Positions 1 through 64,000 of a DNA stretch of 64,000 bases are shown here, piece by piece. Under the pieces are notes generated by a model. It did not search any database, had not been told where the DNA came from, and saw nothing but the letters and a program-made list of their open reading frames with translations. How positions within the stretch are numbered: the first letter of the stretch is position 1; the number at the start of each line of letters is the position of its first letter. The translations under genes were made by a program, and so were the position numbers. The stretch comes from Dehalococcoides mccartyi 195 (GTDB taxonomy: Bacteria > Chloroflexota > Dehalococcoidia > Dehalococcoidales > Dehalococcoidaceae), in NCBI RefSeq assembly GCF_000011905.1, contig NC_002936.3, forward strand, positions 434,001 through 498,000. Direction: 5' to 3'.

Positions 1-284
1 TCTTTTACCGAACACAGGTCAAAAACCATCTGCTCCGGTTTGGTAAACGGGGCAATCTCCTTCAGGGTGTCTTCAAATGCGTCAATAGGTACGGATATCA
101 CCAGACAGTCCATTTCGGTCAGCTGGTCAGGCTGGGTAATCACCTGAGAGCCTAAGCGGCTGGCTACGGGTGCAAGTTTGGAGGGGTTTCGCCCCCAAAG
201 CCAAACCTGATGTCCGTTTTCCGTAAGGAAGCGGCTGAACCACTGTCCCATCTTGCCGCTGCCGCCCAGTATGCCTATTTTCAT
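1..284 (-). CDS. tyrA: Prephenate dehydrogenase, N-terminal part (cut by window edge)
   Basis: This is the last visible gene of the aro operon and it runs off the left edge, so only about 94 N-terminal codons are seen. The protein opens with [20 protein letters not shown], a dinucleotide-binding beta-alpha-beta with the GGSGKMG glycine pattern typical of TyrA. Later segments such as QLTEMDCLVISVPI match the Rossmann half of prephenate dehydrogenases. The family oxidatively decarboxylates prephenate to 4-hydroxyphenylpyruvate on the way to tyrosine. The ATG at 284 overlaps the pheA stop in an ATGA junction, which fixes the start and implies translational coupling. The catalytic C-terminal domain is not visible, so cofactor preference cannot be judged. 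Confidence 0.88.
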   Translation of the reverse strand, partial: MKIGILGGSGKMGQWFSRFLTENGHQVWLWGRNPSKLAPVASRLGSQVITQPDQLTEMDCLVISVPIDAFEDTLKEIAPFTKPEQMVFDLCSVK

Positions 285-1357
285 ATTCGTTTTTTCATTT
301 TGGGGTAAGACCCAAGCACTTTCATAAATATAACATGGTCTTCGGCTTTTGCCAGCGCCTGTTTAATGTTTTCGTCCTGGCGGTGGCCTTCTATATCCAG
401 GTAAAAGTTGTACTCCCAGGGTTTAAGGCGGGTGGGACGGGATTCCAGCTTGGTCATATTTATTTTTCTGGAGGCCAGTTCCTTTATGAAGTCATACAGC
501 GCCCCGGCCTCATGTTTGACGGCGAAGACCACCGAAGTTTTATCATTGCCGCTGGGTGCGGAATCCTGCTTGGCAAGGACGAAGAAACGGGTGTAGTTGT
601 TTATATTATCCTCTATTTCCCGTTCCAGCACTTTCATATTATAAATTACGGCCGCTCTTTCAGAGGCGATGGCCGCCCCGTCTAAAAGGTGTTTTTCTTT
701 AATCATTTTGACACTGCCGGCGGTATCGTAGGCCGGTATCAGCTCTGCCCGCAGGTGTTTTAAAAATGACTGGCATTGCCCCAGTGCCTGGGGGTGGGAA
801 TAAATGGTTTTTACCCCTTCCAGAGTGGTTTCGGGGTTGGCTATCAGACAGTGGGAAACCCTTAGCTCATGTTCGGCGGCAACCATAAGGTTAGAATCAA
901 ACAGCAGGTCATAGGTGCGGGAAATAGAGCCCTCAAGTGAGTTTTCCACCGGCACTACCGCAAAGCGGGCCATTCCTTTTTCCACTGCCTCAAAAGCCCC
1001 GTCCAGCTGTTCGTAAGGCAGGGCGAGGGTGTTGGGGCCGAATATTTTCAGGGCAGTTTCCTCACTGTAAGCACCGGCCGCTCCCTGAAAGGCTACGGTG
1101 AACCGCTGCTGTTTCTTGGATATAAACAGTATTTCCTGGTACAGGGATTCAATATCCTGCGGGTCAAGACCCAGAGACCGGGCCAGTGACTGAACCCTGT
1201 TTAAAACCTCTGATTCACGTGAGAGGTCCTGAACAGGGGAGTTAGTTTCTTCTTTGACTTTGCCTATCTGGTCGGATACCTCAAGCCTCTTTGCCATCAG
1301 CTTGACCAGCTCGGCATCCAGTTCATCTATCTGTTTGCGCAGGTCTGAAAGGTTCAT
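281..1357 (-). CDS. pheA: Bifunctional chorismate mutase / prephenate dehydratase
   Basis: This 358-residue protein should convert chorismate to prephenate and then to phenylpyruvate. Residues 1-85 form an AroQ-type helical chorismate mutase ([20 protein letters not shown]). Residues 87-265 are the prephenate dehydratase, starting [15 protein letters not shown] and including the [10 protein letters not shown] segment with the catalytic TRF. Residues 270-355 form an ACT domain with the ESRP motif, which in this family binds phenylalanine for feedback inhibition. The length fits the family. The start overlaps the aroC stop by four bases and the stop overlaps the tyrA start, so Phe and Tyr branches are made from one message. 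Confidence 0.96.
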
Positions 1358-2448
1358 TGTTTTATTACCCTCGGTATCATTCCGGCTCTCAGCGCCAGAT
1401 CAGCCAGCACTATACAGGTCATAGCTTCCACTACGGAAACTGCCCTGGGTACAATGCAGGTATCATGGCGGCCGCGTATTTCCAGACTGGTATTGGTCAT
1501 GGTATCAATATTTACGGTAGGCTGGGATAAAGATATGGAGGGGGTGGGTTTTACGGCTACCCTGAACTGAAGCGGCATACCGTCTGAGATTCCGCCCAGT
1601 ACACCGCCGCATTTGTTGCTGGTGGTGCGTATGTGGTTAGCCTGAATACTAAAAGGGTCGTTGTTTTTTGAACCGCGCAGGCGTGAAGCTTCAAAACCTG
1701 CCCCGAATTCCACCCCTTTTACCGCCGGAATGGCAAACATGGCTTTGGCCAGTTCGCCTTCCAGAGTATCAAACACCGGCTCTCCCAGACCAACCGGCAG
1801 ATTAAGCCCTAAGCACTCTACCACCCCGCCCAGACTGTCACCCTCTTCGGCGGCTTGCTGGATAAGTGCCAGCATTTTCTTGGTGGCTGTAAGGTCAGGG
1901 CAGTTTACATCACTCTGGCTGATATTCTGGCGGATATCTTTGGTTTTGGGCAGTTTAGCCACTATGCCGCCCAGTTCGGCGGTATAGCCAATCACCTCAA
2001 TACCGATAGTGGAAATAAGTTTGCGGGCAATAGCCCCGGCCATAACGTGTCCGGCGGTAATCCGCCCGGAGAAACGCCCTCCGCCCCGGAAATCATTGAA
2101 CCCGCCGTATTTTACAAAACCGGTAAAATCCGCATGCCCCGGCCTGATTTTGCTGCGGGTGCGTTCATATTCGCTTGAGTCTATATTTTTATTCCAGATA
2201 ACCAAGCAGATAGGTGCGCCGGTGGTGAAGTTGTTGAGTATCCCGGAAAAAATTTCTATCCGGTCATCTTCGCAGCGGGGGGTGGCATGGGCTTTGGCTC
2301 TGGATTTACGTTTGTCTACTTCCACCTGGATTTCATCTACATTTATGGCCAGGCCTGCCGGCACGCCGTCAATAACTACTCCCACGCAGTCTCCGTGGCT
2401 TTCACCGAAACTGGTAATCTGAAACAGTTTTCCCAGACTGTTAGACAT
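1354..2448 (-). CDS. aroC: Chorismate synthase
   Basis: The 364-residue product should perform the last common step, removal of phosphate from EPSP to give chorismate, using reduced FMN. Visible family signatures are [14 protein letters not shown] near residue 15, the block [15 protein letters not shown] followed by [15 protein letters not shown] around 100-135, and [11 protein letters not shown] near the C-terminus. Length is normal for the family. It overlaps aroA upstream by 8 bases and pheA downstream by 4 bases. Nothing in the sequence shows an attached flavin reductase domain, so FMN reduction must be supplied elsewhere. Confidence 0.97.
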
Positions 2449-3703
2449 CTTTTATTACCTTTCCGCCGAGGCTTTCCAGTTTCTGCCAGAAATCAGGATA
2501 AGTCTTGGATACACACTCAGCCTCTGAAATACAGGTTTCCCCGGTAACTGCACCCAGTGCGCCGAAAGCCATGGCAATGCGGTGGTCTCCCAAGCTGTCA
2601 ATCTCCGCGCCTCTGGGCATTCCGCCTTCTATAATCAGGCGGTCATCTTCTTCGGTAACGTTTATCCCCATGGCGCTTAGCCCCTGGCTTACCGCCCGGA
2701 TACGGTTAGATTCTTTAATACGTGCCTGACGGACTCCGCTTAAAATACTTTGTCCTTTGGCACAGGCAGCGGTTATGGCCAGAGCGGGCAGCAGGTCTAT
2801 AGAGTGGGTAAGGTCTGCCTGTATGGCGGTGAGCGGTTTGGGGCTTACCTTTACCCAGTTTTGTCCGCTTTCTACTTCCGCTCCCATCTCACTGAGGAAT
2901 TTTATCATTATGCGGTCAGCCTGAAAACTTTCTGTATCCAGGTTGGATATAAACAGCGGGGCTGCAATAGCCCCCAGTGCCAGAAAGCTGGAGGCCGAAG
3001 ACCAGTCTCCCTCTACCCGGTATCTGGCAGGCAGGTAGGGTTGAGGGGGAATACTTATTTCCTGCCAGTCTATAGATGTATAGGCTTTTATACCAAAGCT
3101 TTCCAGCGTTTGTTTGGTCATTTTCAAATAGGGCAGTGAAGCCGGCGGGGTGGCCAGATGAATTTCAAGCCCGCTTTTACAGGCAGGCGCCATAAGCATA
3201 AGGGCCGAAACATATTGGGAGCTTATATTGCCGGGCAGGCTGACCTTTGAACGGGTTATTTCACCGCCCTTGATGACAGTGGTATTGCCGCGGGTTTCTA
3301 TTTCTATGCCAAGCTGGTGCAGGGCTTGAATAAGGGGCAGCATAGGGCGTCTCATAAGGGAATGCCCCGCCAGCAGGCGGCACTCAAAGGGCAGTCTGGC
3401 ACATACAGCTGACATAAAGCGCAGGGTGGCGGCAGATTCGCGGCAGAAGAGGTTGCCGGCCGGTTTTTTAAAGGTATTGCCGGTAAGCTGCCAGCTTTCA
3501 GCCTCTGCATCAGTATTTATATCTATGCCCAGCCCTGAAAGAACCTGTCTGCTTGCCAGGGTATCGTCTGCAGCCAGCGGGCTTATAATGCGGCTTTGGC
3601 CGTTTGCCTGGGCAGCCGCTATCAAGCCGCGTATGGTGTAGCTTTTTGAAGAAGGCACGGCAATTTCTCCGCCGGGCAGGCTTTTATCCAGACGTATTTT
3701 CAT
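2441..3703 (-). CDS. aroA: EPSP synthase (3-phosphoshikimate 1-carboxyvinyltransferase)
   Basis: This 420-residue enzyme should join shikimate 3-phosphate to PEP. The motifs [14 protein letters not shown] (residues 18-31), [14 protein letters not shown] (about 87-100), [16 protein letters not shown] (about 153-168), the [12 protein letters not shown] segment and [14 protein letters not shown] near the C-terminus are the usual substrate-binding blocks. In the second block, the position that is Gly in the common GNAGT motif appears to be Ala, a pattern more like the so-called class II enzymes. That assignment is my alignment by eye. It overlaps aroK upstream by 20 bases and aroC downstream by 8. 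Confidence 0.96.
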
Positions 3704-4214
3704 ATTCCCTCAGTTTGTCTTCTATTTCTTCGCAGACTTCATGGCATGATTTGTTATGGGTGGAAATAGTAATATTAGCTGCCGCCCGGTATAAAGGCAA
3801 CCGGCTTTCCAGCAATTTTAACATTTTATCCAATCGTTCGGCATTGTACAAAGGGCGGTTGGTATGGTTTTTCAGCCTGGCCTCCAAATCTTCAGGCCGG
3901 CTTTCCAGATAGATTACCAGACAGTTTAGACGCATAAGGCTGAGATTAGGGGGGCGCATTACTATACCGCCGCCGCAGTCTATAATCTGGCCTGATTGCC
4001 GGCAGAGGTCTTCCAGTACCCGGCTTTCCATCTGGCGGAAATAGTCTTCGCCTTTTTCTTTGAATATGCTGATTATGCTTAAGCCTTCGCGTGTTTCTAT
4101 GCAGGCATCAGTACTGACCAGCGTTTTACCCAGCCTTTCAGAAAGCAGTTTGGATACGCTGCTTTTGCCGGCACCCATAAAGCCTATCAGGGCAATATTA
4201 TTTTTTATTTTCAT
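3684..4214 (-). CDS. aroK: Shikimate kinase
   Basis: This 176-residue P-loop kinase should phosphorylate shikimate with ATP. The Walker A sequence GFMGAGKSS lies at residues 11-19, the shikimate-binding Asp follows in STDACIE, and the GGGIVMR motif that contacts substrate is present near residue 83. A lid region with basic residues ([10 protein letters not shown]) is also visible. Size matches single-domain AroK/AroL enzymes. The start ATG lies inside the end of aroE (17-base overlap), and the stop lies inside aroA, as expected for tightly coupled operon genes. Confidence 0.95.
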
Positions 4215-5058
4215 CTAAGGCCAGCTCTGCTTCTTTCATCATTAACCGGAAAGGGGCTTTCTGGTTTGTCCAGATTTCAAATGACATAGCCCCCTGCCAG
4301 ACCAGCATTTCCAGCCCGTTTATTATTCTGGCGCCTCTCTTTTCGGCATCTTCCAGCAGGCGGGTTTTGCAGGGATTATAAATAGCATCTATGACGGTCA
4401 GGTCAGGGCGGAGGAGGCGGGGGGGTACAAGGCTCTGGCCTGCCAGATTTCCCATGCCCACCGGCGTGCAGTTCACGATAACATCAGTATCGGCTAAGGC
4501 TTCTTCCAGATTTGTATCGTTCAGTTCCAGCCCCTGGGTTTTGCCGCTGAGACGCAGGCACATTTTACCAGCCAAATCTTTGGCTTTTTCCTCCTGGCGG
4601 GCAAGTACAGTCAGGTGTCCGCCCAGATTGCAAACAGCCAGGGCAATAGCATGGGCGCTGCCTCCTGCCCCCAGCAGGGTAAAACGCTGCTTGGCGGGGG
4701 CTATACGGTTATGCTCCAGCAAGCGCACAAACCCGCCGAAGTCGGTGTTATACCCCTTCAGCCGGCCGTTTTCATTCACAATGGTATTTACCGCACCTAT
4801 CTTTTCGGCGGCCGGGTCAAGGCTGTCAATATACTTTATGACTTCTATTTTATGGGGTATGGTCACATTTAAGCCGCGTATATTTAAAGGCCCCATGCTG
4901 GCAATTACGTTTTGCAGTTCCTCAGGTTTGGCCGCAATGGTCAGATACAGGTAATCCAGCTTGCAGTGTTTAAAGGCTGCATTCTGCATGGCAGGTGAGA
5001 CGGAGTGACTTACCGGGAAACCAATAAGCCCGAATAATGCATCAGGTATGGTTTTCAT
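4198..5058 (-). CDS. aroE: Shikimate dehydrogenase (NADP)
   Basis: This 286-residue protein should reduce 3-dehydroshikimate to shikimate. The N-terminal substrate domain has the [13 protein letters not shown] motif (residues 18-30), NVTIPHK with the catalytic Lys near 67, and GYNTDFGGF with the catalytic Asp near 105. The NADP domain opens with [15 protein letters not shown] near 128. The C-terminal [14 protein letters not shown] segment closes the substrate site as in known AroE enzymes. It overlaps aroD and aroK on its two sides, so it is cotranscribed with both. Confidence 0.95.
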
Positions 5059-5710
5059 AGTTCACTGACCGGTAGATTTCAATCATCTGCGCCAGGGTCA
5101 TCTGACCTGATGCTGACTGATTGCTGTCATTCAGGCTGGCGTAGGTAAAAGGGCTTCCGGCCAGCGGGCAGAGTATGCGGCTCAGAATGCCCAGATTCCC
5201 CATAGCAAAAGCGACAATCTTTTTATCCGGTATCTCCTTTATCAGATTAAGCAGCTTTATATTATCATTTATTGAGGTAGCAGTGGTAATTACCTTATAT
5301 ATATCCGCCGGGTAGTTGAGCATATCCTTTACCAGTGTCTTCAAATCACCGGCGGAGGGAGTGTCAGCAAAATTATGGTGGGACACCAGACACTTTGATT
5401 GCGTTCTGAGCCGCTTAAGTACTTCACCCAGATGGGGGGTGGAGTACTCAATATCCAGCATAAATGCACCGGCTGCGGCGGCTTTTTCAAGCAGCCCTAT
5501 CCGTTCTTCTTCGCTGCCGCTAAAACTGCCCCCTTCGGCAGACCTGCGGCAGGTGGCCATAAATGGTTTATCAAGCATAGCCGCAGCTTCCCGCCAGCTT
5601 TCACCCAGCAGGTCCAGCCTTAGTTCATAAAAGGCCGCACCTTCGCTTTTTTTCAGGCTTTCGGCCTCCGGCAGCCGGGTGATTACGCAGCAGACGGGCG
5701 GGTTTTTCAT
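5042..5710 (-). CDS. aroD: Type I 3-dehydroquinate dehydratase
   Basis: This 222-residue protein fits the type I dehydratase, a TIM barrel that forms a Schiff base with dehydroquinate. ELRLDLL near residue 28 matches the first barrel strand signature. The catalytic His is in CLVSHHNF near 110, and the Schiff-base Lys is in IYKVITTATS near 138. The SGQMTLAQM segment near the end contributes the substrate-closing loop. It is unrelated to the small type II (AroQ) enzyme. The start overlaps the aroB stop by four bases, and the end overlaps aroE by 17 bases. Confidence 0.94.
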   Translation of the reverse strand: MKNPPVCCVITRLPEAESLKKSEGAAFYELRLDLLGESWREAAAMLDKPFMATCRRSAEGGSFSGSEEERIGLLEKAAAAGAFMLDIEYSTPHLGEVLKRLRTQSKCLVSHHNFADTPSAGDLKTLVKDMLNYPADIYKVITTATSINDNIKLLNLIKEIPDKKIVAFAMGNLGILSRILCPLAGSPFTYASLNDSNQSASGQMTLAQMIEIYRSVNYENHT

Positions 5711-6786
5711 TTCATCTCCTCCAGTATGGAAATGACGTCTGCCCTCAAAATGTTTTCAGCTATCAAAGGTTCTCCCGGCCTTTTCAGGAGGATGAAACGG
5801 ATACGTCCGTCAGATACCTTTTTATCATGGTGCATGGCATCTATAATTTTTTCGGGGTCTATATCTTGGGGGCGGGTGGGCAGACCGAAATCAGCTATCA
5901 GTTTTTCCAGCCGCAGTACAGTCTCATTTTCACATAAACCCAGTTTTACCGAAAGCCTTGAGGCAAAGCACATACCTATAGCTACCGCTGCCCCGTGGCT
6001 CTGGCTGAAAGAAGAAGTGCTTTCCAAAGCATGCCCCAAAGTGTGACCGAAATTCAGTATGTTTCTGATGCCGCGGTCAGTTTCGTCCTGGCAGACTATA
6101 CCGGCTTTGATGGCGGCAGTCTGGCTTATTATATCTTCCATTATCTCCGGAGAGCGGTCTTTGATAGCCGGGGTGTTTGTCTCAAGCTGCTTGAACAGTT
6201 CACTGCTGCCAATAGCCGCACTCTTTATTATTTCCGCCATGCCGCAGGCAAACTCTTTTTCGGGCAGGGTTTTCAGGCAGCTTATATCTGAAATAACCAG
6301 CCTCGGCTGATAAAAACTGCCCACAATATTTTTGATTCCGCCGTGGTTGACTGCCACTTTGCCGCCGATACTGGAATCTACCTGTGACAGCAAACTGGTA
6401 GGCAGGTGTACCAGCGGAACGCCCCGCTGGTAGGTGGCCGCCACAAACCCGCTCAGGTCGCCTATGACCCCGCCGCCCAAAGCCAGTATGGGAGTATTCC
6501 TTTCGGCAAAGTGGTTTATCAGCTGGGGATATATATGGGAAGCCATATCCAGTGACTTATGTATTTCGCCCTCAGGCAGTTCCAGAAACAGGCTGCCTAT
6601 GCCCTTTGATTCAAGGTGCTTTTTCAGCTTTTTGCCGTAAAGCCTGTTTATATCTATATTGGTTATGACCACTACCCGGTCACAGGGTATGGCCTGCTTC
6701 AGCAGGTCTGCTGTTTCAGCCAGCAAATCACTTCCTATGAGTATCTTGTATTCACGCCCGCTTAGATTAAGCCCTATACTTTTCAA
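5707..6786 (-). CDS. aroB: 3-dehydroquinate synthase
   Basis: This 359-residue enzyme should cyclise DAHP to 3-dehydroquinate using NAD and a divalent metal. The NAD-binding glycine loop and active-site block GGGVIGDLSGFVAATYQRG lies near residue 103, followed by PTSLLSQVDSSIGGK. Metal ligands are recognisable as the Glu of GMAEIIK, the His residues of NFGHTLGHALE near 245, and the His of SHGAAVAIGM near 263. Length is normal. It is the second gene of the operon, 19 bases downstream of the DAHP synthase gene. Confidence 0.96.
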   Translation of the reverse strand: MKSIGLNLSGREYKILIGSDLLAETADLLKQAIPCDRVVVITNIDINRLYGKKLKKHLESKGIGSLFLELPEGEIHKSLDMASHIYPQLINHFAERNTPILALGGGVIGDLSGFVAATYQRGVPLVHLPTSLLSQVDSSIGGKVAVNHGGIKNIVGSFYQPRLVISDISCLKTLPEKEFACGMAEIIKSAAIGSSELFKQLETNTPAIKDRSPEIMEDIISQTAAIKAGIVCQDETDRGIRNILNFGHTLGHALESTSSFSQSHGAAVAIGMCFASRLSVKLGLCENETVLRLEKLIADFGLPTRPQDIDPEKIIDAMHHDKKVSDGRIRFILLKRPGEPLIAENILRADVISILEEMK

Positions 6787-6805
6787 GGTTCTTTCCTTAT
6801 ATATA

Positions 6806-7861
6806 TTAGTGTTTTTTCACCAGTTTGTTTATCTGGCGGCAGGTATTTATAAGCTCTTTCAGTTCCGGCGGAGTAATCATCTGCGAAGCATCCACCAGAG
6901 CCTCTGCCGGGTTGGTATGTACCTCAATCATCAGTCCGTTAGCCCCGGCGGCCATGGCGGCACAGCTCATGCTGTATATCAGGTCACGCCGCCCGGTGGC
7001 ATGGCTGGGGTCAACCATTATGGGCAAATAGGTTTCCTTCAGGGCTACCGGCACGGCTGCCAAATCCAGGTTGTAGCGGGTGAAGTTTTTGCCTTTGCCC
7101 ACCGGCACTATGCCTCTTTCGCATAATATTATATCCTTATTTCCCTCTGCGGCTATATATTCGGCAAAAGAAAGGAATTCTTCCATGCTGGCCCCGAAGT
7201 GGCGTTTGTACATCACCGGTTTGCCTTTTCTGGCCACTGTGGCCAGCAGGTCCTGGTCATACATATTGCGTGAACCCACCTGGAGTATATCTACATATTC
7301 GGCAACCAAATCCGCCTGGGATTCGCCCCGTATCTCGGTCATTACCGCCATCTCAAAGCGTTCACCGGCCTCTTTCAGCCAGGACAGGGCTTCGGTGGCT
7401 TCATCCTTGCCGGCAGAGCCCAGCCCCTGGAAAGAGTGGACAGATGAACGGGGTTTGTAAACGCCGCCTCTGAGTATCTGGGCACCTGCCATCTTTGCCC
7501 CTTCAGCTATCTTCATCAGGGCTTCCTTACTTTCCACTGCACAAGGCCCGGCAATGAAGACCGGCTCGTCCCCGCCGATAGTTATATCTTTTACTTTTAT
7601 TTCACGGGTCAGCCCCTCAGCCTGCCACAGGTTTGAGTACTCGCGGCTGATAAGCTTGTAAGGGGTTTCTACCATACGGGCTTCCTTGACGCCGGGCAAG
7701 CTGGAAAAGTAAGCAAACGGGATTGATTTTTCATCTCCTATCAGGCCGATAATAGTCCGGAACTCTCCCTTTGAGATGTCGGTCTTGAGACCGCAGCGGC
7801 GAACTTCGGCAATTACGTTTTCTAGTTCTTCCGGGGTGGCATCCTTTTTCATGATAATCAT
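6806..7861 (-). CDS. aroF: DAHP synthase, type I-beta with N-terminal ferredoxin-like domain
   Basis: This is the first enzyme gene of the operon and the committed step of aromatic synthesis, condensing PEP and erythrose 4-phosphate. The N-terminal 75 residues form a ferredoxin-like regulatory domain, as in Thermotoga-type enzymes, in which it mediates allosteric inhibition. The barrel carries AGPCAVES near 105, QVGSRNMYDQDLL near 195, PVMYKRHFGAS near 215 and DPSHATGRRDLI near 285. An AGGAG sequence lies about 12 bases before the ATG at 7861. The gene sits directly behind the attenuator at 7901-7929, so its expression should depend on charged Tyr and Phe tRNA supply. Confidence 0.95.
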   Translation of the reverse strand: MIIMKKDATPEELENVIAEVRRCGLKTDISKGEFRTIIGLIGDEKSIPFAYFSSLPGVKEARMVETPYKLISREYSNLWQAEGLTREIKVKDITIGGDEPVFIAGPCAVESKEALMKIAEGAKMAGAQILRGGVYKPRSSVHSFQGLGSAGKDEATEALSWLKEAGERFEMAVMTEIRGESQADLVAEYVDILQVGSRNMYDQDLLATVARKGKPVMYKRHFGASMEEFLSFAEYIAAEGNKDIILCERGIVPVGKGKNFTRYNLDLAAVPVALKETYLPIMVDPSHATGRRDLIYSMSCAAMAAGANGLMIEVHTNPAEALVDASQMITPPELKELINTCRQINKLVKKH

Positions 7862-7900
7862 TGTTTGCTTTCTCCTTTGCTTTTTATACCCGTATAAATC

Positions 7901-7929
7901 AAAAATCCTCCCGTTGCCTGGGAGGATTT
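7901..7929 (-). terminator. Attenuator terminator before aroF
   Basis: On the minus strand a perfect 10-bp stem, AAATCCTCCC with GGGAGGATTT, encloses a 7-base loop. The stem runs into a short T run. It lies about 40 bases before the aroF start and therefore inside the operon leader, so it should stop transcription before the first structural gene unless the competing antiterminator forms. Confidence 0.88.
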
Positions 7930-7982
7930 CTAACTTACTAACTGAGGGTTATTGATTTTTTAGTAAAACGTTATCTCCCAAG
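7917..7982 (-). promoter_or_regulatory. Antiterminator pairing of the aro leader
   Basis: CTTGGGAG (minus strand, 7982-7975), which overlaps the last three codons of the leader peptide, can pair with CTCCCAGG (7924-7917), which is part of the terminator's first arm and loop. The pairing is 8 bp with one G-T wobble. A 7-bp hairpin, TTACTAA with TTAGTAA, fits in the loop between them. The two structures are mutually exclusive, as in trp-type attenuators. A ribosome stalled at the Tyr-Tyr-Tyr-Phe codons would leave the upstream arm free, while one at the stop codon would cover it. Confidence 0.78.
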
Positions 7983-8036
7983 CAAACTTGTCTTGGTAAA
8001 GTAATAATAGTTCTTAAAGGATTTAACGTTTAACAT
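7971..8036 (-). CDS. aro operon leader peptide (21 aa, Tyr/Phe-rich)
   Basis: A 22-codon frame (ATG at 8036, TAA at 7971) encodes a 21-residue peptide with Phe at 7 and Tyr-Tyr-Tyr-Phe at 10-13. Five of 21 residues are the end products of the operon. The ATG begins only about 9 bases after the -10 element, so the transcript is probably leaderless or nearly so, and no Shine-Dalgarno is seen. The stop codon lies directly beside the antiterminator arm. Position, codon content and the downstream terminator together support a regulatory peptide. There is no direct evidence of translation. Confidence 0.82.
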   Translation of the reverse strand: MLNVKSFKNYYYFTKTSLLGR

Positions 8037-8045
8037 ACTTGCATG

Positions 8046-8075
8046 ACAATAGCATAGCTGAAAAGGGTTTGTCAA
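8046..8075 (-). promoter_or_regulatory. Promoter of the aro operon
   Basis: On the minus strand TTGACA (8075-8070) is followed after 18 bases by TATTGT (8051-8046). The -35 is a full consensus match and the -10 matches four of six. The predicted start site is near 8039, a few bases before the leader peptide ATG at 8036. A TATAAT at 8098-8093 has no good -35 and is a less likely alternative. Confidence 0.72.
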
Positions 8076-8160
8076 GAAAACTATTTAGTGCTATTATATG
8101 GGGTCTTTTTTCCTGGTGGTTGTTATCGGTCGGGCAGCGGATAAGTGCCCTGAGGCAGAC

Positions 8161-8174
8161 GGGGGATATCCCCC
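8161..8174. repeat. 14-bp perfect palindrome between divergent promoters
   Basis: GGGGGATATCCCCC is a perfect palindrome about 85 bases upstream of the aro -35 and 37 bases upstream of the rpsL -35. It could be a protein-binding site or a relic of a hairpin. No T run follows it on either strand, so it is not an intrinsic terminator. Its role is unknown. Confidence 0.5.
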
Positions 8175-8210
8175 AGCTTTAAACCAGCGGGTTTTCAGTG
8201 ATGGGTGGAG

Positions 8211-8239
8211 TTGACATCCATATATTGCTGTGCTAGACT
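8211..8239 (+). promoter_or_regulatory. Promoter of the str/ribosomal protein operon
   Basis: TTGACA (8211-8216) is separated by 17 bases from TAGACT (8234-8239), giving a full -35, ideal spacing and a good -10. Transcription should begin near 8246, which leaves a 5' leader of about 135 bases before rpsL. It is the only strong promoter I see for the genes up to the terminator at 28153. Confidence 0.8.
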
Positions 8240-8270
8240 AACTTTCTGTTTGTGGTTAGATTTCAGGTTT

Positions 8271-8326
8271 GACCATATCCGTTATGGTCGCCTTATGGGT
8301 TTTAAGGATGGGCCTGGCTCATCCTT
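8271..8326 (+). promoter_or_regulatory. Two hairpins in the rpsL leader
   Basis: GACCATA (8271-8277) pairs with TATGGTC (8283-8289) across a 5-base loop, and AAGGATG (8304-8310) pairs with CATCCTT (8320-8326) across a 9-base loop. Both lie in the untranslated leader ahead of rpsL. Structured leaders of this kind often bind an operon-encoded ribosomal protein for feedback, but no known S12/S7 or other leader motif is recognised here, so the role is inferred. Confidence 0.45.
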
Positions 8327-8382
8327 ATTGATTGAAAACGGGAAATTTATTAAAACAGCAATTGTTAACAGGAAGGTACATT

Positions 8383-8817
8383 ATGCCAACGGTTAATCAG
8401 CTAGTAAGAAAAGGGCGCTCAAGTGCGGCCAAGAAGTACAAAGCACCTGCGCTGCATTACAGTTTCAATTCTCTGCGCAACAAGGTAGCCTTCGGTGACG
8501 GTTCCCCCCAGAAGAGGGGCGTCTGCACCCAGGTAAAGACCACTACCCCCAAAAAGCCGAATTCGGCTTTGCGCAAGATTGCCAGAGTAAGGCTGAGCAA
8601 CCATATGGAAGTTACCGCATATATCCCCGGTGAAGGCCATAACCTTCAGGAACACTCTGTGGTTCTGATACGTGGTGGCCGCGTTCCTGACTTACCGGGT
8701 GTTCGTTATCACATCATTCGCGGTACCCTTGATACCGCAGGTGTGGCAAATCGGCAGCAGGGCCGCAGCAGATACGGCGCCAAAAAGGGCAAAGCCGCTC
8801 CTGCCAAGAAGAAATAA
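8383..8817 (+). CDS. rpsL: Ribosomal protein S12
   Basis: S12 lies at the decoding centre of the 30S subunit. The invariant blocks [38 protein letters not shown] and [19 protein letters not shown] are all present, including the PKKPNS lysines linked to streptomycin sensitivity. The ATG at 8383 has GGAAGG six bases upstream and begins [12 protein letters not shown] as the family does; an in-frame upstream start would add non-conserved residues. At 144 residues it is about 20 longer than the usual 124, mainly through an insertion near residues 24-42 and a basic C-terminal tail. Confidence 0.97.
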
Positions 8818-8830
8818 CCGGAGATAAGAT

Positions 8831-9301
8831 ATGCCTAGAAGAGCACGAAAATTTAAAAGAGCAGTTGCCCCGGATTCCAGGTATAACAGCCTGATGCTTT
8901 CCAATTTTATAAACAAGCTTATGATGCACGGCCAGAAGGCCACCGCCCAGAGGATTGTTTATGATGCAATTGACATAATGGGTAAACAGGAAAATAAAGA
9001 AGGTTTGGCTGTGTTTGAGCAGGGTCTCAAAAATGCCACTCCTTTTATTGAGGTTAAACCCCGCCGTGTAGGCGGTGCTACTTATCAGGTGCCTATTGAG
9101 GTTCGCCCTGACCGCGCCCAGACTATGGCTATGCGCTGGATTATCAAAGCTGCCCGCAAACGGACCGGCAAGTCCATGGCTGAGCGGCTGGCAGCTGAGA
9201 TGCTGGAAGCCTCACGCGAGCAGGGTGCTGCTGTTAAGAAAAGGGAAGAGACCCACAAGATGGCCGAGGCCAACCGTGCTTTCGTCCATTACAGGTGGTA
9301 G
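8831..9301 (+). CDS. rpsG: Ribosomal protein S7
   Basis: This 156-residue protein nucleates assembly of the 3' major domain of 16S rRNA. It begins MPRRARKFKRAVAPD and contains the conserved VEVRP-like segment PIEVRPDRAQTMAMRWI and the C-terminal KREETHKMAEANRAFVHYRW. Length is standard. It lies 13 bases after rpsL in the usual str operon order. Confidence 0.97.
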   Translation: MPRRARKFKRAVAPDSRYNSLMLSNFINKLMMHGQKATAQRIVYDAIDIMGKQENKEGLAVFEQGLKNATPFIEVKPRRVGGATYQVPIEVRPDRAQTMAMRWIIKAARKRTGKSMAERLAAEMLEASREQGAAVKKREETHKMAEANRAFVHYRW

Positions 9302-9356
9302 AGAGAAAATAGGGGGAATTGGATAGCCCTGACGGGTTAGCCAGATTTTAGATAAT

Positions 9357-11438
9357 ATGAGCGACAGGAAATACCCTCTGGAGAGGGTTCGGAATATAGG
9401 CATCATTGCCCACATAGACGCCGGAAAGACGACTACTACCGAGCGTATCCTTTACCTTACCAAACGTACCCATAAAATCGGCAATATTGACGATGGTACT
9501 ACCGTAATGGACTGGATGGAGCAGGAAAAGGCCAGAGGTATTACCATTACTTCTGTCGCTACTTCTGCTTACTGGAACGGGCATCACCTGAATGTTATTG
9601 ACACTCCCGGACATGTTGACTTTACGGTAGAAGTAGAGCGCAGTCTGCGGGTGCTTGACGGCGGTGTGGTGGTATTTGACGGTGTGGCCGGTGTTGAAGC
9701 CCAGTCTGAAACAGTCTGGCGTCAGGCCAGCCGCTACGGTGTACCCCGCATTTGTTTCATCAATAAGATGGACCGCACCGGTGCTAACTACGAGCGTACT
9801 TTGGGTATGATTACCCAGCGCCTCAAGGCTAAGTGCCTGCCTCTTCAGATACCCATTGGTTGTGCTGAAACCTTCCGCGGCAGCTGTGACCTGCTTGACT
9901 TCCAGTGTTACGGTATGGATAACAGCCCTGAAGAACCCGCTGAGACATTTGATTTGCCCGATGCTGACAAAGAACGGGCAGTAAAATTCCGCAATACAAT
10001 GATAGAACGCCTGGCCGAAGAAGATGACGAAGTTATGGAAGCCTATCTGGCCGGTGAAGAACTGCCGGTAGAAAAGCTGAAAGCCGCTATCCGCCGGGTA
10101 TGTCTGGCTAACAAGGCCATCCCCATATTCTGCGGCACTTCACTTCGTAACAAGGGTGTAAAAAGGCTGCTGGATGCGGTCTGTGACTATCTTCCTTCTC
10201 CTGTGGATATCCCGGCTATCAAGGGGACTGCCCCTAAAACCGGTGAACCTATGGAACGCCATGCCAGCGACACCGAGCCGTTTTCGGCTCTGGCTTTCAA
10301 GATTGTATCTGACCCCTTTGTGGGACGTTTGGTATATTTCCGCATTTATTCCGGTAATGTTTCAGCCGGTTCGGGTGTGTATAACAGCACCCGCGGCGAA
10401 CGGGAACGTATCGGCCGCCTTATCCGCATGCATGCCAATGACCGCGAAGAGATAGAATATGCTGATGCGGGCGAAATTGTGGCCAGTTTAGGCCTGCGCA
10501 ATACCTTTACCGGTGACACTTTGTGTGACCAGAGTGCGCCTATCTTGCTTGAAAGCATAAAATTCCCTGAGCCGGTTATCAATCTGGCCATTGAGCCTAA
10601 GACCCGTTCTGATCAGGATAAAATGACCGAAGGTCTCCAGAAACTGGCTGAGGAAGATCCTACTTTCAAGGTTAAGTTTGATGATGAAACCGGCCAGACG
10701 GTTATATACGGTATGGGTGAGCTTCACCTGGACGTACTGGTCAGCCGTTTGCTGTCTGAGTTCAAGGTTAATGCCAGCGTGGGTAAACCCCGCGTTGCAT
10801 ATCGGGAAGCTATTACCGCCCATGCCAAGGCTCAGGGCAAGTTTGTCCGCCAGTCCGGCGGCCGCGGTCAGTATGGCGATGTTACCATTGAGGTTGAGCC
10901 CCGTGAACGCGGTGCCGGTTATGAATTCGTTGATAATGTTAAGGGCGGTGCTGTACCCCGTAACTTCCTGATGGCGGCCGAAGCCGGTATCAGGGAAACC
11001 CTGGAGACGGGCGTATATGCCGGTTACCCCATGGTTGACGTAAAGGTAACCGCTGTTGACGGCAGCTACCATGATGTAGACTCTAACGAAAATGCGTTTA
11101 AAATGGCCGGCTCCATGGCTATCAAAGCCGCTGTTGCCAAGGCCAAGCCTATACTCCTTGAGCCTATTATGAAACTGGAAGCGGTTACCCCCGAAGAATA
11201 CATGGGTGATGTTATCGGTGACTTTAACTCACGCCGCGGCCAGATTATCTCGGTTGAGCCTAACCCGGAGACTACGGTTATCACCGGCAATGTGCCGCTG
11301 GCTGAAAGCTTCGGTTATACTACTGACCTTCGGTCAGTAACCAAGGGACGGGCAACTTTCTCTATGGAGTTTGAATCTTACCGTGAAATGCCGGGTGAAT
11401 TGGCCAATCAGGTCGTTGAAGCTGCCGGCAAGAAATAA
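9357..11438 (+). CDS. fusA: Elongation factor G
   Basis: This 693-residue GTPase drives translocation on the ribosome. G motifs are clear: AHIDAGKTTTTERILY (G1, about residue 19), RGITITSVATSAYW (switch I), DTPGHVDF (G3) and NKMDR (G4). The length is full and the domains run to the C-terminal EF-G segment ending ELANQVVEAAGKK. A 55-base gap separates it from rpsG, and no good Shine-Dalgarno is seen just before the ATG. A small hairpin, TAGCCC with GGGTTA, lies in that gap. The tuf gene that usually follows is absent. Confidence 0.97.
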   Translation: MSDRKYPLERVRNIGIIAHIDAGKTTTTERILYLTKRTHKIGNIDDGTTVMDWMEQEKARGITITSVATSAYWNGHHLNVIDTPGHVDFTVEVERSLRVLDGGVVVFDGVAGVEAQSETVWRQASRYGVPRICFINKMDRTGANYERTLGMITQRLKAKCLPLQIPIGCAETFRGSCDLLDFQCYGMDNSPEEPAETFDLPDADKERAVKFRNTMIERLAEEDDEVMEAYLAGEELPVEKLKAAIRRVCLANKAIPIFCGTSLRNKGVKRLLDAVCDYLPSPVDIPAIKGTAPKTGEPMERHASDTEPFSALAFKIVSDPFVGRLVYFRIYSGNVSAGSGVYNSTRGERERIGRLIRMHANDREEIEYADAGEIVASLGLRNTFTGDTLCDQSAPILLESIKFPEPVINLAIEPKTRSDQDKMTEGLQKLAEEDPTFKVKFDDETGQTVIYGMGELHLDVLVSRLLSEFKVNASVGKPRVAYREAITAHAKAQGKFVRQSGGRGQYGDVTIEVEPRERGAGYEFVDNVKGGAVPRNFLMAAEAGIRETLETGVYAGYPMVDVKVTAVDGSYHDVDSNENAFKMAGSMAIKAAVAKAKPILLEPIMKLEAVTPEEYMGDVIGDFNSRRGQIISVEPNPETTVITGNVPLAESFGYTTDLRSVTKGRATFSMEFESYREMPGELANQVVEAAGKK

Positions 11439-11462
11439 GTATACTGGTTAGGGTGATATTGT

Positions 11463-11771
11463 ATGACTAAACAAAAAATCAGGATAAAACTAAAGGGCTT
11501 TGACCACAAGATACTTGACCAGTCTGCGCTGCAGATTGTAGAGGCTCTGGAACGGACAGGGGCTACCATATCTGGGCCGGTTCCTCTGCCTACCCGTATC
11601 CAGCGTTACAGCGTCATACGCTCATCCTTCATTGATAAGGATTCACAGGAGCAGTTTGAAATCAGGACTCACAAACGTCTTATTGATATAGTGGAAACTA
11701 CATCCAAGACCATTGACGCCCTGACCAACCTGAACCTCCCGGCTGGCGTAAGCATAGATATTAAACTTTAG
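11463..11771 (+). CDS. rpsJ: Ribosomal protein S10
   Basis: This 102-residue protein opens the S10 cluster. It contains [16 protein letters not shown] at the start, [18 protein letters not shown] in the middle and [19 protein letters not shown] near the end, all family hallmarks. S10 binds the 30S head and also serves with NusB in antitermination. It follows fusA by 24 bases, so there is no room for tuf. Confidence 0.97.
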
Positions 11772-11779
11772 GAACGAAT

Positions 11780-12397
11780 ATGATTCAAGGTATTATCGGT
11801 AAAAAAATCGGTATGACCCAGATATTCCAGGAGGACGGCAAGGCTCAGCCGGTCACTCTGGTAGAAGCTGGTCCGTGTGTAGTGGTCCAGGTCAAGACCG
11901 AAAAGCAGGACGGCTATGAGGCTGTTCAGTTGGGTTACGGCAAGGCCAAGCATATCACTTCGGCTGTCAAAGGTCAGTGCAGAGGATTCGGTGAATTCAA
12001 AGTGCTGCGCGAAGTAGACGTGGATGATATTGCGGCGGTTAATGTCGGTGACCAGATTACGGTCAGTGACTTTAAGGACGGCGAAAAGATAGACGCCAGC
12101 GGCGTCTCCAGAGGGCGTGGTTTTGCCGGTGTAGTTAAACGCTGGCATTTTGCCGGTGGTCCCAAGACCCACGGTCAGTCTGACCGTCACCGGGCTCCGG
12201 GTTCCATCAGCTCCACCACCACTCCCGGCCGTATTTATAAGGGCAAGCGCATGGCAGGCCACATGGGGAATGATGCGGTGACTATCCGCAATCTGGTTGT
12301 GCTCAAAACTGATGCAGAGAAAAATCTGCTGATGGTAAAGGGTGCTATCCCCGGCGGCAAGAATACAATAATATTAATTAAGAAAACGGGTAAATAA
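11780..12397 (+). CDS. rplC: Ribosomal protein L3
   Basis: This 205-residue protein starts IIGKKIGMTQIFQEDGKAQP after the first few residues and carries the conserved loop GFAGVVKRWHFAGGPKTHGQ that reaches the peptidyl transferase centre, then GSISSTTTPGRIYKGKRMAG. Length is normal. It follows rpsJ by 8 bases. Confidence 0.97.
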   Translation: MIQGIIGKKIGMTQIFQEDGKAQPVTLVEAGPCVVVQVKTEKQDGYEAVQLGYGKAKHITSAVKGQCRGFGEFKVLREVDVDDIAAVNVGDQITVSDFKDGEKIDASGVSRGRGFAGVVKRWHFAGGPKTHGQSDRHRAPGSISSTTTPGRIYKGKRMAGHMGNDAVTIRNLVVLKTDAEKNLLMVKGAIPGGKNTIILIKKTGK

Positions 12398-12399
12398 AC

Positions 12400-13032
12400 G
12401 TGGAAATTCCTGTTTATAACGCATCCGGAGAAATCATTAAGAATATCAGCATCAGCGAAGACGTCTTTGGCGTGCCCTTCAATGAAGCTCTGGTTCATCA
12501 GGCTTTTGTAGCCCAGCAGGCGAATGCCCGCCAGGGTACTCAGTCCACCAAGACCAGAGGTGAAGTACAGGGTTCAAGCCGCAAGATATATCGCCAGAAG
12601 GGTACCGGTAATGCCCGTATGGGTACCAACCGCTCACCCGTCAGGCGGCATGGCGGCGTAGCCTTTGGCCCCCGCCCCAGGGACTTCAGCAAGGATTTGC
12701 CCAAGAAGATGCGCCGTCAGGCCATCAGGTGCGTGCTGTCCTTCAAACTGGAAAGCGGCGAACTGAAGGTTGTTGATCAGCTTAGCTTTGATGAACCCAA
12801 GACCAGAGATATGGCCAAGATACTTGCGGCTCTTCAGGTAATGTCTCCCACGCTTATAGCGGTAGATAATCCTGATACCAATTTTATAAAGTCTGCCCGC
12901 AATATACCGGCAGTCAAAACCACTCCGGCTAATCTTCTGAATATATCTGATATGCTCAGGAACAAGCAGCTGGTTATGACTGAAGAAGCGGTACGTCAGG
13001 TTGAAGAACTCTGGGGTCAGCGCTCACGCTAA
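12400..13032 (+). CDS. rplD: Ribosomal protein L4
   Basis: This 210-residue protein begins at a GTG two bases after rplC. It contains the exit-tunnel loop region KTRGEVQGSSRKIYRQKGTG and GGVAFGPRPRDFSKDLPKK. In other bacteria L4 represses its own operon. No L4-binding leader can be assigned here because the S10 genes have no promoter of their own that I can see. Confidence 0.96.
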   Translation: MEIPVYNASGEIIKNISISEDVFGVPFNEALVHQAFVAQQANARQGTQSTKTRGEVQGSSRKIYRQKGTGNARMGTNRSPVRRHGGVAFGPRPRDFSKDLPKKMRRQAIRCVLSFKLESGELKVVDQLSFDEPKTRDMAKILAALQVMSPTLIAVDNPDTNFIKSARNIPAVKTTPANLLNISDMLRNKQLVMTEEAVRQVEELWGQRSR

Positions 13033-13044
13033 GGAGAAAGAACA

Positions 13045-13329
13045 ATGAATTTATACGAAGTATTGCGCCGGCCGTTAATATCTGAAAAGAACAGTGTTCA
13101 AGCTGTCCAGAATAAATACGTTTTTGAAATAGCCAAAGGTGCCAACAAACGTATGGTAAAGCTGGCAGTGGAACAGGCTTTTAATGTAACTGTTGAAGAT
13201 GTAAACATGCTTCACATACCGGGCAAACAAAAGCGGATGGGGCGCAATCTGGTCCAGACCGCAGGGTTGCGTAAAGCCATCATCACTCTCAAAGAGGGTG
13301 ATAAAATAACTCTATTTGAGGGTGTTTAG
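13045..13329 (+). CDS. rplW: Ribosomal protein L23
   Basis: This 94-residue protein begins MNLYEVLRRPLISEKNSV and contains YVFEIAKGANKRMVKLAVEQ, both typical of L23, which sits at the tunnel exit and docks SRP and trigger factor. AAGGAG lies just upstream of the ATG. Confidence 0.96.
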   Translation: MNLYEVLRRPLISEKNSVQAVQNKYVFEIAKGANKRMVKLAVEQAFNVTVEDVNMLHIPGKQKRMGRNLVQTAGLRKAIITLKEGDKITLFEGV

Positions 13330-13354
13330 TCAAGGAAAGGGTGGTTGATATAAA

Positions 13355-14179
13355 GTGGCAATAAAGATATATCGCCCTACTTCCCCGGGCCGCCGGCATC
13401 ACAGTGTTTCCTCTTTTGAGGAAATTACCAAGAGCCGGCCGGAAAAAGCGCTGCTGGTTTCGGTCAAGAATGATTCAGGCCGGAATAATCAGGGGCGCGT
13501 AACCGTTCGCCATAGGGGTGGTGGTAGCAAAACACAGATTCGCGTTATAGATTTCAAACGTAATAAGCTGGATGTGCCCGGAAGAATAGCGGCTATAGAG
13601 TATGATCCTAACCGGACTGCCCGTATAGCTCTGGTCTTCTACACTGACGGTGAGAAACGCTATATTTTAGCTCCTTCAGATTTGAAGATTGGTGATGTAA
13701 TTATGGCGGGTGAGAATGCTGAGCCCAAGAGCGGTAACGCTTTGCCCCTCAGTGCTATACCCACCGGTACATTTATCCATAATATTGAGCTTATCAAAGG
13801 CCGTGGCGGCATAATGGTACGCAGTGCCGGTGCTGCCGCTCAGCTGATGGCTAAAGAGGGTGATTATGCTCTGGTGCGTTTGCCTTCCGGTGAAATGCGC
13901 AAGGTGCGGAGTGACTGCTCTGCTACCGTAGGCCAGATTGGCAATATAGAGCATGGCACTCTTGAAATAGGTAAGGCCGGACGCAACCGCCACCTGGGTT
14001 GGAGACCGACTGTCAGAGGTTCGGCCATGTCACCTAACAACCATCCCCATGGCGGTGGTGAGTGCCGCAGTCCTATTGGTATGACCGGGCCGAAAACCCC
14101 CTGGGGTAAACCGGCTCTGGGTTATCGTACCCGCAAGGCCAAATACTCTGACAAACTTATTGTGAAGCGGAGGGGGTAA
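13355..14179 (+). CDS. rplB: Ribosomal protein L2
   Basis: This 274-residue protein has [18 protein letters not shown] at the start, [20 protein letters not shown], and the conserved C-terminal [20 protein letters not shown] with the His needed near the peptidyl transferase centre. It starts with GTG at 13355. The length is standard for bacteria. Confidence 0.97.
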
Positions 14180-14185
14180 GGAATA

Positions 14186-14467
14186 ATGTCACGTTCCGTT
14201 AAAAAAGGGCCGGCTCTTTGCCCTAAACTTATGAAAAAGGTAGAGGTAGCCAGTGCTACCAACCAGAAATCCATCATCAAGACTTGGGCTCGCTGGTCTA
14301 CTATCACCCCGCTGATGGTTGGTTTGAATGTGGGTGTGCATGACGGCAGGCGTCACGTGCCCATCTACATCACCGAAAACATGGTCGGGCACAGACTGGG
14401 AGAGTTTACCACCACCAGAAATTTCCGCGGTCATGCCAAAGCGGAAAAAGTATCTCAGGTAAAATAG
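14186..14467 (+). CDS. rpsS: Ribosomal protein S19
   Basis: This 93-residue protein starts [20 protein letters not shown] and contains [20 protein letters not shown] and [14 protein letters not shown], the usual S19 blocks for the 30S head near the A-site finger. It lies six bases after rplB, and the spacing supports cotranscription. Confidence 0.96.
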
Positions 14468-14497
14468 TGAAGTTAACCGGTTAGGGTAGGTTATAAA

Positions 14498-14827
14498 ATG
14501 GAAGTAAAAGCAATAGTAAAGGACACGGGATATTCAGCGCTCAAGGTAAGGCTGTGCGTTGATATGGTTCGCGGCAAGAAAGTAAGTGAAGCTATTACCA
14601 TGCTTCGCTTTATGACCTCGCCTACGGCCAAGGTTGTATCCAAGGTTATAAAATCAGCCGCGGCTAATGCGGAAAATAATTTCCAGATGAATCCGGCTGA
14701 CTTAAAAATATCACAGATTTATGCAGATGAAGCGCGAATGCTTAAGCGGATGCGTCCTCAGGCCAGAGGCCGGGTTTCGCCAATATTAAAGCGCTCCAGC
14801 CATATAACTGTTGTCGTGGCTGACTAG
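14498..14827 (+). CDS. rplV: Ribosomal protein L22
   Basis: This 109-residue protein begins MEVKAIVKDTGYSALKVRL and has the family pattern KVVSKVIKSAAANAENNFQM and the long hairpin RMLKRMRPQARGRVSPILKR that lines the exit tunnel, where macrolide-resistance changes occur in other bacteria. Length is normal. Confidence 0.96.
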   Translation: MEVKAIVKDTGYSALKVRLCVDMVRGKKVSEAITMLRFMTSPTAKVVSKVIKSAAANAENNFQMNPADLKISQIYADEARMLKRMRPQARGRVSPILKRSSHITVVVAD

Positions 14828-14835
14828 GAGGGTTA

Positions 14836-15672
14836 ATGGGACGCAAAGTTCATCCAATCGGGTTTAGACTTGGCATTATTAAAGACTGGAGTGCCAAATG
14901 GCATGCCAGTGATAAGGGTTTTGCCGAATGCCTCACCGAAGACCTTAAGCTTCGCAAGGCTATTGCCAAGAAGTATGTAGATGCCGCTATCTCTCAGGTA
15001 GATATTGAGCGCCAGTCCAACAAGGTGACTGTTTCTGTCCGGACAGCCCGGCCGGGTATTGTTATCGGACGGGGCGGTCAGCGTGTTGATGAAATGCGCC
15101 ATTTCCTTGAGGAGCTTATCGGCAAAAAGGTACAGCTGAATATTGTTGAAATATCTCAGGCTGAGCTTGACGCCTTCCTGGTTGCCCGGAGTGTGGCAGA
15201 GCAGATTGAACGCCGTGTTGCTTACCGGCGTGCCATGAAGCAGGCTATCTTCCGCAGTATGCAGGCTGGTGCCAAGGGTATTAAAGTATGTGCCTCAGGA
15301 CGTTTGGGCGGCGTTGAAATTGCCCGGCGTGAGGTAATGCACGAAGGGCGTGTTCCTTTGCATACTCTTCGGGCTGACATTGATTACGGCTGCACCAGGG
15401 CTCACACCGCCCTTGGAGATATAGGCATAAAGGTATGGGTATACCGCGGTGATATCCTGCCTGAAGCAAAAGAACAATCTGAACCCGAAGTAACGGAAAT
15501 GGCTGCTGTTATGGCTGATGCTCCTGCTGCCGCTGTTGCCGAAGCCAAGGTTGCTGATACTGTGGCCAAACCCAAGAGGGTTACAAAAAAGGCCGAAGCT
15601 GAGGCTTCCGCTGAGGAAAAACCGAAGCGCGCAGCCAAAAAGGCTGAGAACATAACCAAGGAAGAGGAATAA
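14836..15672 (+). CDS. rpsC: Ribosomal protein S3 with extended Ala/Lys/Glu tail
   Basis: This 278-residue protein has the N-terminal [20 protein letters not shown], a KH domain with [16 protein letters not shown] near residue 75, and the C-terminal domain [21 protein letters not shown]3 forms the mRNA entry site. Residues after about 215 form a low-complexity tail rich in Ala, Lys and Glu (for example [12 protein letters not shown]) that lengthens it by roughly 60 residues over the usual form. Such tails are seen in several lineages and are probably disordered. Confidence 0.96.
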
Positions 15673-15673
15673 T

Positions 15674-16123
15674 ATGCTCCAACCCAAGCGTGTTAAGTTT
15701 AGAAAGGTACAGCGCGGGCGTCGTGACGGGGCTGCCCATAAAGGCAACACAGTTGCTTTTGGTGAATTCGCTTTGCAGTCTCTTGAGGCCGGCTGGATTA
15801 CCGCCCGCCAGATAGAGGCTACACGCCGGGCAATCACCCGTTATATCCGCCGCGGCGGGCAGGTATGGATACGGATTTTCCCTGATAAACCCATTACCAA
15901 GAAACCGGCTGAAACCCGTCAGGGTGGCGGTAAAGGTGCTCCGGAAGAATGGGTAGCGGTAGTAAGGCGCGGCCGGATAATGTTTGAAATCGGCGGGGTA
16001 ACCCCCGAAGCTGCCAAAGAGGCTATGCGGCTTGCGTCTTATAAAATGCCGGTTAAGACCCGGTTTGTAGCCCGGGATGTACCTGCGGCTGCAGAAGAAA
16101 CTGAAGTAGCGGAGGCTGAATAA
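15674..16123 (+). CDS. rplP: Ribosomal protein L16
   Basis: This 149-residue protein begins [19 protein letters not shown] and contains [20 protein letters not shown] and [20 protein letters not shown], the family signature near the A site. It starts one base after the rpsC stop. The C-terminus carries a short acidic extension, EETEVAEAE, that is not part of the conserved core. Confidence 0.96.
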
Positions 16124-16124
16124 G

Positions 16125-16322
16125 ATGAATATAAATGATATTCGCGGCCTTTCTGATACTGAAATAAAGAAAAAGCTTGAAGATGCCCACAAGGAACTTT
16201 TTGAGCTTAGACTGAAGCTTTCTACCAGGCAGTTAGTGAATCACCGAGAGCTTCCCAGGGTAAAAAATGATATTGCCCGCATTCTAACCGTAATGCGTGA
16301 GCGCGAACTGCAGATAAGGTAG
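16125..16322 (+). CDS. rpmC: Ribosomal protein L29
   Basis: This 65-residue helical protein begins MNINDIRGLSDTEIKKKLED and contains KELFELRLKLSTRQLVNH and the ending NDIARILTVMRERELQ, typical of L29 beside L23 at the tunnel exit. It starts one base after the rplP stop. Confidence 0.95.
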   Translation: MNINDIRGLSDTEIKKKLEDAHKELFELRLKLSTRQLVNHRELPRVKNDIARILTVMRERELQIR

Positions 16323-16329
16323 GACTGAT

Positions 16330-16590
16330 ATGGAAAAAAATAAAACCCGAATCGGTCATGTGATCAGCGATAGGATGGAAAAAACCATTGTAGTGGGTAT
16401 TGATGTTGCCAAGCGCCATCCCCTTTACAAAAAGACTTATCGCCGGACTATGAAATATCTGGTTCATGATGAAAAAAACGAAGCTAAAATTGGTGATATG
16501 ATTGAAATAGTTAAATGCCGCCCCATCTCCAAGGGGAAATACTGGCGGCTCAACCGGATAATCACCAAGGGCCACATTGTTGCGGCTTAG
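16330..16590 (+). CDS. rpsQ: Ribosomal protein S17
   Basis: This 86-residue OB-fold protein contains GHVISDRMEKTIVVGIDVAK, RHPLYKKTYRRTMKYLVHDE and IGDMIEIVKCRPISKGKYWR, matching S17, an early 16S rRNA binder. It lies seven bases after rpmC. Confidence 0.95.
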   Translation: MEKNKTRIGHVISDRMEKTIVVGIDVAKRHPLYKKTYRRTMKYLVHDEKNEAKIGDMIEIVKCRPISKGKYWRLNRIITKGHIVAA

Positions 16591-16614
16591 GAAGCATAGT
16601 TCTGGAGAGAAGAG

Positions 16615-16983
16615 ATGGTTCAGCAGTATACCAGGTTAAACGTAGCAGATAATACCGGCGCTAAGAAAATAATGTGCATCAACGTTTTGGGCGGCAGCCG
16701 CAAGCTGCAGGCCAAAGTTGGTGATGTTATAGTAGCTGCGGTAAAAAAATCCAGCCCTGATGCCCAGGCTAAATCCGGCACTGTGGTAAAGGCCGTTGTG
16801 GTACGCATTACCAAGCCTTATGCCCGCCCGGATGGCTCTTATATAAAGTTTGATGATAACGCTGCTGTTATTCTGAATGACAAAATGGAGCCCAAAGGCA
16901 CCCGTATTTTTGGCCCGGTGGCCCGCGAGCTTCGTGATAAAAAATTCACCAAGATTTTGTCGCTGGCGCCTGAGGTATTGTAG
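16615..16983 (+). CDS. rplN: Ribosomal protein L14
   Basis: This 122-residue protein begins [20 protein letters not shown] and contains [20 protein letters not shown] and [20 protein letters not shown], then the terminal [20 protein letters not shown]. These are classic L14 features at the subunit interface. AGAGAAG lies just upstream. Confidence 0.97.
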
Positions 16984-16993
16984 AGGTACTTAG

Positions 16994-17305
16994 ATGAGAC
17001 TGAAGAAAAACGATAACGTGCTGGTAATTGCCGGTAAAGACAAGGGTAAAACCGGTAAGGTTCGTTATGCCTTTCCCCGCACCGACAGGGTGCTGGTGGA
17101 AGGCGTGAACATGATAAAAAGGCATTCGCGTGCCAGGGGTCAGGCCAAACAGGCCGGGATTATTGAACGTGAAGCTCCTTTGCATGTTTCAAATTTGATG
17201 TTGCTTTGCAGTAAATGCAACAAACCGGCTCGCATCGGCAGCCGGGAACTGGCGGACGGTAAAAGTGTACGCTACTGCAAATCCTGCAATGAGGTAATTG
17301 ACTAA
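16994..17305 (+). CDS. rplX: Ribosomal protein L24, zinc-ribbon form
   Basis: This 103-residue protein has the KOW motif [20 protein letters not shown] at residues 6-25 and [13 protein letters not shown]. Its C-terminal part contains two CxxC pairs, [12 protein letters not shown] and RYCKSCNE, which should bind zinc. L24 starts assembly of the 50S subunit. The stop overlaps the rplE ATG by one base. Confidence 0.95.
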
Positions 17306-17844
17306 TGCTTAAGGTAGAGGAACGTTACACTAACGCCGTACCTGAACTTCAGAAGGCTTTCAAGTACGAAAATATTATGCAGGTGCCCAAGCTGGTCAAA
17401 GTAGTTATAAACACCGGTGTAGGTGAGGCTGTGTCCAACTCCAAGGCACTGGAAACTGCGGAAGCGGACATTGTAGCTATAGCCGGCCAGCACCCGGTAA
17501 TCACCCGTGCCAAGCGTTCTGTGGCTAACTTTAAGCTGAGAGCCGGTATGCCCATCGGTTTAAAGGTCACCCTGCGCGGACAGAGAATGTATGATTTCCT
17601 GAATAAACTCTTCTTCATTACGCTGCCCCGGGTACGTGATTTTCAGGGTGTTTCAAATACCGCTTTTGACGAACACGGCAACTATACTTTAGGTTTTAAA
17701 GACCATTCGGTTTTCCCTGAGATTGACTTTAACAAGATTGAGAAACCGCGCGGTCTTGAAGTTTGTATTGTAACTACCGCCAACACACCTGAAGAAGGCA
17801 AGAAGCTCCTGGAACTCTTGGGCATGCCTTTCAGTAAGGATTAG
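17305..17844 (+). CDS. rplE: Ribosomal protein L5
   Basis: This 179-residue protein contains [60 protein letters not shown] and the terminal [14 protein letters not shown]. It binds 5S rRNA and contacts P-site tRNA. Length and order are standard for the spc cluster. Confidence 0.97.
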
Positions 17845-17852
17845 AGGAGACT

Positions 17853-18038
17853 ATGGCTAAAACATCTAAAATTGTTCAATCCCAGCGCGCATCCAAGTTC
17901 AAGGTGCAGCACCATAACCGTTGTAGCCGGTGTGGTCGTCCCCGGGGCTATATTAACAGGTTTGGTTTATGCCGCATCTGTTTCCGCGAGCTGGCATTAC
18001 AGGGGCAGATACCCGGTGTCCGAAAGTCCAGTTGGTAG
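17853..18038 (+). CDS. rpsZ: Ribosomal protein S14, zinc type
   Basis: This 61-residue protein is the short zinc-binding (C+) S14. It carries [20 protein letters not shown], giving CxxC pairs at about residues 24/27 and 40/43, and ends [13 protein letters not shown] as the family does. It has no zinc-free paralogue in this window. Confidence 0.96.
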
Positions 18039-18071
18039 GGTATAATTGAGGTTTAATAACGGGGGTTTACG

Positions 18072-18467
18072 ATGATCTCTGATCCGATTGCAGATATGTT
18101 AACAAGAATACGGAATGGCGTAATGGCCAAACACGAGGTAGTAATCATGCCGGCTTCCCGGATGAAACAATACCTTGCCAAGGTCATGAAACAGGAAGGC
18201 TTTATTGCCGGTTATGAAGTAATTGGCGCTAAGCCCAAACGTCAGCTGAAAATAGTCCTCCGTTATGACGAAGGTGGTGCTTCCTTTGTCAGCGGGCTGG
18301 AAAGAATCAGCAAACCCGGTCTTCGGGTTTACGTACAGCGGGGCGAAATACCCCGTGTTTACGGCGGTTTGGGTATTGCCATTGTCTCCACCTCAAAGGG
18401 TGTGATGACCGGTTCGCAGGCCTGGCGCCAGGGGCTCGGCGGCGAGCTGCTTTGCAAAGTCTGGTAA
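18072..18467 (+). CDS. rpsH: Ribosomal protein S8
   Basis: This 131-residue protein starts [20 protein letters not shown] and ends with the conserved [19 protein letters not shown] followed by [10 protein letters not shown]8 organises the 16S central domain and represses the spc genes in enterobacteria; I see no S8 target mimic here. A 33-base gap precedes it. Confidence 0.97.
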
Positions 18468-18482
18468 ACTAGAGGTTTTGAT

Positions 18483-19031
18483 ATGTCTAGAATAGGTAAA
18501 ATGCCGATAAAGGTTCCACCCGGCGTAACGGTGGACATAAAAGGGAATGATGTAACTGTTAAAGGGCCTAAAGGCACTCTTAACAGGACCTTCAGACCGG
18601 AAGTAACCATTACCCGTGACGGGGATTATCTGGTTGTCGCTCCGGTAGGTACAGACAAGGCCGCCAGGTCTTTCTTCGGCCTTAGCCGTACCCTTTTGGA
18701 TAATATGATTGTGGGTGTCAAAGACGGCTTTGACAAGAACCTTGAAATAGTGGGCGTGGGTATGCGTGCTGACAAAGATGGCAACAATATCATCTTTAAA
18801 GTAGGTTATTCGCACACTGTTACGGTAGCCCCTCCGGCGGGCATCACTTTGAGTGTAGACGGTACCACCAAAGTCAAGGTATCCGGTATAAATAAAGAAG
18901 AAGTGAGCCAGATGGCTGCTGAAATCAGGTCTATCAGAAAGCCTGACCATTATATGGGCAAGGGTATCAGATATGCCGGTGAATATGTACGCATCAAGCC
19001 CGGCAAGGCTATCGGAAAGGGTGCTAAGTAA
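18483..19031 (+). CDS. rplF: Ribosomal protein L6
   Basis: This 182-residue protein starts [20 protein letters not shown] and contains [16 protein letters not shown] and the C-terminal [20 protein letters not shown], the usual L6 repeat-domain signatures near the factor-binding site. The stop overlaps the rplR start by one base. Confidence 0.97.
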
Positions 19032-19396
19032 TGGCTAAAGTAAATGCCAGAGAAGCGCGAATTGTACGGCACGAACGGTTACGCAAAAAGGTAAGCGGCA
19101 CTGAAGCCCGCCCCAGACTGTGCGTTTTCCGGAGTATCGAAAACATTTATACTCAGGTAATTAATGATAACTGTGGTTCAACCCTTGTTCAGGCCTCCAC
19201 CAAGGATGCCGAGCTGAAGGCTGAGCTGGACGGTAAAACTAAAACCGAACAGGCAGTTGTTATAGGCAACTTGATTGCGAAACGGTCTCTTGAAGCCGGC
19301 ATTTCAGAAGTAGTTTTTGACCGCGGCGGTTACAAATATCATGGCCGGGTTAAAGCTTTGGCTGAGGCTGCCCGCTCCGGCGGCCTGAAATTCTAA
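19031..19396 (+). CDS. rplR: Ribosomal protein L18
   Basis: This 121-residue protein contains [40 protein letters not shown] and the terminal [20 protein letters not shown]. It binds 5S rRNA together with L5. Length is standard. Confidence 0.96.
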
Positions 19397-19412
19397 GGAG
19401 GATGGAAAAGAC

Positions 19413-19931
19413 GTGTTAGCTAAGGTAGAAAGAATCGATCCTTCTGAGCTTGAACTGAATGACAAGCTTATATTTATTAACCGCGTGACCAAGGTGGTTA
19501 AAGGCGGTAAGCGCATGGGTTTTGCGGCTCTGGTGGTAACCGGAGACGGTAAAAATCATGTAGGTATCGGCGTAGGCAAGGCCAAGGAAGTTCCTTCGGC
19601 TATATCCAAAGCCAGTGCCAATGCCAAGCGCAATCTTTCCCGTATACTTCTAAACGGGACTACCGTCCCCCACGAAATAGTTTTTAAATACGGCGCCGCT
19701 CAGGTTTTGCTGAAGCCGGCTGCTCCCGGTACCGGTATCATTGCCGGCGGCAGTGTCAGGGCAGTATTGGAATCCACCGGCATTAAGGATATTCTGACCA
19801 AGTCTATGGGTTGCAGTAACAAGGCCAATGTTGCCAAGGCTACTCTGGGCGGGCTGACTGCCATGCGGGATCCCAAAACTACGGTTACCAAACGGCGCTC
19901 TTCTTTGAAAGAGGAGGCTGCTGGTGGCTAA
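19413..19931 (+). CDS. rpsE: Ribosomal protein S5
   Basis: This 172-residue protein starts at a GTG preceded by AGGAGG about 11 bases upstream. It has [37 protein letters not shown] and [20 protein letters not shown], typical of S5 at the mRNA entry channel. Its stop overlaps the rpmD start by 8 bases. Confidence 0.96.
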
Positions 19932-20106
19932 GATTAAGATTACCTGGGTAAAAAGTGCTATCGGTTATAAATTTGATCAGGCGGCCACTATCAAGGCGCT
20001 TGGTTTTAAAAAATTAAATCAGAGTGTTATACAGGATGATTCTGCTGCTATACGCGGCATGATACTCAAGGTAAGGCATCTTGTTGTTCTGGAAGAGGTG
20101 ACCTAA
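19924..20106 (+). CDS. rpmD: Ribosomal protein L30
   Basis: This 60-residue protein starts at a GTG within the end of rpsE. It contains [20 protein letters not shown] and [20 protein letters not shown], the family pattern. The stop is immediately followed by the rplO GTG. Confidence 0.94.
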
Positions 20107-20568
20107 GTGAGATTGAATGAACTTTCTCCAGCCCCCGGTTCTAAAAAAGACCGCAAGCGGGTAGGCCGCGGTGACGCCGGAAGGGGTAACTATTCGGGAC
20201 GCGGAATGAAAGGGCAAAAAGCCCGTTCAGGCGGAGCGACCCGCCCCGGTTTTGAAGGCGGCCAGTTGCCCATATATCTGCGTCTTCCCCGGAAACGCGG
20301 TTTCTTTAATCCTTTCCGGATTGAATACACTGTAGTAAATATTGAACAACTGAACATATTTGAAGCTGGCACCGAGGTCACTCCTGAGACCATGCTGGCG
20401 GCAGGCTTAATAAGGAATTTTGTAAAGCCGGTAAAAATACTTGCAGCCGGGCATATTGACCGGGCTCTGGAAGTAAGCGCCCATAAATTTTCGCAGGCAG
20501 CCAAAGCTCAGATTGAAGCTGCTGGCGGTAAGGTACAGGAAATAGATTATGCGGCAGAAATCGAGTAG
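20107..20568 (+). CDS. rplO: Ribosomal protein L15
   Basis: This 153-residue protein starts at a GTG directly after rpmD. It has [51 protein letters not shown] and the C-terminal [15 protein letters not shown]. It binds 23S rRNA late in assembly. Its end overlaps possible starts of secY. Confidence 0.96.
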
Positions 20569-20578
20569 ACCACGCCTC

Positions 20579-21865
20579 TTGCAGGCGATGATTGACGCTT
20601 TCAGCTTGCCTGATTTAAGGCGTCGGTTACTTATTACTTTGGGAATATTGGTTGCGGCACGTTTTATTGCTCATGTGCCGCTTCCTGGTGTTGATTCAGC
20701 TGCCCTGCAGGATTTGTTCGACCAGAACGGAGCTTTGGGTATGCTGGATTTGTTTTCCGGCGGTGCTATGCGGTACTTCAGCGTGGCGGCTCTGGGTGTT
20801 TATCCCTACATTACCGCATCCATCATCATGACTTTGCTTACGCCCGTTATCCCCAAGCTTACCGCCCTTTCAAAAGAGGGGGAAGCCGGGCGCAATAAAA
20901 TCAATACTATTACTCACTGGCTGGCAGTGCCGACAGCGGCCTTAGCCGGTTACAGCCAGTTGCTTCTTCTGCAAAGAGAAGGGGCGGTAGCTCAGACTGA
21001 ACCTTTGGCGGCAGTTGCCATAGTTTTGTCCATTGTGGCCGGCACAATGTTTATGGTCTGGCTGGGTGAACAGATTACCAATTATGGTATTGGCAACGGT
21101 ATTTCGCTGATTATATTTGCCGGTATCGTAGCCGGTCTGCCGGATACGATTGGGCGTGGCCTGATGGCCTCTGACCAGTTTGCCGGTTTGGCTGTATATG
21201 CTATTATGGCTCTTCTGACCACAGTTCTAATAGTTATCTTTACTGAGGCACACCGCAGGATACCTGTTCAGTATGCCCAGACTGTTATCCGCAGCGGCAA
21301 GATGTACCGCCGCGGCGGTGAGAGCCATATACCCCTGCGGGTTAACTCTGCCGGTATGATACCCCTTATCTTTGCGTCTGCTCTGGTGATGCTGCCCGGT
21401 CTGGTGGCCAGTTATTTCATGGCAGGCTCAACTGAAGACCCTAACTTCTGGAATACTATTTATAATATCTTCAGTTCCAGCGCCTCCATGCCTGGAGGGT
21501 TGGTATACTGGGGTCTTTACTTCTTTATGACTATAATCTTTGCCTTCTTCTATACTATGGTGACCTTTGAACAGCAGGATATACCCGGCACTCTTCAGAG
21601 GCAGGGCGGTTTTGTACCCGGCATTCGTCCCGGCAAGATGACTGACCAGTACTTAAGCGGCGTTATCGGCCGGATTACCTGGGCTGGTGCGTTATTCCTG
21701 GGGTTTGTAGCTATTATGCCTTTCATTGCCCGTGAGGTTACCGGCATACAGGTTATTCAGCTATCCAGCTTCGGTATGCTGATTGTGGTCGGTGTAGCTC
21801 TGGATACTATGAAACAGCTCGAGGCGCAGCTTGTAATGCGGCGTTACGAGGGCTTTATTAAGTAG
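20579..21865 (+). CDS. secY: Protein translocase channel subunit SecY
   Basis: The product is the ten-helix core of the Sec channel. Hydrophobic segments alternate with family motifs: the plug region HVPLPGVDSAALQDLFDQNG, SGGAMRYFSVAALGVYPYI, and the cytoplasmic loops EAHRRIPVQYAQ and PGIRPGKMTDQYL. Three in-frame starts are possible: ATG at 20549 (inside rplO, 438 aa), TTG at 20579 and ATG at 20588 (425 aa). SecY proteins usually begin only a few residues before the AFSLPDLRRRLL-like amphipathic segment, so I favour 20579 or 20588. The adk gene follows by 9 bases. Confidence 0.93.
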   Translation: MQAMIDAFSLPDLRRRLLITLGILVAARFIAHVPLPGVDSAALQDLFDQNGALGMLDLFSGGAMRYFSVAALGVYPYITASIIMTLLTPVIPKLTALSKEGEAGRNKINTITHWLAVPTAALAGYSQLLLLQREGAVAQTEPLAAVAIVLSIVAGTMFMVWLGEQITNYGIGNGISLIIFAGIVAGLPDTIGRGLMASDQFAGLAVYAIMALLTTVLIVIFTEAHRRIPVQYAQTVIRSGKMYRRGGESHIPLRVNSAGMIPLIFASALVMLPGLVASYFMAGSTEDPNFWNTIYNIFSSSASMPGGLVYWGLYFFMTIIFAFFYTMVTFEQQDIPGTLQRQGGFVPGIRPGKMTDQYLSGVIGRITWAGALFLGFVAIMPFIAREVTGIQVIQLSSFGMLIVVGVALDTMKQLEAQLVMRRYEGFIK

Positions 21866-21874
21866 GCAAGAATA

Positions 21875-22525
21875 GTGTATAATGTTATTTTCCTTGGCGC
21901 CCCGGGTTCGGGTAAAGGCACACAAGGTGAAGTAGTCGCTAAAGAGCTTAGGCTGGCGCATATGGCCACCGGTGATTTATTTCGTAAGGCTATAGAGCGC
22001 GGTGATGAGCTGGGTGATACGGTTAAGTCCTATATGGAACGGGGCGAGCTGGTGCCGGATGAGATTACCATTAGTGTAGTCCTTAAGCACCTTGCTGGCT
22101 TGAAAGATGTTAGCGGGATTATTCTGGACGGATTCCCCCGGAGCCTGCGTCAGGCCGAGGCGCTGGATGAGGCGCTGGTAAAGCAGGGAGAGGGAATCGG
22201 CAGAGTAATATATATAAATGTGCCGGAAGATGAGCTGGTCCGGCGCTTAAGCGGACGCTGGGTTTGCCGGAGCTGTCAGTCACCTTATCAGTGTGGCTGT
22301 GCTGAGGTAGCCGAGGGGAAGTGCAGCCGCTGTCAGGGTGAGCTGTATCAGCGCCCTGATGACACACCCGAAACCGTAAAGGAAAGGCTCAAGGTGTATT
22401 TTAGCAAAACGGCACCGCTTATTGAGTACTATCGCTCAAAGGGCAAGCTGAGTGAGATTGATGGTATGGCTGAGATAACAGAGGTGACCAAGCGGATTGT
22501 ATCAGCTATAAAGTGCGGTAAATAA
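21875..22525 (+). CDS. adk: Adenylate kinase, zinc-lid form
   Basis: This 216-residue enzyme should convert AMP plus ATP to two ADP. It starts at GTG 21875 with the P-loop FLGAPGSGKGTQ at residues 5-16, followed by the AMP-binding MATGDLFR and DGFPRSLRQAEAL. The lid near residues 130-155 contains clustered cysteines (CRSC, CGC, CSRC) of a zinc-binding lid as in Gram-positive adenylate kinases. It sits between secY and map as in many bacteria. Confidence 0.95.
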   Translation: MYNVIFLGAPGSGKGTQGEVVAKELRLAHMATGDLFRKAIERGDELGDTVKSYMERGELVPDEITISVVLKHLAGLKDVSGIILDGFPRSLRQAEALDEALVKQGEGIGRVIYINVPEDELVRRLSGRWVCRSCQSPYQCGCAEVAEGKCSRCQGELYQRPDDTPETVKERLKVYFSKTAPLIEYYRSKGKLSEIDGMAEITEVTKRIVSAIKCGK

Positions 22526-22532
22526 CCGGTTT

Positions 22533-23288
22533 ATGACCATAATACTGAAAACCGAAAAAGAGATTGCTATAATGCGGCGGGCCGGTCATATACTGGCAGC
22601 TGCTTTAGAAGAAGTTAAGAAGAATGTCAGACCGGGGGTAACTACCCGGGAGCTGGACGAGATAGCCGAGAGGGAACTGCGGCGCAGGGGGACAACTCCT
22701 TCGTTCAAAGGTTACCAGGGCTTCCCGGCCAGTCTTTGTGCGTCTGTAAACGAAGAGATTGTTCACGGCATACCCGGTGGCCGGGTATTAAAAGAAGGCG
22801 ACATAATATCGCTGGATATAGGCAATATATTAGAAGGATTCCAGGCGGATATGGCTGTGACAGTGGGGGTGGGTGAAATATCTCCCGCGGCCACGCGGCT
22901 TTTATCTGCTACTCAGGCCTCACTGGTGGCCGGGATTGCTCAAGCCAGGGCAGGCGGGCATCTGGGTGACATAGGTGCGGTAGTTGAGGAATATGCCCAA
23001 AGCAGAGGGTATGGGGTAGTCAGGGATTATACCGGACACGGTATAGGCCGGGATATGCACGAAGACCCCCAGATACCGAACTTTGGCCGCCGGGGTAAAG
23101 GCCCGGAATTAAAAAAGGGTATGACACTGGCTATAGAGCCAATGTTAAATCTGGGCACTGAAAAGACAAGAGTAGCCCCTGACTGCTGGACAGTGTATAC
23201 TGCGGATGGCAGTTTGTCGGCTCATTTTGAACATACAGTTGCCATTACCGATGGTGAGCCGGAAATACTCACCGTGATAGAAGGATAG
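22533..23288 (+). CDS. map: Methionine aminopeptidase, type I
   Basis: This 251-residue metalloprotease removes the initiator Met. Metal ligands are visible as the Asp residues of SLDIGNILEGFQADMAVTVG, the His of YTGHGIGRDMHEDPQIPNFG, the Glu of AIEPML and the Glu of SAHFEHTVAI. Its 251 residues match the core enzyme without an N-terminal zinc finger. It follows adk by 7 bases. Confidence 0.95.
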   Translation: MTIILKTEKEIAIMRRAGHILAAALEEVKKNVRPGVTTRELDEIAERELRRRGTTPSFKGYQGFPASLCASVNEEIVHGIPGGRVLKEGDIISLDIGNILEGFQADMAVTVGVGEISPAATRLLSATQASLVAGIAQARAGGHLGDIGAVVEEYAQSRGYGVVRDYTGHGIGRDMHEDPQIPNFGRRGKGPELKKGMTLAIEPMLNLGTEKTRVAPDCWTVYTADGSLSAHFEHTVAITDGEPEILTVIEG

Positions 23289-23297
23289 CGGGGATTT

Positions 23298-23519
23298 ATG
23301 CCTAAAAAAGATGCAATAGAAGTTGAAGCGACAGTGCTGGAGGCTTTGCCCAGTGCCGCTTTTCGTGTTCAGCTTTCAAACGGGCATGAAGTCCTGGCGC
23401 ATATTTCGGGCAAGATGCGGGTACATTACATAAGGATTTTGCCCGGAGACAGAGTACTGGTGGAGTTATCTCCCTATGACTTGACCCGCGGCCGGGTTAC
23501 ATACCGATTCAAGTCATAG
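23298..23519 (+). CDS. infA: Translation initiation factor IF-1
   Basis: This 73-residue OB-fold protein begins [20 protein letters not shown] and contains [38 protein letters not shown] and the ending RVTYRFKS, all characteristic of IF-1, which blocks the A site during initiation. Confidence 0.96.
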
Positions 23520-23547
23520 GTTTGGGAAGGATACAGGAGAACAGCAA

Positions 23548-23661
23548 ATGAAGGTTAGAGCTTCGGTAAAGACAATGTGCGAAAAGTGCAAAATAGTGAA
23601 ACGTAACGGGGTGGTTAGAAATATTTGCACCAACCCCAAACATAAACAGAGGCAGGGTTAA
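23548..23661 (+). CDS. rpmJ: Ribosomal protein L36, zinc form
   Basis: This short frame encodes 37 residues beginning [20 protein letters not shown]. It has the CxxC at 11/14, a Cys at 27 and a His at 32, so it is the zinc-binding (C+) form. AGGAGA lies 11 bases upstream of the ATG. It lies between infA and rpsM, its normal place. Confidence 0.95.
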
Positions 23662-23670
23662 GGAGGCATT

Positions 23671-24060
23671 ATGGTTCGCATAGCGGGTACAGATATACCC
23701 GATAACAAGCAGGTTTATTTCTCTTTGCAGTATATATTCGGCATAGGCCCTGCTCGCAGTGAGAAAGTACTTGTTCAGGCGGGTGTGGATAAAGCGATTC
23801 GGGTCAATAAACTGACCGATGAGGAAATCAACCGCCTTAGGGAAATTATTGATAAAGAGTATCGGGTAGAAGGGGATCTTCGCAAAGAAATCGCCCTCAA
23901 TATCAAGAGGCTTATTGATATTGGCTGTTACCGTGGTAATCGCCATAAGCACAATTTGCCGGTACGTGGCCAGCGCACTAAAACTAACGCGCGTACTCGT
24001 CGTGGCCCGCGCAAGACTGTGGCCGGGCGTGGACAAAAACGCGGTGCAACTAAGAAATAA
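23671..24060 (+). CDS. rpsM: Ribosomal protein S13
   Basis: This 129-residue protein starts [20 protein letters not shown] and contains [20 protein letters not shown] and the basic C-terminal block [21 protein letters not shown]13 bridges the 30S head to the 50S subunit. AAGGAGG lies just before the ATG. Confidence 0.97.
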
Positions 24061-24085
24061 ACGCTAAGTAGCGTAGGAGGATATA

Positions 24086-24478
24086 ATGGCAGTTAAAAAA
24101 CGTGCCGGTGCCAAGAAAAAAGAGAAGAAAGTTATACCTGTAGGTAAAGCCTTCGTACAGGCTACCTTTAATAATACTATCGTAACTCTGACTGACCTGC
24201 AGGGCAATGTAATTGCCTGGGCCAGCTGCGGTACTGCCGGTTTCAAGGGCTCACGCAAAGGTACTCCCTATGCCGCCCAGATGGCTGCTCAGGCTGCCGC
24301 CCGCAAGGCTGCTGAAAGCGGCCTCAGGCAGGTGGAGGTATTGGTAAAGGGGCCGGGCAGTGGCCGTGAAGCTGCTATCCGCTCTCTTCAGGCGTCAGGT
24401 ATCAATGTGACCGCAATCAGGGACGTAACTCCCATTCCGCATAATGGTTGCCGTCCTCCCAAGAGAAGGAGGGTATAG
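24086..24478 (+). CDS. rpsK: Ribosomal protein S11
   Basis: This 130-residue protein contains [40 protein letters not shown] and the terminal [18 protein letters not shown], unmistakable for S11 of the 30S platform. AGGAGG precedes the ATG. Confidence 0.97.
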
Positions 24479-24487
24479 AGGTAGAAT

Positions 24488-25111
24488 ATGTCTAGAGAAA
24501 CAGGTGCAGTTTGCAGAATGTGCCGCCGTAGCGGCGATAAGCTATTTTTAAAGGGCGATAAATGTGTTACCAAGTGTGTGTTTGAAAAACGCCCCAAAGC
24601 ACCCGGCCCGCAGCTGGGCAGACCCCGCCGTTTGTCTGACCGTGGTCAGCAGCTGCGGCATAAGCAGAGTATCCGCTGGAGTTATGGTATGACTGAACGT
24701 CAGTTCCGCCGTTTCTTTGGCTTGGCTACTGCTCAGCCCGGTGTTACCGGTGACAACATGATGATTCTTTTGGAACGCCGTCTGGATAACGTTTTATTCC
24801 GCTTGGGTTTCGGCACTTCGCGGGCTCAGGCCAGACAGATTGTTATGCACGGACATATACTGGTAAACGGTCAGAAAACCGATATCCCGTCCTATCTGGT
24901 TAAAGAGGGTCAGGAAATAACTGTCCGCGAAACCAGTAAAGCTACTGCATATTTCAAGACTTTAGCTGAAAATATTGAAGCCAAGGCAATTCCTGGTTGG
25001 TTAAGCTTGGATCGAAAAACCCTTTCCGGCAAGGTTATTAGTCTGCCCGCTGCCGGTGATATAGACGCTAGATTCGATGCTCAGACCGTAGTTGAGTACT
25101 ACTCCAGGTAA
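24488..25111 (+). CDS. rpsD: Ribosomal protein S4, zinc form
   Basis: This 207-residue protein has an N-terminal zinc module with Cys at about residues 9, 12, 26 and 30, then [10 protein letters not shown] and an S4 RNA-binding domain ([40 protein letters not shown]). S4 starts assembly of the 16S 5' domain and, in other bacteria, represses the alpha operon. Confidence 0.97.
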
Positions 25112-25131
25112 CTAGTATAAGGAGGTATTTC

Positions 25132-26124
25132 GTGTCTGATCTAGCTATACCCACAATTAGTTGCACCGAAAGCGACGGTAAATACGGGCGCTTTGTGGTA
25201 GAACCTTTGGAAAAAGGTTTCGGGACTACTATGGGTAATTCACTTCGCCGTATACTTCTTAGCTATCTGGACGGGGTTGCCATTACCCGCGTCAGGATAG
25301 ACGGCATTCAGCATGAGTTTAGCGCTCTGCCGAAAGCCAAGGAAGATACACTGGATTTTTTGCTGAACCTTAAAAATATAAGGGTGGAAAGCCTGTCCGG
25401 GCTTGAGGGTATTTTATACCTGAAGGCTTCAGGTGCAAAGGTAGTTACAGCAGCTGATATTGAACCCTCAAATGATTTTGAGGTAGTAAACCCGGAGCTG
25501 TACCTGCTTACCCTTGATTCAGATGATGCAGTTTTGAATGTGGAACTTGAGGTGGAACTTGGCCGGGGCTATCGGGCTCCTGAGAGCACCGAGAATACGC
25601 CTATAGGCACTATTCCGGTAGATGCCATTTTCACTCCCATCCGCAAGGTGAACTTTACCACTGAGCCTATGCACGTAGGCCGTGAAACCAGCCTTGAGCG
25701 TTTGGTGCTTGAGGTCTGGACTGATGGAACTATAGAACCGGCTACTGCCGTCAGCCGCTCAGCGGATATTCTGGTTAAACAGTTTGCGGCTCTGGTCAGC
25801 CATAACAAGGTAGTGGCTGAAGTAGAGGCCAGCGAACCGGTTAAATATGCTATACCCGAAGAAAAATATAATATGCCCATTGAGCAGCTGGATTTGTCCG
25901 TCAGGGCTGTCAATTGTTTGCGGCATGCCGGTATAACAACGGTGGGTGAAGTTATAAACAGGGGTACCAAAGAGCTGCTGACTCTGCGGAATTTTGGTCT
26001 TAAATCTCTGACCGAGCTTGAAGACAGGCTTAAGACTATCGGTCTGTCGTTGAACCCCGAAGAAGAGTTGTTTGAGGATGCTGAAAACAGCAAGAAGAAA
26101 AACAAGGGCATGGACGAAGCCTAA
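25132..26124 (+). CDS. rpoA: RNA polymerase alpha subunit
   Basis: This 330-residue protein has the N-terminal assembly domain (FVVEPLEKGFGTTMGNSLRR, ILLSYLDGVAITRVRIDG) and the C-terminal domain that touches UP elements and activators (PIEQLDLSVRAVNCLRHAGI, TTVGEVINRGTKELLTLRNF). Both domains are complete and the length is standard. AAGGAGG precedes the GTG start. Confidence 0.97.
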   Translation: MSDLAIPTISCTESDGKYGRFVVEPLEKGFGTTMGNSLRRILLSYLDGVAITRVRIDGIQHEFSALPKAKEDTLDFLLNLKNIRVESLSGLEGILYLKASGAKVVTAADIEPSNDFEVVNPELYLLTLDSDDAVLNVELEVELGRGYRAPESTENTPIGTIPVDAIFTPIRKVNFTTEPMHVGRETSLERLVLEVWTDGTIEPATAVSRSADILVKQFAALVSHNKVVAEVEASEPVKYAIPEEKYNMPIEQLDLSVRAVNCLRHAGITTVGEVINRGTKELLTLRNFGLKSLTELEDRLKTIGLSLNPEEELFEDAENSKKKNKGMDEA

Positions 26125-26154
26125 AACTTGTACTTGCACATAAGGTGAGGAAAT

Positions 26155-26508
26155 ATGAGACACAACGTATCAGGTAGAAAATTTGATAGACCCACTGGCC
26201 AGAGGATGTCACTTTACCGCAATCTGGTAACGGATCTTTTAAATTATGAGGAGATTACTATCTCCGAGCCCCGGGCAAAGGAAATACGGAGCATGGCCGA
26301 AAAGATGATTACTCTGGGCAAAAAGGGTACTTTGGCTTCCCGCCGCCGTGCTTTGGCTTTTGTATACATACCCGGTATTGTAGATAAGGTTTTTGAAGAC
26401 CTGTCAAAGCGGTATGCCGAGCGTCCCGGTGGTTATACCCGAATGACCAAGCTGGGTCCCCGTCAGGGTGACGGTGCGGAGATGGTTAAGCTGGAACTTG
26501 TCAAGTAA
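26155..26508 (+). CDS. rplQ: Ribosomal protein L17
   Basis: This 117-residue protein starts [20 protein letters not shown] and contains [20 protein letters not shown] and [18 protein letters not shown], then the terminal [20 protein letters not shown]. These are family features of L17 near the tunnel exit. Confidence 0.97.
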
Positions 26509-26537
26509 CTTTTGGGAGGGGTATTATCTCACCCAGA

Positions 26538-27284
26538 GTGTTATTGGTAATTGAATACGAGGGTACCCGGTATTCAGGCTTTCAGGTTCAGGATAAAGGG
26601 GCCACTATACAGGGAGAGCTGGAAACAGCTATCCGGAAATTAACAAGTGAACAGACCAGAGTGAGCGGTTCCGGAAGAACTGATGCCGGGGTACACGCGG
26701 CTTACCAGGTAGTCAGCTACCTCTCGGAATCTTCACTGGGATTGGACAAGATAAAGGGCGGGTTAAATTTTTACCTGCCGCCGGACATAGCCGTAAAAGA
26801 AGTCCACTTCGTAGCTGAAAGCTTTGATGTGAGACGCCGGGCTATCAGCCGGGAGTACTCTTACCAAATATTAAATAGTAAAACTCGCTCGCCGCTTGCC
26901 AGGCTTCAGGCTTGGCAGGTGCCTTACAAGCTAGATATAAAGCTAATGGAACAGGCTTTTAAGATGCTTGAAGGGGAGCATGACTTTATCGCTTTTGCCT
27001 CCAGTCTGGGGCCGGAGATAAAGAAAACTGTCCGCCGGGTTAACTGGACCCGGTTAGGTATTAGGGAGGATAGGCTGATATTCAATATAGAGGCCAATTC
27101 CTTTCTTACCCACCAGGTACGGAATACTATCGGGACACTGGTGGAGTTAGGACGCGGGACTATGAGCATGAGTGAGTTTGAGGCATTATTTGAGGCTAAA
27201 ACCCCCGGACTGGCGGGGCCGGCAGCGCCGGCTTGTGGACTGAGCCTCGTTCGGGTAAACTATAGAGAACCTTTTGGGAGTTAA
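26538..27284 (+). CDS. truA: tRNA pseudouridine synthase A
   Basis: This 248-residue enzyme should make pseudouridine at tRNA positions 38-40. It starts at GTG 26538. The catalytic Asp is in SGRTDAGVHA near residue 50, and the C-terminal block FLTHQVRNTIGTLVELGRG matches the family. It lies between rplQ and rplM, as in many bacteria, and its stop ends one base before the rplM ATG. Confidence 0.95.
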   Translation: MLLVIEYEGTRYSGFQVQDKGATIQGELETAIRKLTSEQTRVSGSGRTDAGVHAAYQVVSYLSESSLGLDKIKGGLNFYLPPDIAVKEVHFVAESFDVRRRAISREYSYQILNSKTRSPLARLQAWQVPYKLDIKLMEQAFKMLEGEHDFIAFASSLGPEIKKTVRRVNWTRLGIREDRLIFNIEANSFLTHQVRNTIGTLVELGRGTMSMSEFEALFEAKTPGLAGPAAPACGLSLVRVNYREPFGS

Positions 27285-27285
27285 G

Positions 27286-27717
27286 ATGAATACGTACACA
27301 GTTAAAGCTAGTGACATAAAACGGGATTGGCACGTGATAGACGCTTCCGGCCGTGTGCTGGGTGAGGTGGCTGCCGAAGCCGCTAAATACCTTATGGGCA
27401 AGCACAAACCCATGTTCTGCCGCAATCTGGACTGCGGTGATTATGTGGTTATTATAAATGCAAAGAAAGTGACAGTTACCGGCAACAAGCTGGACCAGAA
27501 GATTTACTATCGTCATTCCGGTTTCCCCGGCGGTTTCCGTCAGGAAAAACTGGGTGACCTTCTGAAAACTAAGCCTTTATTTGTAATTGAACATGCTGTA
27601 AAGGGCATGATTCCCCGCAATACTTTAGGTGCCCAGATTTTGGCTAAATTAAAGGTCTACGAAGGTGAGGAACATCCTCATGCCTCTCAGACCGGCGAAG
27701 TAAGCAAGGAGTCTTAA
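27286..27717 (+). CDS. rplM: Ribosomal protein L13
   Basis: This 143-residue protein contains WHVIDASGRVLGEVAAEAAK, YLMGKHKPMFCRNLDCGDYV and VKGMIPRNTLGAQILAKLKV, the L13 signature set. I chose ATG 27286, preceded by GGGAG, over an in-frame TTG at 27274 that would overlap truA and add four unconserved residues. Confidence 0.96.
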   Translation: MNTYTVKASDIKRDWHVIDASGRVLGEVAAEAAKYLMGKHKPMFCRNLDCGDYVVIINAKKVTVTGNKLDQKIYYRHSGFPGGFRQEKLGDLLKTKPLFVIEHAVKGMIPRNTLGAQILAKLKVYEGEEHPHASQTGEVSKES

Positions 27718-27729
27718 CGGGAGATAATA

Positions 27730-28128
27730 ATGGTAGAGAAGAATACATATTTTATCGGTGTTGGTCGGCGTAAGACCGCAGTTGCCACTGTCAAACTTAC
27801 CAGCGGCAACGGCGTTATCGTAATTGATGGCAAGCCCATTGAAGAACGCTTTACCCGTGTGCAGGAACGCAACGTTATTTTGAATCCCATGATGGTCACT
27901 GATACTATGGGCAAGTATAACGCTGTTATAAAAGTTCTGGGTGGTGGTGTTGCCGGTCAGAGCGGGGCTATTGCTCACGGCATTGCCCGTGCTCTTGAAA
28001 AGTCTGACGATAAGTTGCGCGCTACTCTTAAGAGCAACGGTCTTCTTACCCGTGATGACCGGACTAAAGAGCGCAAGAAGCCCGGTTTGAAACGTGCCCG
28101 CAAAGCTCCCCAGTACACTAAACGTTAA
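27730..28128 (+). CDS. rpsI: Ribosomal protein S9
   Basis: This 132-residue protein has YFIGVGRRKTAVATVKLTSG, KVLGGGVAGQSGAIAHGIAR and the terminal KKPGLKRARKAPQYTKR, whose Lys-Arg end reaches the P-site tRNA. It is the last gene of the ribosomal supra-operon. Confidence 0.97.
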   Translation: MVEKNTYFIGVGRRKTAVATVKLTSGNGVIVIDGKPIEERFTRVQERNVILNPMMVTDTMGKYNAVIKVLGGGVAGQSGAIAHGIARALEKSDDKLRATLKSNGLLTRDDRTKERKKPGLKRARKAPQYTKR

Positions 28129-28152
28129 GACATTATCCTATATACAAAAGCC

Positions 28153-28184
28153 AAAGGCCGGAACTTCAAGGTTCCGGCCTTTTT
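28153..28184 (+). terminator. Intrinsic terminator of the ribosomal supra-operon
   Basis: A perfect 12-bp stem, AAAGGCCGGAAC with GTTCCGGCCTTT, encloses a 6-base loop and runs into a T tract. It begins 24 bases after the rpsI stop. This is the only strong terminator I see in the 20 kb downstream of the 8211 promoter. It may also serve the converging gene at 28206. Confidence 0.93.
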
Positions 28185-28205
28185 ATTGTTTAAAAAAGTA
28201 TAGTT

Positions 28206-28400
28206 TTAGTGTCCGCGTTCGTCCCTGAAATAACGCACTGCCCCGATAATTATTGTCAACAGGCCAATAGCCATAGACAGAATACCCAAAACAGTCTGGG
28301 AAAATGCCAGACTATCAATGCTGGCCGGCTGCAGATAAGTAAAGATACCTATACCTATCATCACTACTCCCAAACCAAGGTAAAAAAGGCTGGTTTTCAT
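28206..28400 (-). CDS. Small two-helix membrane protein, function unknown
   Basis: This 64-residue protein is not recognised. It has two hydrophobic segments, about residues 6-24 (FYLGLGVVMIGIGIFTYL) and 36-56 (LGILSMAIGLLTIIIGAVRY), and ends in a charged tail FRDERGH. The likely topology is a helical hairpin in the membrane. GGAG lies about 10 bases before the ATG and a TATAAT lies further upstream, so it is probably a real, singly transcribed gene. Confidence 0.68.
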   Translation of the reverse strand: MKTSLFYLGLGVVMIGIGIFTYLQPASIDSLAFSQTVLGILSMAIGLLTIIIGAVRYFRDERGH

Positions 28401-28427
28401 GAATTACTCCGTGAAATTAGTCTAGAT

Positions 28428-28433
28428 ATTATA
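28428..28433 (-). promoter_or_regulatory. -10 element before the small membrane gene
   Basis: TATAAT on the minus strand lies about 28 bases before the ATG at 28400, leaving room for a short leader with its GGAG. No good -35 is seen 16-18 bases further upstream. Confidence 0.4.
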
Positions 28434-28707
28434 ACACACTGCCGCTTTGATTTGGGTTTTAGAGGATAGGGCAGTATTTGAATCCGTCTGGTGTTCACGC
28501 CATTTCAGCCAAGTAACTTTGGGCTCAGTGCCTTATTTCCGGGCAGTTAATCGGGTTTAGTAAAAACCTTTAAGCACATCACACGCCTGACCGGGCGGTA
28601 ATATAAGGATATGGTGCTGCGGTGGCAGCAAAACATCTGCATAGCCGCCCTGTGCCTTTAGAGGGGTGGTCTGGCACTTGGCTCGTGCTTTAAAATGCCA
28701 GAGAAAA
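28434..28707. other. Gene-free stretch with a startless 59-codon open frame
   Basis: I see no gene with a proper start here. On the minus strand an open frame of about 59 codons runs from just inside the end of the isomerase gene to a TAA near 28559. It has no ATG, GTG or TTG near its beginning and encodes segments such as ADVLLPPQHHILILPPGQAC. It may be a decayed gene or part of a dispersed intergenic repeat. A 6-bp inverted repeat, CTGGCA with TGCCAG (28671-28701), has no T run and is not a convincing terminator. Confidence 0.45.
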
Positions 28708-29775
28708 CTAACTTTCGGCCAACTCCTGTTTAAAGTAGTCTACCGCATCTATCGGGTAGGGGTCTACTCCATTCAGAAAAGCCAGATACAGGCTTACAAA
28801 GTCTCCCTGGAGGATTAAGCTGAGGGCCTGGCATAAGGGGCTGAAGCCGTAACCGTCAATGCTGAAAACAGGTATTTTAGCCTGGTGGAGAATATCGGTG
28901 GTAATTTTCATGCGCTGGTGGATACGTTTAGATAGAAAGGTGGTTTTAAACATAACCGCTGCCCAGTATCGGCCGGAATTTTGGGGCAGCTGGTATCCGA
29001 CTACCGAGTTGTGGTTCATTTCAGGTATTTCTTCGGCAAAAGCAAAACATTTGGCATTTTCATTCAGCTGGGTTTTAAAACGGCGGGCAGCCGGGAAAGT
29101 TACTCCTGAGCCGAATGCCATGACTGCCCGGCCTTCCAGTTTATCAGCCAGCTGTTTCGCGGGGTTGTTGCTGGTCTGGTATTTTTCTGACAGCCTTTCT
29201 GCAATCTGAGAAAGGACTATCAGGCTTTCGCTTACTTCGGCAGATTTGTTGGGTATAAAGCCCAGTTTGTGCAGGATGCTTAAAACAGGCAGCACCCCAT
29301 AGGCAATAGCGGTGCTTGGGCGGTAAGTATAGTCATAAACCAGTCCCGGTATATTATGTCCGGCCGCCATTTCTTTCAGTTCGCCGCCGGTGGTTAAGAC
29401 CAGCAGCTTGGCCTGGCGGCTGGCTGCCTGATTAAAACAGGATACTACTTCTTCGGTTGAGCCGGAACTGCTGGAAGCAATAACCAGTGTATCAGCCGAT
29501 ACATATGCCGGCAGCAGATAATCCTGATGGAGGTAGATAGGTATTTTACATTCATCCCGCACTATCCGCTCAGCCAGTTGGGCAGCCACTCCGGAAGTGC
29601 CCATACCCAGTATTACCACCTGTTTGACAGCCCGGTAATCTTCAGGCAGGTTTAGGGCTTCGGCAGTCTCCCAGGCCTGTTTGCAGAGTGAGGGCATACG
29701 CCGAAGTTCATCCAGCATATGGTTGGGGTCAAGTTTTGTATAAATATTTAAGTCATCAAGGTTTCTAATATCCAT
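28708..29775 (-). CDS. Bifunctional phosphoglucose/phosphomannose isomerase
   Basis: This 355-residue SIS-fold protein should interconvert glucose 6-phosphate or mannose 6-phosphate with fructose 6-phosphate. The first SIS domain carries ILGMGTSGVAAQLAERIV and VIASSSSGSTEEVVSCF. The second includes ENAKCFAFAEEIPEMNHNSV, the block with the catalytic Glu of the archaeal and bacterial PGI/PMI family. I chose ATG 29775 over the TTG at 29790. It follows the phosphohexomutase by about 24 bases, and together they link fructose 6-phosphate to hexose 1-phosphates. Confidence 0.85.
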   Translation of the reverse strand: MDIRNLDDLNIYTKLDPNHMLDELRRMPSLCKQAWETAEALNLPEDYRAVKQVVILGMGTSGVAAQLAERIVRDECKIPIYLHQDYLLPAYVSADTLVIASSSSGSTEEVVSCFNQAASRQAKLLVLTTGGELKEMAAGHNIPGLVYDYTYRPSTAIAYGVLPVLSILHKLGFIPNKSAEVSESLIVLSQIAERLSEKYQTSNNPAKQLADKLEGRAVMAFGSGVTFPAARRFKTQLNENAKCFAFAEEIPEMNHNSVVGYQLPQNSGRYWAAVMFKTTFLSKRIHQRMKITTDILHQAKIPVFSIDGYGFSPLCQALSLILQGDFVSLYLAFLNGVDPYPIDAVDYFKQELAES

Positions 29776-29799
29776 CAGGTATATCCCCAAGACAATATT

Positions 29800-31227
29800 T
29801 TAAATACCGGAAAGTTGGCGGCCGTCTTCCAGCAAAGCGGCGGTTTTAGCCTGGCTGGGGCTTTCGGCATATACCCGTAAGAGCGGTTCAGTGCCCGAAA
29901 AGCGGATAAGCAGCCAGCTGCCGTCTTCCAGTTTATAGCGGAAGCCATCCAGCTTGTCTGTAGAAACTACTTTGGTTTCACCCAGACTAGCCGGTTTTTG
30001 GTCCGTCAGGTGTTTTATTATTTCTTCCCGGCGGGCTTCGGCAAAGGTATAGTCAACCCGGTTGTAATAGTGAGGCCCAACCTTGGAATATAAATATTCC
30101 AGCATCTCGGCGGGTGATTTGCCAGTGGTAATCATAAAATCCAGAAAATACGCCCCCGCCAGTATGGCATCACGCTCAGGTACATGCCCGGTAAAAGCGT
30201 AACCTCCGCTTTCCTCACCGCCGATAAGGGCATTTTGCTCAAGCATAACCGGGGAGACATACTTGAAGCCGACTTTGGTTTCAAATACCGGCACATTATA
30301 AAGCTCACCCAGTTTATCTATCATACTGGAGTTGGTAATAGTTTTTACCAGCGGCCCGCGCAGCCCTTTTACTTCCAGCATATAAAGTGCCAGCAGGGAA
30401 AAGACCTGCAGCTGGTTAAGAAAGTTGCCCATTTCATCTACCACACCCAGACGGTCAGAATCCCCGTCGGTAGCCAGCCCTATATCTGAACGGATATCCT
30501 TGACCAGCCTCATCAGCTTAGCCAGATTAGGGGTGATAGGTTCAGGCTGAAGCATACCGGGGAAATTGGGGTTGGGTTCGGCATTTATCTCATTTAAGCG
30601 GTTGCAGCCGCCGTCAAGCAGTTGCTTGAAGTAGCCTATACCGGCACCATGCATAGAGTCTATGGCTATGTTAAAGCCGGCATCCCTAAGTTTTTCAATA
30701 TCTACCAGCCCGCCTATTTTTTCAAAGTAAGCCGGAGCAAGGTCTACATGTTCAATAAGACCGCGGGAAACTGCCGTATCAAAATCCAGATTAAGCACAG
30801 GCGGCTTATCACCCAGTTTGGCTATCTCTGCTTCAATACCGGTTATCATCTGGGTGGGGGCACTGGCTCCATCGGCGGATTTAACCTTGAAACCGTTCCA
30901 TCTGGCGGGGTTGTGGCTGGCGGTAATTATTACAGCCCCGGCCGCTTTCAGGTTTACCACCCCGTGGCTGATTACCGGCGTAGGGGTGGGGCATGAACAA
31001 AAATAAACCTTTATGCCGTTTGCTGCCATGACTTCGGCAGCCGAACGGGCAAAATCCGCTGAGGCAAAGCGGGTATCATACCCTATTACCAGTGAAAGGT
31101 TGCGGGGGCTGGTATTTTTCAGGTATGCGGCAGTAGCTTGGGCACAGACAGAGACATTATCAAAGGTAAAATCTTTGGCAATAATGCCCCGCCAACCATC
31201 AGTGCCGAACTTAATTTGGCTTGTTAT
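29800..31227 (-). CDS. Phosphoglucomutase/phosphomannomutase, probable AUA start
   Basis: The protein moves phosphate between C1 and C6 of hexoses. It has the catalytic phosphoserine loop TASHNPARWNGFKVK, the metal loop DGDSDRLGVVD, the sugar loop GGEESGGYAF and the phosphate-binding RFSGTEPLLRVYAE. The first ATG (31029) would remove the conserved N-terminus. Upstream, the frame stays open and encodes TSQIKFGTDGWRGIIAKDF, as expected for the family. The only codon placed correctly behind an AAAGGAG (9 bases) is ATA at 31227, giving 475 residues, a normal family length. So the start is either a rare AUA or a sequence error. It overlaps the small membrane gene by 17 bases. Confidence 0.85.
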   Translation of the reverse strand: MTSQIKFGTDGWRGIIAKDFTFDNVSVCAQATAAYLKNTSPRNLSLVIGYDTRFASADFARSAAEVMAANGIKVYFCSCPTPTPVISHGVVNLKAAGAVIITASHNPARWNGFKVKSADGASAPTQMITGIEAEIAKLGDKPPVLNLDFDTAVSRGLIEHVDLAPAYFEKIGGLVDIEKLRDAGFNIAIDSMHGAGIGYFKQLLDGGCNRLNEINAEPNPNFPGMLQPEPITPNLAKLMRLVKDIRSDIGLATDGDSDRLGVVDEMGNFLNQLQVFSLLALYMLEVKGLRGPLVKTITNSSMIDKLGELYNVPVFETKVGFKYVSPVMLEQNALIGGEESGGYAFTGHVPERDAILAGAYFLDFMITTGKSPAEMLEYLYSKVGPHYYNRVDYTFAEARREEIIKHLTDQKPASLGETKVVSTDKLDGFRYKLEDGSWLLIRFSGTEPLLRVYAESPSQAKTAALLEDGRQLSGI

Positions 31228-31414
31228 TTTGGCTGTCTCCTTTGAATATTTTGCTCAATATAAAGATAACAGAGCCCAGAATAAGTACTACCGGCAGGAA
31301 TAGTACCATGATGACGAACGTAAGTCCGGCCAGCCCCATTACGGTAGCCAGCACAATTACGGCCAGTTCAACTATAATCGCCCCAAAGAAGGCCAGCAAC
31401 ACAGTCTTTATCAT
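31211..31414 (-). CDS. Small two-helix membrane protein, function unknown
   Basis: This 67-residue protein starts at ATG 31414, with AGGAAGG seven bases upstream. Most of it is hydrophobic: residues 2-28 (LLAFFGAIIVELAVIVLATV region) and 32-55 (VIMVLFLPVVLILGSVIFIL). A short polar tail, KGDSQNNKPN, follows. It lies between metK and the phosphohexomutase and overlaps the latter, so it is part of the operon. No family is recognised. Confidence 0.7.
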   Translation of the reverse strand: MIKTVLLAFFGAIIVELAVIVLATVMGLAGLTFVIMVLFLPVVLILGSVIFILSKIFKGDSQNNKPN

Positions 31415-31446
31415 AAGCACACCTTCCTGTCGGTAGTAAATATTTT

Positions 31447-32667
31447 TTACTTGGATACGCTTAGGGATTCCATAGTGGCCTTTATGGCATCTACCTTATC
31501 CAGCCGTTCCCACGGCAGGTCCAGTTCCGGGCGTCCCAGATGGCCATAAGCAGCAGTCTGGCGGTAAATAGGGCGGCGAAGCCCCAGGTTACGGATAATA
31601 GCTTCCGGCCGCAAATCAAAGTGTTTCTGGATAATGGACAGGATATCTTCATGGCTCATGCGGGCGGTGTTGAAAGTCTCAATGGAAACTGACAACGGGT
31701 GGGCAACCCCGATAACATAAGCTACCTGAATTTCCAGCCTGTCTGCCAGTCCGGCCGCTACCAGATTTTTGGCAATATATCTGGCCATGTAGCAGGCAGA
31801 GCGGTCTACTTTAGTGGGGTCTTTGCCGGAGAAAGCGCCGCCGCCGTGGCGGGCAAAACCGCCGTAGGTATCTACCAGGATTTTGCGTCCGGTAAAACCG
31901 GTGTCAGAAACCGGACCGCCTACTACAAAGCGGCCGGTGGCGTTTACATAATATTCGGTATTTTCGTCTAGCAGGTTGGTGGGGATAATAGGTTTGATAA
32001 CCTCCCGGATAATATCTGCCTGAATTTTTTCGGTAGTTACATCCGGGTCATGCTGAGCGCCGATAACCACGCTGCTTATCCTTTTGGCCTCTCCGTTGTG
32101 GTATTCCACTGTTACCTGGCTTTTGCCGTCAGGACGCAGGTAGGCCAGCGTGCCGTTTTTGCGTACTTCAGACAAACGCTTGCTCAGGCGGTGGGCTAAA
32201 GAAATGGGCAGGGGCATATATTCCGGGGTTTCGGTGCAGGCATAACCAAACATCATTCCCTGGTCACCGGCGCCGGTCAGGTCAAGTTCATCTACCTGCC
32301 CGCTCTTGGCCTCCTGAGATTTGTTAACTCCCAGAGCTATATCAGGAGACTGGCGGTTAATAGAAGTGAGTACGCCGCAGGTGCGGTCATCAAAGCCGTA
32401 TTCGGGCTTGGTGTAGCCTATATCTTTTATAACCCCCCTGACCAGTTCGGGTATTTCCACGTAGCAACTGGTGGTTATTTCACCCATGACTACCACTAGA
32501 CCATTGGTTACGGCGGTTTCACAGGCAACATGGGCATTGGGGTCTTTGGCTATGATAGCGTCCAGAACTGCGTCAGAAATCTGGTCGCAAATCTTATCCG
32601 GGTGTCCTTCGGTAACTGATTCCGAGGTAAAAAGATATTTTGAAGAATTCCCAAAAGTCTGAGACAT
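31447..32667 (-). CDS. metK: S-adenosylmethionine synthetase
   Basis: This 406-residue enzyme should make SAM from methionine and ATP. The ATP-binding [18 protein letters not shown] lies at residues 16-33, the [15 protein letters not shown] block near 132, and the P-loop-like [20 protein letters not shown] near 274. Length is slightly above the usual bacterial 384-400. It lies 9 bases after ahcY, so the enzyme that makes SAM and the one that removes SAH are cotranscribed. Confidence 0.97.
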
Positions 32668-32676
32668 CGTTTCTCC

Positions 32677-35502
<2,826 letters not shown>

Positions 35503-35503
<1 letters not shown>

Positions 35504-35703
35504 CAGCTTTCCTTGCTGACCATTCGGGCAAAGCATTTGAAGGAACGGTCATGTGTTTTTTCAATATTATCTGGAAAAGCGCAGGCGGGCAGTTCATCCA
35601 TGGACAGATGGTACGAGATACAGCGGCAGCACTTGCCTTTCCTTTCGCAGGGTTCATATGTACAGTTGCAGTTTACTTTATTAAGTTCGGTTGCGCAGTT
35701 CAT
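35503..35703 (-). CDS. Cysteine-rich small protein, DUF6485-like
   Basis: This 66-residue protein resembles the cytosolic DUF6485 family. It contains [20 protein letters not shown], giving eight cysteines in total, followed by [15 protein letters not shown] and [11 protein letters not shown]. The cysteine spacing suggests metal binding. The start overlaps the methionine synthase stop (ATGA) and the stop overlaps the APH-kinase start. No function is known to me. Confidence 0.75.
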
Positions 35704-36728
35704 ACTGTTCCGTGTTTCCTTCTAAGCAGGGCGGAAAGTTCAGCCAGCAGCTGGGGAGCCCGTTCTGCCGCTTCGGGGCTTTTTAAGCCCAGACCGCAGG
35801 CCGGGGTGATAAGTGAGTGGCGGGCAAGCTCGGCAAAGGGCAGGCCGCGGCTGTCAAAGTGGGACATGGCCGCTTCCAAACGGTCTTTCAAGCTGGCGGC
35901 AGTTTCTTCTTTTAATGCTTTTTCATCTGTGGGTACAATCCCCCAGGCAACTGCTCCGCCCCTTTTTATAAAGGCTTTGAGTTCATCAGTATATATAGAC
36001 AGCGAATTTGCATAGGCATAAGTGTCAAAATTTATAATATCCACCCTGGTATCCATCAGAATTGACCAGTCCGTATTGCCGCAGCAGTGTACGCCTTTCA
36101 GGCCGGATATGCCTGAAAAAACCTCATCAAACATACCGGTAACCTGCTCACGGGAGAGAGGCAGGTAGGCTGACCCGTAGGCGCTCATGGCCGGTTCGTC
36201 CACAAAGATAATGGTATTACGGCAGATATTGCTCAGAAAATGTTCCTGCCAGGTTGCCTTCAGCTTAAGGAGCTTGGTAGCCGCATCTGAAAGGACTTCA
36301 TCATACAGAATATCTTTGCCCGAAGGGTCTTTGATAGACATGCAGTAGGTCAGCGGGCCGGTTATATGCCCTTTTACCAGCAGGGGGGAAAGATTGCGGG
36401 AAGCAAGCTCATAAAGCCCGGCGGCGTACTCCGCCCCTATGGGAAACTTGTTAAAATCATTATCCAGATAGGCCTGATACAGGCTTTCCAGTTCGCTCTC
36501 AAAACTGGGGTTTGGTTCAATCCACACCTTGTCCTGGTTTATTTTTACCCCCGGCAGCCCCTGGCTGAACTGGGCGGACATACCTTCAAGGCAGCTTCTG
36601 CGGGGCAGCTGCGGCCAAACGGGTATATCCTGAAGGTAATGGGTAATAATATCCACCGCCGCCTTCGGGTCTGTATGGGGCATACTGCCTATCATGGTAG
36701 GCAGAAAATGAAAATCAGTTTTAGTCAT
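35700..36728 (-). CDS. mesB: Core methionine synthase (MesB type, corrinoid-dependent)
   Basis: At 342 residues this has only the catalytic barrel of MetE and lacks the N-terminal folate-binding half. The zinc ligands are recognisable in [10 protein letters not shown] (His-x-Cys) and in [13 protein letters not shown] near the C-terminus. [17 protein letters not shown] at the N-terminus fits the homocysteine site. Published work describes such a core enzyme from Dehalococcoides that uses methylcobalamin in vitro, and the MesB family is proposed to take methyl groups from the corrinoid iron-sulfur protein. I chose ATG 36728, which overlaps the mtnP end by 8 bases; an in-frame start at 36758 is possible. 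Confidence 0.87.
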
Positions 36729-37605
36729 TTTCACTCGCTGCGGGCATGTATTTATCAATTATCAAAGCTAATTCACGCTTACGGGTATTCGGCACTGCCT
36801 CAGGTGAAGTCATGATGGCGTTGGAAAGGGCGGTGCTGCATTCGCAGTTCCGGGCTTCTCCAATGCGCCCCACGGCCAGTTTTATTATATTTTTTGAAAG
36901 GTTTATATTGCCGCGCAGGGTGGCAATCACTTTGTCTACCGTTACGGCTTCTTCTTCCTCATGCCAGGCATCGTAGTCGGTGGCACAGGCGATAATAGCG
37001 TAACAGATTTCAGCTTCTCTTGCCAGTTTTGCTTCGGGCAGGGCGGTCATGCCGATAACATCTGCCCCCCAGCTTTTGTGAAGGCGGCTTTCGGCCTGGG
37101 TGGAAAAGGCAGGCCCTTCCATAACTACATAAGTGCCGCCGTTATGCACATCGGCACCCGCCTCCTTGGCGCATTCATACAGGAGTTTGCGTAAATCCGG
37201 GCAGAAGGGCTGGGAGAACGCTATATGGGCTACAATTCCTTTGCCGAAAAATGTATTGGTGCGCTGGCTGGTGCGGTCTATCAGCTGGTCAGGTATTAAA
37301 AGATGCCCCGGTTTGACCTCTTTTTTAAAACTGCCTACTGAATTTATGGCGATAATGTGTTCCACTCCCAAACTTTTCAGGGCATATATATTGGCGCGGG
37401 AGGGGATTTCCGAGGGGAGTATGCGGTGTCCCCGCCCGTGTCTGGGCAGAAAAGCCACACCTACTCCGTTCAAATTGCCGGTAACGATAGTGTCTGAGGG
37501 TTTGCCGAACGGGGTGTCCGGGCTATGTTCGCGGATATCGGTCAGCCCCTCAATATCATACAGGCCTGTCCCCCCGATAACGCCTATTTTAGCGTAGTTT
37601 ACCAT
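36721..37605 (-). CDS. mtnP: S-methyl-5'-thioadenosine phosphorylase
   Basis: This 294-residue phosphorylase should split methylthioadenosine to adenine and 5-methylthioribose 1-phosphate. Its motifs are IGVIGGTGLYDIEGL near residue 6, RHGRGHRILPSEIPSRANIY near 55 and VMEGPAFSTQAESRLHKSWG near 175, which match MTAP rather than general purine phosphorylases. ATG 37605 has GAGGAGG eight bases upstream, so the longer in-frame reading is rejected. It follows mtnA by 68 bases. Confidence 0.92.
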   Translation of the reverse strand: MVNYAKIGVIGGTGLYDIEGLTDIREHSPDTPFGKPSDTIVTGNLNGVGVAFLPRHGRGHRILPSEIPSRANIYALKSLGVEHIIAINSVGSFKKEVKPGHLLIPDQLIDRTSQRTNTFFGKGIVAHIAFSQPFCPDLRKLLYECAKEAGADVHNGGTYVVMEGPAFSTQAESRLHKSWGADVIGMTALPEAKLAREAEICYAIIACATDYDAWHEEEEAVTVDKVIATLRGNINLSKNIIKLAVGRIGEARNCECSTALSNAIMTSPEAVPNTRKRELALIIDKYMPAASEND

Positions 37606-37673
37606 TTTAAAGACCTCCTCAGGTTTTATGTGTCTTTGGGCAGTTAGTCTGCCGGGTAGCATGGCAGATGCGA

Positions 37674-38678
37674 CTAATTTTTAGCCTCTCGCCGTATTAT
37701 CCCGTTTTCAGTTATAAAAGCGGTTATGAGGTTAGCCGGAGTTACGTCAAAAGCGGGGTTGGCTACTGCTATGTTTTCCGGGGCTATGCGCTGCCCCCTT
37801 ATTTGGGTTATTTCCTCAGGTTTGCGCTCTTCTATAACTATATCCCGGCCTGATTCAATGGATTTATCAAAGGTGGAGCTGGGTGCGGCTACGTAAAAGG
37901 GTATGCCGTGAGCCAGCGCCAGCACTGCCAGAGAGTAAGTGCCTATCTTGTTGGCGGTGTCTCCGTTTTTGGCAATACGGTCTGCCCCCACTACCACCGC
38001 GTTGATTACCCCTTTTTGCATAAAGTGTCCGGCCATACTGTCGGTAATCAGTTTAAAGGGTATGCCGGCTTCTTTCAATTCCAGTGCGGTCAGGCGTGCC
38101 CCTTGAAGAAGGGGGCGGGTTTCGGTGGCAAAGGCAGAAATATTTTTGCCCTGCTGATGGGCGGCTATAATCACCCCCAGAGCCGTGCCGTAACCGGCCG
38201 TTGCCAGCGGGCCTGCGTTGCAGTGGGTGAGCACGGTCCAGCCGGGTTGTATCAGCTCCGCCCCGAAGGCGGATATTTTGCGGCTGGCCTCTTCTTCTTC
38301 ATGGTGGATTTTTACCGCTTCTTCTACCAGAGATATTTTTACCTGTGAAACATCTGTCCCCGAAGCTACCACATGGTCCATGCGTTCTGCCGCCATAAAC
38401 AGGTTTTTAGCGGTAGGGCGGGTGGAGGCAATCTCTGCTGATACCTGCTGGTAAAGGGGCAGAAACTCACTGCAATATTGGGTTTCTATGCCCAGTGCCC
38501 CCAGAGCTATGCCGTAAGCGGCGGCTACGCCTATGGAGGGTGCGCCCCTTACCCTAAGGGTCTTGATGGCCTCGGCAACGGCGTGGTAGTCATTTAGTTC
38601 CAGGTATTTTTCTTCCAGCGGCAACAGGGTTTGGTCAAGTATTATCAGGCGGTTATCCCGCCACTCAATTGCTTTCAT
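37674..38678 (-). CDS. mtnA: Methylthioribose-1-phosphate isomerase
   Basis: This 334-residue protein should turn 5-methylthioribose 1-phosphate into methylthioribulose 1-phosphate. The family blocks are RVRGAPSIGVAAAYGIALGA near residue 43, TVLTHCNAGPLATAGYGTAL with the catalytic Cys near 158, and VGADRIAKNGDTANKIGTYS with the catalytic Asp near 238. These distinguish it from eIF2B subunits. It starts one base after the ABC permease stop. The oxygen-dependent later steps of the salvage pathway are not encoded nearby. Confidence 0.92.
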   Translation of the reverse strand: MKAIEWRDNRLIILDQTLLPLEEKYLELNDYHAVAEAIKTLRVRGAPSIGVAAAYGIALGALGIETQYCSEFLPLYQQVSAEIASTRPTAKNLFMAAERMDHVVASGTDVSQVKISLVEEAVKIHHEEEEASRKISAFGAELIQPGWTVLTHCNAGPLATAGYGTALGVIIAAHQQGKNISAFATETRPLLQGARLTALELKEAGIPFKLITDSMAGHFMQKGVINAVVVGADRIAKNGDTANKIGTYSLAVLALAHGIPFYVAAPSSTFDKSIESGRDIVIEERKPEEITQIRGQRIAPENIAVANPAFDVTPANLITAFITENGIIRREAKN

Positions 38679-38679
38679 A

Positions 38680-39777
38680 TCAGCTGCGCATAGTCCTTCC
38701 GAATATTATTGTCCCCAGGGCGAAGATAGCTACTGTCCAGACGGCCAGTATGCCTATTTCACTGCTTACGGCCGAAAAATCTGCCCCCCGCAGGATTACC
38801 AGGCGTGATGCCTCAATGGCATGGGAGTAGGGGAAGGCGTATCCCAGCCCTTTGAGTATGTCCGGCATAAACTGGATAGAAAACCAGGTGCCGGATACCA
38901 TGGCCAGCGGCATGGAGAAAAACCAGCTGATAGATTCTGACTGGTTTTCGCTCTTGGAAAAACCGGCAATCACCATCCCGATACCTATGCTGGACAGCCC
39001 GGTCAGGAAGAATATCAGGAAAGCCAAAGCTATATTACCCGTTATATCCATGCCAAACAGGTAACCCAGCAGCATAAAAAATATTATCTGGATTATACAG
39101 ATAAAGGTCATGCTAAGCGAATACCCCAGTATAAAGTCCACGGGACGGCTGGGAGTGGTCAGCATTCTTGACATAAATCCTTTTTCTTTATCTCGCACCA
39201 TTATTCTGGCGGAAGTGGGGATAAGGATGAGCAGCCCGAATACAATAATGCCGGGGGAGATAAAATCTATGTTGGTTATCTTGTTTTCAATATTTACCGG
39301 CTGGGCATTTATGCTCAGGGGTATTTCTATTTTGGCAAAGGCGCGGCAAACTGCGTTCAGCTGTGAGAGGATTTCACCGGCGGCCTGTATATCACTTTCG
39401 TCATAGGTCACGTCCAGATATATATTGCCGTTTTCACCCGCCCAGAGTTTGTTTACTTCTTCCCCGAAGCCGGCCGGTATTATTATATATGCCCGTATGT
39501 CAGACTGTTTCAGCTTGGTCAGGGCTTCGTCAGGGGTATTTATATAGCTGATTTCATAAGCGGGTACGTTAGGCAGGGCTTCATCTGCAAAGGCAATTGA
39601 AACGGGTGTTTGGTCTTCATCTATTACCCCAATCTGGTAGCTGGCACTGCCTTCGCCGGAGAAAGCAAAACCGAAAAGAAGCATGAACATAAGGGGGAAA
39701 CCCAGCAGGAAACCAAGAGCCATGGGGTCACGGTAAGTTTCCTTTAGGGCGCGGATACCCAGTTGCCAGAATCTCAT
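38680..39777 (-). CDS. ABC-2 type transporter permease
   Basis: This 365-residue protein has one N-terminal membrane helix (residues 20-40, MALGFLLGFPLMFMLLFGFA), a long external region of about 130 residues, and five or six C-terminal helices (VFGLLILIPTSARIMV, IIQIIFFMLLGYLFG, LAFLIFFLTGLSSIGIGMVI). This is the ABC-2/YhgE-like exporter layout. It overlaps the ATPase gene by four bases. The substrate is unknown; drug or lipid export is typical of the family. Confidence 0.88.
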   Translation of the reverse strand: MRFWQLGIRALKETYRDPMALGFLLGFPLMFMLLFGFAFSGEGSASYQIGVIDEDQTPVSIAFADEALPNVPAYEISYINTPDEALTKLKQSDIRAYIIIPAGFGEEVNKLWAGENGNIYLDVTYDESDIQAAGEILSQLNAVCRAFAKIEIPLSINAQPVNIENKITNIDFISPGIIVFGLLILIPTSARIMVRDKEKGFMSRMLTTPSRPVDFILGYSLSMTFICIIQIIFFMLLGYLFGMDITGNIALAFLIFFLTGLSSIGIGMVIAGFSKSENQSESISWFFSMPLAMVSGTWFSIQFMPDILKGLGYAFPYSHAIEASRLVILRGADFSAVSSEIGILAVWTVAIFALGTIIFGRTMRS

Positions 39778-40724
39778 GGCCGCAGCTCCTTTCCGGTCAG
39801 TTTCAGATAAACATCTTCAAGGCTGGGGTCTTTTATCTGGGCAGAGCGGATAACCGCCCCGGCATTTTGCAGCCGGTTTACTATCTCGTTAAACTCCAGG
39901 TGTTCCGCCGAAACGGAAAGAGTGCCGCCTGAGAACTCCACCTTGGGGTAGAAAGTTTTTAAATCGGCTATTATTTTCTGGGAAATATTAAAGGCCTGTA
40001 TCTTCATGGTGGGCTCTTTTATGAGGCTCTGTTTCAGCTCAACCGGTGTCCCCAGTGCCACTATCTTGCCCTGGTCCATAATGCCTATGCGGTCTGCCAG
40101 CTGGTCTGCTTCCTCCATATAGTGGGTGGTAAGGAGTATAGTTTTTTGACCCTTCAGGGATTTTATATATTCCCACATGGCGTGGCGTACCTGGGGGTCC
40201 AAGCCCAGGGTGGGTTCATCTAAAAAGACTACATCCGGGTTGTGGATAAGTGCCATCATTATGCTCAGGCGGCGTTTCATGCCACCGGAAAAGGTGCGTA
40301 CCTGGCTTTTGGCCCGGTCTTCCAGCCCCATTATTTCCAGAAAGCGGGGTATCCATTCCTTCAGTTTTTCGGGGGCTACCCCGTTCAGCCTGCCGAAAAG
40401 TTCCAGATTTTCCACCGGGGTAAGGTGGTCTGAAATGGCGGTTTCCTGGGGGGAACTGCCAATAGTAGATTTGACTTGGTAGCTTTGGGTATTTATATCA
40501 AAGCCCATTATCCGGGCTGTTCCGGCGGTGGGTTTCAGCAGGCAGCAGAGCATATTTATGGTAGTGCTTTTACCTGCCCCGTTTGGCCCCAGCAGGGCAA
40601 ACAGTTCCCCCCTTCGGATATTCAGGTTAAGTTTCTCCACTGCCAGAAGCTGCCCGTATGAGCGGCTTAAATCTGCGGTTTCAATAGCCGGTATTTCCGG
40701 CGGTGCTTTTGAAGTGGCGGCCAT
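39774..40724 (-). CDS. ABC transporter ATP-binding protein
   Basis: This 316-residue ATPase has Walker A LGPNGAGKSTTINML, the signature FSGGMKRRLSIMMAL, Walker B DVVFLDEPTLGLDP and the H-loop LLTTHYMEEADQLADR. The C-terminal 80 residues are the usual extension of DrrA-type exporter ATPases. ATG 40724 has GGGAGG eight bases upstream, which favours it over longer starts. It pairs with the permease that follows. Confidence 0.9.
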   Translation of the reverse strand: MAATSKAPPEIPAIETADLSRSYGQLLAVEKLNLNIRRGELFALLGPNGAGKSTTINMLCCLLKPTAGTARIMGFDINTQSYQVKSTIGSSPQETAISDHLTPVENLELFGRLNGVAPEKLKEWIPRFLEIMGLEDRAKSQVRTFSGGMKRRLSIMMALIHNPDVVFLDEPTLGLDPQVRHAMWEYIKSLKGQKTILLTTHYMEEADQLADRIGIMDQGKIVALGTPVELKQSLIKEPTMKIQAFNISQKIIADLKTFYPKVEFSGGTLSVSAEHLEFNEIVNRLQNAGAVIRSAQIKDPSLEDVYLKLTGKELRP

Positions 40725-40754
40725 TTGTATGCCTCCCATCTCAAATAATGGCCT

Positions 40755-40760
40755 ATTATA
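40755..40760 (-). promoter_or_regulatory. -10 element of the ABC/methionine-cycle gene string
   Basis: TATAAT on the minus strand, about 31 bases before the ATPase ATG. The only -35-like sequence is TTGTCA at 40786-40781 with a long 20-base spacer. It overlaps the plus-strand maoC -35, and the shared sequence TTTTGACAAAA is nearly palindromic. The assignment is tentative. Confidence 0.5.
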
Positions 40761-40779
40761 ACATAAGGCAGCCATTATT

Positions 40780-40807
40780 TTGACAAAATGCAAGGTTGTA
40801 TTATAAG
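40780..40807 (+). promoter_or_regulatory. Promoter of the maoC pair
   Basis: TTGACA (40780-40785) and TATAAG (40802-40807) are 16 bases apart. The -10 ends only 9 bases before the ATG at 40817, so the message should be leaderless or nearly so. Confidence 0.7.
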
Positions 40808-40816
40808 CTTGGCCGA

Positions 40817-41239
40817 ATGCAAGACATAAAATATACTCTGGAAGATTTACGGGCTAACCCCGGCTTGAGGTTACCGCCTCTTAAGCTGGTGATTGAGCGG
40901 GGTATGGTTGAGCGTTTTTGCCGGGCTGTTGGGGATGATATGAATAACTGGCAAACTGAGGCACCTCCCTCACTGGCACTTACTCTGGGTTTCGGGCAGA
41001 TGCTGGAAGCTATCTCGGCGGATAATATTACCGTTCTTCATGGCTCAAGTGAGCTGGAAAGCCTAAAACCCCTTGAAATAGGGCAGGAAGTGGTGGTGGA
41101 AACCAGCTTGCTAAGTTTAAGGGAACGTCCGGGCAAAATGGGGCTTTCGTCATTTCTTAATTTTGAAATGCAGGTATCAAATAACAAAGGGGAGCTGCTG
41201 GCCAGGGTTTGCCAGCTGGCTATAATATATTCGGCATGA
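40817..41239 (+). CDS. MaoC-like hot-dog protein, first of a pair
   Basis: This 140-residue protein resembles the non-catalytic half of the two-domain MaoC/(R)-specific hydratases and of heterodimeric dehydratases. It has PPLKLVIERGMVERFCRAVG near residue 22 and the helix region APPSLALTLGFGQMLEAISA. I see no clear catalytic D-x5-H. The first in-frame codon, TTG at 40796, lies inside the promoter, so ATG 40817 is the likely start. Its stop overlaps the start of the next gene (ATGA). Confidence 0.72.
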   Translation: MQDIKYTLEDLRANPGLRLPPLKLVIERGMVERFCRAVGDDMNNWQTEAPPSLALTLGFGQMLEAISADNITVLHGSSELESLKPLEIGQEVVVETSLLSLRERPGKMGLSSFLNFEMQVSNNKGELLARVCQLAIIYSA

Positions 41240-41649
41240 CCAGTGTTTTTGAAAACATAACCGAAGGGCAGGAAATAGCCTGCCAGATGCTTGCCTTTAG
41301 CAGCCGTGACCTGGTTATTTGGGCGGGGGCTTCGGGGGACTATAACCCCATTCATTATGATAAAGACATAGCTTTGAAAAAGGGCTTAGGCGGGGTGGTA
41401 GTGCCGGGGCAACTGGTGGGGGCTATGCTTGGCAGTCTGGCCTCCCGTTTTGCCTGCCCCTCCGGCAGGCTTGCCAAACTGTCTGTCAGTTATAAAAAGA
41501 TGATGCCTTTGGGTGAAAACCTGGTTCTGAAAGGTATAGTATCCTCAAAGGCAGATACACCTGAAAGCAAAAGTCTGAGCCTGAAACTCTGGGCGGAAGA
41601 TACCGCCGGTGATAAAACGGTAACGGCGGCGGCTGTTATACTTTATTAG
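41236..41649 (+). CDS. MaoC-like (R)-specific dehydratase, second of a pair
   Basis: This 137-residue hot-dog protein carries ASGDYNPIHYDKDIALKKGL near residue 38, in which Asp and His match the D-x(4-5)-H catalytic dyad of hydratase 2 enzymes. FGGVVVPGQL-like GGVVVPGQLVGAMLGSLAS follows. It should hydrate or dehydrate an acyl-CoA or acyl-ACP thioester. Translational coupling to the preceding hot-dog gene suggests a heterodimer. Its end overlaps the converging acetyltransferase gene by 14 bases. Confidence 0.8.
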   Translation: MTSVFENITEGQEIACQMLAFSSRDLVIWAGASGDYNPIHYDKDIALKKGLGGVVVPGQLVGAMLGSLASRFACPSGRLAKLSVSYKKMMPLGENLVLKGIVSSKADTPESKSLSLKLWAEDTAGDKTVTAAAVILY

Positions 41650-42196
41650 GCTGGCAGTCTTCAGCCAGCATGTCTTTGTTTTTCAGCCAGTCTGCTTTTA
41701 AAAGTTCCATAAGTAAAAACCGGTACTGGCCTGATTCCTTTTCTGCGAAAGGTTTGAAGCCGCATTTTTTAAAGCATAACTGGGCACGGCTATTGTCATG
41801 CAGGGTTTTTAGGTGGAGTCTTTTCAGCTTAAGCCCTTTAAATGCATAGTCAATCATCTGCCTCAGGGCATCACTGCCGTAACCCTTCCCCCAGTACTCT
41901 TTTTGCCCTATCATTATGCCTACTTCTGCTTCGGCGGCAGCGCTGTCCAGATTGTAGCAGGCACAGTAACCAATGTATTCCCCCTTCAGGGTTTCAATGC
42001 CGAATTGCACCCGCAGGGCTAAAGAATTTTCCAGCACGAATAAATATTCCCCCAGAAAGGTTCTGAAGGGTATCGTCAGAGGCTCGGCCGCATCCAGGCG
42101 GCTTAGCTCCGGGTCAGTTTGCCAGACATAATCCAGCGAGGCATCTTCCAGACGCTTGTCTCTCAGCCGGGTCAGCTTTCCCTGAGTGTATATCAC
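41636..42196 (-). CDS. GNAT acetyltransferase, RimJ/RimL-like
   Basis: This 186-residue protein contains the acetyl-CoA binding region IGQKEYWGKGYGSDALRQMI (Q/R-x-x-G-x-G/A) near residue 105, and GLKLKRLHLKTLHDNSRAQL with CFKKCGF, features of the RimJ/RimL and spermidine/aminoglycoside N-acetyltransferases. It starts at GTG 42196, four bases after the HEAT gene stop. The substrate is unknown. Confidence 0.78.
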   Translation of the reverse strand: MIYTQGKLTRLRDKRLEDASLDYVWQTDPELSRLDAAEPLTIPFRTFLGEYLFVLENSLALRVQFGIETLKGEYIGYCACYNLDSAAAEAEVGIMIGQKEYWGKGYGSDALRQMIDYAFKGLKLKRLHLKTLHDNSRAQLCFKKCGFKPFAEKESGQYRFLLMELLKADWLKNKDMLAEDCQPNKV

Positions 42197-42200
42197 AGCC

Positions 42201-43151
42201 TTATTCTTCCGGTTTAATGGCCGGCAGGCCGGAAGCGGATTCCTCTGCTTCTATATCTGCCAGAGCGGTGGTTATCATCTCGCGGACAGCCTGGCTTGTG
42301 GTATGCTCCAGACTTTCTGTCAGCCCCTTTTTGGCATTTTTGCCGCCTATCTTGGCCAGTGCCTGGATTGATGCCAGCTGGACTTCCATGTCAGAGTCCT
42401 CAATCAGGGAGATAAGTTTAGGTACGAAACTTTCCATGCCCAGTTCTCCGGCGGCTACAGCGGCTTCATAGCGGAGGTCATTATTATCACTGTTCAGTTC
42501 AGAGGTTATTACCGATTCCCACTGGCTGCCGGCATTCTGCCCCATAGAATAAACGGCACCTATTCTCAGCAGATGCTCGGGGCAGTTGTAAGCCTGGGAG
42601 ATAGCCATGGTTACCTGCGGCTGACCGAAAGGTGAAACTGATTCCAGCGCCCTGCGTCTCAGTTCCAGCGGCAGTTCGGTATTTTGGAAAATGGCCAGCA
42701 GACTGGTTTGCAGCAGTTGGCTGGTTTTTTCCGGCAGCTGGCCGAATTCACCCATAAGGCTGTAACGCCCCAGAGTGGCGGTTGCGGCTATGCGGACTTC
42801 TATAGACGGGTCTTCATTGGCTAAAGACAGCAGCTGGTCAATAAGTGAGGGGCGGTTACATTCCCAAAGGCCGTCAATGGATTTGGCGCGCACTTCCGGG
42901 TTGGGGTCATGCATAGTGCGCAGAAAAATACTTTCAAAATCAAGTGACACATCATCTTCGGCCAGCTCACCCAGGCGGCTGACTATATCCAGCCGTCTTT
43001 CGGGGCTAAGACGTATCCAGAAATCCTTGAAAGCGGCTATTTCCTGGCTGTTGAGGTCAGACAGCAGGGCTAAATCTGTGTGCTTAAGGCCGGTGCTTTC
43101 GTCTGCCAGCCTGTCAAAAATTTCGGTTATTTCGGTATTTTCCTGACTCAT
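42201..43151 (-). CDS. HEAT-repeat protein
   Basis: This 316-residue protein is built of helical repeats with typical HEAT spacing, such as PNPEVRAKSIDGLWECNRPS, DPSIEVRIAATATLGRYSLM and SDMEVQLASIQALAKIGGKN. Such proteins act as scaffolds. The function here is unknown. It overlaps the PAC2 gene by one base (TGATG junction) and sits in the tldD-pmbA-PAC2 operon. Confidence 0.78.
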   Translation of the reverse strand: MSQENTEITEIFDRLADESTGLKHTDLALLSDLNSQEIAAFKDFWIRLSPERRLDIVSRLGELAEDDVSLDFESIFLRTMHDPNPEVRAKSIDGLWECNRPSLIDQLLSLANEDPSIEVRIAATATLGRYSLMGEFGQLPEKTSQLLQTSLLAIFQNTELPLELRRRALESVSPFGQPQVTMAISQAYNCPEHLLRIGAVYSMGQNAGSQWESVITSELNSDNNDLRYEAAVAAGELGMESFVPKLISLIEDSDMEVQLASIQALAKIGGKNAKKGLTESLEHTTSQAVREMITTALADIEAEESASGLPAIKPEE

Positions 43152-43981
43152 CAGTTGTTACTCGCTTCCTCGTTGTCATCATCGTCATCATTATCAAGGT
43201 CATCATCGTCGTCTTCACCGCTTTCCCAGATAGGTTCGGTAAAGTAATCTATATAATCCTCCATGGCTTCGGCTGCAATCTGGGATACATGCTGCTTGGC
43301 CTCAGAGGCTATTTGTTCCAGTTCGCTTATGTCCACTTCCAGCTGGAGCAGTTTAGACAAAATCTGAACAATTACCAGGGCTGCCATGGGGTTTTGGAGA
43401 CGGGAAGCGTAGCTGGGTACTTCGCCCAGCAGGCAGACCCCGTCTATATTGCGTTCTTTGGCTACCCCCAGCAGCAGGCCGTTCAGGCCGGAAATCTGGA
43501 GGTTGCCGCTGCCGCTCAGCCCCCGTTCTACCAGTTCATTGGCTACCTGGGGGTTGGTACCCACTGCCCATGCCCGCGGCTGTTCGCTGTGGTGAATACG
43601 GGTCAGGGCGGCGGCAAAGGTATATATCTTTTTAACGCCGAAACGCTGCCCCACGTCCAGAATAAGGTTAGCCAGTTCGTAGCTTTTGGCAGAAGGTTGG
43701 TCTTCCCCTATGAATAAGATAATATCGTTATCCTGTTTGTTTTTCAGGTAATAAAAGCGGTTTTGGGGAAACTGGGGTTCTTCCACTACCCCGTCTTTGA
43801 CCAGTACGCCGATAGGGTCAAAAAAACTGGGGGAATCTATTTCGGCCAGCTCCTTAAACTCCAGTTTGCGTGCCAGATAGGTAGCCACAATAAGGGCGAC
43901 ATTGCTTATGCCCGGCCAGGCGGCAAGCAGGCAGGGAGACTTTAATTTGGGCCTGGAATTAAGCTTGTATTTTTTGTCCAT
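43151..43981 (-). CDS. PAC2-family protein with acidic tail
   Basis: This 276-residue protein fits the PAC2 (proteasome assembly chaperone-like) family found in archaea and bacteria. It has LLAAWPGISNVALIVATYLA near residue 18 and GLLLGVAKERNIDGVCLLGE with VPSYASRLQNPMAALVIVQI. The C-terminus ends in a long run of Asp and Glu that is unlike the conserved core. The biochemical role in bacteria is unknown. It lies between pmbA and the HEAT gene. Confidence 0.8.
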   Translation of the reverse strand: MDKKYKLNSRPKLKSPCLLAAWPGISNVALIVATYLARKLEFKELAEIDSPSFFDPIGVLVKDGVVEEPQFPQNRFYYLKNKQDNDIILFIGEDQPSAKSYELANLILDVGQRFGVKKIYTFAAALTRIHHSEQPRAWAVGTNPQVANELVERGLSGSGNLQISGLNGLLLGVAKERNIDGVCLLGEVPSYASRLQNPMAALVIVQILSKLLQLEVDISELEQIASEAKQHVSQIAAEAMEDYIDYFTEPIWESGEDDDDDLDNDDDDDNEEASNN

Positions 43982-43994
43982 ATATCTGTCTCTC

Positions 43995-45296
43995 TTATTT
44001 GGCAGCTACAGACAGCTTCGGGAAATATATGGACGGGCTGAAAAGCTCACCGTCCAGCCAGCGTCCGTCACTGCCAATGGCGTTTATGGTTTTAAGTGCA
44101 TTATATATATTCCCGGAAAGCATGGTGTCTTTTACCCTTCCGGCAATCTGACCGTTTTCTATCTTGTAGCCCAGCAGGACGTTGCCGGAGAAATCTCCGC
44201 CCAGCACATTTCCCTGTTCCGCCCCCATCATAAATTCCACTATCAGGCCTTCTTTTATACCTGAAACCATTTCTTCAAAAGAAACCGTGCCGGGCTTTAT
44301 CATCAGGGCGCTGAAACCGGGCGCAGGCTGTCCGCCATGCCTTTCGGCGTTTCCGGTGCTTTTGGCTTTGGCCAAAGCGGCGGTGCGGAGGTCATAAATA
44401 AAGTTTTTAATAACTCCGCTTTCCACCATGGGGGTTATCTGGCTGGCCGTGCCTTCATCATCAAAAGGGCGTGAATTCGGGCTGAAACTCTGGGTAGGGT
44501 CATCAACCAGACTAAAGGCAGGGTCAAACATCTGCTCCCCCAGTTTGCCGGCCAGCGGAGATGCTTTTTCCTGTACCAGCTTGCCGTTAAGTGCGGCAGA
44601 CAGGGCCGGGATAATGGTGCTACCTACCCCGTGGGGGGTGAAAATAACCGGCATTTCCCCGCTTTGCAGATTTACATTCCGGCTGGCACGTTCAAGCTGT
44701 TTGCCAACCAGATTTACTACTTCGCTGCCGGAGCGGATAGGGCGGCAGGAGCTAAGCCCGTCACCTACAAAAAGCATATCCGTGCCCCGTACCAGCGTGC
44801 CTTCCAGCCCCATGGAAAAATGGCTTTTTTTATAGCTGATATCAGCCCCGCTGGTATTCAGCAGGCGTATCCTGAAGGTACTTTTAGCAAGGCTGGCACT
44901 GCAGACCAATTCAGGGTTTATTTCAAGCAGCCCGGTTATCATATCTTTGCCCAGCTTTACCATCTCCTCCAGACTTACCGTCTCTACTTCAGGGTCAAAT
45001 ATTTTGACCTCAGGGCAGGTTTGGGTGGCCGGGAACTGGAAACGGGCCGTCTGACCATAAGCGGCTGTTTCAAGAGCCATATCCGCCAGTTTCGGCCAGT
45101 TGGCCGGGTTGGAGCTGGCGGCATAACCTATTTTGCCGTCTTTGATAATCCGCAAAGCCAGGCTAAGGCTCTGCTTGGACTCAATATTTTTCAGATGATT
45201 AGCTTCGAAATGAATGGGGGCGGATTCAGATTCCACCATAAAACATTCGGCTTGTTCAGCCACTTTTTTAGCTTGCTCAATTATTTTTTCAAGCAT
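43995..45296 (-). CDS. pmbA: TldD/PmbA-family metalloprotease-like protein (PmbA)
   Basis: This 433-residue protein matches PmbA/TldE, the non-catalytic partner of TldD. It shows LALRIIKDGKIGYAASSNPA near residue 48 and VVNLVGKQLERASRN with TPHGVGSTIIPALSAALNGK in the middle. The last 130 residues include GNAERHGGQPAPGFSALMIK and GVLLGYKIENGQIAGRV-like GNVLLGYKIENGQIAGR. ATG 45296 overlaps the tldD stop region. In other bacteria TldD/E cleaves unstructured modified peptides. Confidence 0.88.
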   Translation of the reverse strand: MLEKIIEQAKKVAEQAECFMVESESAPIHFEANHLKNIESKQSLSLALRIIKDGKIGYAASSNPANWPKLADMALETAAYGQTARFQFPATQTCPEVKIFDPEVETVSLEEMVKLGKDMITGLLEINPELVCSASLAKSTFRIRLLNTSGADISYKKSHFSMGLEGTLVRGTDMLFVGDGLSSCRPIRSGSEVVNLVGKQLERASRNVNLQSGEMPVIFTPHGVGSTIIPALSAALNGKLVQEKASPLAGKLGEQMFDPAFSLVDDPTQSFSPNSRPFDDEGTASQITPMVESGVIKNFIYDLRTAALAKAKSTGNAERHGGQPAPGFSALMIKPGTVSFEEMVSGIKEGLIVEFMMGAEQGNVLGGDFSGNVLLGYKIENGQIAGRVKDTMLSGNIYNALKTINAIGSDGRWLDGELFSPSIYFPKLSVAAK

Positions 45297-45297
45297 A

Positions 45298-46683
45298 TCA
45301 GGCACCACCTACCAGGCATTTCTGAATACGGATATGGGGTGAGCCGTTGGAAACCGGCAGGGGAGACTGGCCGCCCTTGCCGCAGCCGCCGCCCTGGTTC
45401 ATATCCAAATCATTGCCTATCATATCTATATTATGCAGGGTATCAAATACATTTCCGGACAGAACCACCAGGCGCAGGGCTTCGGCTATCTTGCCGTCCC
45501 TTATCATGTATGCTTCTCCGGAGGAGAAGGTAAACATTTCCATGCTGGTAGTTCCGCCGTACCAGTTCTTTACATAAATACCTTCTTTTACCCCGTCCAG
45601 CATTTCTTCCAGAGTGGAAGTGCCGGGCTCTATATAGGTATTACTCATACGTACAATGGGGGCATAGCGGTATGATATGGCTCTGGCATTGCCGGAAAGT
45701 GGCTCATTCATTTTGGCGGCAGTTTCACGTGAGTGAAGGCGGCCGCTGAGCTTACCCTCACGGATAAGGTAATTTTTAGTGGCGGCTACCCCTTCGTCAT
45801 CGTATTTATAGCTGCCCCGGAGGTCCGGCATGGTGGGGTTGTCCACAATATTCAGTATTTTCGGGCCGAATTTTTTGCCCAGCACCATTACTTCCCGCAT
45901 CTGGGGGTTTTCATATATATGGTCTGCTTCGGACAAATGGCCGAAGGCTTCGTGGACAAATACCCCCGCCAGTATGGGGTCAAGTATTACGGTATATTCG
46001 CCGCCTTTGACTTTGGGGGCGGTGAGCAGTTTTACGGCATGTTCGGTCATGTCTTTTATCTGGGAGTGCAGCCTGGTTATGGCATTGTAATCTCCGCGGC
46101 TGCCTACCGAGATATTGGACTGCTGGAGTTCGCCGTCTGCCGAAGCAATGGCAGTGGCGTTGAAATTTATATCTGCGCGTGACTGCTCTATGACACTGCC
46201 GCGGGAGTTTACGTAAAAGCGGCGGCGGTAGCCGTCTGAAAAGCGGATAAACGATGTTTTTATGCCTTTGGTTTGCCAGATAAGGTCTTTATATTCGTCC
46301 AGCACCCGTTTTTTATCTTCAAGCGGGCGTTCCACCGAGCTTTGAGACAGTTCATCCGGCTGGGCGTATGTAACCGAAGGGGCAGACGCAAACTGGCTCT
46401 GGGCAGAACCGGCCAGGGCAGCCTGATGGATTGCCTGATCTATCCGCTTCTGGATATCATCCAGACTGTTAAAGCTGACAAAACCCCAGCCGCCATTTAC
46501 CAGCGCCCGGATATTGCCGCCCAGGTCACTGCTGCGTCCGGCAGTATCCAGGTTTTGCCCCCGGTAAGAGATATAGCTGCCGGAGCTTTCTTCCAGGTGG
46601 ATTTCCAGATAGTCTGCCCGGTAGTGGTAAAGCTGTTGGGAAAGTTCATGGGCAATATTTCTGAGTTCAGTCAAGGTGGTCAC
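45298..46683 (-). CDS. tldD: TldD/PmbA-family zinc metalloprotease (TldD)
   Basis: This protein of about 461 residues is the catalytic partner. It holds the zinc motif HEAFGHLSEADHI (HExxxH) near residue 245, the Cys-containing GGGCGKGGQSPLPV segment near the C-terminus, and REGKLSGRLHSRETA. The promoter at 46706-46734 lies inside the longest open frame, so the start is GTG 46683 or TTG 46674. Its neighbour encodes PmbA, and the two genes form a heterodimer in the studied systems. Confidence 0.88.
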   Translation of the reverse strand: MTTLTELRNIAHELSQQLYHYRADYLEIHLEESSGSYISYRGQNLDTAGRSSDLGGNIRALVNGGWGFVSFNSLDDIQKRIDQAIHQAALAGSAQSQFASAPSVTYAQPDELSQSSVERPLEDKKRVLDEYKDLIWQTKGIKTSFIRFSDGYRRRFYVNSRGSVIEQSRADINFNATAIASADGELQQSNISVGSRGDYNAITRLHSQIKDMTEHAVKLLTAPKVKGGEYTVILDPILAGVFVHEAFGHLSEADHIYENPQMREVMVLGKKFGPKILNIVDNPTMPDLRGSYKYDDEGVAATKNYLIREGKLSGRLHSRETAAKMNEPLSGNARAISYRYAPIVRMSNTYIEPGTSTLEEMLDGVKEGIYVKNWYGGTTSMEMFTFSSGEAYMIRDGKIAEALRLVVLSGNVFDTLHNIDMIGNDLDMNQGGGCGKGGQSPLPVSNGSPHIRIQKCLVGGA

Positions 46684-46705
46684 CTTTAGAGAGTATTCTA
46701 ACTTA

Positions 46706-46734
46706 AGTTTAAACTGGGGCAGTTGGCTTGTCAA
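46706..46734 (-). promoter_or_regulatory. Promoter of the tldD operon
   Basis: Minus-strand TTGACA (46734-46729) and TAAACT (46711-46706) are 17 bases apart. The -10 matches four of six. It lies between the divergent tldD and glmM genes. Confidence 0.55.
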
Positions 46735-46773
46735 TTTATTGTTCAGTTTTCAGCCTTAATAGCCGGGCGGGCA

Positions 46774-46803
46774 TTGACTAATGATGGGTAAAAGGGCTAG
46801 GAT
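46774..46803 (+). promoter_or_regulatory. Promoter of the glmM operon
   Basis: TTGACT (46774-46779) and TAGGAT (46798-46803) are 18 bases apart. The -10 ends 8 bases before the glmM ATG, so a leaderless transcript is likely. Confidence 0.65.
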
Positions 46804-46811
46804 TTAGCCGT

Positions 46812-48104
46812 ATGGGATTATTCGGAACTTCCGGCATCCGCCGTTTGGTAGATGAGCGTTTAATGGAAATAGCTCTGAAGGTAGGGTTTTCAGTAGGAAA
46901 ACGCTACCGGAGAGTGGTTTTGGCGGGTGACAGCCGCACTTCAACCCCGGCTATCAAACGCATACTCAGCGGGGCGCTGGTTTCCGCCGGGGCAGATGTA
47001 GTTGATATAGGATTGGTGCCTACGCCTACCTTGGCCTTTATGGTCCGGGATTTTGATGCCGGTCTGATGGTAACCGCTTCACACAACACGGCTGAATACA
47101 ACGGTATCAAGTTTCTTAATCCTGACGGCTCAGCCTTCAGTTACCTGCAGCAGCAGGAAATAACCAAAGATGTTGAATCAAGCCGTGCCCACCCCATGAA
47201 GTGGGATAGTTTCGGCCAGATAAATGCCTTTCCCTCTACTGTTGAAAAACATATGGAGCATATACTTGGTTATTTGCCGGACAAATGCCGTCTTAAGGTG
47301 GTGGTGGATTGCGGCGGCGGGGCGGCATCCGTTATAACCCCTTGGCTGCTTCAGCGTATGGGCAGCCGGGTGATTTCCCTGAATGATACTACCCACGGCT
47401 TTTTCCCTCACCCGCCTGAACCGCTGGCTGAAAATCTTAGCGGGCTGATACAGACCGTCAAAGAAAGCGATGCTGATTTGGGTATTGCCCATGACGGTGA
47501 TGCCGACCGGATGGTAGCGGTGGATAAGCACGGAAACTTTATTTCGGGTGACAAGATGCTGGTGCTTTTTGCCAGAGCTGCCAGGGCAGACAAGGTGGTT
47601 ACCACTCTGGATGCTTCTATGGCAGTAGACGAGATGGGGTTTAAGGTTATCCGTACGGCTGTGGGTGACAACTATGTTTCCGAGGAACTTAAACGGCAGG
47701 GTAACTTCGGGGGTGAGCCCTGCGGTGCCTGGGTCTTTCCCGAAAGCTCTCTTTGCCCTGACGGTATTTATGCCGCTGCCAGACTACTAAACCTGGTTTC
47801 TCACCAGCCCCTTTCAGAACTTATTTCGGATATACCGGAATATTCCATGAAGAGAGGCAGTGTGGAAGGCAGCGGTTTGAATCTGGCCCTGGTTGAGGAA
47901 TCACTCCAGTGCCTGAATCCTCTTTCCTCCAGCCTGCTGGACGGTATAAAATTAAACCTGAAAGATGGCTGGCTGCTTATCCGCCCTTCGGGTACAGAGC
48001 CTAAAATCCGCCTGACGGCCGAAGCCAGAACACCGGAGTACTGTGAGACTATTTACCAAACCGGGCTTAAGTGCCTGAAGAGCTGTCTTTCCCGGGAGAA
48101 ATAA
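46812..48104 (+). CDS. glmM: Phosphoglucosamine mutase-like phosphohexomutase
   Basis: This 430-residue protein should convert glucosamine 6-phosphate to glucosamine 1-phosphate. It has GLFGTSGIRRLVDERLME at the N-terminus, the phosphoserine loop TASHNTAEYNGIKF near residue 96, metal loop AHDGDADRMVAVD near 228 and phosphate loop RPSGTEPKIRLTAEAR near 395. The sugar loop GGEPCGAWVFPESSLCPDGI looks more like archaeal mutases than like bacterial GlmM with GEQSG. The gene is the first of a cluster with two nucleotidyltransferases and glmS. The substrate is inferred from that cluster. Confidence 0.85.
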   Translation: MGLFGTSGIRRLVDERLMEIALKVGFSVGKRYRRVVLAGDSRTSTPAIKRILSGALVSAGADVVDIGLVPTPTLAFMVRDFDAGLMVTASHNTAEYNGIKFLNPDGSAFSYLQQQEITKDVESSRAHPMKWDSFGQINAFPSTVEKHMEHILGYLPDKCRLKVVVDCGGGAASVITPWLLQRMGSRVISLNDTTHGFFPHPPEPLAENLSGLIQTVKESDADLGIAHDGDADRMVAVDKHGNFISGDKMLVLFARAARADKVVTTLDASMAVDEMGFKVIRTAVGDNYVSEELKRQGNFGGEPCGAWVFPESSLCPDGIYAAARLLNLVSHQPLSELISDIPEYSMKRGSVEGSGLNLALVEESLQCLNPLSSSLLDGIKLNLKDGWLLIRPSGTEPKIRLTAEARTPEYCETIYQTGLKCLKSCLSREK

Positions 48105-48105
48105 A

Positions 48106-49308
48106 ATGAAGGCAGTCATATTGGCAGCGGGCGAAGGCAGCCGCATGCGTCCGCTTACATTTACCCGCCCCAAGGTTATGCTGCCCATTGCGGGCAAGCC
48201 TATTTTGGAGCACCTCTTACTGGAGGTCAGCGCTGCCGGTATCACGGAGTTTATACTGGTGGTGGGTTACCGTGATGAACAGGTGCGTTCGTATTTTGCA
48301 GACGGTGCCAGGTGGGGGTTGAAAATCAGCTATTGCCAGCAGACCCGTCAGCTGGGTACCGCCCACGCCTTAAAGCAGCTTGAAAAGCAGCTGCAGGCTG
48401 ATTTTCTGGTTATGAACGGGGATATACTGGCAAAATCAGCTGATATCGCCGCTCTGGCGGCATCTTCCGAAACTACACTGGGTGTTTTTGAAGCATCAGA
48501 CCCACGCCGCCTGGGGGTGCTTGAAACAGACGGCAGCCGGGTAAAACGTATCCATGAAAAATCCGCAAATCCCCCCACCAATCTGGCAAATGCCGGTTTG
48601 TATTTCTTTACCCCACGTATATTTGCCGCCATAAACAATACCCCGCTGTCACTTAGGGGCGAATATGAAATAACCGCATCTATCCAGATGCTTATTGACA
48701 GCGGCCTGGCGGTGGGTTACCGCCCGCTTACTTACTGGCAGGACGTCAGCTACCCGTGGGATTTGCTTGACCTGAATGCCTCCATGCTTAAAAGCCTTAG
48801 CCAACGTATTTGCGGCCAGGTAGAGGAAAATGCGGTTATCAGGGGGGCGGTGGAAATAGGCGAAGGCAGCCGTGTTCGTTCGGGGGCGTATCTGGAAGGG
48901 CCGGTGATAATAGGCAAAAACTGTGACATAGGCCCGAATTGTTATATCCGTCCGGCTACCTCCATAGGGGATAACTGCCGGGTTGGGGCTTCGGTTGAGA
49001 TAAAAAACTCTATTATTATGGATAATACCAAAATACCTCACCTGAATTATGTGGGGGATAGTGTTATCGGGCAAAACTGCAATCTGGGGGCCGGAACCAA
49101 GCTGGCAAACCTGCGTTTTGACGGCGCGGATATTACAGCCGGGGGTGTCAATACCCGCCGCCGCAAGCTGGGTGCGGTCTTGGGGGATGGGGTTGAGACC
49201 GGTATTAACGTAAGCCTTAATCCGGGCGTCCTTATAGGCGCAGGCAGCCGTATAGGGCCCGGTGCGGTTGTGAGCGGTGTTATTGAACCGAACTCATACA
49301 TCGGCTAA
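48106..49308 (+). CDS. GlmU-like sugar-phosphate nucleotidyltransferase, copy 1
   Basis: This 400-residue protein has an N-terminal nucleotidyltransferase (VILAAGEGSRMRPLTFTRPK near residue 4, LGTAHALKQLEKQ, FLVMNGDILAK) and a C-terminal left-handed beta-helix with hexapeptide repeats (VIIGKNCDIGPNCYIRPATS). This architecture matches archaeal bifunctional enzymes that couple uridylyl- or thymidylyltransfer with amino-sugar acetylation. The last 120 residues include NLGAGTKLANLRFDGADI, resembling GlmU acetyl-CoA sites. It starts one base after glmM. Confidence 0.85.
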   Translation: MKAVILAAGEGSRMRPLTFTRPKVMLPIAGKPILEHLLLEVSAAGITEFILVVGYRDEQVRSYFADGARWGLKISYCQQTRQLGTAHALKQLEKQLQADFLVMNGDILAKSADIAALAASSETTLGVFEASDPRRLGVLETDGSRVKRIHEKSANPPTNLANAGLYFFTPRIFAAINNTPLSLRGEYEITASIQMLIDSGLAVGYRPLTYWQDVSYPWDLLDLNASMLKSLSQRICGQVEENAVIRGAVEIGEGSRVRSGAYLEGPVIIGKNCDIGPNCYIRPATSIGDNCRVGASVEIKNSIIMDNTKIPHLNYVGDSVIGQNCNLGAGTKLANLRFDGADITAGGVNTRRRKLGAVLGDGVETGINVSLNPGVLIGAGSRIGPGAVVSGVIEPNSYIG

Positions 49309-49323
49309 GGCGGGGAGTGAAAT

Positions 49324-50505
49324 ATGAAACAGGCAGTTATACTGGCGGCCGGTGAAGGACAGCGTCTTAGGCCTTTTACCTCAAGCAAGTCAAAGGTTAT
49401 GTTGTCTATTGCGGGTAAGCCACTGCTTGAGTACGTTATTGAATCCCTTGCCCGAAACGGTATCCGGGATATTATTCTGGTAGTGGGTTATAAACGTGAG
49501 CGTATCTTTGATTATTTCGGAGATGGCGGGCATCTGGGGGTAGAGATAACCTATGTCAGTCAGCCAAACCAGCTGGGTACAGCCCATGCCCTTAAGCAAA
49601 CCAGAGACAAAATCAGAGGGGATTTTCTGGTATTAAACGGAGACCAGCTTATTAGTCCGGCAACCATAGGTGATTTTGTAAAAGAGCCGCCCCAGGCTGT
49701 TATGGTAAAAGCTATAAACGGTGAAGACCCCAGGCGGTACGGGGTGGTAAGCTCTTCGGGCAGGCGTTTGACCTCTATAGAGGAAAAACCCAGTATAGCT
49801 AAGAGCAATTTGATAAATACCGGCATTTACTCCTTTTCAACCCGGGTGTTTGACTATATTGCTGAGCATCTGGATATCCCGATGGTCTTGCAGTCCATGA
49901 TTAAAGACGGGCTGGATATACGGGTAGCAGAAAGCCGGGGTGTCTGGCTGGATATAGTCTACCCGTGGGATATGCTCTCACTTAATGCAGTTGTCTCAGA
50001 TACACTCAAGCCGGGCGTAGCCGGTACTATTGAAAGCGGCGTGGTGATGAAAGGGCCGGTGCTTATCGGCAAAAATACGGTTATCCGCTCCAATTCATAT
50101 ATTACAGGCCCGGTGATAATCGGTGAGGGTTGTGATATCGGGCCGAGTGTCTGTATTTACCCGTCCACCAGTATTGCAGACAATGTCACTGTCGCCCCTT
50201 TCTGCCAGATAAAAAACAGCCTTATTTACAGCGGTAACAGTATCGGGGTGGCTTCGGTTATTGAAGATTCGGTTATAGACCGGGGCTGTGTGATTCGCGG
50301 CCAGTTCAGCGCCCCTTCCGCCGAGGTGGAAACCCGCATAAATGATGAATTACATAAAATAAAAGTAGGTACTATGATGGGTGAAGACTGTATGGTGGGG
50401 AACGGTGCAGTTCTTCAGGGCGGTACGGTGGTGGGAAATTCCAGCCGTATAGCCCCTTTAAAAACCCTGTCGGGCAGTATACCTGACGGCAGTCTGGTGG
50501 TCTAG
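49324..50505 (+). CDS. GlmU-like sugar-phosphate nucleotidyltransferase, copy 2
   Basis: This 393-residue paralogue of the preceding protein shows the same order: VILAAGEGQRLRPFTSSKSK near residue 4, LGTAHALKQTRDKIRGDFLV, then hexapeptide repeats (VLIGKNTVIRSNSYITGPVI). Its last 80 residues differ from copy 1: the NLGAGTK-type segment is replaced by VIDRGCVIRGQFSAPSAEVE. The two may therefore have different acceptor steps. It starts 15 bases after copy 1 and ends one base before glmS. Confidence 0.82.
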   Translation: MKQAVILAAGEGQRLRPFTSSKSKVMLSIAGKPLLEYVIESLARNGIRDIILVVGYKRERIFDYFGDGGHLGVEITYVSQPNQLGTAHALKQTRDKIRGDFLVLNGDQLISPATIGDFVKEPPQAVMVKAINGEDPRRYGVVSSSGRRLTSIEEKPSIAKSNLINTGIYSFSTRVFDYIAEHLDIPMVLQSMIKDGLDIRVAESRGVWLDIVYPWDMLSLNAVVSDTLKPGVAGTIESGVVMKGPVLIGKNTVIRSNSYITGPVIIGEGCDIGPSVCIYPSTSIADNVTVAPFCQIKNSLIYSGNSIGVASVIEDSVIDRGCVIRGQFSAPSAEVETRINDELHKIKVGTMMGEDCMVGNGAVLQGGTVVGNSSRIAPLKTLSGSIPDGSLVV

Positions 50506-50506
50506 A

Positions 50507-52288
50507 ATGTGCGGTATAGTGGGTTACACCGGTAAACGCCAGGCACAGGCTGTTTTATATGATTGTTTGTGCCGTCTGGAGTACCGCGGGTATGATTCCT
50601 GCGGCATAGCCGTAAACACGCCTGAGGTGCAGGTTTTTAAAGATGCAGGCAAAGTCCGTAACATACTTCAAAATGCCCCCCGGTTTGAGGGTACAGCCGG
50701 TCTGGGGCATACCCGCTGGGCTACCTGCGGTGAACCAACCCGGATAAATGCCCACCCCCACATAGACTGCACCGGCAAAATCAGCCTGGTGCATAACGGG
50801 GTAATAAATAACTATGCCCAACTCCGCAAACGGCTTGAGGCTAATGGCCACAAGGTTGTTTCAGATACGGACACCGAGCTTATTGCCCATTTGATAGAGG
50901 AGTACGATAAAGGAAACCTAGAAGAAGCCGTCCGTCAGGCAGTGAAGGAGATAGATGGCTCTTATGCTCTGGTGGTGATGCGTTCCGGGGATAATACCCT
51001 GGTAGCGGTGCGGAAGGACAGTCCGCTGGTTATCGGGGTGGGGGACAGTGAGTATCTGGTAGCTTCAGATGTGCCTGCTATTTTAGGATATACCAACCGG
51101 GTTATATATCCGGAAGAGGGGGATATTGCCGTTATCAGCCCGGACAGCCTGAAAATAAACCGGAATGGCGAATATATTATTCCCCGTGTAGAGAAGATAA
51201 ACTGGACGCCGGATGAAGCCCAGAAGGGCGGCTACAGCCACTATATGCTTAAAGAAATACACGAACAGCCGCAGGTTATTCAAAATACCCTGATAAATAT
51301 GCCCCTGACGGAGTCTTTTTATAAATCCCCGCTGCTGGAGCAGGGCCGTAAGACCGGCATACTGTTTCTAGCCTGCGGCAGTTCATACCATGCGGCTCTG
51401 ACCGGCCGCTATTTGGTAGAGGAACATCTGAATATACCCGTCCGTCTGGAGGTGGCTTCAGAGTTCAACTATATGCAGCATTTACCGCCCTGCAAACTGG
51501 CCGTGGTGCTTAGCCAGTCTGGCGAAACCGCAGACATTTTGCGGGCCATGCGCCGTTTAAAGCAAGCCGGTTGTATGATAGTGGCCATAACAAATGTAGC
51601 CGGCAGTACGGCTGCCCGTCTGGCAGACCATGTTATATATACTCAGGCTGGGCCGGAAATAGGGGTAGCAGCTACCAAGAGTTTTATTGCCCAGCTGGTA
51701 GTCCTGTACGCTTTGTGTTTTGCCTGTGCTTCTGCTGCCAGCCCGCGTTATCAGGATTATTTAAGCACTATGCGGCTTTTACCCGGTGCTGTCCAGAAAA
51801 TACTGGGCAGCCACCAGAATATTAAAGATGCGGCTATAGAAGTAGCCAAAGCTAAAAGTGCCTTTTTTATAGGCCGGGGGATTAACTATCCTATTGCCCT
51901 GGAGGGTGCTTTGAAGCTAAAGGAGATTTCGTATATCCATGCGGAGGGCTATGCTGCCGGGGAACTGAAACACGGGCCGTTTGCCCTGCTTTCTCCGGAA
52001 ACGCCGGTGCTGGCGTTGGTTAGCCGTGACCAAACCTATGAAGCCATGTTGACTGGGCTGCGGGAAATAAAGGTACGGCGCGCACCTTTGATTGTTATCG
52101 GTGAAGACGGAGACGACCAGCTTGAACAGCTGGCAGACCGGGTGATAAAAATTCCGCCCTTCAACCGGCTGTTCAGTCCCATACTCTTTTCAGTAGTGCT
52201 TCAGCTGCTGGCATTTTATGCGGCTTATGAGCTGGGGCGTGACATAGATACCCCCCGCAATCTGGCTAAAAGCGTCACAGTAGAGTAG
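50507..52288 (+). CDS. glmS: Glucosamine-6-phosphate synthase
   Basis: This 593-residue amidotransferase should make glucosamine 6-phosphate from fructose 6-phosphate and glutamine. It opens MCGIVGYTGKRQAQAVLYDC, in which Cys2 is the catalytic nucleophile. The glutaminase domain has LGHTRWATCGEPTRINAHPH, and two SIS domains follow (ACGSSYHAALTGRYLVEEHL, LSQSGETADILRAM). The ending DTPRNLAKSVTVE is the family's C-terminal sugar-site tail. No ribozyme-like leader is seen; the gene starts directly behind copy 2. Confidence 0.96.
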   Translation: MCGIVGYTGKRQAQAVLYDCLCRLEYRGYDSCGIAVNTPEVQVFKDAGKVRNILQNAPRFEGTAGLGHTRWATCGEPTRINAHPHIDCTGKISLVHNGVINNYAQLRKRLEANGHKVVSDTDTELIAHLIEEYDKGNLEEAVRQAVKEIDGSYALVVMRSGDNTLVAVRKDSPLVIGVGDSEYLVASDVPAILGYTNRVIYPEEGDIAVISPDSLKINRNGEYIIPRVEKINWTPDEAQKGGYSHYMLKEIHEQPQVIQNTLINMPLTESFYKSPLLEQGRKTGILFLACGSSYHAALTGRYLVEEHLNIPVRLEVASEFNYMQHLPPCKLAVVLSQSGETADILRAMRRLKQAGCMIVAITNVAGSTAARLADHVIYTQAGPEIGVAATKSFIAQLVVLYALCFACASAASPRYQDYLSTMRLLPGAVQKILGSHQNIKDAAIEVAKAKSAFFIGRGINYPIALEGALKLKEISYIHAEGYAAGELKHGPFALLSPETPVLALVSRDQTYEAMLTGLREIKVRRAPLIVIGEDGDDQLEQLADRVIKIPPFNRLFSPILFSVVLQLLAFYAAYELGRDIDTPRNLAKSVTVE

Positions 52289-52295
52289 GTATTTC

Positions 52296-52748
52296 TCAGG
52301 CTACAAACAGGCCGGTAAGGTCTGTCTGGTCAATTATATGCCCTTCCATAGCCTTGATAAGGTCTGCCTGGTGGCTGCCGGCTTTCAGCCGCAGCACTGT
52401 ATCCAAAGCAAACAGGCGGAAATGATAGTGGTGCACCCGGTTGGGCGGGGGATAAGGTCCTGTATAGCCGGTTTCTCCGGCGCTGTTTAAACCCTGGCGG
52501 ATACCGTCAGGCAGGTTGGGCTCAGCGGGAACAGCTTCGGGCAGCCCCTCCCTGTCAGACGGGATATTGTAGATAAGCCAGTGGGTAAATGTTTTGGAGG
52601 CGTCCGGGTCTTCCAGTATAAGGGTCAGGCTTTTAGTGCCTTCCGGCAGCTTCATCCACTCCAGAGGGGGCGAAATGTTGCCGCCCAAACCGGAGTAACG
52701 GCGGGGAATATACTCTCCGCAGGCAAATGCACTACTACCTAGAAGCAT
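52296..52748 (-). CDS. PEBP-like protein (YbhB/YbcL family)
   Basis: This 150-residue protein fits the phosphatidylethanolamine-binding-protein family. It has SPPLEWMKLPEGTKSLTLIL, LEDPDASKTFTHWLIYNIP near residue 46 and GPYPPPNRVHHYHFRLFALD near 100. ATG 52748 has GAGGAGG five bases upstream, so the longer frame is unlikely. Its role in bacteria is mostly unknown. It converges with glmS 7 bases away, with no clear terminator between them. Confidence 0.86.
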   Translation of the reverse strand: MLLGSSAFACGEYIPRRYSGLGGNISPPLEWMKLPEGTKSLTLILEDPDASKTFTHWLIYNIPSDREGLPEAVPAEPNLPDGIRQGLNSAGETGYTGPYPPPNRVHHYHFRLFALDTVLRLKAGSHQADLIKAMEGHIIDQTDLTGLFVA

Positions 52749-52759
52749 ATCCGCCTCCT

Positions 52760-53464
52760 CTAAGTATTGTCTATGCAATACTCCAGCTCAGCCAGCCCGG
52801 TTATCCTGCGGCAATCTTTCAAATCCAGATAACAGTTACGCCGGTCAAGCAGAACGGGGTTCAGCCCGACATTCATTGCTCCCATATAATCTACCTGATA
52901 CTGGTCACCTATGTATAGTACTTCTTTGGCAGTCAGGCCGCTTTTTTTCAGGGCTGCCTGAAAAATAAGGGGATTGGGTTTAGTTACGCCCACCTCCTGA
53001 GAAATCACTACCGTTTCCAGATATTTATTTAATCCGGTTTTGTTAAAAAGTTCGGACATATCTTTCTCGGCGTTTGAAATAAGCCCTATTTTCAGGTTGC
53101 GCTTTTTCAGGTTTTCCAGGCAGGGTATTACATCTTGATAGAGGGTCATCTCCCATTTCAGGTTTTTCCAGCGGCTAATCAGGTTATTTATAAGCTCAGG
53201 TTTGGGCTCAATACCAATTTCCTCAAGGATAATCCGGTAATAGTGGCTCCAAACCGCCATTTGTTCCGCTCTTTCCCTCAGGCTTATAGGTTTTTGGGCA
53301 TTTTGCTGGTAAAAATATTCGTCAGCCTTGTTCACGGGCAGGTAGAGGTCATCTTCATTTATCGTGTAGCCCAGTTCGGCAAGCAGCTTAACCGTCATCT
53401 CCTCGCGGCTGGGCTGGTATCCTATCAGGGTATTATACAGGTCAAAGAAAACACCTTTTATCAT
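52760..53464 (-). CDS. HAD-superfamily hydrolase
   Basis: This 234-residue protein has the HAD nucleophile motif FFDLYNTLIGYQ (Asp8), GLISNAEKDM with the motif II Ser or Asn, a Lys in TKPNPLIFQAALKK and the acid loop YIGDQYQVDYMGAMNVGLNP. The usual second Asp of DxDxT is Tyr10 here, a pattern shared with L-2-haloacid dehalogenases and some other HADs. The substrate is unknown. It is the first gene of the two-gene minus-strand unit with the PEBP-like gene. Confidence 0.82.
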   Translation of the reverse strand: MIKGVFFDLYNTLIGYQPSREEMTVKLLAELGYTINEDDLYLPVNKADEYFYQQNAQKPISLRERAEQMAVWSHYYRIILEEIGIEPKPELINNLISRWKNLKWEMTLYQDVIPCLENLKKRNLKIGLISNAEKDMSELFNKTGLNKYLETVVISQEVGVTKPNPLIFQAALKKSGLTAKEVLYIGDQYQVDYMGAMNVGLNPVLLDRRNCYLDLKDCRRITGLAELEYCIDNT

Positions 53465-53565
53465 CTGGCACTCCAGGGTATTATTTTATGCTTCATTCTA
53501 GTCTAATAAAATAAATTAAAGCAAATTTGAACGGAGGGCAGGTTTAATTAACATGGCAATCTTCA

Positions 53566-53595
53566 TTGACGCAGTTGCTTTAGCACTGGTATGAT
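53566..53595 (+). promoter_or_regulatory. Promoter of lysA
   Basis: TTGACG (53566-53571) and TATGAT (53590-53595) are 18 bases apart. The -10 ends 8 bases before the lysA ATG, which again predicts a leaderless message. Confidence 0.68.
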
Positions 53596-53603
53596 AAGCA
53601 ATT

Positions 53604-54908
53604 ATGGAACCAAGAATACAGGTATTCCCCAAAAACACTGAAGTAAAAAATAACCGCCTGGTTATCGGCGGTGCAGATGTTGCCGGGCTTTGTGCCAAAT
53701 ACGGCACGCCCCTGTACGTTTTTGACGAGGCTACTATCCGCCAGAACTGCCGTGACTTTAAACGGGAGTTTTCCCGCCGCTACGCAGACAGTTCGGTGAG
53801 TTATGCCTCAAAAGCCTTTTTGCATCCGGCCTTGCTGAAGATACTTGCCGAAGAGGGTATGAGTCTGGACGTGGTTTCCGGCGGAGAGCTGTCTATTGCC
53901 AGCAGCGCCGGTTTCCCTATGGATATGGTCTATTTCCATGGAAATAACAAATCTGCTGATGAACTAAGGCTGGCGCTCCGTCTGCATGTCGGGCGGATTG
54001 TGGTAGACAGCTTTGATGAAATCAAACTGCTGTCAAAACTGGCGGATGAGAGCGGGCATATTCCGGATATACTCCTCAGGCTTACTCCGGGAGTAGATGC
54101 CCATACCCATCACCATATTACTACCGGCAAGCTGGATTCCAAATTTGGTTTCCCCCTGTTTCAGGCAGCCGAAGCGGTAGGTTTGGCTATGGCGCAGGCC
54201 AGTCTGAATCTGGTCGGTTTCCATTTCCATATCGGTTCCCAGATATTTGAAACCCAGCCCTTCCTTGATGCTATAGATTTGGTGCTGGAATTTGCCGCTC
54301 AGGTTCAGGAACGCTATGGTTTTGACATAGAGGAGCTGGATATCGGCGGCGGTTACGGCGTTCAGTACGAAGTGGATAAACCTGCACCCCAGGTATCTGT
54401 TTATGCGGAGGCTATCGGCGCTAAGATTGTCTCCAAGTGCCACAGCTTAAAGCTGACTCCCCCCAGCCTTAATATTGAACCGGGGCGGGCTGTCATAGCT
54501 CAGGCAGGGGTGGCCTTGTATACGGTGGGGGTTATTAAAGATATTCCCGGTATCCGGGTGTATGCCTCGGTGGACGGGGGCATGGGTGATAATATCCGCC
54601 CGGCTTTGTATGAGGCAAAGTATGAGGCGGTGGTGGCAAATAATGTCCAGTCTTCAGAAAAACAAAAGGTAACTGTAGCAGGCAAGTTTTGCGAATCCGG
54701 TGATATACTTATAACCGATATTGAGCTGCCTGTCCTCAAGACAGGTGATATACTGGCAGTGCCCTGCTGCGGGGCTTACTGTTTGCCTATGTCCAGCAAT
54801 TACAACGGCTATCAGCGCCCGGCTGTAGTGATGCTGAAAAATGGTGAAGACCGCCTGATACGGCGGCGCGAAACTGTGGAAGACCTTAGCCGTCTGGATT
54901 CGGTCTAA
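53604..54908 (+). CDS. lysA: Diaminopimelate decarboxylase
   Basis: This 434-residue PLP enzyme should make lysine from meso-diaminopimelate. The PLP-binding Lys is in SYASKAFLHPALLK near residue 62. FHFHIGSQIFETQPFLDAID, DIGGGYGVQYEVDKP and EPGRAVIAQAG are the family phosphate-site motifs. CGAYCLPMSSNYNGYQRPAV near the C-terminus carries the residues from the partner subunit. It is complete and should act as a dimer. Confidence 0.95.
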   Translation: MEPRIQVFPKNTEVKNNRLVIGGADVAGLCAKYGTPLYVFDEATIRQNCRDFKREFSRRYADSSVSYASKAFLHPALLKILAEEGMSLDVVSGGELSIASSAGFPMDMVYFHGNNKSADELRLALRLHVGRIVVDSFDEIKLLSKLADESGHIPDILLRLTPGVDAHTHHHITTGKLDSKFGFPLFQAAEAVGLAMAQASLNLVGFHFHIGSQIFETQPFLDAIDLVLEFAAQVQERYGFDIEELDIGGGYGVQYEVDKPAPQVSVYAEAIGAKIVSKCHSLKLTPPSLNIEPGRAVIAQAGVALYTVGVIKDIPGIRVYASVDGGMGDNIRPALYEAKYEAVVANNVQSSEKQKVTVAGKFCESGDILITDIELPVLKTGDILAVPCCGAYCLPMSSNYNGYQRPAVVMLKNGEDRLIRRRETVEDLSRLDSV

Positions 54909-54922
54909 GCCGGGTTTCTTAT

Positions 54923-55942
54923 ATGTGGCAGATAATAGGTCAGGACAAGGCAGTCTCCTTCCTCTGTAACAGCCTCAATCAGGACAAGCTTTGCCACGCC
55001 TATGTGTTTTACGGCCAGTCCGGGGTGGGTAAGAAACGGATGGCACTTAGTTTTGCTCAGGCGCTAAATTGTCAGGCTGCCTCACCCCCATGTCAGGAAT
55101 GCCCGGTGTGTGAGCGCATCATGGCCGGAAACTTTCCGGATGTTATCCATATAGAGCTTCTTTCAGCCGAAGATTCCTCTGACGGCAAAGCTAAGGCCGA
55201 AATAGGGGTTAAACAGGTAGAGGATATCCAGCACGCCGCCAGTTTGCCCCCGTTTGAGGGCAAGTACAAGGTTTTTATTATCCATCAGGCTGAAAAGCTG
55301 TCAGTAGAATCTTCAAACCGCCTTCTGAAAACGCTGGAAGAGCCGGGTTCTCAAAATATCTTTATTTTGCTGACCGCTGATAAATCACTCCTGCTGCCCA
55401 CGGTTTTATCCCGTTGCCAGATTTTGGAATTAAAATATGCCGAAACCGGTCTTATCCATGAGGCATTTATTAAGCAAGGTTTGGATGAAGAAAAAGCTGA
55501 ACTTTTGTCTCACCTGAGTTATGGCCGGGTGGGCTGGGCTATGGAAGCAGCCTCAAACCCCGAAATTTTGGAAGAACGTAAAGCTAAGATTGATAAGATT
55601 ATGCGGGTACTGGGGCAGGACGAGGAAGACCGCTTTAATTATGCCGCTGATGTTTCAAATCTGTTTGGTAAAAACCGGGCAGAGGCTGAAGAGGTACTGG
55701 ATATGTGGCTGGGGCTTTTTCGGGATATGCTGCTACTTAAGGCTGATGCCGGCCAAAACATGACTAATATTGATTATAAAGATATACTATATCAGGCCTG
55801 TGGCGGGCTTGGGCTTGTGGATATACGTGCGGGTATAGATAATATACTTAAGGCCCAAAGTCAGCTGCGGGCAAATGCCAACCCCAGGCTTTGTCTGGAA
55901 GTGCTTATGCTCAGTTTGCCCTTGGTAAAGGAAGGACTATAA
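54923..55942 (+). CDS. holB: DNA polymerase III delta' subunit
   Basis: This 339-residue AAA+ protein has the P-loop FYGQSGVGKKRMALSFAQAL near residue 30, a zinc module with Cys in CQAASPPCQECPVCE, the sensor region NRLLKTLEEPGSQNIFILLT and the SRC motif LSRCQILEL. It should belong to the clamp loader. Gamma/tau can have a similar layout, but the short length and the C-terminal part favour delta'. It follows lysA by 14 bases. Confidence 0.9.
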   Translation: MWQIIGQDKAVSFLCNSLNQDKLCHAYVFYGQSGVGKKRMALSFAQALNCQAASPPCQECPVCERIMAGNFPDVIHIELLSAEDSSDGKAKAEIGVKQVEDIQHAASLPPFEGKYKVFIIHQAEKLSVESSNRLLKTLEEPGSQNIFILLTADKSLLLPTVLSRCQILELKYAETGLIHEAFIKQGLDEEKAELLSHLSYGRVGWAMEAASNPEILEERKAKIDKIMRVLGQDEEDRFNYAADVSNLFGKNRAEAEEVLDMWLGLFRDMLLLKADAGQNMTNIDYKDILYQACGGLGLVDIRAGIDNILKAQSQLRANANPRLCLEVLMLSLPLVKEGL

Positions 55943-55944
55943 AA

Positions 55945-56778
55945 ATGGTTGATATTGTAAAGATACGCTATAAACAAGCCGGCAAGATATATTATTTTGA
56001 CCCTGCCGGTTTTGAACTTTACCCGTATGACTGTGTAGTGGTGGAAACCAGCCGTGGCGAAGAACTGGGCTGGGTGGTTGCCTCTCCTTCACAGGTAGAG
56101 GAGAGCAGTCTGGAACAGCCGCTGAAGCCTGTTATCCGTCTGGCTACCGCTGAAGATATGGCCCGAGAACGCCAGCTGGAAGAGAAAAACCAGAGTGCAG
56201 TTTCGGAATGTATAGAGCTGGTAGACAAGCTGAATCTGCCCATGAAACTTATCAGGGCGGAATACAGTCTGGATGAAAACCACGTAACCATATATTTTTC
56301 AGCCGAAGACAGGGTGGATTTCCGCGAACTGGTCAGGGAGATTTCACGCAAGCTGAGAGTCAGGGTAGAGCTTCGGCAGATTGGCCCGCGGGATGAGGCC
56401 AAGATGGTGGGCGGTTACGGCCGGTGCGGACGGGAACTTTGCTGCTGCAGTTTCCTGAGTGAGTTTGACCCGGTGTCTATAAAAATGGCTAAAGAGCAAA
56501 ATTTGCCGCTAAATCCCCAGAAGATTTCAGGTGTTTGCGGCAGGCTTCTTTGCTGCCTTGATTATGAATATGAAACCTACAAAGCCGCCAAGGCTAAGAT
56601 GCCTAAGGACGGGCTGAAGGTAATCACCCCGGTAGGCAAAGGTGAAGTGGTCGGCGGTAACCCCTTGGAAGAAATGGTATTTGTTCTGCTGGAAAGCGGG
56701 GCTAACGCCGAAGTGCCTTTGAAGGATATCCGCCCGGATAAAGAAGGCCGCCGTCCTGATGCCTCACTCCACCGCTAA
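55945..56778 (+). CDS. PSP1-domain protein
   Basis: This 277-residue protein belongs to the PSP1 C-terminal-domain family (YaaT-like in Bacillus). It has FELYPYDCVVVETSRGEELG near residue 24 and the cysteine block GYGRCGRELCCCSFLSEFDP followed by VCGRLLCCLDYE near 200. In Bacillus YaaT takes part in RNA-related complexes and sporulation, and the neighbouring holB is a common partner. ATG 55945 with GGAAGG six bases upstream is preferred to an earlier in-frame start inside holB. Confidence 0.86.
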   Translation: MVDIVKIRYKQAGKIYYFDPAGFELYPYDCVVVETSRGEELGWVVASPSQVEESSLEQPLKPVIRLATAEDMARERQLEEKNQSAVSECIELVDKLNLPMKLIRAEYSLDENHVTIYFSAEDRVDFRELVREISRKLRVRVELRQIGPRDEAKMVGGYGRCGRELCCCSFLSEFDPVSIKMAKEQNLPLNPQKISGVCGRLLCCLDYEYETYKAAKAKMPKDGLKVITPVGKGEVVGGNPLEEMVFVLLESGANAEVPLKDIRPDKEGRRPDASLHR

Positions 56779-57297
56779 TTTGGGTTCGTTTTCAAGCCCC
56801 AGGTAAGGCCGCCACTCATGGCGGATACTGCCGTTTGATCTGGGCAGTGAATATCCGTATCTGTATTGGGGTACTCCCGGCGTACTCAGAAGCTTCATAT
56901 GGGCTTGTTCGGGGGTGCGTCCGGCTTTAAGGCGGTTGCAGTGCAGGCAGGCGGTTACCACGTTTTCCCAAACATGGGGTCCCCCCTGATGCTTGGGGTT
57001 AACGTGGTCTATAGTCAGCTCCAGGTCTTTGCGCCCGCAGTACTGGCAGGTATGCTTATCCCGGCTGAATATTTCAGCCCGGTTCAGTTTGGGGCGGAGG
57101 GGCGGGTGCTTTATAAGGCAGGATAGGCGTATAACTGAGGGCAGGGCAAAGAGGTCTTTTTCAGAGTGCCAGAAACCTGACCCGTTTTCCAGCATCTCGG
57201 CTTTGCTCTGGTAAACAAGCAAAACAGCCCTCCGTACGTGGCATACGTTCAGTGGCTGATAGTCTTGGTTTAAGACCAGTACCTGATGGTTATCCAT
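56764..57297 (-). CDS. HNH endonuclease-like protein
   Basis: This 177-residue protein starts MDNHQVLVLNQDYQPLNVCH and contains the zinc-HNH module CQYCGRKDLELTIDHVNPKH with VVTACLHCNRLKAG near residue 85-130, giving CxxC pairs around the DH motif. The family of stand-alone HNH proteins with this N-terminus is widespread, and its role is uncertain. Its 3' end overlaps the PSP1 gene by 15 bases. A promoter precedes it. Confidence 0.85.
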   Translation of the reverse strand: MDNHQVLVLNQDYQPLNVCHVRRAVLLVYQSKAEMLENGSGFWHSEKDLFALPSVIRLSCLIKHPPLRPKLNRAEIFSRDKHTCQYCGRKDLELTIDHVNPKHQGGPHVWENVVTACLHCNRLKAGRTPEQAHMKLLSTPGVPQYRYGYSLPRSNGSIRHEWRPYLGLENEPKLAVE

Positions 57298-57329
57298 CAA
57301 ACACCGCTTCCCCCTGAAAGATTAAGTTT

Positions 57330-57358
57330 ATTCTAAACAAAATCCTCATATAGGGCAA
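57330..57358 (-). promoter_or_regulatory. Promoter of the HNH gene
   Basis: Minus-strand TTGCCC (57358-57353) and TAGAAT (57335-57330) are 17 bases apart. A GGGGGAA ribosome site follows before the ATG at 57297, so this message has a short leader. Confidence 0.55.
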
Positions 57359-57368
57359 GTTTGTTCGC

Positions 57369-58781
57369 TTAGCGTTGGGGGCGGGTAGTCCTGTTAATAC
57401 GGGATACCGGGCGCTGTTTTTGCTGGCCGGTGCTGTCACAGCGGAAGTTAGGGGCAGTGATGTTAAACACCATGCTTATCTGGGGATCAACAAAGCGTGA
57501 GCTTATGGCTACCTCTATTTCACTCAGCGGGCATCTGGTGGTAATTACGGTGGGCAGACGGCGGTTATAGCGGTAATTTATTACCTGATAGAGTTTTTCC
57601 TGAGCCCAGGGGGTGCTGGACTGTTCGCCGAAATCATCCAGTACCAGCAGTTTGGCGTTTTTAACCGCATCAAACATCTGGTCGTAAGAGGTTTTGCTCT
57701 CAGGGCTGAAGGTTGAACGCAGGTGGTCTAAAAATTCGGGTACGACCACAAACATGGCGGGTTTGCCCTGGCGGTAACGTTCATTGACAATGGCAGATGC
57801 CAGATGGGTCTTGCCGCAGCCGGTTTCTCCTTGAAAAACCAGCCAGCTTTCGGGGTTTCGGGAAAACTCCAGAGCCAGGTTGTAAGCGGCTTCTATATTC
57901 TGGCGTTGCTCAGGCGGCAGGTTTGAACGCTTGTGGTCATAATTTTCAAAGGTCATTTTCTTTTGAAGCGCCAGAGCATTATCCCAGCGGTATTCCAGGG
58001 TGTCCTCCGGGTTTGAGGCAACCGGATATATCCTGGATACAGATTTATCCAGCAGACGGCTCTGGATACGGGAATCAAGCTCGTTTATAGGTGTAGACAG
58101 GGTAATAATAGTGGGCAGTTCCTGACTGAAACGGTAGGTAAGCAACTGGTCAAGTTTTTCTTTTGACCAGTCCGAACCGCTCTGGACGGTAAGGTCATCT
58201 ATTATCAGCAGGGGGGCGTTCTTAAGTATGTCAAAGCTCTGGCTGTAAGCAGCCTCGCTGTCAGGTTCAAAAGACTTTTTCAGGTCATCTATCAGCTCGG
58301 AAGCCCTTTTATACAGCACCGGCTGCCCCATGGCAAGGCGTTTGTTGGCAATGGCGGCTGCGAGGTGGGTTTTACCCGCACCGCTCGGGCCGCTGAAAAC
58401 CAGCCAGCCGGCGGGGTTGGAAGCAAAGTTCAGGGCGGCATTGTAAGCTTGGCTGAACATATTCTGATTATGCGGTTCTTCGCTTTTACCCAGCGAATTC
58501 AGCTTTTCAAAGGTGTATTTTTGCAGACCTCCCAGACAGCTATAGGTCAGCAGCCGTTTTTCCCTGTCCGCACCGGATTCGGTCTGGGTGCACTGGCAGG
58601 GGATTACCCGGCTAAAATCCGTTACCCCTTCGGCGGAAACAGGGTACACGAACTTTGCCCCTTTACATAACGGGCATAAGTTTTCTTCGGCCGCTTTATC
58701 TGCCTTACCTTTGGACGAGGTGGTCGAAGAGCTGCCCTTTATATTTATCTGTTTCCCCAGTATGTCCTTTATGTGTTCCAC
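57369..58781 (-). CDS. Tandem DnaC/DnaI-like AAA+ ATPase (probable helicase loader)
   Basis: This 470-residue protein is two DnaC/IstB-type AAA+ domains in one chain. The N-terminus has a cysteine module (CPLCKGAKF and PCQCTQ), as in DnaI-type loaders. Domain 1 (about 110-285) has Walker A FSGPSGAGKTHLAAAI, Walker B LLIIDDLTVQ and arginine SRIQSRLLDKS. Domain 2 (about 290-450) has Walker A FQGETGCGKTHLASAI, Walker B LLVLDDFGEQ and SSRFVDPQ. The usual loader has one such domain. It starts at GTG 58781, inside the end of the dnaD-like gene (77-base overlap), and lies in an operon with dnaB. Confidence 0.83.
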   Translation of the reverse strand: MEHIKDILGKQINIKGSSSTTSSKGKADKAAEENLCPLCKGAKFVYPVSAEGVTDFSRVIPCQCTQTESGADREKRLLTYSCLGGLQKYTFEKLNSLGKSEEPHNQNMFSQAYNAALNFASNPAGWLVFSGPSGAGKTHLAAAIANKRLAMGQPVLYKRASELIDDLKKSFEPDSEAAYSQSFDILKNAPLLIIDDLTVQSGSDWSKEKLDQLLTYRFSQELPTIITLSTPINELDSRIQSRLLDKSVSRIYPVASNPEDTLEYRWDNALALQKKMTFENYDHKRSNLPPEQRQNIEAAYNLALEFSRNPESWLVFQGETGCGKTHLASAIVNERYRQGKPAMFVVVPEFLDHLRSTFSPESKTSYDQMFDAVKNAKLLVLDDFGEQSSTPWAQEKLYQVINYRYNRRLPTVITTRCPLSEIEVAISSRFVDPQISMVFNITAPNFRCDSTGQQKQRPVSRINRTTRPQR

Positions 58782-59415
58782 TGTTTTTTCCCTGACTTGA
58801 CCAATTTTCCAGTATTCGTTCTATATAACGCCAGTTGCGTTTATTCAGGTTGACCGCCTCTTTTATGGCTTCGGCAATCCATTCTTCGGGGTAGAGTTTT
58901 TCCGCCTCTTTCAGGTTGTCTGCCAGCATGGGGGTCAGCATGCCTATATTCTGTTCGTAAAGTTTAAATATATTTGGCTGTTCGGCTTGGCCGCTTATTA
59001 CTTCGGTTGAGGCTTCTTTTAAGCCGGGCAAAACCAGATTGCCGGTTTTTATCTTTTCCACCACTGCCGCTTCTGATTCGGTATTTACAAAATAAAGCTG
59101 GTGGGTGTGTTTGCCGCTTTTTATTTCCAGCCCCAGCAGGGTTCCCCGTTTTACGGCCATTTGGAGGGCTTTATCCAGTGATTGCAGGCTTTCGTCCCGC
59201 GTTTTGCCCAAGGCTTTTACCAGGGTTTCTTCGGCTGCCAGTTCAGCCAGCGTGGTGTATCTGGGGTATCCTTTTTTTGCCTGAATAAGGCTGAATACCG
59301 CCAGGCTTACCTTCAGTTCGGTCATATCTTCTATTAGGGGAGCTACCCGGTGGATAAAAAAGCGGGATACGGGGGTAAACTCCTGTCTGGCGGGGAATAA
59401 TGGCGCATTGCTCAT
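58705..59415 (-). CDS. DnaD-like replication protein
   Basis: This 236-residue protein has a winged-helix-type N-terminal half (MTELKVSLAVFSLIQAKKGY with YTTLAELAAEETLVKALG) and a C-terminal DnaD/DnaB2 domain, IFKLYEQNIGMLTPMLADNL with YPEEWIAEAIKEAVNLNKRN and WRYIERILENWSSQG. In Firmicutes DnaD recruits the helicase and its loader to DNA. The start overlaps the dnaB stop (ATGA), and the gene lies between dnaB and the loader-like gene. Confidence 0.85.
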   Translation of the reverse strand: MSNAPLFPARQEFTPVSRFFIHRVAPLIEDMTELKVSLAVFSLIQAKKGYPRYTTLAELAAEETLVKALGKTRDESLQSLDKALQMAVKRGTLLGLEIKSGKHTHQLYFVNTESEAAVVEKIKTGNLVLPGLKEASTEVISGQAEQPNIFKLYEQNIGMLTPMLADNLKEAEKLYPEEWIAEAIKEAVNLNKRNWRYIERILENWSSQGKNSGTHKGHTGETDKYKGQLFDHLVQR

Positions 59416-60773
59416 AAGAAGCTGGGCTCCGTGCTTGAACCCAGATTTTCAAAGCGGGTCAGGTCATGCCGGAAGCGGCACTTTACAGTGCCGATAGGGC
59501 CGTTACGGTGTTTGGCTATGATAATATCCGCAATTTCGCGCGGGTATTCCTGGTCAGGGTGGAGGTTTGCCCATTCATCTTCTTTATAATAAAACTCGTC
59601 ACGGTATATAAAGACCACTATATCCGCGTCCTGTTCAATGGAGCCTGATTCACGCAAATCTGAAAGCTGGGGCTGATGGGAGGAGCGGAACTCCGGGGCA
59701 CGGGAAAGCTGGGATATAGCTATAACCGGCACATTCAGTTCGCGGGCAATACCTTTCAGCGAACGGGAGATATAGCTTATTTCCTGCACCCGGTTCTCTT
59801 TGCCGCTGCCTTCACCCTGAATAAGCTGCAGGTAGTCCACAATAATAAGGTCTATATTTTGCTCGTAGCGCAGCCGCAGGGCTTTACTCCGTATTTCGGC
59901 TACCCTTATCTGGGGTGAGTCATCTATAAAAATGGGGGCTTCGGATAGTACGCCGATGGCATCCATTATTTTACGCTCTTCATCAGGGCTGCTTTCATTC
60001 AGGCGGATGGAACGTGAATTTACCGCGGCTTCGTTGGAAAGCAAACGCTGCACCAGAGATTCGCGGGACATTTCCAGGCTGAATATGGCGGTACAGGCTC
60101 TTTGTTCAACCGCCGCATTCCGGGCAATATTCAAAGCCAGCGAGGTTTTTCCCATGGAGGGGCGTCCCGCCATAATGATAAGGTCTGAACGCTGCAGCCC
60201 GCCTAAGAAGGTATCCATGCCGGTCAGCCCGGTAAGGACATGGGGTATGGCCTGGTAACCCTCGCTGCCGGGTATAGGCACAGGTTCAAAATATTTATCC
60301 AGAATATTTTTAATATGGGTAAAGCCCAGACTTGAGCGTTCATGGCGCAGGCGGAATAGCAGGTCTTCGGCTTTGCCCAGTGAATCCGATACGTCAGGGT
60401 CGGCCTTAAATCCCAGTTCGCTTATTTTTTGGCCTGCCTCAATCAGCTGGCGCATGACCGAAAGACGGTAAACTATGCGGGCATAGTGTTCAATATCCAG
60501 TGAGGTAGGCACTACCGTAACCACATGGCTTAAGTAGGCTGACCCGCCGCATCTTTCCAGTTTGCCCAGCCGCTCCAGTTCCTGGGCTACGGTAACCTGA
60601 TTGATGGCTTCACTCCGCCCGTAAAGGGACATACAGGCCTCAAAAATAAGGCGGTTAGATTCGGTAAAGAAATCCTGCGGCTTTAAGATGGGTATAATAT
60701 CAAAAATAGCCTGCCCGTCTATCAGCAGAGAGCCGCTTACCGATTCCTCGGCATCTACATCATAAGGGGGCAT
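59412..60773 (-). CDS. dnaB: Replicative DNA helicase DnaB
   Basis: This 453-residue protein has the N-terminal domain (DVDAEESVSGSLLIDGQAIF) and the RecA-like C-terminal domain with Walker A GRPSMGKTSLALNIARNAA near residue 203, ACTAIFSLEMSRESLVQRLL, and LIIVDYLQLIQGEG with DLRESGSIEQDADIVVFIYR. No intein interrupts it. I chose ATG 60773 over the TTG at 60788 adjacent to the rplI stop. Its neighbours are rplI, as in many bacteria, and the two loader-like genes. Confidence 0.95.
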   Translation of the reverse strand: MPPYDVDAEESVSGSLLIDGQAIFDIIPILKPQDFFTESNRLIFEACMSLYGRSEAINQVTVAQELERLGKLERCGGSAYLSHVVTVVPTSLDIEHYARIVYRLSVMRQLIEAGQKISELGFKADPDVSDSLGKAEDLLFRLRHERSSLGFTHIKNILDKYFEPVPIPGSEGYQAIPHVLTGLTGMDTFLGGLQRSDLIIMAGRPSMGKTSLALNIARNAAVEQRACTAIFSLEMSRESLVQRLLSNEAAVNSRSIRLNESSPDEERKIMDAIGVLSEAPIFIDDSPQIRVAEIRSKALRLRYEQNIDLIIVDYLQLIQGEGSGKENRVQEISYISRSLKGIARELNVPVIAISQLSRAPEFRSSHQPQLSDLRESGSIEQDADIVVFIYRDEFYYKEDEWANLHPDQEYPREIADIIIAKHRNGPIGTVKCRFRHDLTRFENLGSSTEPSFL

Positions 60774-60788
60774 TTTAGCATCAAGCAA

Positions 60789-61244
60789 CTAAGTGTTCTC
60801 CTCAGCGGTGATTATCAGGTTTATTTTAGATGACAAATCTTTATTAAAACGGATAACTACCTCGTAGCTGCCCAGCTGGCGGATAGGTTCGGAGAGCTCC
60901 AGTTTGCGTTTATCTATGGCTTTGCCGGTTTGTTTTTCAATCTCGGCGGCAATTACAGTGGTAGTTACCTGCCCGTAAAGTTTATCTTTTGCACCGGTCT
61001 TGGCCTTTATGCTTACGTTAGTGCCGTCAAGCTCTTTGGCTAACTGCGCCATTTCAGCTTCGGCTTTAGCTTTGCGGCGGTCTTCAGCCGCCTGTTTGGC
61101 TGCTATTTCGCTGGTTACCGAGGCAGAAGCCGGCATAGCCAGTTTGTTGGGTATAAGATAATTACGGGCATAGCCGTCATTTACTTCTTTTACATCCCCG
61201 GTTTTCCCTCTGCCGGGTACATCTTTCAGAAAAGCAACCTTCAT
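60789..61244 (-). CDS. rplI: Ribosomal protein L9
   Basis: This 151-residue protein starts [20 protein letters not shown] and has [20 protein letters not shown], the family N-domain. The long helix and C-domain ([40 protein letters not shown]) complete it. AAGGGG lies about six bases before the ATG. Linkage to dnaB is common. Confidence 0.96.
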
Positions 61245-61266
61245 GCCAACCCCTTTTTAATTTATT

Positions 61267-61272
61267 ATTATA
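61267..61272 (-). promoter_or_regulatory. -10 element before rplI
   Basis: TATAAT on the minus strand, about 23 bases before the rplI ATG, in the 69-base gap after trxB. No clear -35 is seen. It may drive the rplI-dnaB-dnaD-loader operon. Confidence 0.45.
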
Positions 61273-61313
61273 CTGGAAAAGCGGAGTAGTTTTGTACTCT
61301 TAAATAATATAAT

Positions 61314-62234
61314 TTAGCGGTCAAGATAGCGTTTGGCGGAAAGGGCGGCAACTGCCCCGTCTCCGGCGGCAGATATAACCTGCCTTATTGAGCCGCTTCG
61401 GATATCCCCGGCACAGAGTATGCCGCTTACTGACGTTTCCATCTGGTCATTTACCAGTATGCTGCCGTTTTTGTCCATATCCACCACACCCTTCAGATAA
61501 GCGGTATTCGGCTGTAAGCCCACGGCTACAAAAAGCCCGTTTACCGGCAGGTCAGATGTTTTTTGGGTTTTAAGGTTATTTAATGATAGTGACTGGATGC
61601 TGTCCTTGCCGTTTATGGAGGTAATCACCGTATCCAGCACCATTTCAATATTGCCCTTGCTCTTTGCTTTATCTACTAATACCGCATCTGCCCGGAAACC
61701 CTGGCGGCGGTGAATCAGGTAAACTTTTTTTGCAAACTCTGACAGGTGCAGGGCTTCGTAAATTGCCATGTTTCCCCCGCCTACCGCCGCCACAACCTTG
61801 TCATTGTAAAAAGGGGCATCACAGGTGGCGCAGTAGGAAACGCCCCGGCCTGAAAACTCCTCTTCGCCGGGAACGCCCAGCTTGTTGCGTTCGGTACCTC
61901 CGCAGATAATAATACAACGCCCGCTTAGTTTGCCCGCTTCGGTGCTAAGTTCAAAGCTGTCTTTGGCTTTATTAAGGGCAGTTACCTCTGCCGAAATTAT
62001 CTCCGCCCCGTATTTTTCGGCCTGTATTTGCATCTGCTGGGTCAGGTCAAAGCCGGTGATACCCTCCGGAAAACCGGGATAGTTATCCACTTTTTCCGAA
62101 CGGGTTATCTGCCCGCCTATAAAAGCGCGTTCAATAACCAGTGTCTTCAGTTTTGCCCTGCCCGTATACAGGGCGGCAGTCAGCCCGGCCGGGCCTCCGC
62201 CTATAATTATTACGTCATACAGGAGTGGTGACAT
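61314..62234 (-). CDS. trxB: Thioredoxin reductase
   Basis: This 306-residue flavoprotein has the FAD motif [20 protein letters not shown] near residue 9, the redox-active [13 protein letters not shown] near 132, the NADPH motif [17 protein letters not shown] near 150 and the C-terminal [20 protein letters not shown]. It should reduce thioredoxin with NADPH. No thioredoxin gene is in the window. The ATG overlaps the plsX end by 20 bases. Confidence 0.95.
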
Positions 62235-63258
62235 GGTTTTGTTCTCCTTCCGTAGCTGTTAGGGTGCGCAAGCGGACATCTTCGGCAATCAGTTTATCCA
62301 CCCCTTTTTCGGCAGTGCGTTTAGCCAGCCCGATAGCATTTTTAATAGCTCTGGCATGGCTTCGGCCGTGGGCAACAATAACTGTTCCTTTTACCCCCAG
62401 CAGGCAGGCACCGCCGCATTCTTCAAAATCCATGCCTTTTACCATAGAGCCCAAGCCCACGTCAGCCAGCAAAGCTCTGCCCCGCAGGTGGGCGGCACTG
62501 TCAATGGCATGGCCTACTTTCCGCAGCTTAAGCAGGGCATCCCCCAGCCCCTCCAGAGTTTTGAGCACAACGTTTCCGGTAAAGCCGTCTGTTACAATCA
62601 CATCCGCTTTATTCAGGGAGATATCATGCCCCTCTATATTGCCGATGAAATTCAGCTGGCTTTTCTTGAGTAGCTGGTGGGTTTCCAGTGTGAGCTTGGT
62701 ACCCTTGGCCTCTTCTTCGCCGTTATTCAGCAGCCCGATTCGGGGTTTTTCAAGCCCCAGCACCTGTTTGGCATAAATATTGCCCAGGTGGGCGAACTCA
62801 TCTAAATGATTGGGGCGGCACTCTGCATTTGCCCCGGCATCTATCAGCAGGGAAGGGATGTGGGGGCGGGTGGTGATGATGGCACCCAGTGCCGGGCGTT
62901 CAACCCCGTCTATTTTGCCCAGAATAAAAAAGGCGGCAGCCAGCACCGCACCGGTGTTACCGGCAGAGATGAAGGCATCTGCCTTGCCCTGTTTGACCAG
63001 GGAAGTGCCTATAACAATAGCTGACTTAGGTTTGCCCTTGATTGCCTCCACCGCGTGTTCGTTAAAGGTAATGGTTTGGGGGCAATGGACTATTTCTATA
63101 GGGTATTTCTTCAGGTAGTGCCCCGCATGGACGTGAATAACCTCTTTTTTACCCAGCAGGATAAGACCAATCTTGTACTCCTGGGCAGCCTTAAGCGCAC
63201 CTTTTATGATTTCCTTTGGGGCGTAGTCACCCCCGTCTACATCTACCGCTATTATCAT
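62215..63258 (-). CDS. plsX: Phosphate acyltransferase PlsX
   Basis: This 347-residue protein should make acyl-phosphate from acyl-ACP for phospholipid synthesis. It starts [20 protein letters not shown]; many PlsX proteins have DAMGGDYAP at this point. [20 protein letters not shown] near 140 and [20 protein letters not shown] near 210 fit the family. AGAGG lies six bases before the ATG. It is cotranscribed with the activase gene upstream and with trxB. Confidence 0.9.
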
Positions 63259-63297
63259 CTATATCCTCTTTGAAAATTCATCTTAATAAAACCGGGA

Positions 63298-64000
63298 CTA
63301 TACTTTCTCCCGGAGAAAAGGGGTTTCAAACCCCCGAAAGTTGGTGGGCTTGGCTGGACTATCTGTCTCTCTTTCCTGACAAAGCAGCAAAGCCGCACCC
63401 AAAGCCCCGGTTATTTCCGGCCGGGGCGGAACTATCAGTGAAAAACCCAGTTCTTCTTCAAAGGCTTTTTTCATAGCCGGGTTTCGGGCAACCCCGCCCT
63501 GAAAAACCACCGGCTGGCGGATTTCCTTGTGCAGCCCCAGGTCATTCAGATAGTTTCTGACAAGAGCTTTACATAAACCGTAAACAATATCGGGACGGCT
63601 GCTGCCGGTTTGCTGGAAGTGAATCATATCTGATTCTACAAATACCGTGCAGCGGCCTTTAAGTTCAATAGGGTTTTGGCTGAAATGAGCCAGTTTCCCC
63701 ATTTCCTCCAGTGAAAGGTTAAGCCTGCGGGATTGGTGTTCCAGAAAGCTGCCGGTGCCGGCGGCACAGACAGTGTTCATGGCAAAATCAGATACAAACC
63801 CGTTTTCCAGCAGGATAAGTTTGCTGTCCTGCCCGCCAATCTCTATTACTGTTTTTACTTCGGGTATCAGGTGGGCAGCCGCTTTGGCTTGTGAGCTGAT
63901 TTCATTTTTGACCATATCTGCACCCACTGCATCTGCCACTAGCTCACGGGCGCTGCCGGTTACGGCCACTCCCAGTACGCTGGTATCTTCCGGCAAACGG
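63298..64000 (-). CDS. BcrAD/BadFG/HgdC-type ATPase, C-terminal part (cut by window edge)
   Basis: The right edge cuts the N-terminus of this gene. The visible 233 residues match 2-hydroxyacyl-CoA dehydratase activases and benzoyl-CoA reductase ATPases. They have GSARELVADAVGADMVKNEI, VIEIGGQDSKLILLENG, MNTVCAAGTGSFLEHQSRRL with the cluster-ligand Cys, GRCTVFVESDMIHFQQ with the second cysteine, and VVFQGGVARNPAMKKAFEEE. The family uses ATP to drive low-potential electron transfer from a [4Fe-4S] cluster to a partner enzyme. The partner lies outside the window, so the reaction is not known. Confidence 0.88.
   Translation of the reverse strand, partial: RLPEDTSVLGVAVTGSARELVADAVGADMVKNEISSQAKAAAHLIPEVKTVIEIGGQDSKLILLENGFVSDFAMNTVCAAGTGSFLEHQSRRLNLSLEEMGKLAHFSQNPIELKGRCTVFVESDMIHFQQTGSSRPDIVYGLCKALVRNYLNDLGLHKEIRQPVVFQGGVARNPAMKKAFEEELGFSLIVPPRPEITGALGAALLLCQERETDSPAKPTNFRGFETPFLREKV

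Follow-up and report, generated by a model that had tools for sequence, protein, structure and literature searches.

A predicted Tyr/Phe leader-peptide attenuator upstream of the aroF–tyrA operon in Dehalococcoides mccartyi and other Dehalococcoidia

The leader region and the downstream operon

The window analysed here, a stretch of 64,000 nucleotides, belongs to the genome of Dehalococcoides mccartyi 195 (a single contig of 1.47 Mb), and it was compared with relatives from Dehalococcoides, Dehalogenimonas and other Dehalococcoidia. Upstream of aroF, the minus strand carries a promoter and a leader ORF of 21 codons, together with an antiterminator arm and an intrinsic terminator (Table 1). The genes downstream follow the order aroF-aroB-aroD-aroE-aroK-aroA-aroC-pheA-tyrA and overlap or are separated by short gaps, indicating an operon continuous down to tyrA. 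The identities of aroF and tyrA were confirmed by NCBIfam; pheA encodes a chorismate mutase/prephenate dehydratase. The pathway therefore begins with DAHP synthase and leads to phenylalanine as well as to tyrosine, the same amino acids that the leader would sense. The neighbouring rpsL is divergent, on the plus strand, and no gene lies on the minus strand upstream of the leader, so that there is no other transcript on which the terminator could act.

A first-pass annotation, made from the sequence alone, had described a consensus -35, a 21-codon frame with Tyr-Tyr-Tyr-Phe at codons 10–13 and a perfect 10-bp terminator stem with T run before aroF, all of which were found at the positions given in Table 1. 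The 8-bp antiterminator arm then proposed, CTTGGGAG, there placed about 16 bases past the Tyr/Phe codons, is present at nt 7982–7975, 15 nt 3' of the last Phe codon, but the helix is really of 11 bp, including one G-U (TTGCTTGGGAG/CTCCCAGGCAA). The protector hairpin P1 (CCAAG/CTTGG) is an additional element, absent from that account, and the leader stop codon is one base from the antiterminator 5' arm (arm 2).

Transcription is predicted to start at about nt 8040–8038, 2–4 nt 5' of the leader ATG (nt 8036), and no Shine-Dalgarno was seen in the sequence before this codon; for both reasons, a leaderless or almost leaderless ORF is probable. A short spacing between the -10 and the ATG (5–12 nt) was observed in 27 leaders with a called promoter, that of the window included, a count restricted to sensibly spaced cases, the automatic promoter search being unreliable for about one third of the leaders (no promoter or a spurious one). 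The terminator of the aroF leader was not listed by a generic terminator scan, which misses this site because the T run is partly paired inside the stem.

The leader folds with a z of -4.84, none of 200 shuffles being equally stable. An ORF containing four aromatic codons in a row arose 257 times in 20,000 dinucleotide shuffles and a comparable terminator three times, and no shuffle had both. Chance is excluded by the folding, by the shuffles and, above all, by the comparison of relatives reported below, which confirms that the described leader features are real.

Table 1. Position of the leader and operon features in the window, with similar leaders from other Chloroflexota classes in the last row
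Feature	Position (nt) or locus	Strand	Remarks
-35 hexamer TTGACA	8075-8070	minus	relatives have a -35 of the TTGACA type at the corresponding position
Extended -10 TGcTATTGT	8046..8054 (TG 8054-8053; TATTGT 8051-8046)	minus	spacer 18 nt
Leader peptide ORF MLNVKSFKNYYYFTKTSLLGR and stop TAA	ATG 8036 to TAA 7971	minus	
Regulatory codons Tyr10-Tyr11-Tyr12-Phe13 (TAT TAT TAC TTT)	8009-7998	minus	
Protector hairpin P1 arm 1, CCAAG	7996-7992	minus	from sequence; P1 covaries in relatives
Protector hairpin P1 arm 2, CTTGG	7982-7978	minus	overlaps the antiterminator arm
Antiterminator 5' arm (arm 2) TTGCTTGGGAG	7985-7975	minus	within the final codons of the leader ORF
Antiterminator 3' arm CTCCCAGGCAA	7924-7914	minus	overlaps the terminator arm and loop
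Terminator 5' arm AAATCCTCCC	7929-7920	minus	10 perfect pairs with the 3' arm
Terminator 3' arm GGGAGGATTT	7912-7903	minus	pairs with the terminator 5' arm
T run of the intrinsic terminator	7905-7901	minus	
aroF, type-I DAHP synthase, first operon gene	6806..7861, ATG 7861	minus	TIGR01361, NF006421
aroB, aroD, aroE, aroK, aroA, aroC, pheA	281..6786	minus	names assigned from recognisable sequences
tyrA start (prephenate dehydrogenase)	1..284	minus	NF006409; runs off the window
Very short aromatic ORF and terminator, other Chloroflexota classes	L223-L225, L231, L233, L235, L236, L239, L240, L134, L140, L152, L153		

Conservation and covariation among orthologous leaders

Upstream regions of 76 aroF orthologues (≥62% identity) of Dehalococcoidia were collected from whole genomes and from a contig collection; since the set includes near relatives, these do not represent 76 independent cases. 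By inspection, an aromatic-rich ORF, a hairpin, a GGGAGG-type arm and a T-tailed terminator of the CCTCCC...GGAGGG type were recognised in all 76, with leader ORFs such as MLTDTTLSKFYYTYFTFTWRTKCAGEASP and MIVKSTWQYYYYYYANPSRLGGFDVPSN. In the weakest leader (L010, genome G040) the ORF was recognised by eye, and the covariance model described below matched only with E = 0.22. The alignment of orthologous leaders that had been suggested along with the initial description showed that frame, aromatic codons and terminator are retained in the relatives and that the stems undergo compensatory changes. Judging from these sequences, the switch is conserved across the bacterial order of Dehalococcoides.

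In an alignment based on sequence only, the compensatory changes included CTTGGG/CCCAAG, CTTGAG/CTCAAG, CTCGGG/CCCGAG, CCTGGG/CCCAGG and CTGGGG/CCCCAG. For the antiterminator helix, 89.6% of the cells were paired in 36 diverse rows. Double changes numbered 26, compared with 9.2 on average after shuffling; none of 500 shuffles attained the covariation score, and slid controls were 41–69% paired. When all 76 leaders were considered, pairing was 87.2% and 78 cells carried double changes, the shuffle maximum being 44. P1 and the terminator, in the same 36 rows, were paired in 82.4% of the cells, with 43 double changes (shuffled mean 16.3), a covariation score that none of 500 shuffles reached and slid controls far lower. 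The shuffles are uncorrected for relatedness, which the slid controls retain, and these agree. P1 is strong and covarying in the relatives, whereas it is weak, with 5 bp, in the window and in this genus.

Tyr accounts for 14.8% of the leader residues in the orthologue set, Phe for 9.1% and Trp for 3.6%, codons for Trp being often present as well in the leaders of relatives. Synonymous variation was observed in the sensor codons (TAT/TAC 174/134, TTT/TTC 146/44). No convincing aromatic leader was found upstream of the DAHP synthases of Bathyarchaeota, Omnitrophota and Nitrospirota bins, and no aromatic ORF with a terminator in 18 upstream regions of other DAHP synthases of the same class (about 42–47% identical). 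This latter set is to be read as a chance control and not as evidence of absence, because the model search did find leaders at other non-orthologous DAHP synthases of this class. As a separate observation, locus L014 matches RF01749, the pan motif of Rfam, with 48.1 bits at nt 1085–1171, minus strand; the motif is on the opposite strand, about 300 bases before the G015 homologue of aroF.

Ribosome position, proposed mechanism and competing explanations

For 75 leaders, folding was computed on the nascent RNA as far as the terminator loop, with a ribosome placed at each codon in turn; its footprint was assumed to extend from 18 nt 5' to 12 nt 3' of the codon in the A site. In this model the antiterminator had a mean probability of 0.82 with an aromatic codon in the A site and of 0.46 with any other codon, and of 0.22 with the ribosome at the stop; aromatic codons favoured it more than the others in 72 of the 75 leaders, and none of 2000 label shifts was as extreme. 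Between 55 and 81% of the positions from 39 to 18 nt 5' of arm 2 are occupied by aromatic codons, and a ribosome placed there leaves the antiterminator free in the model (P 0.77–0.93); the aromatic share drops to 1% at -12, where coverage of arm 2 begins. In the window, a ribosome at codons 10–13 is predicted to leave the antiterminator free, and one at codon 16 or further on, the stop included, to block it, in accordance with the initial suggestion that the arm is freed by stalling at the Tyr/Phe codons and covered by a ribosome at the stop. At equilibrium and with no ribosome, the window's nascent RNA prefers the antiterminator (P = 0.998) and P1 has only 5 bp, thus making termination here dependent on a translating ribosome that covers arm 2, or on kinetics. 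The model suggests that, given the weak P1, a ribosome at the stop is likely the main route to termination in this genus, and that the stronger P1 of most relatives can bring termination too.

On this comparative evidence the leader is very probably a ribosome-mediated transcription attenuator sensing charged tRNA-Tyr and tRNA-Phe, a mechanism of the classical attenuation class. Transcription would begin just 5' of the leader ORF, with the ribosome trailing the RNA polymerase. With charged Tyr- or Phe-tRNA in short supply, the ribosome would wait at codons 10–13, covering the CCAAG arm and leaving arm 2 free to pair with the antiterminator 3' arm once this is made, so that no terminator would form and transcription would read through from aroF and aroB down to pheA and tyrA. 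When Tyr and Phe are plentiful, the ribosome would reach the UAA beside arm 2 and cover it or, after its release, the P1 hairpin would hide part of arm 2; in either case the terminator would form and transcription would end near nt 7900. The attenuator parts, their conservation, covariation and spacing are observed, and from them we infer that termination and its relief occur in the cell, with both Tyr and Phe acting on the attenuator. The proposal of the first-pass annotation that charging of the two tRNAs controls the whole operon is supported by the comparison and by the gene arrangement down to tyrA.

A terminator and an antiterminator would look identical if they were switched by a riboswitch, a T-box or a protein such as TRAP, the ORF being incidental, and T-boxes do exist in the same genome, at trpE. 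However, no Rfam family was found at gathering threshold in the whole window, the leader has no T-box sequence, and conservation extends to the ORF, to the aromatic codons in it and to the spacing between these and arm 2, none of which a ligand-binding RNA would require; this makes the explanation very improbable. Even less credit can be given to a functional small protein encoded by the leader ORF, with the hairpin acting as an ordinary terminator or mRNA stabiliser: the similarity of the C-terminal part in many leaders (WRTxCAWG), readable as protein conservation, coincides with the P1/arm-2 RNA, other lineages change the peptide and keep the helices through compensatory changes, the leaders differ freely in length and, beyond the aromatic block, in sequence, and an ordinary terminator would have no upstream minus-strand gene to end.

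It is also conceivable, although unlikely, that the switch is real but senses in practice one amino acid, Phe only or Tyr only, as the aroR leader of Corynebacterium glutamicum, with Phe-Tyr-Phe, is reported to answer to Phe and not to Tyr limitation (PMC11802643). In the window, however, three Tyr codons precede a single Phe, Tyr outnumbers Phe in the leader set (308 to 190) and is contained in every leader, and waiting at any of codons 10–13 frees the antiterminator in the structural model, all of which speaks against a single sensed amino acid.

Known systems, related sites and breadth in Chloroflexota

The closest precedent for such a Tyr/Phe attenuator is the aroR-aroF system of C. glutamicum, reportedly responsive to Phe and not to Tyr (Neshat et al. 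2014, via PMC11802643). By description, the two are alike in having an aromatic leader peptide before a DAHP synthase operon and ribosome-mediated attenuation; unlike the actinobacterial system, the Dehalococcoides leader is dominated by Tyr and the operon extends from the DAHP synthase gene as far as pheA and tyrA. In line with the initial statement that no description was known in this group, our literature search, in which subscription journals were little covered, found no earlier description of leader-peptide attenuators in Chloroflexi or Dehalococcoides, the C. glutamicum system being a near precedent. According to a survey of 2010, leader-peptide systems had been shown in no phyla other than Proteobacteria and Actinobacteria if the atypical leader of ermC is set aside, and the survey adds one case in Firmicutes (PMC2965389); an earlier survey of Actinobacteria assigns tyrosine control to T-boxes (PMC1262725), and Dehalococcoides is unmentioned in a paper tabulating predicted attenuators before tyrA operons (PMC1173090).

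Enterobacterial pheL-pheA and trpL (Trp_leader in Rfam) share with the present leader the product-cognate codons, the P1/antiterminator/terminator set and the ribosome as the switch, but pheL-pheA, of Proteobacteria, responds to Phe only and targets pheA, whereas in Dehalococcoides the whole chorismate-to-Phe/Tyr operon is downstream. The window matched Rfam Phe_leader (RF01859) in the right stretch and strand with 24.2 bits (E = 0.046); this is far under the gathering cut-off of 55 bits, and membership in that family was rejected. T-box leaders, including that of Dehalococcoides trpE (97.4 bits in the same genome; PMC2494555), likewise read tRNA charging through a terminator/antiterminator choice, but bind tRNA directly without translation, unlike the aroF leader with its coding frame. 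A T-box identity (RF00230) for the aroF leader was discarded, no covariance-model match being found in the window.

A covariance model of the attenuator element was built and used for searches. In this genome, besides the aroF site (E 2.7e-10), which is among its source sequences, a second site was retrieved outside the window (G000:C1:868721-868850; L198, L201) with E 4e-4; it is conserved in the two other species of the genus, and stronger matches occur in Dehalogenimonas and others. No match was found on plasmids. The second-site leader reads MRYTGYAYFYFMFTGRTLCALSGAVDK, and in most other genera outside Dehalogenimonas its block contains Phe only (KFVFTRRT, KFIFTRRT). It precedes genes for an AMP-forming acyl-CoA ligase, a LIV-type ABC transporter and a phenylacetate-CoA ligase, which suggests an operon for uptake and activation of aryl acids as putative substrates.

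In relatives, model sites precede hisC, a TrpX-like transporter operon, other DAHP synthases and trpE. A leader with Trp-Trp-Trp, MVKAYSNITPVRNTNNWWWRNMLLHVREDIA, and a terminator were observed before trpE in another Dehalococcoidia family (L191 of G303, about nt 1410–1608), where trpE would be under the same switch design with Trp codons, as opposed to the T-box of Dehalococcoides. Strong model matches with YYTxFxF leaders lie before an octopine-dehydrogenase-like gene in L202 (G015) and L155 (G028), followed in L202 by a TrpX-like ABC transporter. Tyr/Phe leaders were also seen before hisC-type aminotransferase genes in L170 (G032) and L208 (G012), in the latter with two genes between, hinting that HisC of this type serves aromatic amino acids too.

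Outside Dehalococcoidia, a terminator was present in 9 of 20 freshly sampled DAHP synthase upstream regions of Chloroflexota, and all nine carried a short aromatic ORF 5' of it, for example MSHFYFYDSPA or VMTRNPGYYYWFYRGMT. An earlier sample of other Chloroflexota classes had given further aromatic leaders, among them MARLDSTCAYYFYRFFWYYAAVSTRGRVVTPPD and MNTKWFYG, the latter with consecutive Trp, Phe and Tyr. Judged by ORF and terminator, these look-alikes are candidates and serve as leads. We lean towards a broader reading, in which leader-peptide attenuation would be a main, phylum-wide control of aromatic amino acid metabolism in Chloroflexota, and the switch of Dehalococcoidia would have been copied to, or kept at, several operons (aro-pheA-tyrA; acyl-CoA/phenylacetate-CoA ligase with LIV transporter; hisC; TrpX-like transporter; trpE), its specificity changing by codon swaps (Tyr/Phe, Phe only, Trp) with the helices constant, beside T-boxes and with Tyr truly regulatory.

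The attenuator family adds a deep-branching phylum to the leader-peptide systems and offers a clearly covarying candidate for an attenuator that senses Tyr; it also suggests that codons have been swapped between related switches. For the organohalide-respiring Dehalococcoides, it predicts the operons that respond to aromatic amino acid supply, the putative aryl-acid operon included, and the element is ready as an RNA family for Rfam.

Follow-up and report, generated by a model that had tools for sequence, protein, structure and literature searches.

A probable AUA start codon of a phosphohexomutase gene in Dehalococcoides mccartyi 195

Where translation begins is the question raised by a phosphohexomutase gene (PGM/PMM family) of Dehalococcoides mccartyi 195, the conserved N-terminus of the enzyme being encoded ahead of any ATG, GTG or TTG of its frame. 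The gene lies in the window studied here (64,000 nucleotides; positions 434001–498000 of the single contig of 1,469,720 bases); features are numbered within the window and collected in Table 1. The frame is open from 31254 to 29800 on the minus strand (484 codons, bounded by the stop at 31257–31255) and reads after the TGA: GCA AAA TAT TCA AAG GAG ACA GCC AAA ATA (31227–31225), followed by ACA AGC CAA ATT AAG TTC (31209) GGC ACT GAT GGT TGG CGG. The first canonical codon, ATG 31029, is codon 76, with none in the 75 codons ahead; the motif FGTDGWRG runs from 31209 onward, 60 codons upstream of this ATG. All four PGM/PMM domains (Pfam PF02878, PF02879, PF02880 and PF00408; domains I–IV) were matched above cut-off, domain I starting at frame residue 14, 62 codons upstream of ATG 31029; the frame was taken as a real gene because domains I–IV are present and domain I begins upstream of any canonical start. 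The locus tag of the mutase is, we assume, DET0510; no paper was found in the literature under 'DET0510'.

Table 1: Features at the 5' end of the phosphohexomutase gene and adjoining genes (window coordinates).
Feature	Position	Strand	Remarks
Phosphohexomutase (PGM/PMM family) CDS, read from ATA	29800..31227	-	475 codons; ORF reading, Pfam
ATA, proposed start codon	31225..31227	-	in 3/3 genus genomes
Shine–Dalgarno sequence AAAGGAG	31237..31243	-	9 bases ahead of ATA; AAGGGGG in two relatives
Invariant 33-base run	31205..31237	-	three-genome alignment of the genus
Small membrane-protein ORF, 67 aa	31211..31414	-	in 3/3 genus genomes
In-frame stop TGA (TAA in two relatives)	31255..31257	-	bars starts further upstream
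ATG, first canonical codon of the mutase frame	31027..31029	-	within domain I, downstream of the conserved N-terminus
Bifunctional phosphoglucose/phosphomannose isomerase, next gene	28708..29790	-	ORF and profile matches
metK (S-adenosylmethionine synthetase), upstream of the small ORF	31447..32667	-	ORF and Pfam

The original prediction had proposed a start at ATA 31227, pointing to the N-terminus encoded in one open frame ahead of the first ATG, to the suitable distance of this codon from AAAGGAG and to the lack of ATG, GTG or TTG nearby; each of these observations was reproduced. The spacing from AAAGGAG (31243–31237) to ATA is 9 bases (ACAGCCAAA); ATT 31215, the sole further near-cognate codon in the stretch from the stop to FGT, lies 21 bases after GGAG. 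Three marks of a natural AUA start (no compatible canonical start, a workable Shine–Dalgarno distance, ATA kept in relatives) were found, and translation of the mutase from AUA 31227–31225, the best reading of the nucleotide sequence, is considered very likely. The strong Shine–Dalgarno sequence would put initiator fMet-tRNA on this AUA; we infer that the protein begins with Met and is formed in lower yield than from AUG. Gene finders restricted to ATG, GTG and TTG would strip the first 66 residues from the enzyme.

As had been proposed as a check, the codon was examined in related genomes: ATA ACA AGC CAA ATT AAG is identical in 3/3 Dehalococcoides genomes, the mutase proteins of the window and the two others being 89–90% identical, and in both relatives the stop that closes the frame upstream stands in the place it has in the window. 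The three-way alignment of the junction (686 columns) is 82.7% invariant; its longest invariant run, 33 nt, reaches from the last Shine–Dalgarno base through the ATA to the first FG codons of the mutase. Upstream of the ATA (by eye), base changes in the relatives replace 4 of 9 codons of the mutase frame and largely preserve the amino acids of the small ORF. The run alone is no proof of selection on the start codon, since half of it also codes for the small ORF, and conservation of the start rests on few lineages, n being 3 genomes of the genus.

A wider comparison was made in a census of 150 Dehalococcoidia genomes, mutase start regions being located by FGT(D/E/S)GWR: 11 genomes came from the family, 116 from elsewhere in the class sample (27 + 78 + 11 loci), and 23 were added from the order of the distant genome G128 (24 loci, one a repeat); 18 of 142 matched genomes, with distant or partial matches only, were left out, as were, in one search, matches without a returned locus unless previously inspected. 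A canonical ATG, GTG or TTG was found within 20 codons of the motif in 146 genomes; the four others are the three Dehalococcoides and G128. Among loci on GTDB contigs, which may overlap with the census, 38/39 had a canonical start, the last (L054) being cut at its 5' end. The ATA stands 6 codons ahead of FGTDGWRG; relatives mostly have ATG, GTG or TTG at 3–12 codons, and the sister genus has ATG at 8–11 codons before the motif in 8/8 genomes. The mutase of G128 (L178:1790–1804) reads AAGGGGGTGAGG TAA ATA AAT CCA ATT AAA TTT GGC; its start can only be ATA or ATT, because a stop directly precedes the ATA. G128 is a single distant draft genome, the only member of its family in the sample, and carries metK, not the small ORF, shortly upstream of the mutase. 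Recurrence of the ATA without the small ORF leans mildly, at the level of sequence comparison, towards selection for a weak start. In genome G085 (L145) two FGTDGWR start regions were seen 76 bases apart in different frames, which suggests that the 5' end of that mutase is broken or duplicated.

The small ORF upstream overlaps the ATA-started mutase by its last 17 nt (31211–31227) in 3/3 genus genomes, and its stop is placed 12–14 bases downstream of the AUA, so that the mutase start lies near the stop of the upstream ORF, as in coupled pairs. No family was matched for the small ORF in Pfam and NCBIfam; a relative, 38% identical, precedes an ATG-started mutase in L036. Pairing energies of the Shine–Dalgarno sequence, computed with generic anti-Shine–Dalgarno letters and compared with 67 window genes, were predicted as -8.9 kcal/mol in the window (top 15%) and -10.3 kcal/mol in the relatives (top 7.5%). 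Folding of the mRNA at the start was no better than that of shuffles in the three genomes (z -0.32, 0.92 and 0.81), and a hairpin hiding the Shine–Dalgarno sequence was therefore rejected.

Translational coupling and IF3 sensitivity of the mutase start appear somewhat probable. Terminating ribosomes can scan both ways and re-initiate nearby (PMC2268962); those ending the small ORF probably keep the AUA site open or re-initiate backwards. IF3 would hold down the mutase AUA, and its own gene infC is apparently AUA-started too.

The strongest competing explanation accepts the AUA as start and denies it a regulatory meaning: a one-time drift, held by an Asn codon of the small ORF that ATG would turn into Asp. 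It has slightly less than an even chance. The 17-nt overlap and the C-terminal nine residues of the small ORF, GDSQNNKPN, identical in the 3 genus genomes, speak for such a constraint; a residue change in so short a tail should, however, be easily tolerated, the strong Shine–Dalgarno sequence was kept and is predicted to be stronger in the relatives, and ATA recurs in G128, where metK, not the small ORF, precedes the mutase.

An improbable variant shifts the start four codons further on, to AUU 31215, an in-frame near-cognate codon kept in the 3 genomes and of the type used by E. coli infC; this codon is, however, 21 bases from the Shine–Dalgarno sequence, has none of its own (by eye), and encodes the I of an I-K-F motif shared with many relatives that start at ATG, so that the protein accounts for its conservation. 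Fusion of the enzyme to the membrane protein encoded upstream, by a +1 frameshift, would suit the overlapping frames, the single transcript direction and the +1 register of the mutase relative to the small ORF; it is very improbable, no recognised slippery site being seen in the overlap by eye, an SD-like element lying ~20 nt from the small ORF stop, and a fusion being needed by 0/146 relatives with canonical starts. Just as little probability was given to a truncated protein of 409 aa made from ATG 31029 only, or to a decaying gene: this ATG is the first canonical codon and is present in all three genomes, but the stretch ahead of it holds FGTDGWRG, aligns with the best solved homologue from near the N-terminus, and shows 4/12/30 substitutions at codon positions 1/2/3 versus the two relatives (30/46 at third positions) and no stops; because of this third-position bias and the absence of stops it is held to evolve as coding sequence under protein-level constraint. 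Sequencing error or a strain-private mutation is practically excluded (the error at assembly level), because the identical ATA occurs in three separate genomes with differences at other alignment positions; nothing was found in its favour. Sequencing error and a single-base change from ATG had been named at the outset as the simple alternatives; the ATA common to the 3 genus genomes excludes the error and a recent change of this kind.

The AUA start of the mutase would join a class already known in bacteria. Experiments in S. aureus have documented AUA starts for infC, ccpN and citZ; in poor medium the AUA reporters of ccpN and citZ reached ~10% of the AUG level, in rich medium that of ccpN up to 30%, and the infC, cvfC1 and ccpN sites have extended Shine–Dalgarno sequences (PMC13009471). 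Like the mutase, infC, ccpN and citZ combine AUA with a strong Shine–Dalgarno sequence, ccpN being conserved in related genomes and citZ a metabolic gene; unlike the mutase start, read from sequence, those of S. aureus were shown by ribosome profiling and reporters, and they belong to different genes in a different phylum. In Listeria monocytogenes the genes rsbV and rsbW share 17 bp, and the activity of rsbW starts follows the order ATG > ATA > ATT (PMC13068326); both rsbW and the mutase thus have the start codon inside a 17-nt overlap with the upstream gene, ATG being the normal codon and ATA a variant in rsbW, whereas ATA is found in all three genus genomes for the mutase.

IF3 represses near-cognate starts, infC itself beginning with ATT in E. 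coli and ATC in Streptomyces; the GTC start of Streptomyces sigR is likewise repressed by IF3 (PMC5472188). As in infC autoregulation, a near-cognate start and repression by IF3 are expected for the mutase, and infC of Dehalococcoides itself has ATA; unlike infC, the mutase is no translation factor, hence an autoregulatory loop is not expected. A further parallel is sigR, which has no role in translation and is kept at low expression by its unusual start; its codon is another one, and for sigR the effect was shown experimentally. A literature search, thin in its coverage of subscription papers, turned up no description of AUA initiation for Dehalococcoides; a plasmid similarity search gave one short unrelated match only.

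Other starts of this type were sought over the genome by a scan for a strong Shine–Dalgarno sequence followed by ATA only (108 sites examined). The filter required a frame open over 50 codons or more that had no canonical codon upstream and whose first canonical codon came 8 codons in or later. Seven of the 108 sites passed; for three of them, the genes infC, trhA and that of the mutase, a start at ATA is credible. The remaining four were a palindrome (L268), two short frames (L291 and L297) and the frame L328, judged by eye a shadow. The palindrome was rejected as an AUA start, being terminator-like sequence that mimics a Shine–Dalgarno sequence with ATA (L268/L269); at L269:1487–1516 it is a perfect one of 30 bases, flanked by runs of A and T and lying between two same-strand genes, and probably a terminator. 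Counts of the Shine–Dalgarno plus ATA pattern did not exceed those of a reversed-pattern control in the genome (18 v 29, 55 v 54 and 29 v 49); a genome-wide habit was rejected for this reason, AUA starts being rare exceptions.

infC (IF3; genome positions 691727–692246, minus strand): ATA stands at the start site in 11/11 family genomes; all three Dehalococcoides read AAGGAGG TAG CCA GGA ATA TTT AAG, with no alternative start ahead of the conserved motif. A canonical codon before this motif is absent in 9/11 family genomes; in 2 of the 8 sister-genus genomes one occurs further upstream, out of register. By eye, a near-cognate infC start is likely in much of the class as well. An AGCCA motif between Shine–Dalgarno sequence and ATA, seemingly common to infC and mutase, was treated as chance: the registers differ by one base, and the pattern in the infC register has only two occurrences in the genome, one of them infC itself.

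trhA (haemolysin-III-related/TrhA membrane protein; genome positions 216394–217083, plus strand): the aligned start in the 11 family genomes is ATA (4; Dehalococcoides and one sister genome) or ATC (7, each a sister genome), preceded in Dehalococcoides by a strong Shine–Dalgarno sequence. In 6/11 genomes the stretch from the upstream stop to the conserved motif contains no canonical codon; in the other 5 the nearest lies 15–32 codons ahead of the motif.

It is conceivable, if rather doubtful, that the Dehalococcoidaceae keep a small IF3-gated set of AUA- and AUC-started genes: infC, trhA, a gene of membrane homeostasis, and, in Dehalococcoides, also the phosphohexomutase. If so, initiation fidelity would directly tune sugar-phosphate supply and membrane state, and the ATA of G128 would mean that this enzyme had been recruited there independently. 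A genus-conserved AUA in a gene of central metabolism, the ATA at infC and the ATA/ATC at trhA would form a small natural set, with which one can ask if non-model bacteria regulate through weak start codons.

Within the window, a survey took in 236 stop-to-stop frames with a length of 80 codons or more (226 aligned in both relatives); third-position bias was found in 104 frames and a coding-like extension was flagged in five, the mutase among them, the other four (81–129 codons) lying opposite longer genes and being taken as antisense shadows. In a separate check, 6/73 retained window frames had no canonical start in the first 25 codons: the mutase, four frames taken as shadows, and 7948–6806, which was rejected as an odd-start gene, being an ordinary DAHP synthase with AAAGGAG and ATG behind a terminator-like hairpin.

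As to function, the mutase falls below the NCBIfam equivalog cut-offs for GlmM and PMM (best TIGR03990, 294 bits vs 439); among solved structures its best homologue by sequence is the putative phosphomannomutase 1tuo, the alignment beginning near the N-terminus. The adjoining isomerase suggests that the mutase supplies phosphates of mannose or glucose. The one paper found on D. mccartyi together with phosphomannomutase deals with the production of mannosylglycerate, which the organism forms from GDP-mannose (PMC8490865). A second PGM/PMM-family gene is present in the window at 46785–48104 (plus strand).
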